A DNA stretch of 33,926 nt, taken from positions 1-33,926 of the forward strand of contig CAMBSL010000036.1 of NCBI GenBank assembly GCA_945870455.1, in the 5' to 3' direction. Below, one piece after another: positions 1 to 33,926 of the stretch. This DNA comes from Pirellula staleyi DSM 6068 (GTDB lineage Bacteria > Planctomycetota > Planctomycetia > Pirellulales > Pirellulaceae). Position numbers and translations under genes: made by a program. Every line of letters begins with the position of its first letter. Position 1 is the stretch's first letter. The notes beneath the pieces were generated by a model, which had not been told where the DNA came from, did no database searches, and saw only the letters and a list, made by a program, of their open reading frames with translations.

Positions 1-257
1 GCAGCGGGCGGGTCAAAGTCTCGCTCGGTTCCCTCGGCGTTATCACCGCGGCCAGCAATGCGTTCCGGCTCAAGCAGGATTACTTGTGCGGATGGGGACA
101 AGGATCGCAGAAAAAATAGCAGCCCAAGCATCAACACTGCCATTCCCATGAGCATCGCCAAGCTCAATAACAGACTGGAGGTCTGGTCCACTTTGTTGGT
201 GCGCATCGAAGTTTCATCGACGTGCAAGATACTCTTGGCCGGATCGGTTGAGGACAT
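1..257 (-). CDS. Membrane protein, C-terminus cut by window edge
   Basis: An open frame starts at an ATG at 257 on the minus strand and runs off the window at base 1, giving 85 codons. The N-terminus is hydrophilic (about 27 residues), followed by one strongly hydrophobic segment (about residues 28-52, rich in L, M, G and F), then a polar stretch with many acidic residues. This is the topology of a single-pass inner-membrane protein with its C-terminal part outside the cytoplasm. It lies 19 bases downstream of the stop of the secreted repeat protein 277-1923, on the same strand, so the two are probably co-transcribed. I do not recognise the family. Because the rest lies outside the window, nothing can be said about its function. 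Confidence 0.6.
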   Translation of the reverse strand, partial: MSSTDPAKSILHVDETSMRTNKVDQTSSLLLSLAMLMGMAVLMLGLLFFLRSLSPSAQVILLEPERIAGRGDNAEGTERDFDPPA

Positions 258-276
258 ACAAGTGTTCGGTTTAAGG

Positions 277-1923
277 TTAGTCTACGAAAACATAATCGGG
301 TCGGAGCCCCAGGAACCACTTCTTCCATTGTGTGGCCGCTCGGCTTTTATCTTGATCCGAAATTTTTTCTTTTTTAGGTAAGTGATACGTATCCAATTGG
401 CGTGAGATAAGTCGCAAGGATTGTTCCGCATAGAAGGGGACTCGCGGGTCCGGATCGGTTAACGCATAGATCAGGGACGGAACGACGTCTAGACTATCAC
501 CGCGACCGAGCATCTTTGCGGCGACCTGCCTTGCCTTGTAGTCTTTCGCATTGAGCAAACGCACGAATCGATTGATTTGTTCTTGGCGTTGTTTGGGATC
601 CGTCGCTAAGAGCATTTTTTCCGGAGCCAAAGCATCTTCTCCGTCCGCTTTGCTGTCATCCTCAAGCATCTTTAAAGCCTCGTCGATTGAGGTCGCCGAA
701 TTCTTGTTGACGATTTTGCCTCCGCTCGTTGCAATCGACCTGACATCGTCAGGCAGTTCACCAATGCCTTTGTTGAGGGCTTCGCTCAAATCACCGATGG
801 CCTTCTGGGTGCTTCGTACCAAGAATAAAAGGGCAAACGCGGTTGCGACGGGGGGACGGAGAAACGTGGAGACTTCCCCCTTGGCACCCCACGCTCCTTT
901 GTCATCTTGGGCATCCATCAGCATTCGAACCCCGTCATTGTACCAGTCGGGGCTTTTCGATTGCTTGCCTTTGGTGATCTCCAAAAATGACTCGTATCGC
1001 TCGCGACTGTAGACGTAGTAATAATGGAAGTTGACATCGCGCGTATAGGGATTGGCAACAAACCAAGCTTCGCTACGTTTGCTCGACGCATCCACTCGGC
1101 TTTTTTCAAAATTGAGTTTGGGGCGTTGTGCTTCGGATAGAATGCGACGGAACGCGAGTGGAATGATCCCTTCCTCTTCTTGATTCTCTTGCTGCTTGCT
1201 TCGATAAAGCCCAAGCAAATCTCCGCCGATCAGCAGCGCAGAAAGTCCAGCCGCGGTTAAGGAGTTGGAAGGTGGCATCTGTGTAACCCCGGGGCTCTTG
1301 TATTGATAGGGCCATCCCCCGGTATTTTCTTGGGATGCGAGCAAGAAATTAACCGTTGCCGCAACCGCGTCTGGGGGAACTTCGATGCCCAATTGGTTCA
1401 TGGTCCAAAAGGACAACATCACGTATTGGGTTTGGGAAATATCGCCAAAAACGGCATTCGAACCCGTGAGATAGCCAAATCCGCCATTTTGTTTCTGAAC
1501 ACTCAACATGAAGTCGCGTATTTGTTTCGTGGGACCGCCGTATGCGTCCACATCGACGGAGGGCAATATCATTGCGGCAAGCGCAATCACATACATGGAT
1601 TGCTCCCCACCCCGGTTTGTGCTGGAGGAGAGCGATTGAGATAACTTGAGTGCCGCAGCCACTCCCGCCTTAACCAACTTGTCGTTTGGGTCGCCGTTGA
1701 CTTTGTAAGCGCAATAGCCAACCAGAATTGTTTCGCCTTCATCCACAGCTGTCGGTTCATTTGCGAGGAAATTCATTCCCCGGTTGACCATCTCCTGAAC
1801 AGCCGGGTGATCCGGCGTGTATTTCTGAGCAAAAGCCGGCGTTTCGGCACCGATCAAGAAAACCGAGACGAGAGTGCTCAGTAGAACGGCGGGAAAAAAA
1901 TTGCGTTCGAATTGGAAAGTCAC
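277..1923 (-). CDS. Secreted prenyltransferase/squalene-oxidase-repeat protein with HEAT-like C-terminus
   Basis: About 548 residues from the GTG at 1923. That start gives a short basic n-region, a hydrophobic core (FFPAVLLSTLVSVFLIG) and an AFA-Q cleavage site, with AGGAA nine bases upstream. A GTG at 1986 in the same frame would add 21 residues ahead of the signal peptide and looks less likely. The mature protein has repeated alpha-helical hairpins with the QxxxGGxxG pattern of squalene-cyclase/prenyltransferase-beta folds (QKQNGGFGY, SQENTGGWPY, DDKGAWG). About 90 C-terminal residues resemble a HEAT repeat (LLNAKDYKARQVAAKMLGR ... VVPSLIYALTDPDPRV). I see no DxDD cyclase motif, so it is probably a periplasmic alpha/alpha-toroid protein rather than a terpene cyclase. 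A second protein of this fold lies at 31339-33018. Confidence 0.8.
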   Translation of the reverse strand: MTFQFERNFFPAVLLSTLVSVFLIGAETPAFAQKYTPDHPAVQEMVNRGMNFLANEPTAVDEGETILVGYCAYKVNGDPNDKLVKAGVAAALKLSQSLSSSTNRGGEQSMYVIALAAMILPSVDVDAYGGPTKQIRDFMLSVQKQNGGFGYLTGSNAVFGDISQTQYVMLSFWTMNQLGIEVPPDAVAATVNFLLASQENTGGWPYQYKSPGVTQMPPSNSLTAAGLSALLIGGDLLGLYRSKQQENQEEEGIIPLAFRRILSEAQRPKLNFEKSRVDASSKRSEAWFVANPYTRDVNFHYYYVYSRERYESFLEITKGKQSKSPDWYNDGVRMLMDAQDDKGAWGAKGEVSTFLRPPVATAFALLFLVRSTQKAIGDLSEALNKGIGELPDDVRSIATSGGKIVNKNSATSIDEALKMLEDDSKADGEDALAPEKMLLATDPKQRQEQINRFVRLLNAKDYKARQVAAKMLGRGDSLDVVPSLIYALTDPDPRVPFYAEQSLRLISRQLDTYHLPKKEKISDQDKSRAATQWKKWFLGLRPDYVFVD

Positions 1924-2103
1924 GTCGCCAAATTCCTGATACGTTTTGTAGATGCTCTGGTGACACGAAGTGAAGACTTGGATCACTTCTTAGAGAACCA
2001 AGCTAATTCATTAGATTATCCGGTTGTGGATGCCATGACAAATGCATTGACGTCGAATTGACAAAATCTAGGCATCGAAATACATTACGGAAGCCTTTTG
2101 GTT

Positions 2104-2176
2104 GGTTAGGTAGCTCAGTTGGTAGAGCAATGGACTGAAAATCCATGTGTCGGCGGTTCGAGCCCGCCCCTGACCA
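2104..2176 (+). tRNA. tRNA-Phe (anticodon GAA)
   Basis: Full cloverleaf by eye. The acceptor stem GGTTAGG (2104-2110) pairs with CCTGACC (2169-2175) with one G-T wobble, and the discriminator is A2176. The D-arm is GCTC/GAGC with an AGTTGGTA loop. The anticodon stem ATGGA/TCCAT encloses CTGAAAA, with GAA at 2137-2139. The variable loop has five bases, and the T-arm is GGCGG-TTCGAGC-CCGCC. CCA is not encoded. The gene stands alone; a decayed gene relic begins about 80 bases downstream. Confidence 0.97.
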
Positions 2177-2210
2177 CTCGCTTATCAAGTGGATTTGTTG
2201 GTCCAAACGA

Positions 2211-2248
2211 ACCATCAGAGCTGGTCCTGAGAGGACTACTTCGATGGT
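2211..2248 (+). other. Nested hairpin downstream of tRNA-Phe
   Basis: ACCATC (2211-2216) pairs with GATGGT (2243-2248), and inside it GTCCT-GAG-AGGAC forms a second stem. There is no T-tract, so it is not a classical terminator. It could mark the 3' end of the tRNA precursor or be a scar of the rearrangement that left the nuclease relic next to it. Confidence 0.4.
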
Positions 2249-2253
2249 CATAG

Positions 2254-2571
2254 CTGATAGGGGCGAATCGTGCATCCTACGGCGATAAATTGCTGGATCG
2301 GCTAGCGGATCGACTCTCCGAGTTGGGAGTGCAGACCTGTGATAAACGCAGGCTCTATCAGTATTTGCGTTTCTTAAATACCTATCCCAAGATTGTGCGG
2401 TCGCTGCCCGCATAATCTCGAACCACGCTGCTCTCCGAGTCCGCCCGCCCAATTCCAGAGAGAGAGCGGTCAGCGCCCGCAGACGACAATCCACCGATTG
2501 GGATTGTACTTTGTTCCGAACGCGATCATTCAATAGTGGAATATGCGCTGGCAGGTATCCAAATGTTTAGT
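2254..2571 (+). pseudogene. Relic of a DUF1016 / YhcG-type PDDEXK nuclease gene
   Basis: One reading frame carries two pieces of the DUF1016 (YhcG-like) family, separated by a TAA at 2413. The first piece (2254-2412) reads SYGDKLLDRLADRLSELG, then LYQYLRFLNTYPKIVRSLP. This matches the family's N-terminal pattern of YG..LL..L...L, then a helix ending in a YP.I..SLP-like motif. The second piece (about 2476-2568) reads DDNPPIGIVLCSERDHSIVE and then YALAG, the very conserved start of the C-terminal nuclease domain. Some 150-200 residues between the pieces are missing, as is everything after YALAGIQMF. No start codon fits, since a TAG stands at 2251. The same frame runs without a stop into the esterase gene, so automatic calling can fuse the relic to that protein. 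Family members are often linked to restriction systems or mobile DNA. Recognition is from memory of the family consensus. Confidence 0.7.
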
Positions 2572-2676
2572 TGGCTACATGGTTTCATCCTGAACGCGTT
2601 CTATCAATGCCCTGAAAATCAGGCTATCCTAGAGCGAGTATTCGCACCCTTTCCCTCCTGTGAGCCTTGCGCATTC

Positions 2677-3576
2677 ATGAAACTCCCCAACCGATTTTTG
2701 ATTTGCGTCGTCGCGTTGACTGGCATGTTGACCGGCATCGTCGCCAGCGCCGACGATAGCCAGTACAAACTTGGGCCTGATTCCCAGATCAAGCCCGATG
2801 TTCCTCAAGGCAAAGTCACCGAACACACTTGGAAGAGCCAGATCTTCGACGGGACAAATCGTCGCTACAGCATCTACGTGCCAGCTCAATACGATGGCTC
2901 CAAACCAGCAGCCGTGATGGTTTTTCAGGATGGGCATACGTATGTCAAACGCGATGGCAAGTTTCGTGCCCCTGTTGTGATGGACAACCTGATTCATGCA
3001 GGCGAAATGCCCGTCACGATCGGCATCTTCCTCGATCCAGGGCACAAGAAACCCCTTCCCGAAAAAGCAGGTTGGGAACCAGCTCCCGAAAATCGATCGT
3101 TTGAATACGACTCGCTCGGCGATCAATATGCACGCTTTGTCATCGACGAAATTTTGCCAGAAGTTTCCAAGCAATACAAGCTAACCGACAATCCAGAGAT
3201 GCGGGCCATTTGCGGAATCAGTTCCGGTGGTATCTGCGCGTTCACGGTCGCTTGGGAACGCCCCGACATGTTTCGAAAAGTGCTCAGCCACGTCGGTAGC
3301 TTTGTGGATCTGCGCGGTGGTCACAACTATGCGCCCATGATCCGAAAAACTCCGAAAAAGCCGATCCGCGTTTTCCTTCAAGATGGAAGTGGCGACTTGG
3401 ATAACAAGTTTGGAAATTGGCCGCTTGCCAATCAGGAAATGGCTGCCTCGCTCAAGTTTAGCGGCTACGACTTTGAATTTGTGTATGGTACTGGCGGCCA
3501 CAACGACATCCACGGCGGATCCATCATGCCCGAAGCGATGCGATGGCTTTGGCGCGATTGGAAATCTGAAAAGTAG
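2677..3576 (+). CDS. Secreted esterase, enterochelin-esterase (Fes/esterase D) type alpha/beta hydrolase
   Basis: The protein is 299 residues from ATG 2677. This start is chosen because it opens directly on a signal peptide (MKLPNRFLICVVALTGML, ending near VASA-DD). The frame is open back to a GTG at 2536, but those 47 extra codons come from the nuclease relic. The mature part shows an alpha/beta-hydrolase of the putative esterase (Fes/D) family: YSIYVPAQYDG at the first strands, AVMVFQDGH, the nucleophile elbow GISSGG (Ser is the likely nucleophile), a strand with VFLQDGSGDLD that may supply the acid, and GTGGHND carrying the likely catalytic His near the C-terminus. Planctomycetes have many such secreted esterases acting on carbohydrate esters; the actual substrate cannot be read from the sequence. 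The M28 peptidase follows 53 bases downstream on the same strand. Confidence 0.82.
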   Translation: MKLPNRFLICVVALTGMLTGIVASADDSQYKLGPDSQIKPDVPQGKVTEHTWKSQIFDGTNRRYSIYVPAQYDGSKPAAVMVFQDGHTYVKRDGKFRAPVVMDNLIHAGEMPVTIGIFLDPGHKKPLPEKAGWEPAPENRSFEYDSLGDQYARFVIDEILPEVSKQYKLTDNPEMRAICGISSGGICAFTVAWERPDMFRKVLSHVGSFVDLRGGHNYAPMIRKTPKKPIRVFLQDGSGDLDNKFGNWPLANQEMAASLKFSGYDFEFVYGTGGHNDIHGGSIMPEAMRWLWRDWKSEK

Positions 3577-3629
3577 TTCATCAACTGGTGCTGGTTCCGT
3601 CCCAACCATCGAAGTGCAACGAAGACATT

Positions 3630-5351
3630 ATGATTCATTCCGGTTTATCTCAGAAACGACCTTCACATCCACTGGCAGTCGCGATTTTGCTCATTTGGTT
3701 AGCCTATTCGGCCAATCAAGCAACCGCGCAAGTCAACCCGCCCGAAGCGTGGAGTCAAGCGGTTTCGATCGCGGACAAGATTACCGAGAACTCGTTGCAT
3801 GGCCACATCCAGTTTCTTGCGGACGATCTTCTGGAAGGTCGAGGACCTGGATCGAAAGGGGATGCCATTGCTCAACTCTATCTGGAAACTCAGTTTCGCA
3901 GCATGGGCTTGCTCCCACTCGATTCGCTTAAGTCATACCGACAAAAGTTTCCAATGCTTGGCTTGTCGTCGAACTCGTCGAAGACTTGGAAATTCGGTCC
4001 CACCAAGAACAGCAAGACCGAAATCGAGTTTCGTACCTTCAACGATTTCATTGCGGTGGCGGGTAAGCCTGCATCCAACATCAACGTGAAAGACGCGGAG
4101 ATCGTTTTTGTCGGCTATGGTATCGAAGCCCCAGAATTCCAATGGAATGATTTCAAAGGCAAAGATCTCAAGGGGAAAATATTGTTGATGATGAACAATG
4201 ACCCCGAGTCCGACCCAAACTTATTCGCAGGCTCACGGCGTTTGTACTACGGTCGCTGGGATTACAAGTATGAAAGCGCCTCGCGTCAAGGCGCGGCAGG
4301 TGCTATCCTAATTCACACGACTCCGTCAGCTGGCTATCCATTCACCGTCATACAAACTTCTTGGACGGGCGAAAGGTTTGAACTCCCAGATAGCAAAGCA
4401 CCGGGAATGGAAATCAAAGCATGGATGACCGAGGAGGCAACCGCTAAGTTGGTTTCCCATGCAGGCTTTGATCTGAACGATCTGCGATCGAAGGCGGAAT
4501 CTCGCGATTTCCAACCGGTGCCACTCGGTGTTTCGCTGAATACATCCCTCAATTGCGAAGTACGCAAGAAGGAGACTGCAAACGTGCTCGCTGTCTTGCC
4601 AGGTAGCGATCCAAAGATTGCGGATGAGTACGTTTTGTTTATGGCGCACCACGATCACATCGGGCTTGCTGCCGATCGCGATCAACGCGGGGACAACATC
4701 TACAATGGAGCGATCGACAATGCATCGGGGACCGCAGCGCTTCTTGCCATTGCAACCGCGATCAAAGAGAGCGGAATTCGCCCAAAGCGATCGCTTGTTT
4801 TTGCTGCGGTTGGAGGAGAAGAGCAAGGCTTGTTGGGCTCGAAGTATTTCGCAGAGCGTCCTCCCATACCAAACGGAAAGCAATCCGCAGTTGTCAACAT
4901 CGACGGTATTAACTTTCTCGGAAAGACCAAGGACGTCAACGTGATCGGGGCAGGGAAGAGCTCGTTGGATCGTTTGGTCGAAAGCGTCGCAAGATACCAA
5001 GACCGGGTGGTCGTTCCTGACCGAGAACCGAGCAAAGGTTACTACTATCGTTCGGATCAGTTTTCGTTAGCAAAGGTAGGGGTCCCAGGCGTTTATTTGC
5101 ACGCCGGACATGTGGTTCAGGGCAAGCCGGAGGGATGGGGCAAAGAACAACTCGATGCCTGGACAGAAAAACACTACCACCAGCGCTCCGATGAATATGA
5201 TCCAAACTGGGATCTCTCGGGAGCCATTTTGGATATCCAATTGCTATTTCATGTCGGCTGGTTAGCAGCCAATGCGGAAGCCATGCAATCGTGGACGCCA
5301 GGTGATGAATTCGAAGCCGCACGCCTCGAAGCGATTCGGTTGGCTCGCTAG
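3630..5351 (+). CDS. Secreted M28-family zinc aminopeptidase with PA domain
   Basis: About 573 residues from ATG 3630. The frame continues 14 codons upstream without a better start, and ATG 3630 sits directly ahead of a signal peptide (HPLAVAILLIWLAYSANQATAQ). A protease-associated (PA) insert spans roughly residues 130-270 (VFVGYGIEAPEFQWNDF, GAAGAILIHTTPSAGYPF). The catalytic M28 domain follows, with expected zinc ligands: AHHDHIG (His340, Asp342), YNGAIDNASG (bridging Asp), GGEEQGLLGS (Glu-Glu, general base and ligand), VNIDG (Asp) and GVYLHAGH (His). The protein should trim N-terminal residues from peptides outside the cytoplasm. It probably shares a transcript with the esterase upstream. 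Downstream there is a long repeat-rich gap. Confidence 0.9.
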   Translation: MIHSGLSQKRPSHPLAVAILLIWLAYSANQATAQVNPPEAWSQAVSIADKITENSLHGHIQFLADDLLEGRGPGSKGDAIAQLYLETQFRSMGLLPLDSLKSYRQKFPMLGLSSNSSKTWKFGPTKNSKTEIEFRTFNDFIAVAGKPASNINVKDAEIVFVGYGIEAPEFQWNDFKGKDLKGKILLMMNNDPESDPNLFAGSRRLYYGRWDYKYESASRQGAAGAILIHTTPSAGYPFTVIQTSWTGERFELPDSKAPGMEIKAWMTEEATAKLVSHAGFDLNDLRSKAESRDFQPVPLGVSLNTSLNCEVRKKETANVLAVLPGSDPKIADEYVLFMAHHDHIGLAADRDQRGDNIYNGAIDNASGTAALLAIATAIKESGIRPKRSLVFAAVGGEEQGLLGSKYFAERPPIPNGKQSAVVNIDGINFLGKTKDVNVIGAGKSSLDRLVESVARYQDRVVVPDREPSKGYYYRSDQFSLAKVGVPGVYLHAGHVVQGKPEGWGKEQLDAWTEKHYHQRSDEYDPNWDLSGAILDIQLLFHVGWLAANAEAMQSWTPGDEFEAARLEAIRLAR

Positions 5352-5427
5352 CGTTATTGCTCCTAGGCAAGTGAGTTATGGCTGTGAAGTCTTGCTGCGG
5401 TGGACGTTGCGAAAAATGACTACTTTT

Positions 5428-5488
5428 GGTAACCCGACGCGTTGGCGAGCGATTGCAATCGGCGCCTCGCTTACGGGCACGGGATACC
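5428..5488. repeat. Imperfect inverted repeat (about 23-bp arms)
   Basis: The left arm 5428-5450 (GGTAACCCGACGCGTTGGCG...) matches the reverse complement of the right arm 5466-5488 (CTCGCTTACGGGCACGGGAT...) at most positions. The region could fold into a long hairpin. Similar GTAACCCGACGCG / CGCTTACGCGTCGGG palindromes are, from memory, scattered through Rhodopirellula-type genomes. No gene is visible between 5352 and 5998. Confidence 0.5.
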
Positions 5489-5514
5489 ATCGCGTGGCAC
5501 GAGCGCTCGTGAAT

Positions 5515-5853
5515 CCATGGGCGAGACGCCTCATCTTTACCCACAAGTCGCAGCACGTCAGACTCGAAATCCTAATGGATTTGCGTGATCCCATCGCATT
5601 TTCTCCCCCTCGCCCCGCGTCGGGGAGAGGGAGTCGGGGGGTGAGGGGTAGAGCCCTGACATGGTAGCCTCCGGTTCAGTTATTTGTTTACGCTTCTGAA
5701 ACGAGGATCGACATTGAATTCACGATCAAAAAACCAATCAAAACACAGTGCAAAACCCCTCACCCCCGCCCCTCTCCCCGAGTACTGCCGAGACCAGGGC
5801 GAGGGGAGCAAGATCAAAACTGTTGGGTAAAGATGAGGCGAGCGCGCCCATGC
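5515..5853. repeat. 340-bp inverted-repeat element, MITE-like
   Basis: Two layers of inverted repeat share the same order. The outer arms are CATGGGCGAGACGCCTCATC.. (5515-5542) against the reverse complement of 5824-5851, ending in an exact CCTCATCTTTACCCA. The inner arms are 5602-5649 (TCTCCCCCTCGCCCCG ... GGGGAGAGGG ... GGGGTGAGGGGT) against 5754-5809. The left arm holds about 45 bases more than the right between the layers, and the central 105 bp are unique and A/T-rich. No transposase frame fits inside. It is either a non-autonomous element (MITE) or two head-to-head copies of one intergenic repeat. Confidence 0.6.
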
Positions 5854-5998
5854 CACTTTCGAATACGCCGTCTAGAATGATTCAAGACGCACTGTGCTGA
5901 CTGCCGAAGATTTGATGGTAGATCCGATTTTTACGGCGCTCCATCAAGCAACATTGCTAGCGTCTCATTTAATGAGTGCAGAATAAGCGATTTCGTTC

Positions 5999-7177
5999 AT
6001 GAAAACCTCCAGGAATCTTCAATCCACGATCGTCCTCCGCAATCTTTCCCGACGTCTACTACTGGCCTCGGTTGCTCTTGGTGGTGCGAGCTACCTGCCG
6101 GGTTGCAGTTCGACTCCTGGTGCCAGACCATCCATCTGGCCAACGAAGACGATTGACGCGTCAGCGACCGGTGCTGGAACGGGAGTGACTGGCACGATCG
6201 CTTCCACGTCCAAAGCGGTCAAAGGTCAATTCGCGTCCATGGGGACCGCCGTTTCCTCGGCATATGGCAAGGCAAAGACAGCCATCACTTCACCGTTTAG
6301 TGCGTCCGACAGCCCAACTTCGGATCCGGCAATCGCGGCCATCCCGGGTGCAAAGCCAACGATTGGGCCGGAACTCCATGTGATGAATGGTCAATTGCAC
6401 GAGTCGCAAGGAAACTACGCAAAGGCGATTGATAGTTTCAGCAAAGCACTTGAGATCGAACCGAAGAACCCTGCGGCCTTGTTAAGTACGGCACGACTCT
6501 ACGAGCGGCAGAACGAAAAAGAAAAGGCCGTCCAGTTCTATCAAAAAGCAGCCGAAGTGGCGCCCAACGCTGCCGTTTTTGCAGATCTTGGAAACCTTCA
6601 AGCTCGAAATGGCAATCTCGTTGCAGCCAAAGATCAACTTCAAAAAGCAGTGACTCTGGACTCGAAGAACACGACCTACCGATCCGCATTGGCAGGTGTG
6701 TTCTTGGACTCAGGCAACACCGACTCAGCGATGTCGGAGTTGATGCAGGTCAACAGTCCTGCCATGGCGAATTACCAAATGGCATATTTGCACTTCGCTC
6801 GCAAAAATGTCCCTGCGACTCAACAGTATCTTGGAAACGCTTTGCAAATCGATCCAAATCTAAAGCCTGCTCGCGATTTGATGGCAAGCATGGGCGGAGC
6901 ACAGAACATTTCGCAAATGGCACAGCAAGGGCAGAGTATGGTTCAGCAAGCCCAAGGGATCTACCAACAGGCCGGTGCGATAGGAAGCAACGTTCAAGGT
7001 TTAATGAATACGGCTCCAGTCCACTCAGCTCCGCAAATGCAATTACCACCAGCGGCCTCCAATTCAGTTGGCTATGCTCCGGTAACCGCCTACATGGGTG
7101 GCCAACCAAATCCCAACACAACCGGCTTGCCACCAAATCAAAATGCATCGGGTGTCAATTCGAATCTTCGCCGCTAG
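5999..7177 (+). CDS. Tetratricopeptide-repeat lipoprotein
   Basis: The protein is 392 residues long from ATG 5999. The N-terminus is basic, then hydrophobic (LLLASVALGGASYLPGCSS). The Cys in LPGC fits a lipobox approximately, so it is probably a lipoprotein. Residues about 30-110 are low-complexity Ser/Thr/Ala/Gly. TPR units follow: GQLHESQGNYAKAIDSFSKA, then AALLSTARLYERQNEKEKAV, FADLGNLQARNGNLVAAKDQ and YRSALAGVFLDSGNTDSAM. The last 100 residues are Gln/Ala/Pro/Asn-rich and look disordered. TPRs imply a scaffold in the envelope. It is the first gene of a same-strand group; the E1-like gene starts 28 bases after its stop and a DMT transporter follows. Confidence 0.82.
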   Translation: MKTSRNLQSTIVLRNLSRRLLLASVALGGASYLPGCSSTPGARPSIWPTKTIDASATGAGTGVTGTIASTSKAVKGQFASMGTAVSSAYGKAKTAITSPFSASDSPTSDPAIAAIPGAKPTIGPELHVMNGQLHESQGNYAKAIDSFSKALEIEPKNPAALLSTARLYERQNEKEKAVQFYQKAAEVAPNAAVFADLGNLQARNGNLVAAKDQLQKAVTLDSKNTTYRSALAGVFLDSGNTDSAMSELMQVNSPAMANYQMAYLHFARKNVPATQQYLGNALQIDPNLKPARDLMASMGGAQNISQMAQQGQSMVQQAQGIYQQAGAIGSNVQGLMNTAPVHSAPQMQLPPAASNSVGYAPVTAYMGGQPNPNTTGLPPNQNASGVNSNLRR

Positions 7178-7205
7178 GTGTTTTAGTCAGCCGGGTCAAA
7201 TCGCT

Positions 7206-7985
7206 ATGTCAGAGGACGTTCATGTTGGCGACCAAGATGAGGAACTCCCTTTTCTCGATGATTTGGACCACACGATTTATCAATGGCAGATGTGGGCGGA
7301 TGGTGTCGGCGAATTGGGGCAGCGCAAGCTCAAGAATGCTCGCGTCTTCATTTCGCGAGTCGGTGGAGTTGGGGGGGTAGTTGCTTACGAATTAGCCGCA
7401 GCCGGCGTTGGTAAGCTTGTACTCGCCCACGGTGGCAAGATTAAGCACAGCGACTTGAACCGTCAACTGCTCATGACCTACGATCGACTAGGGCAATCAA
7501 GAGTCGAAACCGCTAGGCAGCGGTTGCTGCAACTCAACCCGCGAATTCAGGTTGATATCGTCGACGCGAACATCAATGATGAAAACGTGGATGCATTGGT
7601 TTCTCAAGTGGATATCGTGGTCGACTGTGCGCCGATCTTTGAAGAACGATACGCGATGAACCGAGCGATTGTCGCTCAAGGCAAGCCGATGGTGGAATGC
7701 GCCATGTTTGAATTGGAAGGGAGCATTACAACAATCTTGCCGGGACGAACTCCTTGCTTGGCATGTTTGTCGCCGAATCCGCCCCCAGCATGGCGCCGTC
7801 AATTTCCCGTTTTTGGTGCCGTTTCTGGTACCGTGGGTTGCTTGGCCGCCGTCGAAGTCATCAAGTTGATCACGGGAATCGGCGAGTCTTTGGCCGGTAC
7901 GCTATTGGTGATGGATCTTGCCTCCATGACTTTTTCGCGACGCAAAATCCATCAAGATATGGAATGCCCCATCTGTAGCGTATAA
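7206..7985 (+). CDS. E1-like ThiF/MoeB/HesA family protein, atypical nucleotide site
   Basis: The protein is 259 residues long from ATG 7206. The frame is open further upstream, but that part overlaps the TPR gene. Family hallmarks are a glycine loop RVGGVGG (51-57), the arginine finger in DLNRQ (R86), GQSRVETA (MoeB has Lys at the Arg), CLACL (C184, C187) and CPIC (C254, C257), which together would hold a zinc ion, and the C-terminal helix GTVGCLAAVEVIKLI. Two acidic positions of the MoeB ATP/Mg site are gone. The usual LVDxDxV is LAHGGKI (74-79), and the Asp of CTDN is Pro143 (CAPIF). MoeB and ThiF activate the C-terminal Gly of sulfur carriers by adenylation; this protein may be a divergent branch with altered chemistry. 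No sulfur-carrier gene is visible nearby. Confidence 0.82.
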   Translation: MSEDVHVGDQDEELPFLDDLDHTIYQWQMWADGVGELGQRKLKNARVFISRVGGVGGVVAYELAAAGVGKLVLAHGGKIKHSDLNRQLLMTYDRLGQSRVETARQRLLQLNPRIQVDIVDANINDENVDALVSQVDIVVDCAPIFEERYAMNRAIVAQGKPMVECAMFELEGSITTILPGRTPCLACLSPNPPPAWRRQFPVFGAVSGTVGCLAAVEVIKLITGIGESLAGTLLVMDLASMTFSRRKIHQDMECPICSV

Positions 7986-8029
7986 AGTAGCACAGTCGTA
8001 CCAGTGAGTCCCATTGCTAGGAAATCCCT

Positions 8030-8932
8030 TTGCCGTATTTATGGATGTTGATCGGTTCGGTTTGCTTTGCGGCTATGGCGTTGTTGGCTGAGTCGCTCAG
8101 GGATCAGTTCACTTATCCGTGGATCACCATGGTGCGGTCTGGTATCGCGACAACCCTGGCCATTGCTTTAACACTGCTGGGTGGAGCGCAACTGGTCTTT
8201 CTGCGGCCTGTAACTCTTTGGATCAGGTCGCTTTCCGGGTGGGCGAGCATGATTTGTGGTTTCTATGCGCTAACTCATTACGACGTCGAAATCGTTCTTG
8301 CTTTGACAAACATGTATCCACTGTGGGTTGCGATTCTGTCGTGGCCATTGCTGGGCAAAACACCTTCGCTGAAGACTTGGTTGGCATTGTTTGTCAGTTG
8401 TATCGGTATGTGGCTGGTCTATGCCAGCAGCATTTCATTCGAGACGATCCATACGAGCCGAGCCTATAATCCTCGGTTGGCGATTCCCATGGCTATTTTA
8501 GCAGGCATGCTCAGCGGTGTCGCATTGATCAATTTGCATCGAGTGAAGCACATCGATACGCGAGCCGTTGTCGCACATTTTTCCGCCGTAGCAACCGTAC
8601 TGAGCTTGGTCGTTTGGATTTTTATCCCTGTCTCTCCACCAGTCGATGTCGTAGATCGCGCAAGCGTGCTTCGTCTCTTGGGAGTTGGTCTCGCTGCAAC
8701 CTTGGGGCAAATTTGTTTGACAATGGCGTTTTCGACCGGATCGCCTGCTCAAGTAAGCGTTGTCGGGCTATCGCAGGTGGTCGTGGCAGTCATCGTCAAA
8801 TTCATTATCGAGGGGCGAATTCCAACGGCAGGAAGCATGCTTGGAATGTCGCTAGTTGTCGCCTCAACGATTTGGGTAATCCTCTCGCACTCAGAGAGAC
8901 GAGAACGCGAGTCACCGGGTGGCACGCCCTGA
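8030..8932 (+). CDS. EamA/DMT-superfamily transporter
   Basis: The protein is 300 residues from a TTG at 8030, preceded by AGGAA at a spacing of about seven bases. ATG 8045 is an alternative start but has no ribosome-binding site. Roughly ten hydrophobic segments are arranged as two similar halves, as in EamA (drug/metabolite) transporters. The first half includes LIGSVCFAAMALLAESLRDQ and NMYPLWVAILSWPLLGKTPS, the conserved glutamate/proline-type helix. The second half includes GVGLAATLGQICLTMAFSTG, SVVGLSQVVVAVIVKFIIEG and MSLVVASTIWVIL. It should be an inner-membrane metabolite exporter; its substrate cannot be inferred. It begins 44 bases after the E1-like gene and probably closes that operon. 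Confidence 0.85.
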   Translation: MPYLWMLIGSVCFAAMALLAESLRDQFTYPWITMVRSGIATTLAIALTLLGGAQLVFLRPVTLWIRSLSGWASMICGFYALTHYDVEIVLALTNMYPLWVAILSWPLLGKTPSLKTWLALFVSCIGMWLVYASSISFETIHTSRAYNPRLAIPMAILAGMLSGVALINLHRVKHIDTRAVVAHFSAVATVLSLVVWIFIPVSPPVDVVDRASVLRLLGVGLAATLGQICLTMAFSTGSPAQVSVVGLSQVVVAVIVKFIIEGRIPTAGSMLGMSLVVASTIWVILSHSERRERESPGGTP

Positions 8933-9001
8933 GGCACCTTGCATTCATCGGCTCAGGCGACTGAATCTCTAGACCACGCAATTTAGACCCAGCCGACAGA
9001 A

Positions 9002-9086
9002 GTCAAAGTAGTAGGCAACATTCCATGTGCCGTCCACCTAGAATGTCAAAGTAGTAGGCACATTCCATGTGCCGTCCACCTAGAAT
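9002..9086. repeat. Tandem pair of a 42/43-bp unit with an internal palindrome
   Basis: Copies at 9002-9044 and 9045-9086 are identical apart from one extra A in the first (GGCAACATT versus GGCACATT). The second copy contains the perfect hairpin GGCACAT-TCC-ATGTGCC; in the first the extra A makes a bulge. The unit looks like an intergenic REP-type sequence. From memory, similar GGCACATGGAATGTGCC stretches recur in Rhodopirellula-type genomes. Confidence 0.8.
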
Positions 9087-9110
9087 CCTGGCACAAGCTT
9101 GACTGCGAAC

Positions 9111-9128
9111 GGCACGGCGGAGCGTGCC
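9111..9128. terminator. Hairpin 3' of the alpha-CTD gene
   Basis: GGCACG-GCGGAG-CGTGCC forms a 6-bp stem, 26 bases downstream of the stop of the minus-strand alpha-CTD gene. It shares the GGCAC/GTGCC core with the adjacent repeat units. No clear T-tract follows on the minus strand, so terminator function is only a suggestion; it may simply be a third, diverged repeat unit. Confidence 0.3.
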
Positions 9129-9153
9129 TGCACCTTTTGTCGGCTGTATCCGT

Positions 9154-9417
9154 TTATCGCGGCTTTCGCCAAGGTCGGTTGTAGCCGAGCTTTTCTAGTG
9201 CGACATATACCTCTTCGAGTGTCTTTTCGCCGAAGTTTGCGATGCTCAAAAGCGTCTCGGGAGTACTGTTCAACAAGTCGCGTACCGAGAAGATCCCTTT
9301 CTCTTCGAGACAATTGGTCGTCCGTACTTGAAGGCCTATCTCGGCTGTACTCAAGTCCAAACGATCCTTCAATCGACGTGCTTGTTCGTCTGCTTGGCTA
9401 ATGGGAATACGAGTCAT
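9154..9417 (-). CDS. Free-standing RNA polymerase alpha C-terminal-domain protein
   Basis: The protein is 87 residues long from ATG 9417, preceded by AAGGTGA about seven bases upstream. A TTG seven codons earlier lies before that site. Residues 27-80 align along their length with the alpha-CTD of RpoA. The DNA-contact set of E. coli alpha (R265, N268, C269, G296, K298, S299, E302) corresponds here to R32, N35, C36, G63, K65, T66 and E69; the only change is the mild Ser-to-Thr one. The helix-hairpin-helix is NFGEKTLEEV. No N-terminal assembly domain exists, so it cannot replace alpha in the polymerase core. It could bind UP-element-like DNA or activators on its own. From memory, planctomycetes encode several such free alpha-CTD proteins of unknown role. 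It is divergent from the cytochrome gene at 9663. Confidence 0.85.
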   Translation of the reverse strand: MTRIPISQADEQARRLKDRLDLSTAEIGLQVRTTNCLEEKGIFSVRDLLNSTPETLLSIANFGEKTLEEVYVALEKLGYNRPWRKPR

Positions 9418-9521
9418 TCGATTTTCACCTTGTTGCAAGTCGTTGCCGCAGATAGCCAGGGACGAATCACCGTTCTTCGTCCCTCACCTGTCCATCTGCC
9501 GTATCTGTAACTAGGTGGCAA

Positions 9522-9530
9522 AGTATAACA
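9522..9530 (-). promoter_or_regulatory. Extended -10 promoter for the alpha-CTD gene
   Basis: Read on the minus strand this is TGTTATACT, a TGn extended -10 (TATACT at 9527-9522). It would start a transcript near 9515 with a leader of about 100 bases before ATG 9417. No good -35 is seen, as is usual for extended -10 promoters. Confidence 0.4.
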
Positions 9531-9540
9531 AACTCGCATA

Positions 9541-9566
9541 ATTCGTAAGCACTTCCTGCTACGAAT
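9541..9566. promoter_or_regulatory. Dyad upstream of the alpha-CTD promoter
   Basis: ATTCGTA (9541-9547) and TACGAAT (9560-9566) form a perfect 7-bp inverted repeat, extendable by GCA/TGC with one bulged A. It lies just upstream of the extended -10 in the divergent region shared with the cytochrome gene, where an operator or activator site would be expected. Confidence 0.4.
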
Positions 9567-9662
9567 CGCTAAAATATTCTCAGCAACGCTAGCATTTGCA
9601 GACTGTATAAAAACAAATGACTGCACCTAAGCATTGCATCCCGACAACCTTAGGAACCATGC

Positions 9663-12600
9663 ATGTTCTTGCTGATGATAAACTGGATTCGATCCACCCT
9701 CCCGCGATTTTTTCTTGTTGCGTTTCTATGTTGTTTGAGTGTGGGAATTCAAACAACGGGAGGGACAGATCCAAAGCCGCAGTCTCCTGAGTCTCCTGTC
9801 GCTCCAGCCGACAGTCTCAAATGGTTGGAAACGCAGGCTGGTTTCCGTGTCGAGCTCGTAGCTGCAGAGCCGCAGGTCGTCGATCCTGTTTCGATGCAGA
9901 TCGACGAGCAAGGTCGAATTTGGGTGGTGGAAATGCGAGACTATCCGACCGAGGACGATTCACCCAAAAGCCGCATCGTGGTTCTACAAGACAACGACCA
10001 GGATGGGTTTTATGAGAGTTCAAAGGTCTTTGCGGACAAACTCCGTTTCGCAACCGGAGTTCAGCCTTGGCAAAATGGAGCATTAGTAACAGTACAAGGT
10101 CAGTTGCTGATGCTTCGCGATACCGACGGTGATTTACAAGCGGATACACAGGAGGTTTGGCTCGAGGGTTTTGCATCGGGCAATCCGCAACTGCGAGCCA
10201 ACCATCCGACCATCGCCCCGGATGGTTGGCTGACCATTGCAAGTGGCCTGCGCGGCGGCAAGATCAAACAATCCATTCCATTCGCAAAGCCTGATTCGCA
10301 AGAGACGGAGCTATTGGATATAGCCGGATGTGATTTGCGAATTCATATGCTCACGGGTAAGGTCGAATGCATTGCGGGCCCGACCCAGTTTGGGCTTTCA
10401 TTCGACAAGTTTGGGAATCGCTATGGCTGTTCTAATCGCCAGCCTTGCTTTGAGATCCTAAGCGAGCGAACGGACTTAGGCGCGAGTCCGCTTGCTGGTC
10501 TAGCTGCTGCGACTTCCGAAGTCTCGCCTGGAGAATCGGCTTCCAAAGTTTACCCGCTGGTCAACGCGTGGACGACGTCGAATCTGCATGCAGGTCAATT
10601 TACGGCGGCATGTGGACTACTCGTTTCTCACAGTCGACATTTTGGTGACGCACCTTTTGCGACCGCACTTACTTGCGAGCCGACCGGCGGGCTGGTTCAA
10701 GCCCGATCAATGACTCGACAGAACGGACGCTCGAAAGTTTCAGATGAACCTGCATTGAAAGAGTGGCTTGCGAGTCGCGATTCTTGGTTTCGCCCAGTGG
10801 ACCTATACGAAGGTCCGAACGGAGACATTTATGTCGTAGACATGTACCGGGCCGTAATCGAACATCCCGAATGGGTTCCAGCCGAACTCAAGGCGCGACC
10901 CGACCAACGCTTCGGAGACTCGCATGGTCGCATCTATCGAGTGACGCGTTCGGCAGGAGAGAAGGGAAAAAAGGACAGAACAGTCCAGCCTGACATCGCG
11001 GAGTGGATTAAGCACGAGGATACTTGGAATCGAATCATCGCGTCACGCTTGTTCTTGGAAGCCATGCATCGCGAACGCGACGAATCGTTGATCGAGCGAG
11101 TTCGAGCCATTGCTCTTGATCCGATGCTTGGAGATGGTTCGATTACATGTGCTTGCTCACTATTGGCCTCATGCGGCGCGCTGGATGAACGTACCATCAA
11201 TCTTCTGCTTCAATCCCAAAACGCGCACCGCCGTACGTTTGCATGGAATTGCTTGCGTCAAGTGCCGGCCGAGACTTCGGACCGATGGTGTGATGGTGCA
11301 ATGGACGCGATTGGCAACGAGGATGCGACGCTGGACGAGTTGCGGGCGGCAGCCTGGTTCGTCTCAGCCCATGCCAATCAAATTGATGTGCCCGCAGATG
11401 TATTTCTGAAATTCTTCTACAGGAACGCGGCTAAGGCGTTGCTCCTGCACGGCAACGACGCCCACCTTTGGATGGCTATGTCGGCTGCCTGCAAAGGCGG
11501 GCTTTCTTCGCTCATCGAAAACTATCACTTGGCGATCTCGGAATCGAAAAACGATGCTTTTCCGGAAGTTGCTCGAGACGCGATCGTGCGACTTGCCTTA
11601 CGCGTCGCACAACAAGGGTCCGAACTCAACATTGCCGAATGGATGGAGCGATACGCAAAGAGCTCTGCAACTCTAGTTAATGCCTCGGGCCATCAATGTA
11701 CCTTTGCCATTTTGGAGGGCTTTGTTCGGTCCGGTAAAGTTCGAGTTGCTTCCGGCAGCTCATTTGAGCGACTGGTCCTAGACACGTGTACGTCGATCAC
11801 AGATCCTATCAACCAGCGATCCGCGATTGCAATGCTGTCTGCTTGCTCGTCGAACGAGGCGAAGCGGACTTGCATGAAGTTACTAGAAGGATCCGACGCC
11901 AAGATATTGAAATTGGCTGTCGCGACCTGTTCCGCGCACGATACTCCCGAGTTTGGCATTTGGCTATTGGACCGCCTACCATCTGCAATGCCGGACATTC
12001 GGCAGGAACTCTTCATGGCCGTCAAAAGCAAACCAAGTCGGCTCATGGCGATGCTAGATCGACTGGAGTCAGGTGCAATGTCCACAAGAGTATTCGACGC
12101 GTCTCAGATGCAAAGCTTGCGAGCCATCCAAGATCCTTTGATCGCGCCGAGGCTAGCAAAAGTGCTTGCAGCTGCGATCAACTCGAATCGCCAGAAAGTG
12201 ATAGATGACTACACGCAACAGCTCATGTCCATCCACGTTGATGAACATACGAATCGTGGCAAGGCTATTTTCGAGAAGAACTGTGCGGCATGTCACAGGC
12301 TCGACTCGGTGGGTACGATTGTCGGGCCTGATATATCGGATTCGCGAGTTCAGGCGTTTGATAAATTGCTTGTTTCGATTCTCGATCCCAATCGTTCGAT
12401 CGATGCAAATTATTTCCGGTATCTAGCTCGAACCGAAGATGGCAAACTAATCGAAGGCGTTATGAAAGACTCCAACGCGAGCACGATTACCCTCCAAAAT
12501 CAGAATGGCGCTACGATTCTGGAACGCTCCATGATCGAGGAGCTGAAGAGCTCAGGCACGTCGCTCATGCCCGAAGGGATCGAGGCTCAGATCCCCGCAC

Positions 12601-12686
12601 GCGACATGGCTGACTTGCTGTGGTACATCAAGAATTGGCGGTACACTGCCGAAAGAATCCCCGCGAACGCAACCATTGGAAAGTAA
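9663..12686 (+). CDS. PVC-type secreted beta-propeller / HEAT / cytochrome c protein
   Basis: The protein is 1007 residues from ATG 9663, with AGGAA six bases upstream. After a signal peptide (LPRFFLVAFLCCLSVGIQTT), residues about 50-430 form a sorbosone-dehydrogenase-like beta-propeller: GFRVELVAAEPQVVDPVSM, GRIWVVEMRDYP, VVLQDNDQDGFY, APDGWLTIASG, GDIYVVDMYR and DSHGRIYRVT. A long alpha-helical HEAT-like middle follows (about 440-860). The C-terminal domain carries CAACH (C874, C877, H878) for covalent heme, then VGPDIS and the closing motif IPARDMADLLWYIKNW. This is the planctomycete PVC-type heme-binding dehydrogenase layout. It should be periplasmic and probably oxidises sugars or other organics, passing electrons to heme; its substrate is unknown. 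Its 3' end overlaps the convergent protease gene by 135 bases. Confidence 0.88.
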   Translation: MFLLMINWIRSTLPRFFLVAFLCCLSVGIQTTGGTDPKPQSPESPVAPADSLKWLETQAGFRVELVAAEPQVVDPVSMQIDEQGRIWVVEMRDYPTEDDSPKSRIVVLQDNDQDGFYESSKVFADKLRFATGVQPWQNGALVTVQGQLLMLRDTDGDLQADTQEVWLEGFASGNPQLRANHPTIAPDGWLTIASGLRGGKIKQSIPFAKPDSQETELLDIAGCDLRIHMLTGKVECIAGPTQFGLSFDKFGNRYGCSNRQPCFEILSERTDLGASPLAGLAAATSEVSPGESASKVYPLVNAWTTSNLHAGQFTAACGLLVSHSRHFGDAPFATALTCEPTGGLVQARSMTRQNGRSKVSDEPALKEWLASRDSWFRPVDLYEGPNGDIYVVDMYRAVIEHPEWVPAELKARPDQRFGDSHGRIYRVTRSAGEKGKKDRTVQPDIAEWIKHEDTWNRIIASRLFLEAMHRERDESLIERVRAIALDPMLGDGSITCACSLLASCGALDERTINLLLQSQNAHRRTFAWNCLRQVPAETSDRWCDGAMDAIGNEDATLDELRAAAWFVSAHANQIDVPADVFLKFFYRNAAKALLLHGNDAHLWMAMSAACKGGLSSLIENYHLAISESKNDAFPEVARDAIVRLALRVAQQGSELNIAEWMERYAKSSATLVNASGHQCTFAILEGFVRSGKVRVASGSSFERLVLDTCTSITDPINQRSAIAMLSACSSNEAKRTCMKLLEGSDAKILKLAVATCSAHDTPEFGIWLLDRLPSAMPDIRQELFMAVKSKPSRLMAMLDRLESGAMSTRVFDASQMQSLRAIQDPLIAPRLAKVLAAAINSNRQKVIDDYTQQLMSIHVDEHTNRGKAIFEKNCAACHRLDSVGTIVGPDISDSRVQAFDKLLVSILDPNRSIDANYFRYLARTEDGKLIEGVMKDSNASTITLQNQNGATILERSMIEELKSSGTSLMPEGIEAQIPARDMADLLWYIKNWRYTAERIPANATIGK

Positions 12687-14120
12687 ACCTACGAGCGATT
12701 TTTTCGCTAACGGGGCTCGCACCAACAGGAAAAGGGAGCCGATCCCAAGCAATACCATGCTGCTAGGTTCGGGGACTGCCGCAACATTCCACGCAAGCCC
12801 GAAAGCGGAATTGCCGGTAGAGGAAACTTGAATGGTATACAAGCCGGCATTCAGATTTTTGAGGTAAATGTGTTCGACGTTGTCAACCAAGCTTCGGCTT
12901 GCCCCAATTTCAGTCCCAAGAAAACTCGTTGTGGAGTCAAAGAGTTTGAGGTCCATATTTGCAAGCGACAGCGTGGAATTGAAATTACCAAATCCATCCT
13001 GATACTTTGCGTTCCAAGCAAGCAAAATGGATGCTTCCGTGATCGTCTGTCCGACGTTGATGTTCCAATACAGTGGTTGTGTGGGATCGATAGAATCTCT
13101 GTAGTCCCACCCCTTTAGGTTGCTATTGGAGACAGGGACGCTAATGACTCCATTGGACTCCCCCGCTTGGAGTATTTTGTAACTGTTGTACACATTGACC
13201 TCACCTGCTCCAAATTTGCTATCGAGCGGTTGGGTGGATGTATTGGACCAAGTCGGGAAGGGGGCTTTGCTCGCACCAGCCATGATGATTGCTTTCATGG
13301 CTTCGCTGTTGCGAGCGTTCGTCATCCCAAGGTCGTTTGCTGCAGAGTGAAGCAGTGCGGCTGCAGAGCTGACAACAGGAGTTGCAAAACTAGTAGCATT
13401 CATCGGTGCGACGATATCGGGTTTCGTTCGGCCAGCAACGCCCAAGTTGGTTAGGCCAAAGCTATGTTGACCATCGCTCCTCCCAACGACGATCGAATTG
13501 TTCGACTGCCCATAGATGGCTGGTAACGCTCCAACGCCATTATTCAGAGCGACCACTGACGTAAAATTATCTCGCGTAATTGTATAGTCCAACCTAGCAT
13601 TCGCCTCGACGGCGGCAGAGGCGGGAAAACCAGCATCAATCGTCCCTATGTAGGAATGATTGACGACTGAAAAGGAGGTTGCCGCAGGATTCGTGCCTGG
13701 CATTCCGCGTGCTTGTTGTGAATCCACAAAATTCGCGGCATCGTAGACGCGAATGTTGGTTACCCCCGGCGACATACTGGATGAGAGACCGAAAAATGTT
13801 TGCCCTACGACCGTAGCGTGGGCCGACGTGTTTCTTGGGTTTAGATTGCTTACGTCGACAAAGTTTTTGGAAGCAAATTGGGAGTCCGAAACATCGGGAT
13901 AGTAAGTGTTTGAGCCTGCAGCACCAACATTTGCTTCGATGAATGCCACGGTAATCCCTGCACCATTTGCCAGGGTAGGCCCAACCTCGTTTTTCAGTTT
14001 ATCGAAGCCTACTTGCGCCTTATAGGACTGCGCAGCGACAAAGGAGCCTGAGATAAGATGGCATGCAATCGCGACCAACACGAACCGCCAAATTTGAACT
14101 CGAATCATTACCATAATCAT
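12552..14120 (-). CDS. Subtilisin-like (S8) PEP-CTERM protein with anomalous C-terminal extension
   Basis: The protein is 522 residues from ATG 14120; ATGs at codons 3 and 5 are equally possible. A signal peptide (RFVLVAIACHLISGSFVAAQ) precedes an S8-like domain with His101 (SAHATVVG), oxyanion Asn154 (NHSYIG) and Ser244 (NATSFATPV). The usual Asp position is Glu62 (ITVAFIEAN). A C-terminal beta domain (about 320-445) is followed by VPEPSSMVLLGIG at 449, a PEP-CTERM exosortase signal: VPEP, hydrophobic helix, then Arg. Such proteins normally end a few residues later. Here the frame runs another 54 residues into the antisense strand of the neighbouring gene. Dropping one base of the GGGG run at 12712-12715 would end the protein as VRAR at the stop 12707-12709. 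A frameshift mutation or sequencing error is therefore likely. Confidence 0.75.
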   Translation of the reverse strand: MIMVMIRVQIWRFVLVAIACHLISGSFVAAQSYKAQVGFDKLKNEVGPTLANGAGITVAFIEANVGAAGSNTYYPDVSDSQFASKNFVDVSNLNPRNTSAHATVVGQTFFGLSSSMSPGVTNIRVYDAANFVDSQQARGMPGTNPAATSFSVVNHSYIGTIDAGFPASAAVEANARLDYTITRDNFTSVVALNNGVGALPAIYGQSNNSIVVGRSDGQHSFGLTNLGVAGRTKPDIVAPMNATSFATPVVSSAAALLHSAANDLGMTNARNSEAMKAIIMAGASKAPFPTWSNTSTQPLDSKFGAGEVNVYNSYKILQAGESNGVISVPVSNSNLKGWDYRDSIDPTQPLYWNINVGQTITEASILLAWNAKYQDGFGNFNSTLSLANMDLKLFDSTTSFLGTEIGASRSLVDNVEHIYLKNLNAGLYTIQVSSTGNSAFGLAWNVAAVPEPSSMVLLGIGSLFLLVRAPLAKKSLVGLLSNGCVRGDSFGSVPPILDVPQQVSHVACGDLSLDPFGHERRA

Positions 14121-14295
14121 TTAGCCATTCGAAAAACAAAGGAAAAACATCGCCGATCGAAACCAAAATCCTTAATCGCACATACCAAATCTCGCAGGCT
14201 CGTCGTGCGCATCGTTGGGCTTTTTCACATCAACGAGAAGTGTCAAAAAAGTATTCTTTATCATACTCAAGTTAGAATCCCGAACCACCATTGGT

Positions 14296-14772
14296 CTACT
14301 GCTTTCTTGCATCGATCCATTCAGACGCCCATGCAGCAGCTTTATCATCTAGCTTTGGTCGAGGAGGTTGGCTGTAGTCGATCGATGCGCAGCGACCATG
14401 ACGATAGCAATCGTCCAAGAGCGGCTGAATCCGCAAAGCGATGTCAGGGTCGGTGTGCCGACGCGGAATGCGAAAATTGGGAACCGCTTGCTCCAATGCA
14501 ACCGAGATGATTTCAGCTTGATCAGGCCGATAAGCACGTCGAATGCACACAATGTAAGTCGTACGCTTTTGCCAAGGCATTACGCCTTCTGGAACTGCAA
14601 CAAGGAAGGTGCCAGGGCGGATGAGGTCGATCTCCACCAAGTTGACGCCAGCCTCCCACACAGCCCAATGGAATTTTGCTCCATTCTCTCCGGCACTCAA
14701 TTTTCTCCGGTACTCAGGGGAGATACGCGTCAGCGATAGTGTGATCGAAGTCATATTACCGCTGATGACCAA
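14296..14772 (-). pseudogene. DUF4058 family remnant, N-terminal half missing
   Basis: This open frame encodes about 158 residues that match the C-terminal half of DUF4058 proteins. It has AGVNLVEIDLIRPG, then TYIVCIRRAYRPDQAEI, FRIPRRHTDPDIALRIQPLL and YSQPPRPKLDDKAAAW, corresponding to the family's LVEIDLLR, R....P..E....L, PL..PDPD..L and YR.PP.PPL...DA.WA blocks. The N-terminal half (usually beginning MPSPFPGMDPYLE) is absent. The only starts are a TTG at 14772 and an ATG at 14754. The same frame is open back to the TGA that ends serB at 14800-14802, so only that stop separates the two. This placement suggests a deletion joined the remnant to the 3' end of serB. The family has no known function, and this copy is probably dead. 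Confidence 0.65.
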
Positions 14773-14799
14773 TGCATCGAAGGCTGCGGGATTCCCGGA

Positions 14800-16035
14800 T
14801 CACGTCAAATCCCGGTCGCGGACACCGAGGAGGTAGAGGACGGAATCGAGACCCATCGTGGAAACTTGGTGTTCTGCGGACTGACGGACGACTGGCTTTG
14901 CATGGAATGCGATTCCCAATCCAGCTCGAGCTAGCATCGGCAAGTCGTTAGCGCCATCACCGATGGCGATTGTTTGTTTTCGGTCAATCCCCTCATTCGT
15001 TGCCAGCTGCTCTAGCAAGACAGCTTTTCGCTGTGCATTGACGATCGGTCCAAGAACCTGGCCAGTCAATTTACCATTGATGATCTCTAGCTCGTTGGCG
15101 TAGACATGATCGATAGCCAGACGCTCCTGCAAATACCTGCCGAAGTAGGTGAAGCCACCCGAGAGAATGGCCGTACGATACCCGAAACGGCGAAGCGTGG
15201 TCAGCAAGCGTTCTGCCCCTTCGTTGAGTTCAAGTCTGGCGGCGATCTTGGGCAAAACACTTTCGGGCAAACCGGCGAGTTTTCCCACGCGAAGTCGAAG
15301 CGATTCATCGAAGTCCATTTCGCCGCGCATGGCTGCCTCGGTAATCAAGGAGACTTCGCCACCAACCCCAGCCTCCTTCGCAAGCTCGTCAATGACTTCA
15401 GCTCGCAAGAGGGTCGAATCCATATCGAGTGCAACGACACGTCGATTGCGACGGTAGGCGTCGTCTCGCTGCCAAGCCAAATCTAGGTTCAGTTGACTTG
15501 AAAGTTCGAGAAGGCGTGCCTTGAGTTGTGTCGAGTCGCGGGGCTCACCGCGCAGTGAAAATTCGACACAGGCTCGAGTCAACGCGTTCGTTGTGATACG
15601 CGGTGGTCGTCCCGATAGCCTGGTGATGACATCGATGTTTAACCCTTGTTCCGACAACATATGACTGACGGCATAGAACTGTTTTGCGGAGATGGCTCGC
15701 GATAACAACGTGAGAATGAACCGAGACTTCCCTTGACGATCAACCCAGTCATCGTAGTCGTGATCGAGAATTCGCTTGGTATTGCATTTTAGGCCAAGCG
15801 AATGGCCTCGTTCCTGCAACTCTTGAATAATCGTCTCGTCGCATTTTCCTGCTGGAATTCGAACCAGAATACCCAGCAGTAGCGATTGGTGTATGACCGC
15901 CTGATTGACATCGATAATCATGCAATCGGAGTTTGCAAGAAGTTCGGACAGCGAGGCAGTCAGGCCGGGACGATCCTCGCCTGTAAAGCGGAGCAAGACG
16001 AGAGTCGAATCCAGATTGGGCGGTTTTTCATTCAT
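14800..16035 (-). CDS. serB: Phosphoserine phosphatase with N-terminal ACT-like domains
   Basis: The protein is 411 residues from ATG 16035. A GTG 16 codons upstream is possible but gives no recognisable sequence. Residues 1-180 contain ACT-like modules (RFTGEDRPGLTASLSELLAN and FILTLLSRAISAKQFYAVSH). The HAD phosphatase domain has motif I ALDMDSTLL (nucleophile Asp204, Asp206), motif II SGGFTYF, the motif III Lys in NAQRKAVLL and motif IV IGDGANDLPML. RAEVIDELA and GEMDFDESLRLRV are the usual cap helices of SerB. It catalyses the last step of serine synthesis, O-phosphoserine to serine plus phosphate, in the cytoplasm. Upstream lies a 2-hydroxyacid dehydrogenase on the same strand, 154 bases away, which may share the pathway. 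Confidence 0.94.
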   Translation of the reverse strand: MNEKPPNLDSTLVLLRFTGEDRPGLTASLSELLANSDCMIIDVNQAVIHQSLLLGILVRIPAGKCDETIIQELQERGHSLGLKCNTKRILDHDYDDWVDRQGKSRFILTLLSRAISAKQFYAVSHMLSEQGLNIDVITRLSGRPPRITTNALTRACVEFSLRGEPRDSTQLKARLLELSSQLNLDLAWQRDDAYRRNRRVVALDMDSTLLRAEVIDELAKEAGVGGEVSLITEAAMRGEMDFDESLRLRVGKLAGLPESVLPKIAARLELNEGAERLLTTLRRFGYRTAILSGGFTYFGRYLQERLAIDHVYANELEIINGKLTGQVLGPIVNAQRKAVLLEQLATNEGIDRKQTIAIGDGANDLPMLARAGLGIAFHAKPVVRQSAEHQVSTMGLDSVLYLLGVRDRDLT

Positions 16036-16189
16036 GAAAGGGATTCTAGTGAATCCTCCGGGATTCAACGAGCCAGGTCCCACGGGATTTTAGTACTGTT
16101 GGGTTTTTACTGGGCATCACGTGAAGAGGCTGTGATTTTATTGTATTCGACTCACCGGACGGCTTGCGCCATTCCGCTAACCAGCAACG

Positions 16190-17122
16190 TCATTGCACTT
16201 CGCAAGCCAAGGGCTTGCCCGTAAGGCCGTTTAGCAAATTCTCCACGGACAATTCCGCCATCCGTCGACGAGTCTGTACGGTAGCGCTCCCGACATGGGG
16301 CGTAATGGTGACGTTTTCGAGCTTCAGAAGAGGATGCTCGCGAGGCAAGGGCTCTGGTTCCGTCACATCCAACGCGGCTGCAAAGATTCGCTTCGCGATC
16401 ATCGTCTCCGTTAAGGCTTGGGTGTCGACGATACCGCCACGTGAAATGTTCACCAACGTCGCGGTTGACTTTAACAACGCGAGTTCCCGAGCGCCGATCA
16501 TGCCAGCCGTCTCCGCTGTCAAGGGAACCATCAACACAACAAAATCGCTCTCCCGAAGAAGTTCATCGAGTGAGACATACTGAGCGGAATAGTCGCTTTC
16601 GGCAGTCATTCGGCGGTTTCGATTGTGATATAGGATTCGCATGTCGAAGCCGGTGGCTCGCTTGGCGATTTGTGTTCCAATGCTTCCCATGCCAACAATC
16701 CCCAATGTCGCGCCGTGAACGTCGCGTCCATGACGGTCGTTGGCGTCGAAAACCGTTGGTTCTAATCGTCGAGCAAATCGGTCCCCCTCAACCAAACGAC
16801 GAGCTGCAGCCAATAACAAGGCCATTGCCATATCGGCGACCGCTCCATCCAAAACTCGCGGTGTATTGCCAACTGGAATTCCGCGTTGCTTCGCGGCGAC
16901 AAGATCAATATGGTCGACCCCGACTCCGTGATTCGAAATTACCTTCAAATTAGGAGACCGGTCCATGAGTTCTGCATCGACGCTTGCATGCCCATAGCAG
17001 TAGATGGCATCGACCGGTTCCTGGTTTTCATCCCAAGGCACCAACTCGACACGTTTCGCCAGCAGCTCTTCTAGCGTAGGATTGAGAAACCGTTTTGCTA
17101 GAACTCTTGGTCGGCGTTTCAT
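16190..17122 (-). CDS. D-isomer-specific 2-hydroxyacid dehydrogenase (glyoxylate/hydroxypyruvate reductase or SerA-like)
   Basis: The protein is 310 residues from ATG 17122. The split substrate domain begins with NHGVGVDHIDLVAAKQRGI. The Rossmann NAD(P) loop is GIVGMGSIGTQIA, with HNRNRR after beta-2; Arg there suggests NADP preference. The catalytic triad is in ISRGGIVD (Arg), DVTEPEPLP (Glu) and TPHVGSAT (His). It lacks the C-terminal ACT regulatory domain of long SerA. It could reduce hydroxypyruvate or glyoxylate, or oxidise 3-phosphoglycerate; the adjacent serB makes a serine-pathway role plausible but does not prove it. It ends 154 bases before serB. Confidence 0.88.
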   Translation of the reverse strand: MKRRPRVLAKRFLNPTLEELLAKRVELVPWDENQEPVDAIYCYGHASVDAELMDRSPNLKVISNHGVGVDHIDLVAAKQRGIPVGNTPRVLDGAVADMAMALLLAAARRLVEGDRFARRLEPTVFDANDRHGRDVHGATLGIVGMGSIGTQIAKRATGFDMRILYHNRNRRMTAESDYSAQYVSLDELLRESDFVVLMVPLTAETAGMIGARELALLKSTATLVNISRGGIVDTQALTETMIAKRIFAAALDVTEPEPLPREHPLLKLENVTITPHVGSATVQTRRRMAELSVENLLNGLTGKPLACEVQ

Positions 17123-17563
17123 GCAATGTCTTTTGCGGATGAATAGGGCAAGCGAAGTATAGTCACCGGACAGGCTTGGGCTGTTACGCTGTTAGGGAGT
17201 GCCATTTGGCCCTTCGACTGATGCCTCTGCGCGTGCCACCCGAGTTGGACCAGATTCCAAGCATGATAGCGAAGACCCAGGGCAGCGTCGAGGTTTCTTG
17301 CATGTACCTGAATCGCCGGGCTCGAAGGCTTCACAGGTTTGAACGTTTCGCCGCTTCCACATGCAAACGCTATGACCCTCGCAATCCTTAGCATCTGAAA
17401 TTTTATTCGCGTGGAAAAGCATATTGACTCAAGCCGTGACGCGAGTGTCTCGATGTTCCGAAAGATTCCATTCGGAGTCGATACGTTTTCCAGTACGCAC
17501 ATGGATGTGCTCGGTCCGCAACAACCGGGAGTCAGGCCAGACGCTTGACCTATACCACGTCCT
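17123..17563. other. Intergenic region, no gene recognised
   Basis: These 441 bases lie between two divergent genes. Short open frames on both strands have no family features. The minus-strand frame that touches the dehydrogenase start is antisense to the next gene for much of its length. I see no promoter of good consensus, repeat or RNA fold that I can support. Confidence 0.5.
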
Positions 17564-18679
17564 ATGAGCTCCAATTTTCTACAAAAGCCTATCGGAATCG
17601 TGACGGTCCTAACCGCCGCAGTCGGTGGCCCATACGCTGCTTTTGAAACCGATCTTGGTACCTCGATGCGTAAGTCGTTGGTCAACGCCAGTTCCATCGC
17701 GACGACCAATAGCAGCGAGGCCCAACTCTCAACGCCCGAGCAATCGGATCCGTACTCGCTCTTGGGATCCAAAGGCAATTCAACGCCGCAAAGCGCTTTG
17801 ACACCGAACGGTTACGTCTCAGGTGCGAATGCTGCGGTGACGGAAAGTGGTTGGAGAAGCGATTCCTCGACGCCTGCGGGGCAATTGGTGTCAACCGTCT
17901 ATGGACCAACCACCGTTTATCCGGTTGGTCCCAATACTCCTTTTCCAAATGCGGGAGCGTTCCAACAAGGTGCTTACCCTCAAGCAAGCCAACCGTTTCT
18001 ACAAGGGATACCGCAGGCTTATGTATCGGGATACTTAGGCAATCCGATAGCCATACCTAACCCTACCTTGGAGAACCGTGCGGGACCATCGCAGGTCATA
18101 CCTGGGGGAACAGATCAGCTTTGGGATTACACGTTGGGCACTCCCTCGCTGCCACAGCTCCAGCAGCAACCACAAACTGCGGTTGGAGGTGGAGTTGTGA
18201 ATGACCTCCGAGAAGTTCTGCGGTTTGACATTGTTCCAGGCTGGCTACCTCAGCGATTTGCTAGGGTAACCACAGTGACCTCCAACGTCCAAATGGACGG
18301 CTTGCGAGTTCCGCTAATCACTGGCACTCAACCCAAAGATATCGCGGGCTCGTTGACCTATTACTTCGACGCGTCCAAGGCCTTGAAACGTATTAATCTG
18401 CATGGTCTGACAGGTGACCCGACGCAATTAATCGCCCTGATGGTCCAATTCTATCAATTGAAACCCGAGCAAAGCTTAGGTGGACAATTGTTCACATCTC
18501 GATGGAACAATCGCGTTACAAGCGTCATGCAAATCGCCCCAGCACCCATCATTTATGCAGGCGCAGATCATTCGAAGTACATCATTTTCCTCGAACTAAA
18601 CCAACCGTCGAGCCATTACGCGATTAGCGAAGAAGCGAGCGAAATCCTTCGTACCTTGCAAGCCACGCAACGCTGGTGA
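17564..18679 (+). CDS. Planctomycete hypothetical protein
   Basis: The protein is 371 residues from ATG 17564. The N-terminus has a short hydrophobic segment (KPIGIVTVLTAAVGGPYAAF) that could be a signal peptide or anchor. Residues about 35-200 are low-complexity and rich in Ser, Pro, Gln, Gly and Asn. A conserved-looking folded domain follows (about 205-365): VNDLREVLRFDIVPGWLPQR, ITGTQPKDIAGSLTYYFD, LKRINLHGLTGDPTQLIALM and KYIIFLELNQPSSHYAISEE. The pattern resembles a family I remember as planctomycete-specific, possibly DUF6690, but I am not certain. No function is known. The stop lies two bases from the end of the convergent gene at 18682. Confidence 0.75.
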   Translation: MSSNFLQKPIGIVTVLTAAVGGPYAAFETDLGTSMRKSLVNASSIATTNSSEAQLSTPEQSDPYSLLGSKGNSTPQSALTPNGYVSGANAAVTESGWRSDSSTPAGQLVSTVYGPTTVYPVGPNTPFPNAGAFQQGAYPQASQPFLQGIPQAYVSGYLGNPIAIPNPTLENRAGPSQVIPGGTDQLWDYTLGTPSLPQLQQQPQTAVGGGVVNDLREVLRFDIVPGWLPQRFARVTTVTSNVQMDGLRVPLITGTQPKDIAGSLTYYFDASKALKRINLHGLTGDPTQLIALMVQFYQLKPEQSLGGQLFTSRWNNRVTSVMQIAPAPIIYAGADHSKYIIFLELNQPSSHYAISEEASEILRTLQATQRW

Positions 18680-18681
18680 TG

Positions 18682-20055
18682 TTAGCGGTTGCTGCACATG
18701 ATCTGGCTAACGCTACGAGCATCCGGAAACCAACAAATCACATAGGTGTTTTGACCGTCGACAACGCGGACGGACGTTTGCTGGCTTGGCCCAATAGGTC
18801 GGTTTCCACTCAAGGGGCTCAATTGCAATTGATGATCGCCCGTTGGCACTTCGACTCGCAGGACTTGGATGTCGCGTGGGAGCAAGCCCCAGCAGCGCGT
18901 ATCGGCTGCCTCGCTTGCCTCCCAAGCGATACCTGCCAAATCCATTCCGATCGCAGTTAGACCACCCTTGTCCATCGAGCCTTTGGCAGCCACAATCGTC
19001 GCTTTCTTGATGACTCGCCTTGCAACCGCGCGAGCCATGATCGAATTCCGATTTGCTTGAAACGTCGAAACGGCGAGCTGCTCGATGTTGGCCAAGGATG
19101 ATGTGGGTCCAATGCGCTGAGCGTTGATTTGAACACCCACAGCGTCCACGTCGGTAGGAGGAACAACGATGTCTGGTATCTTGATCGGCGCGATGGTCGG
19201 CGGCAGTTTATAAGGCCCGACTGCGGATATGATCTGGTCGGCTATGAGCAATGCGGCGCTGGTGGGGTGCTCTGCCACTTCGACTTTGTATGGGCCTCGA
19301 CCAACCATCGCAAACACATAGACTACGCCGTGACCAGGTTGTGAATGCACTCCACTCTGAACACGAGCCAAATCCCATTGCAACGGCTCGCTATTCGGTA
19401 AAAGCTTCGAAGCGATCGCATAGTTTCGTGACGCATCATCGTAGTCGTGATGTGTGGCTTCACGAAGCATGCCTCGCATATAGAATCCAAGGGGCAGCGG
19501 CGTGTATTCATCTTTCTTTTTGCCACTGCTCGATTCGAATTGATCCGCAAGTTGTTCGTGCTTGTCTTGGATTTGAAGCGTATAGCTCTCGGCATCCATT
19601 CCATCCTGCATCAGATTGGAAAGCGACAGGAAGACTCGCAGCAAAATTTTCTCGTAGTCTTCACCTGAATAGGATCTCACTTGATCGTCCGTCCACATCG
19701 AGACCGTTTTTTCTGCAAACGAGTCTTGTTCGAGATGATCAAAGCGATCGCGAACGTCTTTGAGCCGCGTCTCGGCTTGCTTGGCTTGGCCGCTCAAAAG
19801 ATCGACAACGGCTAAATCCAAATTGACAACATCGCGATCATGTCGATTGGTTTTGGAGAGTTTCTCAAGACTTTCGCGGCAGGCCTGGAGTTGGCCATCG
19901 TAGAAGAGGTTGCGAGGTTGGGCGATCCGTTTCGCATGCGTGGAACAGCCACTCTGGCTCACCGACACCAGTCCCGCTAAAAGATAACCAATAGCGAGAA
20001 GGATTGCGGCCCGATATTGAGTTACCGATGTACGGGACGGATCGCATCGAATCAT
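18682..20055 (-). CDS. COG3014-like lipoprotein
   Basis: The protein is 457 residues from ATG 20055, whose ATGA overlaps the stop of the LpoB-like gene by four bases, a sign of translational coupling. The N-terminus has a hydrophobic segment ending in VSQSGCST, compatible with a lipoprotein Cys near residue 37. Residues about 45-230 are helical and TPR-like (RNLFYDGQLQACRESLEKLS, SYSGEDYEKILLRVFLSLSN, YDDASRNYAIASKLLPNSEP). GHGVVYVFAMVGRGPYKVEV and the C-terminal beta-rich part (QVLRVEVPTGDHQLQLSPL, VVDGQNTYVICWFPD) match what I recall of COG3014, which in other bacteria also neighbours LpoB-like lipoproteins. It is probably a periplasmic outer-membrane lipoprotein, function unknown. Confidence 0.78.
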   Translation of the reverse strand: MIRCDPSRTSVTQYRAAILLAIGYLLAGLVSVSQSGCSTHAKRIAQPRNLFYDGQLQACRESLEKLSKTNRHDRDVVNLDLAVVDLLSGQAKQAETRLKDVRDRFDHLEQDSFAEKTVSMWTDDQVRSYSGEDYEKILLRVFLSLSNLMQDGMDAESYTLQIQDKHEQLADQFESSSGKKKDEYTPLPLGFYMRGMLREATHHDYDDASRNYAIASKLLPNSEPLQWDLARVQSGVHSQPGHGVVYVFAMVGRGPYKVEVAEHPTSAALLIADQIISAVGPYKLPPTIAPIKIPDIVVPPTDVDAVGVQINAQRIGPTSSLANIEQLAVSTFQANRNSIMARAVARRVIKKATIVAAKGSMDKGGLTAIGMDLAGIAWEASEAADTRCWGLLPRDIQVLRVEVPTGDHQLQLSPLSGNRPIGPSQQTSVRVVDGQNTYVICWFPDARSVSQIMCSNR

Positions 20056-20723
20056 CGTTTGAGTGGATTGTAGTTCCAGATCTTGCCCATCGCGGACTTG
20101 TGATAACCCTTGCGCACTTCAGATGAGAGCTTGTCGTACGCGCCGGTGTGCACGTTCGTTAACTCAAGTGTTAACTCATAGTCGCGCTGCGTCGAACTGT
20201 TGCGTTTGGTTGTTCCGCTCGTTAGCGTCGCGTACAAGAAGTAATCGACCGGGGCACCGCTGCGTTGGAGCACCGCAGTGAATAACTGCATGTTGTCTGG
20301 AAGCATTAACGCATCGGGTCGCATGCGTGTTTCGTGTAACGCAGCATCCACCATTCGGCGGCTGATTGGGGTAAACGACTGCGACTCCAAAATTTTGGAA
20401 TCGATTTGATTGTAGAGTTTGTCTTTGTAATCGCCGATGTCTTCCGCGCTCTTGTTCTCGATCCCGATGAAGCAGATCGTTTTCTTCGCTGGGAATCCGT
20501 CTGGCCCGATTTTGCAATCCTCCGGGGAAACTTGTTGCCTTGCCAGAAATTTGGCTACAGCTTCGTCTACCAAAGGATCGAAAACCTCCGCACCTGCTTC
20601 GTGGCTACCGACAAGATTCTCCGCACCCGGTTTGATCACGTGTCCATATTGATAGCCCCTGCATCCGGCAAAACCGACGGCAGTGAGCATTGAGAAACAG
20701 GTAAGCCATTCTCGACGATGCAT
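20052..20723 (-). CDS. LpoB-like lipoprotein (penicillin-binding-protein activator family)
   Basis: The protein is 223 residues from ATG 20723, with AAGGAA about seven bases upstream. The frame is open 24 codons further but lacks a signal there. The signal sequence ends in the lipobox VGFAGC. The mature part resembles LpoB/COG3417: VFDPLVDEAVAKFLARQ, KKTICFIGIENKSAEDI, LYNQIDSKILESQSFTPISR, DYFLYATLTSGTTKRN and DYELTLELTNVHTGA. In E. coli LpoB is an outer-membrane lipoprotein that activates PBP1b; here the partner is unknown. It is the first gene of a coupled pair with the COG3014-like lipoprotein. Confidence 0.82.
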   Translation of the reverse strand: MHRREWLTCFSMLTAVGFAGCRGYQYGHVIKPGAENLVGSHEAGAEVFDPLVDEAVAKFLARQQVSPEDCKIGPDGFPAKKTICFIGIENKSAEDIGDYKDKLYNQIDSKILESQSFTPISRRMVDAALHETRMRPDALMLPDNMQLFTAVLQRSGAPVDYFLYATLTSGTTKRNSSTQRDYELTLELTNVHTGAYDKLSSEVRKGYHKSAMGKIWNYNPLKR

Positions 20724-20936
20724 TTGGGATTCCTTCCCCGCAAAAATCATTCGACACTTTCCACGAATTGTGCAATTCCGCGTCCTTGTAGACAATAGGA
20801 ATATCGGAAAAACAAGTGCTGATCATGCAGGACAATAGGCACATAATCGAAAGCCAGCAATCTTCGAATCAACCTAGATTCGCTAGCAATCCATCGAATT
20901 GTTGGCAAACCATCCATGTAGAAAAACGGATCCGAG

Positions 20937-21200
20937 TTGCGAGAATGCCCTAAAGTTTGGTATGAAACGCATCGGTCGACGACAGGGGAATTCCTAAGTT
21001 CAGCGGATCATGAAGTGCTCAGTATTTTTATTGCAGATCTCGAAAACCAGGAATATGCAGCCGCAATCCTGGAAGTCTTGCAAGGCAATCGAATGGCAAT
21101 GGAGCTAGTTTCCAAAATTGGATTTGCCCAATATGAGCTTTACCCAACCTCGGTTGGAGCGATCGTCATGCAAAAGCGTCTCGAGGATCGATCCACATGA
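20937..21200 (+). CDS. Small protein coupled to the LptF/G gene; possible GNAT C-terminal fragment
   Basis: The protein is 87 residues from a TTG at 20937, with no clear ribosome-binding site. The stop TGA overlaps the ATG of the permease by four bases, which favours real translation. The C-terminal half (VLQGNRMAMELVSKIGFAQY ... VGAIVMQKRL) looks like motif B of GNAT acetyltransferases, N..A...Y.K.GF, but the acetyl-CoA loop (Q/RxxGxG/A) is missing. Just upstream a second frame (ATG 20825 to TAA 20951-20953) ends IRVARMP where this one begins. A one-base frameshift could join them into about 125 residues, still short for a GNAT. It is either a small real protein or a decayed gene. Confidence 0.4.
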   Translation: MRECPKVWYETHRSTTGEFLSSADHEVLSIFIADLENQEYAAAILEVLQGNRMAMELVSKIGFAQYELYPTSVGAIVMQKRLEDRST

Positions 21201-22333
21201 CAAAAATCGATCGCTATCTGTTGTTTCTGTACTCTCGGGTCTTTGTCATTTGCTTTTTGACATTGTCTGGTTTGCTGATCGTTGTTCAAGTCTTCACCAA
21301 CTTAGAAGAGCTGATCGCGTTCGGCAAAGTGCGTGGTGGTTTTCTGCGCGGACTTGCTGAGTACTTTAGTCCGTACATGTTGAGTATCTACGATCGAATG
21401 TGCGGCCTGATGACATTATTGGCAACTATGTTTGTAGTGGCTTGGCTTTATCGAACCAACGAGATGACTGCTCTGCTGGCAGCCGGTATTAGCAAAGGCC
21501 GGATCCTGCGCCCAATTCTCATTATGTCAGCCATTCTCATTGGTTTGGCTGCCATTTCGCGAGAGTTATTGATCCCAAATTATTCTGCCATGTTGAGCAA
21601 GACACCTCAAGAATTGCTTACGGAAAGCATTCGCCCTGTTCGTCCGACAGAAGATCTCGAACAAGGTGTTTTGATCGCAGGCTTGCATTTGCAACCTGCA
21701 ACTTTGACGATCAACCAACCGATTTTTAAATTTTTGGGGCCAGCAATTGAGGTAACGCAACAAATCACGGGCGTCTCAGCAAAATTTCTTCCGGCAGATG
21801 AAACTCATTCGGCTGGTTACTTGATCGTGGGAGCAAAAGGTGCAGAGCCATTGATCGGCAAGTCCTCTGTTCGCACCAAGACAGGTGACTATCTTTTGCT
21901 ACCAACGGACACACCATGGTTGAAGCCAGACGAGTGTTTCGTTCCGAGCACGCTTGAGTTCGATGTGCTACGTGGCGGAGGCGCCAAGCAATTTGCATCC
22001 ACAAGCGACCTAATTTGGCGGATGCGAAACCAGTCGCACTATTACGGAAGTGAGCTCAAAGTGGCCGTTCACACTCGTTTTCTGCAGCCATTGTTGGATT
22101 TCACTCAACTGTTGATCGGGGTACCCATGATCTTATCCAATCGCAACCGCAACTTGGTCAGCATGATCCTGTCCTGCATGCTCAGTTTCTCAGCTTTTTT
22201 CGGTATTAGCATTGGACTCAATACATTGGGGGCTCACGAGATGCTACTGTCGCCTGCCGCCGCCGCTTGGGCCCCCCTTTTGATTTTTGGACCCTACGCT
22301 TGGGCACAAGCCTCGCGAGCCATGCAATCTTAA
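21197..22333 (+). CDS. LptF/LptG-family permease
   Basis: The protein is 378 residues from ATG 21197. Three transmembrane helices occupy the first 130 residues (YSRVFVICFLTLSGLLIVVQ, LMTLLATMFVVAWLYR, ILRPILIMSAILIGLAAI), a soluble domain spans about 135-290, and three helices follow at the end (LLIGVPMILSN, MILSCMLSFSAFFGISIGL, AAAWAPLLIFGPYAW). NEMTALLAAGISKGRILRPI is the coupling-helix region typical of LptF/LptG. With LptB this family drives lipopolysaccharide transport from the inner membrane. No other lpt gene is visible here, so its partners must be elsewhere. It lies seven bases from the convergent cytochrome gene. Confidence 0.87.
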   Translation: MTKIDRYLLFLYSRVFVICFLTLSGLLIVVQVFTNLEELIAFGKVRGGFLRGLAEYFSPYMLSIYDRMCGLMTLLATMFVVAWLYRTNEMTALLAAGISKGRILRPILIMSAILIGLAAISRELLIPNYSAMLSKTPQELLTESIRPVRPTEDLEQGVLIAGLHLQPATLTINQPIFKFLGPAIEVTQQITGVSAKFLPADETHSAGYLIVGAKGAEPLIGKSSVRTKTGDYLLLPTDTPWLKPDECFVPSTLEFDVLRGGGAKQFASTSDLIWRMRNQSHYYGSELKVAVHTRFLQPLLDFTQLLIGVPMILSNRNRNLVSMILSCMLSFSAFFGISIGLNTLGAHEMLLSPAAAAWAPLLIFGPYAWAQASRAMQS

Positions 22334-22340
22334 TCTCGTC

Positions 22341-25300
22341 CTATCGGCGATGCATCATGAACGCAAACAAATCGCGAACTTGATCTGCCGTCATCACATC
22401 CAGCATCCCGTCCGGCATAAGGGATTTCGCCGAATTGCGGGACTGTTCGATGTCCTCGGTCGCAATCGTAAGCTGCTCTTTGTCCGTTTGGACTGTCATT
22501 GCATTTTCCGTTCGTCCGACAATGACCCCTGTAATCACGCGGCCTTCCTTGAGGGCGATGATCGACGTCGTAAATTGTTTAGGTACTTCTGCGCTCGGAT
22601 CGACAATATTCATCAACAAGTAGTCGAGATTCGTGCGATTCGTACCCGTTAGATCGGGCCCGATCGACTGCCCTTCACCATATAGTTTGTGGCAGTTCGC
22701 GCAAGACTTTTTGAACAGCATCGAACCATTTTCCAAATTGCCCTGGGCAAGCGTTGGGCCCGTGAGTTCCTTTTTCCAGCGATCGATGGTCTCCAGTTTG
22801 GCTTGCGTTGTTTCGTGGAGGACTCCCCATTTCAACTCAAGAACCGCTTGGATGCGTTCGTTTCCAAAGGCGAGCAATTGCCGAACCTGCGCTGCCGATA
22901 GATCGCGAGCATCTACTTTGTCCTTGTCGATTCCATCGATCAGTTCCATCGCATACGATTGCCGACTGCAGAGCGTATCCAATGCCAGACCTCGATTGCC
23001 ATCTTTCAATCCGCTGAGGCGACTGATGAGCTCTTTGCCGGTTTTTGGATTGTCGAAGCTCGCTAAGGCTCGGATGGCAGCATCAGCGACGGCACGATCT
23101 CCCAGCAGTTTGTAAAACGTCTCGACAGCTTCAATGTCCTTGGCTTGAGCCAACGCCTTGATCGCATCTTCCCTTGTGACGGAATCTAAATTCGCATTCC
23201 CCGCTAATGTTCGCAAGTCCGCGAGCGCGGTTCCGTCCCCAAACAAGACACCCAACGCATCCATCGCAAACAGGACCTCTTTGTTTTTTGATGACCTCAG
23301 AGTTTTTTCGATGCTGGTCCAATTGTCCGGTGCTTTGACGCGTGCCCGCCCCGCCAACCCCGTTCGAAACGCGTTCAACAGTTCAGCTGCGGCCGCATCG
23401 TCGTGCGCGATTTGGCTTGAAATAAACGTCAATACTTGATCCGCGAGCGACATGTCTTTGTCGATCTCATAAGCCAAACGTCGTACCGCAAACTGCTGGA
23501 GCTTAGGAATCGAATTCAGCAAACGCACTTCCTTGACGGTTTTCACAATCGGTTCGATGCCATACCAAGTCATCAGAGTCAAGTTCGGATCGGCGGCGAT
23601 CGTTCGCGTATTTTCCGGTTGTGATAAAATCGCGTTGGCCAACTCATGTCGTTCGCTTGAATCAAAGCGTCTCAAAACGGATACCAAGGCCAACAAAATA
23701 TTGGCGGCTGGCTTTTGCTTTGCCAACGAAATGAGATCTGGGAGCAGTGCCTTGCGACGTTCCGGGTCATAGCATGAGATCTGTACCGCATGTTCAAGCA
23801 GTTCCAGATTCGAAGTCTTCAGCTCACGACGCAAGTCGTCCTGGCTGTTTAATCCGAGTGCTTCTGCCAGCAAAAGCGTCATTGGACGCCGATGACGCCC
23901 ATCCGAGCCCAGCCTCGGATCGCGAAGCCGGGAATCTCCTTGTTGCCTTTCTTGCAAAATGCGAGTTGAGTGCCGAGCAAACCAAGCATCGTTTCCAACT
24001 GCGAATTCAAGAAGTGCTGCACTTGTCTGATCATTCAACGCAGGGCTAGGTTGGAAAGGCTTTGGCTTTCCATAAGCAATGCGATAGATCCGACCGCTAG
24101 TACGGTGAATTCCGTCATGATCATGGCACTCGCCATTGTCCGACCAGTCCGAAACGTAGATAGCACCTTCGGGGCCGGATTTGATGTCGACACCGCGAAA
24201 CCAAGGGGATTTCACCATCATGAAATCGGGCTCGCGCTTACCCACGAATCCGCTGCCAGAACGCTCAAGCCGATTCACATTCAAACGCCGGCCGTGCGTG
24301 TTGCACATGAAGATCTTGCCGCGATACTCTTGGGGGAAATTGCTGCCTTGGTAAATCAACCCACCAACGTGAGAATGACCGCCCCCTAAATCACTTGCGA
24401 CTCCATCTCGGCTTTCGCTCCATTTGCGAGTCGTGTCCCAGTGGTAATGATCCGCCGTCATGTCCATCAGTTCATAGAAATGAGGGTTGGAGTCCTGGCC
24501 GTACATTCGTTTGAAATGGGCGCCCGGCATTGCATGCCATAGGTGCCCTTGCACGTTATTGGTCATAAAGAACTGGCCGTCCGCGTTAAAGTCCAACCCC
24601 CACGGGTTGGTCGTTCCGTTACAAACAACTTCGACGGTTTTCTTGATGGGATGATAACGCCACACGCCGCAGTTCATGGCGGGACGTTCGGACTGTGGAG
24701 TTCCAGGGACTCCAGGGTACGACGTATCCACGATCCCATGTCGACCATACAACCAGCCGTCCGGACCCCAGATGAGACCGCTGACAAAGTTATGTCCGCA
24801 TTCTTTGCTCCAACCGTCGAGCATTACAATGGGTTCGCCATCCGGCACATCGTCGCCGTTCTTATCGGGAATGAAGGAAAGTGTCCCGTCGTGAAGGATC
24901 CAAACTCCACCGAATCCCCAGGTCAAGCTGGTGAGCATGAAGCCCTTGTCCCAAAACACCTTGCGAGTGTCGTGCTTGCCATCGAAATCGGTATCCTCGA
25001 AGACGACGATTCGATCTCGCAACTTCGTTTCGTATGGTCCACCGCTGTAGGTGTAATTTTCAGCAACCCATAACCGACCTCGATCATCGAAGTCCATACA
25101 GATCGGCTGCTGAACATCGGGGTCTCCTGCAAATAGGGTCGCGTTAAAACCCGGCGGAAGCTCGATCAAGCTGACCATCTCGGCTGCTGCTGGTGGGTTC
25201 TGGCCGGCCGCTTCGGTGTTGAAGATTTTGGGAAAGTCGCTCTGGGAAAAAGCTCGACTTGGCCCAAATGTCAAGGCAAAACACACACAGCACGAAAGGA

Positions 25301-25361
25301 TTTTTGCAAAACCACCAACCCTTACGGGCATGCCGTTTGACGCAGACAAGAGATACTTCAT
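22341..25361 (-). CDS. PVC-type secreted beta-propeller / HEAT / cytochrome c protein (second copy)
   Basis: The protein is 1006 residues from ATG 25361. The frame is open 67 codons further upstream but only ATG 25361 leads directly into a signal peptide (FAKILSCCVCFALTFGPSRAFS). The propeller (about 65-460) has GFNATLFAGDPDVQQPICMD, GRLWVAENYTYSGGP, VVFEDTDFDGKHDTRKVF, DGWLYGRHG, GAIYVSDWSDNGECHDHDG and TSGRIYRIAY. HEAT-like helices follow (about 480-860), then CANCH (C887, C890, H891), SIGPDLTGTNR and a closing MTADQVRDLFAFMM helix. It is a paralogue by architecture of the protein at 9663-12686, but close reading shows clearly different propeller motifs, so the substrates probably differ. 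Confidence 0.9.
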   Translation of the reverse strand: MKYLLSASNGMPVRVGGFAKILSCCVCFALTFGPSRAFSQSDFPKIFNTEAAGQNPPAAAEMVSLIELPPGFNATLFAGDPDVQQPICMDFDDRGRLWVAENYTYSGGPYETKLRDRIVVFEDTDFDGKHDTRKVFWDKGFMLTSLTWGFGGVWILHDGTLSFIPDKNGDDVPDGEPIVMLDGWSKECGHNFVSGLIWGPDGWLYGRHGIVDTSYPGVPGTPQSERPAMNCGVWRYHPIKKTVEVVCNGTTNPWGLDFNADGQFFMTNNVQGHLWHAMPGAHFKRMYGQDSNPHFYELMDMTADHYHWDTTRKWSESRDGVASDLGGGHSHVGGLIYQGSNFPQEYRGKIFMCNTHGRRLNVNRLERSGSGFVGKREPDFMMVKSPWFRGVDIKSGPEGAIYVSDWSDNGECHDHDGIHRTSGRIYRIAYGKPKPFQPSPALNDQTSAALLEFAVGNDAWFARHSTRILQERQQGDSRLRDPRLGSDGRHRRPMTLLLAEALGLNSQDDLRRELKTSNLELLEHAVQISCYDPERRKALLPDLISLAKQKPAANILLALVSVLRRFDSSERHELANAILSQPENTRTIAADPNLTLMTWYGIEPIVKTVKEVRLLNSIPKLQQFAVRRLAYEIDKDMSLADQVLTFISSQIAHDDAAAAELLNAFRTGLAGRARVKAPDNWTSIEKTLRSSKNKEVLFAMDALGVLFGDGTALADLRTLAGNANLDSVTREDAIKALAQAKDIEAVETFYKLLGDRAVADAAIRALASFDNPKTGKELISRLSGLKDGNRGLALDTLCSRQSYAMELIDGIDKDKVDARDLSAAQVRQLLAFGNERIQAVLELKWGVLHETTQAKLETIDRWKKELTGPTLAQGNLENGSMLFKKSCANCHKLYGEGQSIGPDLTGTNRTNLDYLLMNIVDPSAEVPKQFTTSIIALKEGRVITGVIVGRTENAMTVQTDKEQLTIATEDIEQSRNSAKSLMPDGMLDVMTADQVRDLFAFMMHRR

Positions 25362-25497
25362 CACTGCACGTTCTATAAAATAATTTCGAAACTTGGAGAG
25401 GAAACTACCGCGAATTATAGCTAACAAATTCGGAGACCGGGTTATTCGGGAAGGGTGATGGTACAATTTCGTCAAATCTGAGACGATCGCATCGACA

Positions 25498-25517
25498 AGG
25501 CGAGATGCTGCTCGCCT
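25498..25517 (+). promoter_or_regulatory. Hairpin abutting the start codon of the histidine kinase gene
   Basis: AGGCGAG (25498-25504) and CTCGCCT (25511-25517) are a perfect 7-bp inverted repeat with a 6-base loop, ending one base before ATG 25519. The only purine-rich ribosome-binding candidate lies inside the left arm. A further 6-bp dyad TGACAC-GT-GTGTCA (25520-25533) starts within the ATG itself. Confidence 0.45.
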
Positions 25518-25518
25518 A

Positions 25519-27426
25519 ATGACACGTGTGTCACAATCGGATTGCCCCGGACTCCTGACCACTTTATTTGCTGTTGTTAGCCAATTGCTTGCTCGCCAAC
25601 CTAAATCGATCGGTAACTACGTTTCGGCTTCCTGGCCTGTTTTGGTGGGGTCACTGGTTGCCGGAATCTGCCTTGCAGCTATCGTTCTGGCGATTCTCGG
25701 AGAGAGCCATCGTCAACGTTGGCAATCCGCTCAGCAAGCTCTCGCGATCGCCGATTTGAGCGCTATTGAAGCCATGCGTCGTATTGGAATGGTCGCTGCG
25801 ACGACTCCTGCGCTGCAACGCATAGAATCGATAACGTCCGTGTCACAAACTTCGATCGAAGCGTTACGAAAAAATGGCGAGATCCTTTGGCTAGAATCGT
25901 CGGATTTTTTCGATGCAACCCATGCCAAGGAGCAAGTACCCGAGAGCATTCAAACCGCCTGGAGCAACGAACCCAACAACTATCAGCGACTCAAAGTGAC
26001 AAAACAATTGGACCCATTGTTTTCACCCTTGAAGCAACTCACCGTCATTCGGAGGTTTTCACCTCAAGACATCGACGGACTGCATTTTTTCGATTGGTTG
26101 TTGGGGATCGGTTTATGTTCCTTGAGTTGTGGTGCGGGCGTTTGGCTCACCACCTCGCGATATCGTCGACAACAGTTATTGCAGTTGCTCGCCGAGTGGG
26201 CAAAGGACAGTGATCGAGGGTTTCAAGCCAGCGACGCCTTCCCTAACACGACAACCCTCCAGTCGATCGAACCGCAGATCTCGCAAATCGTTCGAAGTGC
26301 CTCGCGATCGATGCGTGCACGGCTTGAAACCATTCAGCAGTCTGCGGAACAGTCCTCCCGCGTGATGTCGGCAATGCCGGTCGGAGTCGTAGCATTTGAC
26401 CCATCATTAAAACTTCTATTTGTCAACCGAGCAGGTCGGGAACTACTCAAGTTATCTGAGGCGACGCAATTCGGCCAATCGCTTGTAGAAGTCGTTCGGC
26501 ACCCCATCGTTGTCAGTCTCATTCAACAAGTCTCGCTCGAGCCTCAATCGCAGGAGATTGAGTTGGAACTACCATTGAGCAAAACAACATTGCGATTGCG
26601 AGCACAGCCTCTTCAAGAGCCCCATGCTTTGCTCGAACCCGCCGCTCGGAATGGTGTGTTGCTAACCATCACGGACGAAACCCGACTCAAGCAACTTGAG
26701 AATGCCCGCCGCGATTTCACGGCGAACGTTTCGCATGAACTCAAGACTCCGTTATCGGCGATCAAGGCTTACGCAGAAACGCTTCTCATCGGAGCCCTGG
26801 AGGATGCAGATGCCAGTCGCAGATTTGTCGAACGGATCAGCGAGCAGGCCAATCGGCTGGACATCTTGATTCGAGATTTGCTCCATTTAACTAAGTTGCA
26901 GTCCCAACCGGACAAGCCCTTGCTCAGAAACCTGCAGCTAGAAGATGTGCTCAAAACGTGCCTCGAAGAACATCGCACCATAGGCCTCTCCAAGAACGTT
27001 GCAATCGATGCTTCTGGCGTCGGCAAGAACTGCCTCGTCGAAGCGGATCTTGAGTCGCTACGAACGGTTATTGGAAACTTGTTAAGCAACGCTGTCCGAT
27101 ACAACCGACCCGGTGGCTGGATCAAGGTCTCGACGCGAATGGAAACGCACTTCGTTAACTTGATTGTCGAAGACAATGGAGTCGGAATACCGCCAGAAGA
27201 CCTCGATCGTATCTTCGAACGCTTCTATCGTGTTGAGAAAGCCAGAAGCCAAGATTCGGGTGGAACCGGTCTCGGGTTAGCCATCGTCAAACATCTTGTT
27301 CAGGCCATCTCTGCCGACATCAAAGTTCGCAGCGTTCTCGGCCAAGGGAGCGCATTCGAACTACGACTGAAACGGTCTACTCTTGGAAACATCCAAGAAC
27401 ATGGCGAAGGCATGCTTCAAGCTTAG
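25519..27426 (+). CDS. PhoR-like sensor histidine kinase
   Basis: The protein is 635 residues from ATG 25519. It has two transmembrane helices (about 38-62, WPVLVGSLVAGICLAAIVLA; about 190-212, LLGIGLCSLSCGAGVWLTTS) with a periplasmic loop between. A PAS domain (about 285-390; MSAMPVGVVAFDPSLKLLFV) is followed by the HisKA phosphoacceptor motif VSHELKTPLSAIKAYAETLL with His406. The ATPase domain shows the N box NLLSNAVRYN, G1 DNGVGIP, F box FERFYRVEKA and G2 GGTGLGLAIVKHL. It should phosphorylate a response regulator, but no receiver-domain gene lies in the window, so it is an orphan here. Its last 50 bases overlap the end of the convergent epimerase gene. Confidence 0.93.
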   Translation: MTRVSQSDCPGLLTTLFAVVSQLLARQPKSIGNYVSASWPVLVGSLVAGICLAAIVLAILGESHRQRWQSAQQALAIADLSAIEAMRRIGMVAATTPALQRIESITSVSQTSIEALRKNGEILWLESSDFFDATHAKEQVPESIQTAWSNEPNNYQRLKVTKQLDPLFSPLKQLTVIRRFSPQDIDGLHFFDWLLGIGLCSLSCGAGVWLTTSRYRRQQLLQLLAEWAKDSDRGFQASDAFPNTTTLQSIEPQISQIVRSASRSMRARLETIQQSAEQSSRVMSAMPVGVVAFDPSLKLLFVNRAGRELLKLSEATQFGQSLVEVVRHPIVVSLIQQVSLEPQSQEIELELPLSKTTLRLRAQPLQEPHALLEPAARNGVLLTITDETRLKQLENARRDFTANVSHELKTPLSAIKAYAETLLIGALEDADASRRFVERISEQANRLDILIRDLLHLTKLQSQPDKPLLRNLQLEDVLKTCLEEHRTIGLSKNVAIDASGVGKNCLVEADLESLRTVIGNLLSNAVRYNRPGGWIKVSTRMETHFVNLIVEDNGVGIPPEDLDRIFERFYRVEKARSQDSGGTGLGLAIVKHLVQAISADIKVRSVLGQGSAFELRLKRSTLGNIQEHGEGMLQA

Positions 27427-28783
27427 GTGTGCGAAAAGGAAACCCCTCCTCGGTTAATCGTTTGCAGTCCGCTCGCGTACTTGTTAAGAGCATTGCGTCC
27501 GCCATTTCCCCTAAAAGAATCCTCAATGCAAATGCAGGTGCGGGAAGAATCGCTGGACGATGAATGACCTGTCCCAACGTTTGAACAAAGGCACGGTTAT
27601 CCGTCTGCTCAGGTGCGACCAAATTGGTTGCCCCTTCGCTTTTGGGATTCACGGCCAAAAAGAGAAATGCCGCCGCAGCATCGTCAACATGAATCCAACT
27701 CCAATATTGCCGACCGTTGCCAATCGGACCACCGAGCCCCAGCCGAAAAGGTAAGAGCATTTTTGCTAACGCACCTTGTTGCGGATGCAACGCGATCCCC
27801 AATCGCCCAATCGCAACACGGTTGCCTGAGCAGCGGTTGAACTCCATGGCGGCAGATTCCCAGTCGCGCGCTAGTGACGCCAAAAAGTCGTCGCCAAAGG
27901 GTTGGGATTCGTCAAGCACTTGATCGCCTCGCTCGCCGTAACATCCAACGCCAGACGCGCAAATGAATGCTCTCGGCGGAGATTGCAATCGGCAAAGATC
28001 GCGGACCAGAGCGGTCGTCCCTGCAACGCGACTGTCCCGAATCGATTGCTTGGCCGATTGGGTCCACCGCGACGAAGCGATCCCTTGACCAGCAAGATGC
28101 ACGACTGCATCAAGATTGGACATGGCGTCAATATCGCTGAATCCATCTGTTTGGTCCCATACGACAGACGACGCGGACAAGGGGAACAGCTCGTTCCGCG
28201 AGTCTTTGCGAAGAATGCACACTGCTTTATGCCCAAAAACAGAAATGAGGTCGACCAATCGCCGACCAATCATCCCGGTACTACCGGTGACACCAATACG
28301 AAGCTTACGACCAAAGACATGCGGTTCGAGAAAATCCTTTAGCTTAAGATCCGCTTGAGTCGTCAAGTGACGATAGGCAAACATCGAATCAAGTTTAGAT
28401 TGGACGATCGGTAGAGCCAGTTTCCCCGGCGAGCCGAATTTCATCTCGAATTGAATACGGTCGTGCAGGATTGAGTTTTCTGAGTCCACGTTTTCAAAGT
28501 GATGATCGTGAACCCAACTCTGAAACGGTCCGGAGAGCTGGACGTCTTGGAAACTATTCGGCCCGTCTAATTGTGTGTGTTTGGCATGCCAACGAACAGG
28601 AACTCCGAAAATCGAGTTCCGAATAATGACTTCAGATCCTACGGCGAGCGAGTCACTGCGGCGTTCAATACAAACTTTTTCCCAGGGTGGGATGAGGCGA
28701 TCGATGGCGCCTGGATTGGCGTGATACTCGAATAACTCTTGGCGATCTTGGGGGATAGCTGTGGATCGCTCGAAGAGAGGCAT
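27377..28783 (-). CDS. SRPBCC domain fused to TIGR01777-type SDR epimerase
   Basis: The protein is 468 residues from ATG 28783, which follows the sigma-factor stop by three bases (TGA-ACC-ATG), so the two are one operon. Residues 1-150 form an SRPBCC/START-like ligand-binding domain (FERSTAIPQDRQELFEYHAN, WVHDHHFENVDSENSILHDR, QFEMKFGSPGKLALPIVQSK). Residues about 160-465 are an atypical SDR of the TIGR01777 (YfcH) family: NAD(P) loop GVTGSTGMIGRRLV, NLDAVVHLAGQGIASSRWT, SGVGCYGERGD, RLGIALHPQQGALAKMLLPF and SWIHVDDAAAAFLFL. The tail GFPFRTPKLEACLRHVL is also typical. Fusions of these two domains are common; the substrate is unknown. In other bacteria such genes are, from memory, often under light or stress regulators. 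Confidence 0.88.
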   Translation of the reverse strand: MPLFERSTAIPQDRQELFEYHANPGAIDRLIPPWEKVCIERRSDSLAVGSEVIIRNSIFGVPVRWHAKHTQLDGPNSFQDVQLSGPFQSWVHDHHFENVDSENSILHDRIQFEMKFGSPGKLALPIVQSKLDSMFAYRHLTTQADLKLKDFLEPHVFGRKLRIGVTGSTGMIGRRLVDLISVFGHKAVCILRKDSRNELFPLSASSVVWDQTDGFSDIDAMSNLDAVVHLAGQGIASSRWTQSAKQSIRDSRVAGTTALVRDLCRLQSPPRAFICASGVGCYGERGDQVLDESQPFGDDFLASLARDWESAAMEFNRCSGNRVAIGRLGIALHPQQGALAKMLLPFRLGLGGPIGNGRQYWSWIHVDDAAAAFLFLAVNPKSEGATNLVAPEQTDNRAFVQTLGQVIHRPAILPAPAFALRILLGEMADAMLLTSTRADCKRLTEEGFPFRTPKLEACLRHVLGCFQE

Positions 28784-28786
28784 GGT

Positions 28787-29875
28787 TCAAACGTCTGGTT
28801 CGGAAAGCGGAGTCAATTCAACCATACCACGAAGTTTGTCGAGAGCACGCTTTTCCAACTGGCGAATGCGTTCTTTCGACACGCCTAGTTTATCCGCGAG
28901 TCGCTGTAGCGTCTGAATGCGTCGGTGTCCACCGAGCGAGAATCTTGCACGAATGATGAATTTCTCTCGCCGGTCCAAATCATCCAGCATGGTCGACAAC
29001 TTAGAACGAAGTTCATTCCAACGCGACTCGCTCATCGACGATTCCTTTTGATCGTCACTGATATCTATGCCGTTTTCGTGGATGCTGCTAGTGTTTCGCT
29101 GACGTTCGGCTTGCTTCTCCATGACGCGCCGATAGGAATTCCGGCGTACGACCTGGGTAGCATACGTGCTGAAACGGAAACCAAGACCGACGTCAAACTT
29201 ATCAACTGCCCGCAACAATGCAATGATTCCATCGCTCAGCAAGTCATCGAATCCGTTTTGAAGATTGACAAATTTTTTCACGATGGAAATGACGAGCCGC
29301 ATATTCGACTTCACAATGAAATCTCGGTACCAATCTGCGGCTTTCAACAAGCCCTCGATCCGGCGAAGGTTCCAGCAATGGGGCTTTTCGATATTCAATG
29401 TCGATCGCAGTTGTTCTGCACGAAAGCGAAGATAATTCATCCGATGAAACAAACTTCTTTCCTCGTCGGGCGACAGTAGCTTTGCTTCGCAGAGTCGGGC
29501 CAGATGGGGCGGCAGTGCAGCCACTTTCGATGCCTTGGCCGGAGATTGCTCGATTCCCGTACCAAGAAAGATGTCTCCGAGAATTTCGCCTTCCGCCGTG
29601 GGTTCCGAAAAGCGTTCACTGGCAATGAACTCAACCTTTTGGGCGAGCAATCGCTTCACTTCTAGAGACAAGTCCAACGCCGATTTTTGTTCCGGGCAAG
29701 ACAGTTGGAGGAAGTGGCTGAACTGCTCTTCAACGGTTTTCTTCTTGAAAGTCTTCAGCGATTTGACGCTCACAGCATTTCTCGTAGATTTTACCGTTTT
29801 CGAGGTTGGAGATTTCCGCTTAGGCGAACCGGTTAATGGTTTGCTCAATGCTGTGGGGTGCAATATTTTGGCCAT
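28787..29875 (-). CDS. Sigma-70 family RNA polymerase sigma factor (RpoD/SigA-related, planctomycete type)
   Basis: The protein is 362 residues from ATG 29875, with GGAG eight bases upstream. A basic Lys/Ser/Thr-rich N-terminus is followed by region 1.2-like LSPDEERSLFHRMNYLRFRA, region 2 (FIVKSNMRLVISIVKKFVN, then FDDLLSDGIIALLRAVDKFD, then FSTYATQVVRRNSYRR), a shortened region 3 and region 4 (LQRLADKLGVSKERIRQLEK, the -35 helix-turn-helix). In place of the ATWWIRQ core of housekeeping factors it has ATQVVRRN, so both Trp residues used for melting the -10 are absent. It is therefore an alternative factor with its own promoter preference. It is co-transcribed with the SRPBCC-epimerase and divergent from the MerR-type regulator. 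Confidence 0.9.
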   Translation of the reverse strand: MAKILHPTALSKPLTGSPKRKSPTSKTVKSTRNAVSVKSLKTFKKKTVEEQFSHFLQLSCPEQKSALDLSLEVKRLLAQKVEFIASERFSEPTAEGEILGDIFLGTGIEQSPAKASKVAALPPHLARLCEAKLLSPDEERSLFHRMNYLRFRAEQLRSTLNIEKPHCWNLRRIEGLLKAADWYRDFIVKSNMRLVISIVKKFVNLQNGFDDLLSDGIIALLRAVDKFDVGLGFRFSTYATQVVRRNSYRRVMEKQAERQRNTSSIHENGIDISDDQKESSMSESRWNELRSKLSTMLDDLDRREKFIIRARFSLGGHRRIQTLQRLADKLGVSKERIRQLEKRALDKLRGMVELTPLSEPDV

Positions 29876-30207
29876 TATTGTCTCCAGTAAGGATGGCCTA
29901 GGGGGGGGCTCATCGAAATTCAGGTCGGAAGAATTCTTTGTCTGAGCAGCAATTCCGCCCGTATCGTTCGACCCGTTGGTTTCTACCGAATGTTAACTCG
30001 GTGATCAAGTCGTTATTTAAAGTTTCTCGCCAAAGTCGTCCGAAGCGGAGCTTGCCAACATCCTGATAATTTATCAATGATTTTATTGCTTGATTTATCG
30101 GCGATGAGCAGCATATACTCCCGCTTTGGGACGTTTTGGACTCCTAGAGATTCAATCAGAATCTCTAAGGTTTTGGACGTATTTGGCTTACTTTATCTAG
30201 GTGCATT
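29876..30207. promoter_or_regulatory. Divergent control region between sigma factor and MerR-type regulator
   Basis: No gene fits in these 332 bases. They hold a perfect dyad TAGAGATTC-AATCA-GAATCTCTA (30145-30167), a smaller dyad ACCGA/TCGGT (29985-30002) around GTTAAC, a run of eight G at 29901-29908 in the sigma-factor leader, and three copies of TTTTGGAC at 30134, 30171 and 30206, about 36 bases apart. The third overlaps the TTG start of the regulator. The arrangement looks like a set of operators for both genes. Confidence 0.6.
30090..30119 (+). promoter_or_regulatory. Sigma-70 type promoter for the MerR-type regulator
   Basis: TTGATT (30090-30095), an 18-base spacer and TATACT (30114-30119) point rightward. 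The start would fall near 30126, placing the 9-bp dyad and the TTTTGGAC copies within the transcribed leader. Confidence 0.4.
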
Positions 30208-31110
30208 TTGGACGAAAATTTTACTCCAAGGCAAGTTGCTACGGCGTTACAAGTCAGCGAGTCCTCAGTAAAGCGATGGTGCGACTTAGGTGTCATACGG
30301 ACGGACAGAACGGTCGGGGGCCATCGCCGAATTCCTCTCGAGTTCCTCCTGGATTTTCTTGAGAAAACGAACCGTCGCGTCGTGCAACCTTCTGCGATAG
30401 GGCTCGATCAGCCACAGGAGATAGGTCGCATCAGCGACCAAGGCGCCTTGAACAGGGAAAGCTTACAGGCGACATTCGAGACTGCTTTGATTGCCGGTGA
30501 TGAGTCAATCTGTCGCAGGATTTTGAGTGCATGGTACGCCATGCACGGGGGAATTGCTACCGTCTCGGACGAACTATTGGGCCCAACATTTCGTTCGATT
30601 GGCGAAAATCGGGAGAATGGAAAAGTCGAAATCTATGAAGAAAGAAGAGCCTGCGATATTTGCTACCGTTTGCTTCACGAGCTTCGTCGACTGTTACCCG
30701 AGCCGCAAGGGTTTGCGCCGCTCGCGATGGGAGGAGCAGCGTCCGGGGACGGAACTCAGCTCCCCTCGCAAGTGATTGAAATTGTCTTCCGCGAATATGG
30801 CTGGAGGACGATTTGCCTTGGTTCTAACCTTCCTTTTAGAACCATGCTATCCGCTGCACGCAAGCACATGCCCAAGATATTTTGGCTGAGCAGCACGTAC
30901 ATCGAAAACACCGATGTATTTCTGAGCGAATATGCACGGTTCGCGAAAAGTCTGCCCAAAGGAATCATGTTACTGGTTGGCGGGCGTGCGCTTAATGACG
31001 AGATCCGACAGAAAATGGTCTTTTCCTCCCATTGTGACACAATGCTACAGTTGTCGAATCTAGCCAAAACCCTCCGAGTCGGTTCGCGGCCTGCGGATCC
31101 GCAAATTTAG
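30208..31110 (+). CDS. MerR-type HTH regulator with degenerate cobalamin-binding fold (CarH/LitR-like)
   Basis: The protein is 300 residues from a TTG at 30208, with AGGTG just upstream; no other start keeps the full HTH. Residues 4-53 are a MerR/excisionase-like winged helix (FTPRQVATALQVSESSVKRW, VGGHRRIPLEFLLDFL). Residues about 85-165 match the four-helix B12-binding bundle, and about 170-290 the Rossmann-like B12 domain (VIEIVFREYGWRTICLGSNL, then MLLVGGRAL). The ligand residues differ. The W-x9-EH motif of CarH is R135...E145-R146, and the H and G of D-x-H-x-x-G are T183 and P186 in GDGTQLPS. It therefore probably does not bind adenosylcobalamin in the known way. It is divergent from the sigma-factor operon, which it likely controls. 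Confidence 0.8.
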   Translation: MDENFTPRQVATALQVSESSVKRWCDLGVIRTDRTVGGHRRIPLEFLLDFLEKTNRRVVQPSAIGLDQPQEIGRISDQGALNRESLQATFETALIAGDESICRRILSAWYAMHGGIATVSDELLGPTFRSIGENRENGKVEIYEERRACDICYRLLHELRRLLPEPQGFAPLAMGGAASGDGTQLPSQVIEIVFREYGWRTICLGSNLPFRTMLSAARKHMPKIFWLSSTYIENTDVFLSEYARFAKSLPKGIMLLVGGRALNDEIRQKMVFSSHCDTMLQLSNLAKTLRVGSRPADPQI

Positions 31111-31338
31111 ATTTTGGTTGGAAAAGAAGTTGTTCGGTGCTTCTTTAAGGCGAGCAGCGGACCACACGCCGATCGTTCCTCAAGGCGTGCCACCCAATTT
31201 ATTGGTAGATTTCAAACGGCCAATGGCATACAATTTGAGTACACATTGAGTTTTTGTCTGCTACGAACAGGCAGTGACCTTTCAAACGTTCCTCGCGAGT
31301 CCGTATGACAGGTCAATTCTCCTCGATAAGAAGCTTGG

Positions 31339-33018
31339 ATGGTTATGTCTATCGGTACGAACGAAGTCAACGGCTTTGGAACTGAGCTTCCCGAATTTAG
31401 CGAATCCGCAAAAACGGATCCACGGACGCAGCTTCCGCAACCACTCGCCACTGTCGCCCAATCCACCGTTCCTCTTGAATTGCCCTCGCTGTTAGGGCAG
31501 CCGAACGAAGGCGTCGTTCGACGAGTTGGTTGGTGGGCTGCCGTACCGAGTTGGTTTGTAAGCACGGTATTCCATGTTGGAGTCATTCTGATCCTCGCTG
31601 CGTGGAATATCGAGCCGATCAAACGAGAACTGAAACTGATGTTGGTTTCGTCGGAGTCACTTAACGACGGCGAAGCACTGGAGGAGTTCGCAACAGATGA
31701 GGCAATGGCATCCGAGTTAGAATCGAGTGAGACTGAGACTGAGGACACGGCATCTGCGTCCCCGGTCGTCGACTCAACTATCGCTGAAGCGCAGGTTGAA
31801 ATGGATTTCGGAGACGTGGTTGCTACCAACATGCCAGCTGTGCAGATGACGAGCATGACCCAAAGCTTGATTCCCAAGAGCGGATTGTCGGCCCAAGCAA
31901 ACGCGGCCATGCGAGCCGCACTGAATAGTCGATCCAAAGAAACGAAACGGGATCTGCTCAGCAAGTACGGCGGGACGTCCGACACGGAGAAAGCGGTGTC
32001 GATGGCTCTCAAATGGCTGGCCGCTCACCAAGATCCCAATACGGGCGCTTGGAGTTTAACCCACTCCATCGTTTGCAATGGGCAATGCGACCACGCAGGT
32101 AAACGTCGCTTTAGCCAGAACGCCGCAACAGGGCTTGCACTCATGTGCTTCTTGGGAGCTGGCCAAACCCATTTGGAGGGCGAATACAAGCAGACGGTAT
32201 TCAAGGGCCTTGGTTTCTTGATCAAGAACATGAAGTTTCAAAAGGGGCTTGGCTCTTGGTATGTCGGCGGTGGAGGCCAAGGATATGATGACATGTACGC
32301 GCATGGCATCGCATCGATCGCTATGTGCGAAGCATTCGGAATGACCAAAGACCCAGCACTTTTGGAAGCTGCTCAAAACGGCGTTAACTTTCTTGCCTAT
32401 GCTCAAAACCCTTCCACGGGTGGTTGGCACTACGCACCGCAAGGACTTGGCGATACCTCCGTGGTTGGCTGGCAAATGATGGCGTTGAAGAGCGCTGCGA
32501 TGAGTGGGCTGTCCGTTGATTTGAATGTCGTTCGCAAAGCGAACTCGTTCTTGGATCAGATGTCTTGGGGCGACTACGGTAGTTTCTATCACTACAGCCA
32601 TGGTTCCGTCAAAGATAACGCTGGATACAATTCGAGCACAACCGCCTGCGCCGTCCTTTGCCGAATGTACTCTGGCCTTCCGAAAGAACATCCATCAATC
32701 AAGATTGCAGTCGAACGATTCAGCAAAGACGGACCTAGCCCAAACAACACGTACTACAATTACTATGCAACTCAGGTCATGAAACAAGTTGGCGGACCTG
32801 AGTGGGAGAAATGGAACGTTAGAATGCGAGACAAGCTCGTCGCGTCGCAGGAGAAATCCGGCCACATGGCAGGCAGTTGGTACTGGGCGGATACTCATGG
32901 CGCCGATTCTGGGGGGCGTTTGTACATCACCTGCATGGCGACAATGATGCTGGAAGTCTATTACCGCTACATGCCTCTCTACGGCGACAAAGCTGAGGAA
33001 GATGCGTTTGCGCTCTAG
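31339..33018 (+). CDS. Membrane-anchored squalene-cyclase-fold repeat protein
   Basis: The protein is 559 residues from ATG 31339; ATG 31345 is equally possible. About 60 polar residues lead to one transmembrane helix (71-90, SWFVSTVFHVGVILILAAWN), like a TonB-type N-terminal anchor. A very acidic Ser/Glu/Thr linker spans about 104-165. Alpha/alpha-toroid repeats run from about 215 to the end, with the QW-like pattern DPNTGAWSLTHS, GLGSWYVGGGGQGYDD, NPSTGGWHYAPQGLGD, SSTTACAVLCRM and HMAGSWYWADTHG. The DxDD motif of triterpene cyclases is missing. It is probably a periplasmic structural or binding protein of a planctomycete family of unknown role, similar in fold to 277-1923. Confidence 0.82.
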   Translation: MVMSIGTNEVNGFGTELPEFSESAKTDPRTQLPQPLATVAQSTVPLELPSLLGQPNEGVVRRVGWWAAVPSWFVSTVFHVGVILILAAWNIEPIKRELKLMLVSSESLNDGEALEEFATDEAMASELESSETETEDTASASPVVDSTIAEAQVEMDFGDVVATNMPAVQMTSMTQSLIPKSGLSAQANAAMRAALNSRSKETKRDLLSKYGGTSDTEKAVSMALKWLAAHQDPNTGAWSLTHSIVCNGQCDHAGKRRFSQNAATGLALMCFLGAGQTHLEGEYKQTVFKGLGFLIKNMKFQKGLGSWYVGGGGQGYDDMYAHGIASIAMCEAFGMTKDPALLEAAQNGVNFLAYAQNPSTGGWHYAPQGLGDTSVVGWQMMALKSAAMSGLSVDLNVVRKANSFLDQMSWGDYGSFYHYSHGSVKDNAGYNSSTTACAVLCRMYSGLPKEHPSIKIAVERFSKDGPSPNNTYYNYYATQVMKQVGGPEWEKWNVRMRDKLVASQEKSGHMAGSWYWADTHGADSGGRLYITCMATMMLEVYYRYMPLYGDKAEEDAFAL

Positions 33019-33035
33019 TAGCTAGATGGACGGTT

Positions 33036-33788
33036 TTATACCCACCAACCGCCATTGACATGCAAGGTCTGTCCTGTCACGTACGACGAAAGTTCGCTGC
33101 ACAAATATAGGATTACGGATGCGATTTCTTCCGGCTCGCCAAATCGCTTCATAGGAATCTGCGTTAATAATTGTTGGCGGGCTGTCTCGGGTATCGAAGC
33201 CCCCATGTCGGTAAGCACCACACCCGGCGCAACCGCATTGACGTTGATTCGACGCGATGCAAGCTCGCGGCTCAAAACCTTCGTCAACGCAATGATGCCG
33301 GCCTTTGCGGATGCGTAATTGGCTTGCCCGTAGAAACCCACCACGCCGGATATCGACGCCATATTTACGATCCGCCCTCCATCTTGGAGATAGGGAAGCG
33401 AGGTTTGACAGACTCGAAAGACCGAGGAGAGATTGGTGTCCACAACACTATCCCATTCCTCGTCAGTCAGGTTTTTTATGGTGCGATCTCGCAGAATTGC
33501 CGCATTGTTAACGAGGAAGTCCATTCGTCCGAATTTTGATTGAACAGCGTCAAAAAAACTTCTCATATCATCACGGCTTCGAACGTCTGCACGCATCACC
33601 AACGCAGAGGCACCCCATTGGTTCGCTACTTCGTCGGCTCTGAGGCGACTGATTCCGCTTTCATCGTCGAAGTAGTTAACCGCAACCGATGCACCGGCTC
33701 GCTGCAACATTGTGGCGGTTGCTTTCCCAAGTCCCTGAATAGCACCTGTGATCACTGCCACACGCCCAGACAAATCAATCGGTATCAT
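33036..33788 (-). CDS. FabG-like short-chain dehydrogenase/reductase
   Basis: The protein is 250 residues from ATG 33788. The frame is open 43 codons further but the extra part is not SDR-like. The classical SDR pattern is complete: cofactor loop VITGAIQGLGKATA, NNAAILRDRTIKNLTDEEWD, catalytic Ser in ASISGVVGFYG, YASAKAG (Tyr-x3-Lys), NAVAPGVVLTDM, and the tail SSYVTGQTLHVNGG. Length and motifs fit 3-oxoacyl-ACP reductase (FabG): NADPH reduction of beta-ketoacyl-ACP to the beta-hydroxy form. Other SDR substrates cannot be excluded. It ends 17 bases after the convergent repeat-protein gene. Confidence 0.9.
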   Translation of the reverse strand: MIPIDLSGRVAVITGAIQGLGKATATMLQRAGASVAVNYFDDESGISRLRADEVANQWGASALVMRADVRSRDDMRSFFDAVQSKFGRMDFLVNNAAILRDRTIKNLTDEEWDSVVDTNLSSVFRVCQTSLPYLQDGGRIVNMASISGVVGFYGQANYASAKAGIIALTKVLSRELASRRINVNAVAPGVVLTDMGASIPETARQQLLTQIPMKRFGEPEEIASVILYLCSELSSYVTGQTLHVNGGWWV

Positions 33789-33924
33789 GCTTGCATTTCT
33801 TTCTACAGAATTTGGTTTGGTTGGGTATTGCTTCCATCGAACCGAGCTCGAATGGCGTGAACTTAAGCTCTCCTCGTAGCTTGCCAAGGTGGTGAATCCC
33901 GGCGACCGCTGCACCACAGAACAT
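33775..33924 (-). other. Possible 3' end of a gene cut by the window edge
   Basis: A minus-strand frame enters from the right edge and stops at 33775-33777, 14 bases inside the FabG-like gene. The 49 codons read FCGAAVAGIHHLGKLRGELK and then FTPFELGSMEAIPNQTKF. The sequence has no family I recognise, and the overlap with the next start is the only argument for it. Confidence 0.2.
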
Positions 33925-33926
33925 TG

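Follow-up and report, generated by a model that had tools for sequence, protein, structure and literature searches.

A CarH-like regulator with a replaced cobalt ligand faces a sigma factor gene in Pirellula staleyi: a candidate photo-oxidative-stress circuit of Planctomycetota

Results

Genes and domains at the locus

The DNA analysed, a 33,926-nucleotide stretch of Pirellula staleyi DSM 6068 (here ‘the window’), carries a regulator gene (REG) divergent from a sigma factor gene (SIG), behind which lies an epimerase-type gene (EPI); the strands and coordinates originally predicted for these three ORFs were confirmed (Table 1). REG starts with TTG, at a position matching that of close relatives. 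SIG matched Sigma70 regions 2 and 4 and belongs to the sigma-70 family (NCBIfam TIGR02937, 93.1 bits against a cut-off of 42.9), while EPI belongs to TIGR01777 (280.4 bits, cut-off 207.35) and begins with a Polyketide_cyc (SRPBCC) domain (Pfam).

Table 1. Genes, domains, residues and candidate regulatory elements of the locus, in window coordinates
Feature	Position	Strand	Remarks
EPI, SRPBCC + TIGR01777 SDR/epimerase + DUF1731	27377..28783	-	468 aa; 3 bp after SIG
SIG, sigma-70 family factor, regions 2 and 4	28787..29875	-	362 aa
Decayed operator remnant, CGTTCGACC-CGTTGG, two 9-bp units	29965..29979	+	Placed by position relative to sisters
Candidate -10 of SIG promoter, TAGAAA	29980..29985	-	
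Candidate -35 of SIG promoter, TTGATC	30003..30008	-	Position as for TTGC-N17-TATAA in relatives
Candidate -10 of REG promoter, TATACT	30114..30119	+	Conserved in part of genus
Three TTTTGGAC copies (30134, 30171, 30206)	30134..30213	+	Reverse complement GTCCAAAA, close to unit CGTTCAAAA
REG, BldC/MerR-type HTH + four-helix + Rossmann (B12-binding fold) regulator	30208..31110	+	300 aa
REG HTH (residues 5-53), like HTH_17/BldC/excisionase	30220..30366	+	Pfam 1.7e-7
REG four-helix bundle, B12-binding_2 (residues 88-159)	30469..30684	+	23.9 bits, cut-off 23
Codon R135, Trp position of W-x9-EH	30610..30612	+	Private to this genome
Codons E145-R146, EH position	30640..30645	+	E in all genus/order loci; R general in class
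REG Rossmann part, B12-binding (residues 174-261)	30727..30990	+	Sub-threshold, 26.8 bits, cut-off 32.1
Codon T183, cobalt-binding His position (His204 of CtMerR)	30754..30756	+	Tyr in most relatives

REG has the domain set of CarH and class I LitR (MerR-type HTH, four-helix bundle, Rossmann B12 domain), and scored 43.5 bits against the NCBIfam CarH model, far under its cut-off of 400. The HTH resembled NCBIfam BldC (2.8e-9; 36.7 bits, below the cut-off of 77), the BldC structure 6ama (9.5e-6) and the HTH of CtMerR (2e-9). CtMerR was also the closest sequence match of the whole protein in the PDB (8jbs/8jbt, E 3.8e-31, residues 4–269). In an AlphaFold model (mean pLDDT 87, built from an alignment of the window with 44 of 80 ‘named’ loci), the B12 domain was best matched in fold by CtMerR (8jbs/8jbt, TM-score over target 0.84–0.86), then by CarH (5c8x), which bears out the likeness to LitR/CarH proposed for REG in the original prediction.

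Conservation of the circuit

REG was found in 25/26 other genomes of the genus, and was accompanied by both SIG and EPI in 24 of these 25 loci; in the exception (L035) the contig breaks off about 0.5 kb from REG. The linked regulator, sigma factor and epimerase that had been predicted are thus a conserved circuit. Full-length-type matches to REG (E ≤ 1e-45) occurred in 36/148 sampled genomes of the phylum, and the circuit is therefore widespread, not universal. The named set keeps the best 80 of 300 loci found with patterns including ERR and KRWCD, which biases the count of R146 among them; the genus and 148-genome phylum searches do not carry this bias. The phylum sample comprised 36 loci, some two per genome, picked non-randomly from the stronger matches. 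The four locus sets used for neighbour and operator counts overlap, with some contigs recurring, and their contigs differ in length.

Tandem 9-bp repeats at the sigma factor promoter

The repeat unit of the SIG–REG spacers is CGTTCAAAW, arranged in tandem at 9 bp. A perfect CGTTCA-N3-CGTTCA pair was present in 26/37 spacers (31 pairs) and in none of 20 shuffles, while perfect pairs at periods 7, 8, 10 and 11 numbered zero in these 37 spacers; judged by period only, these are not the 11-bp tandem operators (nnnnTnnACAn) of CarH. Pairs with at most one mismatch were found upstream of REG in 24/25, 13/24, 31/56 and 19/36 loci of the four overlapping sets, against an expectation in control DNA of 0.007 per comparable stretch; 17/36 phylum-sample loci had none. 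Perfect sites were nearly confined to the locus, which held 24/26 of those in 27 genus genomes. Pairs also occurred at REG loci whose available stretch showed no SIG (L067, L079, L264, L278, L279, L285, L286 and L288), and the repeats are therefore tied to REG. Loose pairs (≤2 mismatches) were enriched at period 13 as well (43 in 22/37 spacers, shuffle mean 3.2; five perfect), possibly because adjacent units overlap.

The repeats cover the start of the candidate SIG promoter with a BldC-like geometry, BldC being described as binding one subunit per 9 bp at repeats AATTCGGTC/GAATTTCGC (excerpt of PMC5859096). The candidate promoter takes the form TTGC-N17-TATAA in relatives: near the operator, 32/50 loci (64%) reached 8/12 consensus matches, compared with 17% at random places, with poor fits at L167, L194, L197, L208 and L216.

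These candidate BldC-type sites, conserved in relatives, are decayed in the window, where two degenerate units stand against three good ones in sister L032 (spacer alignment of 13/37 spacers). The loss of one unit is peculiar to this genome within the compared set, and by sequence alone the remnant, with 3 mismatches, is not above chance. TTTTGGAC occurs five times in the whole window (1.43 expected; 3/100 shuffles reach five), and was rejected as a conserved operator because no triplet of it was seen in the 36 other spacers, where the conserved unit is CGTTCAAAW. An inverted repeat, AGAGATT-N7-AATCTCT (30146–30166), was dropped: the nearest sister has it in imperfect form and the next one lacks it.

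Photoprotection-type neighbours

In relatives, REG has photolyase, CFA synthase, DUF1365, flavin oxidase or fasciclin genes (Pfam/NCBIfam) as neighbours, and the operon behind SIG, which carries EPI in the window, contains genes for flavin oxidase, DUF1365 and CFA synthase elsewhere. A library neighbour other than SIG lay beside REG in 25/36 phylum loci, a count in which source loci score by construction (the library drew on neighbours observed beforehand) and in which the SRPBCC query also matches the EPI N-terminus; 11/36 had no library neighbour other than SIG. The same proteins gave no match in 20 arbitrarily placed 14.85-kb windows of 13 planctomycete genomes. Neighbour clustering covered the named loci apart from four of the 80 in which no REG ORF was kept (L174, L198, L216 and L221). 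The link to light or photo-oxidative stress, which the original prediction had offered as inference, is backed by these neighbours in other planctomycetes. Photolyase, CFA synthase, SDR and fasciclin genes are among those listed for the R. sphaeroides RpoE regulon (excerpt of PMC7074977).

Away from REG, 11 perfect sites were found in 20 hand-picked, non-random genomes, six of them preceding Fasciclin genes and one a lone SIG homologue. A regulon search of the window's own genome (≤2 mismatches) gave 89 sites vs 70 for a reversed control; of 30 sites made into loci, 27 were inside mechanically called ORFs and three outside (L116, L122 and L124), and the search was set aside as uninformative. 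The genome's own fasciclin and photolyase regions held no 9-bp site at ≤1 mismatch.

Residues of the cobalamin motifs

The residues originally listed for REG (R135, E145-R146 and D181-G-T183-Q-L-P186) are present in the window, but the notion that ligands were lost as one event in its lineage does not hold. Only W135R is recent: Trp is kept in the window's sisters and in 25/25 other genus loci, and its replacement is one of six REG amino-acid changes on the window's branch. Substitution of Arg for His in EH is general across the class, with a few loci outside it; the window reads R-x9-ER, whereas W-x9-ER and W-x9-EH prevail in the REG family. Replacement of the cobalt-binding His is phylum-wide, this residue being missing from 25/25 genus loci, 24/24 other family or order loci, 56/56 named loci outside the genus and 35/36 phylum-sample loci. 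Its place is taken by Tyr in 31/36 loci sampled across the phylum and in most other relatives, and by Thr in the window's clade, both sister loci included.

The motif given for CarH/CarA is D/ExHx2G/P-x41-SxT/V-x22-27-GG (excerpt of PMC9304148), and the window's REG fits its spacing (D181..P186, S228, T230, G258-G259) except at the His; a supposed Gly-to-Pro loss in D-x-H-x-x-G was rejected, Pro being permitted there. Among REG relatives, GxxW, the Glu of EH, GxxxP and GG are fixed or nearly so; the Trp is retained, as is, for the most part, the S-x-S/T...GG motif. Of the claim that the cobalamin ligands are lost, then, the disappearance of the cobalt-binding His stands, but the loss of W135 is private, EH to ER is class-wide, P186 is no loss and the pocket motifs mostly persist. 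Scattered, unlinked orthologues or an alignment restoring the ligands elsewhere had been envisaged as contrary outcomes; the linkage holds, and aligning relatives recovered no conserved His. Some relatives have a His at a variable place between the D and the Y, for example GDHYQ in L039.

Discussion

The circuit, the repeats, the promoter-like geometry, the neighbour set and the residue changes were each observed computationally; that REG binds the repeats, that it represses and does not activate, and what its signal and ligand are, we infer. With a probability of about 0.6, REG represses a sigma factor for photo-oxidative stress and bears a CarH-like domain in which the cobalt ligand has been replaced. 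Arranged head-to-tail, its BldC-like HTH would occupy the tandem 9-bp repeats where the SIG promoter begins and, in many relatives, also near its own promoter, keeping SIG and the genes behind it off by default; on perceiving light or photo-oxidative stress through the B12-fold domain, REG would let go, and the released SIG would drive photoprotection. An activator could use the same sites. If this is right, many Planctomycetota gain a candidate photo-oxidative-stress master switch with a short, predictable operator, in which BldC-type DNA sites are joined to a B12-type sensor domain, and light or oxidant sensing by a CarH-type domain without the cobalt-binding histidine becomes testable.

In Tyr-bearing relatives the B12-fold domain has, most likely, kept the ability to bind a cobalamin, with no His ligating it; binding of a ligand is less likely for the window's REG, which has Thr183 and Arg135. 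More tentatively, these proteins may form a widespread class of light or photo-oxidative-stress regulators in Planctomycetota, combining cobalamin binding in which Tyr replaces the cobalt-binding His (Tyr-facing or His-off), BldC-like 9-bp repeats and a dedicated sigma factor; this Tyr-for-His class, if real, would represent B12 photoreceptor chemistry that we did not find described for CarH/LitR. Among the matches listed in the open-licence literature, neither a CarH-like regulator of planctomycetes nor a Tyr variant was found.

A B12-independent REG is one option, possible but on the whole unlikely. Here the fold would serve, cofactor-free, as a dimerisation or partner module with the signal arriving via another protein, as for CarA of Myxococcus, a B12-independent paralogue (excerpt of PMC9304148), or class II LitR of Pseudomonas, described as working with a LOV protein (excerpt of PMC9758184). 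Such a role would suit the near-universal absence of the cobalt-binding His, but the near-fixed GxxW, Glu of EH, GxxxP and GG are hard to explain without a ligand, the remaining cobalamin pocket is mostly conserved, and the pattern reported for CarA is the opposite one. The one published CBD found with its His replaced, by Arg, is described as binding hydroxocobalamin but not AdoCbl or MeCbl (excerpt of PMC11796333). This may be argued both for and against independence, and the failure with AdoCbl counts against the reading favoured above.

It is doubtful that the switch is being lost in the window's species, with W135R and the decayed operator as signs of relaxed selection. No other locus in the comparison shows W135R or has lost an operator unit, but on the window's branch synonymous codon changes exceed nonsynonymous ones in REG (6 nonsynonymous/14 synonymous; sister 11/15), SIG (2/18) and EPI (4/13), and all three are therefore still constrained; the TTTTGGAC copies could, moreover, be replacement sites.

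Tyrosine is a possible heme ligand, and the B12 fold might now hold a different tetrapyrrole, for instance heme in a SCHIC-like and perhaps Tyr-ligated manner, or else a flavin, and sense redox state or oxygen. We consider this improbable: the SCHIC domain of AppA is a heme-binding B12-type fold, but one described as replacing the Trp cap (L239) and shifting the His by two residues (excerpt of PMC9144470), whereas the REG family keeps the Trp and, mostly, S-x-S/T...GG. Equally improbable is that the SIG holoenzyme or another factor, rather than REG, binds the 9-bp repeats, since these overlap the SIG start region, as such a factor's sites might, but also occur at REG loci without detected SIG, are rare in control DNA and have a geometry fitting the BldC-like HTH of REG, the predicted binder.

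In sequence and fold REG is closest to CtMerR, the AdoCbl green-light sensor of Chloracidobacterium thermophilum, from which it differs in having R135, E145-R146 and T183 in place of W156, E166-H167 and His204. With CarH and class I LitR (Thermus, Bacillus, Myxococcus) it shares domain order, B12 fold and apparent control of photoprotection genes; it differs in lacking the cobalt-binding His, in the 9-bp repeats of its loci as opposed to the 11-bp nnnnTnnACAn given for CarH (excerpt of PMC9304148), and in facing a sigma factor with RpoD-like best matches. Like CarA, it departs from the intact W-x9-EH and D-x-H motif set; CarA, as portrayed in that excerpt, has no Trp and keeps EH and the B12-binding motif, whereas REG proteins keep the Trp and Glu with the His replaced, and the window's REG lacks the Trp, the His of EH and the cobalt-binding His. 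The HTH and 9-bp direct repeats recall the BldC family, but BldC is described as a protein of 68 residues without an effector domain (excerpt of PMC5859096), whereas REG, at 300 residues, has a B12 fold attached. Finally, photolyase, CFA synthase, SDR, fasciclin and sigma factor genes are features shared with the RpoE–ChrR singlet-oxygen response of Rhodobacter (excerpt of PMC7074977); there the anti-sigma factor ChrR holds RpoE, whereas at the REG loci the sigma factor gene itself seems to be under a DNA-binding regulator.

Results

The window's genome is incomplete (386 contigs, completeness 92.5%). Pirellula lies in Planctomycetota, Pirellulales, and the nearest relatives with a name are MAGs labelled Pirellula, with 93% and 88% identity in the CarH/LitR-like regulator, REG. 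The HTH of REG matches HTH_17 (Pfam, 1.7e-7) and its B12-binding_2 match barely exceeds the cut-off (5e-5), while the Rossmann part matches Pfam B12-binding under the cut-off; the nearest NCBIfam type is CarH, although the score, 43.5 bits, stays below the cut-off of 400. The divergent sigma-70 factor, SIG, has best matches that are RpoD-like, and the epimerase, EPI, matches TIGR01777 with an SRPBCC-type N-terminus (both Pfam/NCBIfam). EPI and a convergent kinase gene share a 50-bp 3′ overlap, also present in the window's two sister loci. The 559-aa protein downstream of REG, a neighbour in several close relatives too, has no above-threshold Pfam match (best Pec_lyase, 0.11).

Features of the locus in the window
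Feature	Position	Strand	Description
REG	30208-31110	+	HTH + B12-fold regulator
Operator remnant	29965-29979		CGTTCGACC-CGTTGG
SIG	28787-29875	-	sigma regions 2 and 4
EPI	27377-28783	-	3 bp after SIG
Kinase gene	25519-27426	+	PhoR/PnpS-like histidine kinase
3′ overlap	27377-27426		EPI with kinase gene
559-aa protein	31339-33018

Across a phylum sample of 148 genomes, REG was matched at E <= 1e-15 in 59 and at E <= 1e-45 in 36; on this evidence it is widespread in Planctomycetota, not universal. A search of 60 relatives, own genome included, gave matches in 51 (48 with E < 1e-40). Of the 76/80 named loci whose neighbours were clustered, 51 have SIG as the first divergent gene and 32 have EPI following it; other named loci carried an operon with DCC1-like, flavin oxidase, DUF1365, CFA synthase (CMAS 9e-92) and DUF1295 genes, or photolyases. 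One photolyase group passed Pfam cut-offs; a second reached 375 bits with TIGR00591 (E 7e-112), under the curated cut-off of 550, and the one member tested had no Pfam match. Linkage of sigma factor, epimerase and regulator held within the genus, SIG and EPI each occurring at 24/25 genus loci, and library neighbours (gene types already recorded beside REG) appeared in 0/20 control windows. The gene downstream of REG on the same strand is, in other genera, often one for a BamB/PQQ-repeat-like protein (e.g. L187:10957-12240); its cluster, c3, takes the first downstream place in 20/31 members.

Conservation in four overlapping locus sets (residue counts: full-length REG members; Trp in genus: window excluded)
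Feature	Genus	Other family/order genera	Named, outside genus	Phylum sample
SIG near REG	24/25	12/24	37/56	7/36
Library neighbour besides SIG	24/25 (EPI)	15/24	38/56	25/36
9-bp pair upstream of REG, <=1 mismatch	24/25	13/24	31/56	19/36
Trp of W-x9-EH	25/25	24/24	56/56	34/36
Glu of EH	25/25	24/24	56/56	35/36
EH His to Arg	25/25	23/24	56/56 (biased by search pattern)	14/36
Cobalt-binding His to Tyr	23/25	22/24	52/56	31/36

The candidate operator, CGTTCA-N3-CGTTCA, was perfect in 26 of 37 SIG-REG spacers (window included), within one mismatch in 31 and within two in 35, against maxima of 0, 1 and 5 pairs in 20 dinucleotide shuffles of all spacers. Perfect pairs numbered 0 at periods 7, 8, 10 and 11, 3 at 12 and 5 at 13; period 13 was also enriched at <=2 mismatches (43 pairs in 22 spacers against a shuffle mean of 3.2), which overlap between adjacent 9-bp units might explain. 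Control DNA (20 windows, 297 kb) held 2 pairs with <=1 mismatch, or 0.007 expected per 1020-bp stretch. Exact CGTTCAAWWCGTTCA occurred 26 times in 27 genus genomes, 24 of them within the SIG-REG spacer; its reversed control occurred 5 times. Several named loci have two candidate sites at 57-58 bp distance, and some a third near REG.

A sigma-70-like SIG promoter was sought near this element in the window and 49 named loci, 50 in all. Matches of at least 8/12 to consensus were found in 32/50, versus 17% at random places, and in 28/50 the -10 starts 10-15 nt ahead of the candidate operator, placing the latter over the start site, which suggests that REG represses SIG.

Among 20 hand-picked genomes across the phylum, perfect CGTTCAWWWCGTTCA occurred in 16, at 27 sites: 16 at REG (13 genomes) and 11 elsewhere. 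Six of the latter immediately precede genes with a Fasciclin domain (PF02469, E 1e-32 to 1e-78), two of these six also inside another mechanically called ORF; one precedes a lone SIG homologue, three lie within ORFs and one is intergenic. In two related genomes (L292, L313) a perfect operator-like pair lies within an argH-like ORF (named by eye).

An AlphaFold2 model from the window REG and 44 relatives (mean pLDDT 87, pTM 0.77) had as its top solved Foldseek match the B12 domain of CtMerR, the AdoCbl green-light sensor of Chloracidobacterium thermophilum, in dark and light states (8jbs/8jbt; TM-score over target 0.84-0.86), with full-length CarH next; CtMerR was also the best PDB match by sequence (E 3.8e-31). 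At an alignment offset of 21, R135, E145, R146 and T183 correspond to Trp156, Glu166, His167 and His204. In the CtMerR study, His204 is the lower axial ligand, Trp156 makes a hydrophobic contact and light rotates E166/H167 (PMC11796333).

The original prediction of lost cobalamin ligands stood for the cobalt-binding His, replaced nearly throughout the four sets; the change of Trp to Arg is, by these alignments, private to the window, and EH Glu is kept nearly throughout. Thr takes the cobalt position in 2/25 genus loci, the window's sisters, and His in a single locus of the four sets (L273). EH His is retained in 21/36 phylum-sample loci; Arg replaces it in 11/11 'same class' loci of that sample and in about three outside the class. 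G205, P209 and G259 are present in all rows, D181 and G258 are absent from one row each, S228 occurs in 30/36 phylum-sample loci, and the spacing D-x-x-x2-P-x41-S-x-T-x27-GG equals the CarH/CarA motif, His excepted, as given in PMC9304148. In a quick ML tree (73 rows; CtMerR root a long branch, many deep forks weak or open), DxY occurred in EH and ER groups alike and the DxH locus nested within the EH group, so that His-to-Tyr looks older than His-to-Arg, the root being unsure. Two distant family paralogues, L085 and L086, retain the cobalt-position His (ExH); in L085, whose match contains one in-frame TAA, W and EH are retained as well. Both are candidate true B12 sensors alongside Tyr-bearing relatives.

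The window's operator remnant is recognised solely from its place relative to the sister loci; by sequence, the window yields 34 matches of this kind, versus 39 expected. The REG branch carries 6 amino-acid changes, including W135R and R27L, against 14 synonymous codon changes, a ratio indicating that the protein is still constrained. MetH and two cobalamin riboswitches indicate that the organism uses B12. The genome encodes photolyases and fasciclin proteins, and on contig C96 one photolyase gene lies 1.3 kb from a fasciclin gene. A good candidate operator was absent at these genes; DUF1365 was not found in this genome. On C96 (L347:799-4075) the Fasciclin gene, an Fpg/Nei-glycosylase-like gene (by eye) and the photolyase lie together.

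Discussion

REG probably (about 0.6 for this claim as a whole) represses a sigma operon that serves against photo-oxidative stress. Photolyase, CFA synthase, putative cyclopropane fatty acid proteins, an SDR and a fasciclin protein appear together in the table of the Rhodobacter sphaeroides RpoE regulon (PMC7074977). In a LitR region of Pseudomonas, genes for photolyase, SDR and flavin oxidoreductase occur with ufaM (PMC9758184), and fasciclin proteins are among light-induced genes of M. kansasii (PMC9861118).

REG may bind cobalamin without His, no ligand, or another tetrapyrrole. According to PMC11796333, a CBD with Arg for His took up OHCbl, not AdoCbl or MeCbl, a result that favours cobalamin binding by REG and disfavours an AdoCbl light switch.

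Judged on sequence features, REG is a new variant distinct from CarH, not to be filed as CarH because three defining features tested, an intact W-x9-EH, the cobalt-binding His and 11-bp repeats, do not hold. The 9-bp repeat fits that of BldC, which aligns with the REG HTH; according to PMC5859096, one BldC subunit occupies each 9 bp (repeats AATTCGGTC/GAATTTCGC) and Arg30 reads CG. R23 of REG (RW pair), present in every row except one truncated row, is likely the counterpart of Arg30. In its circuit, REG would function as local switches of the CarH/LitR type do, here coupled to a sigma factor.
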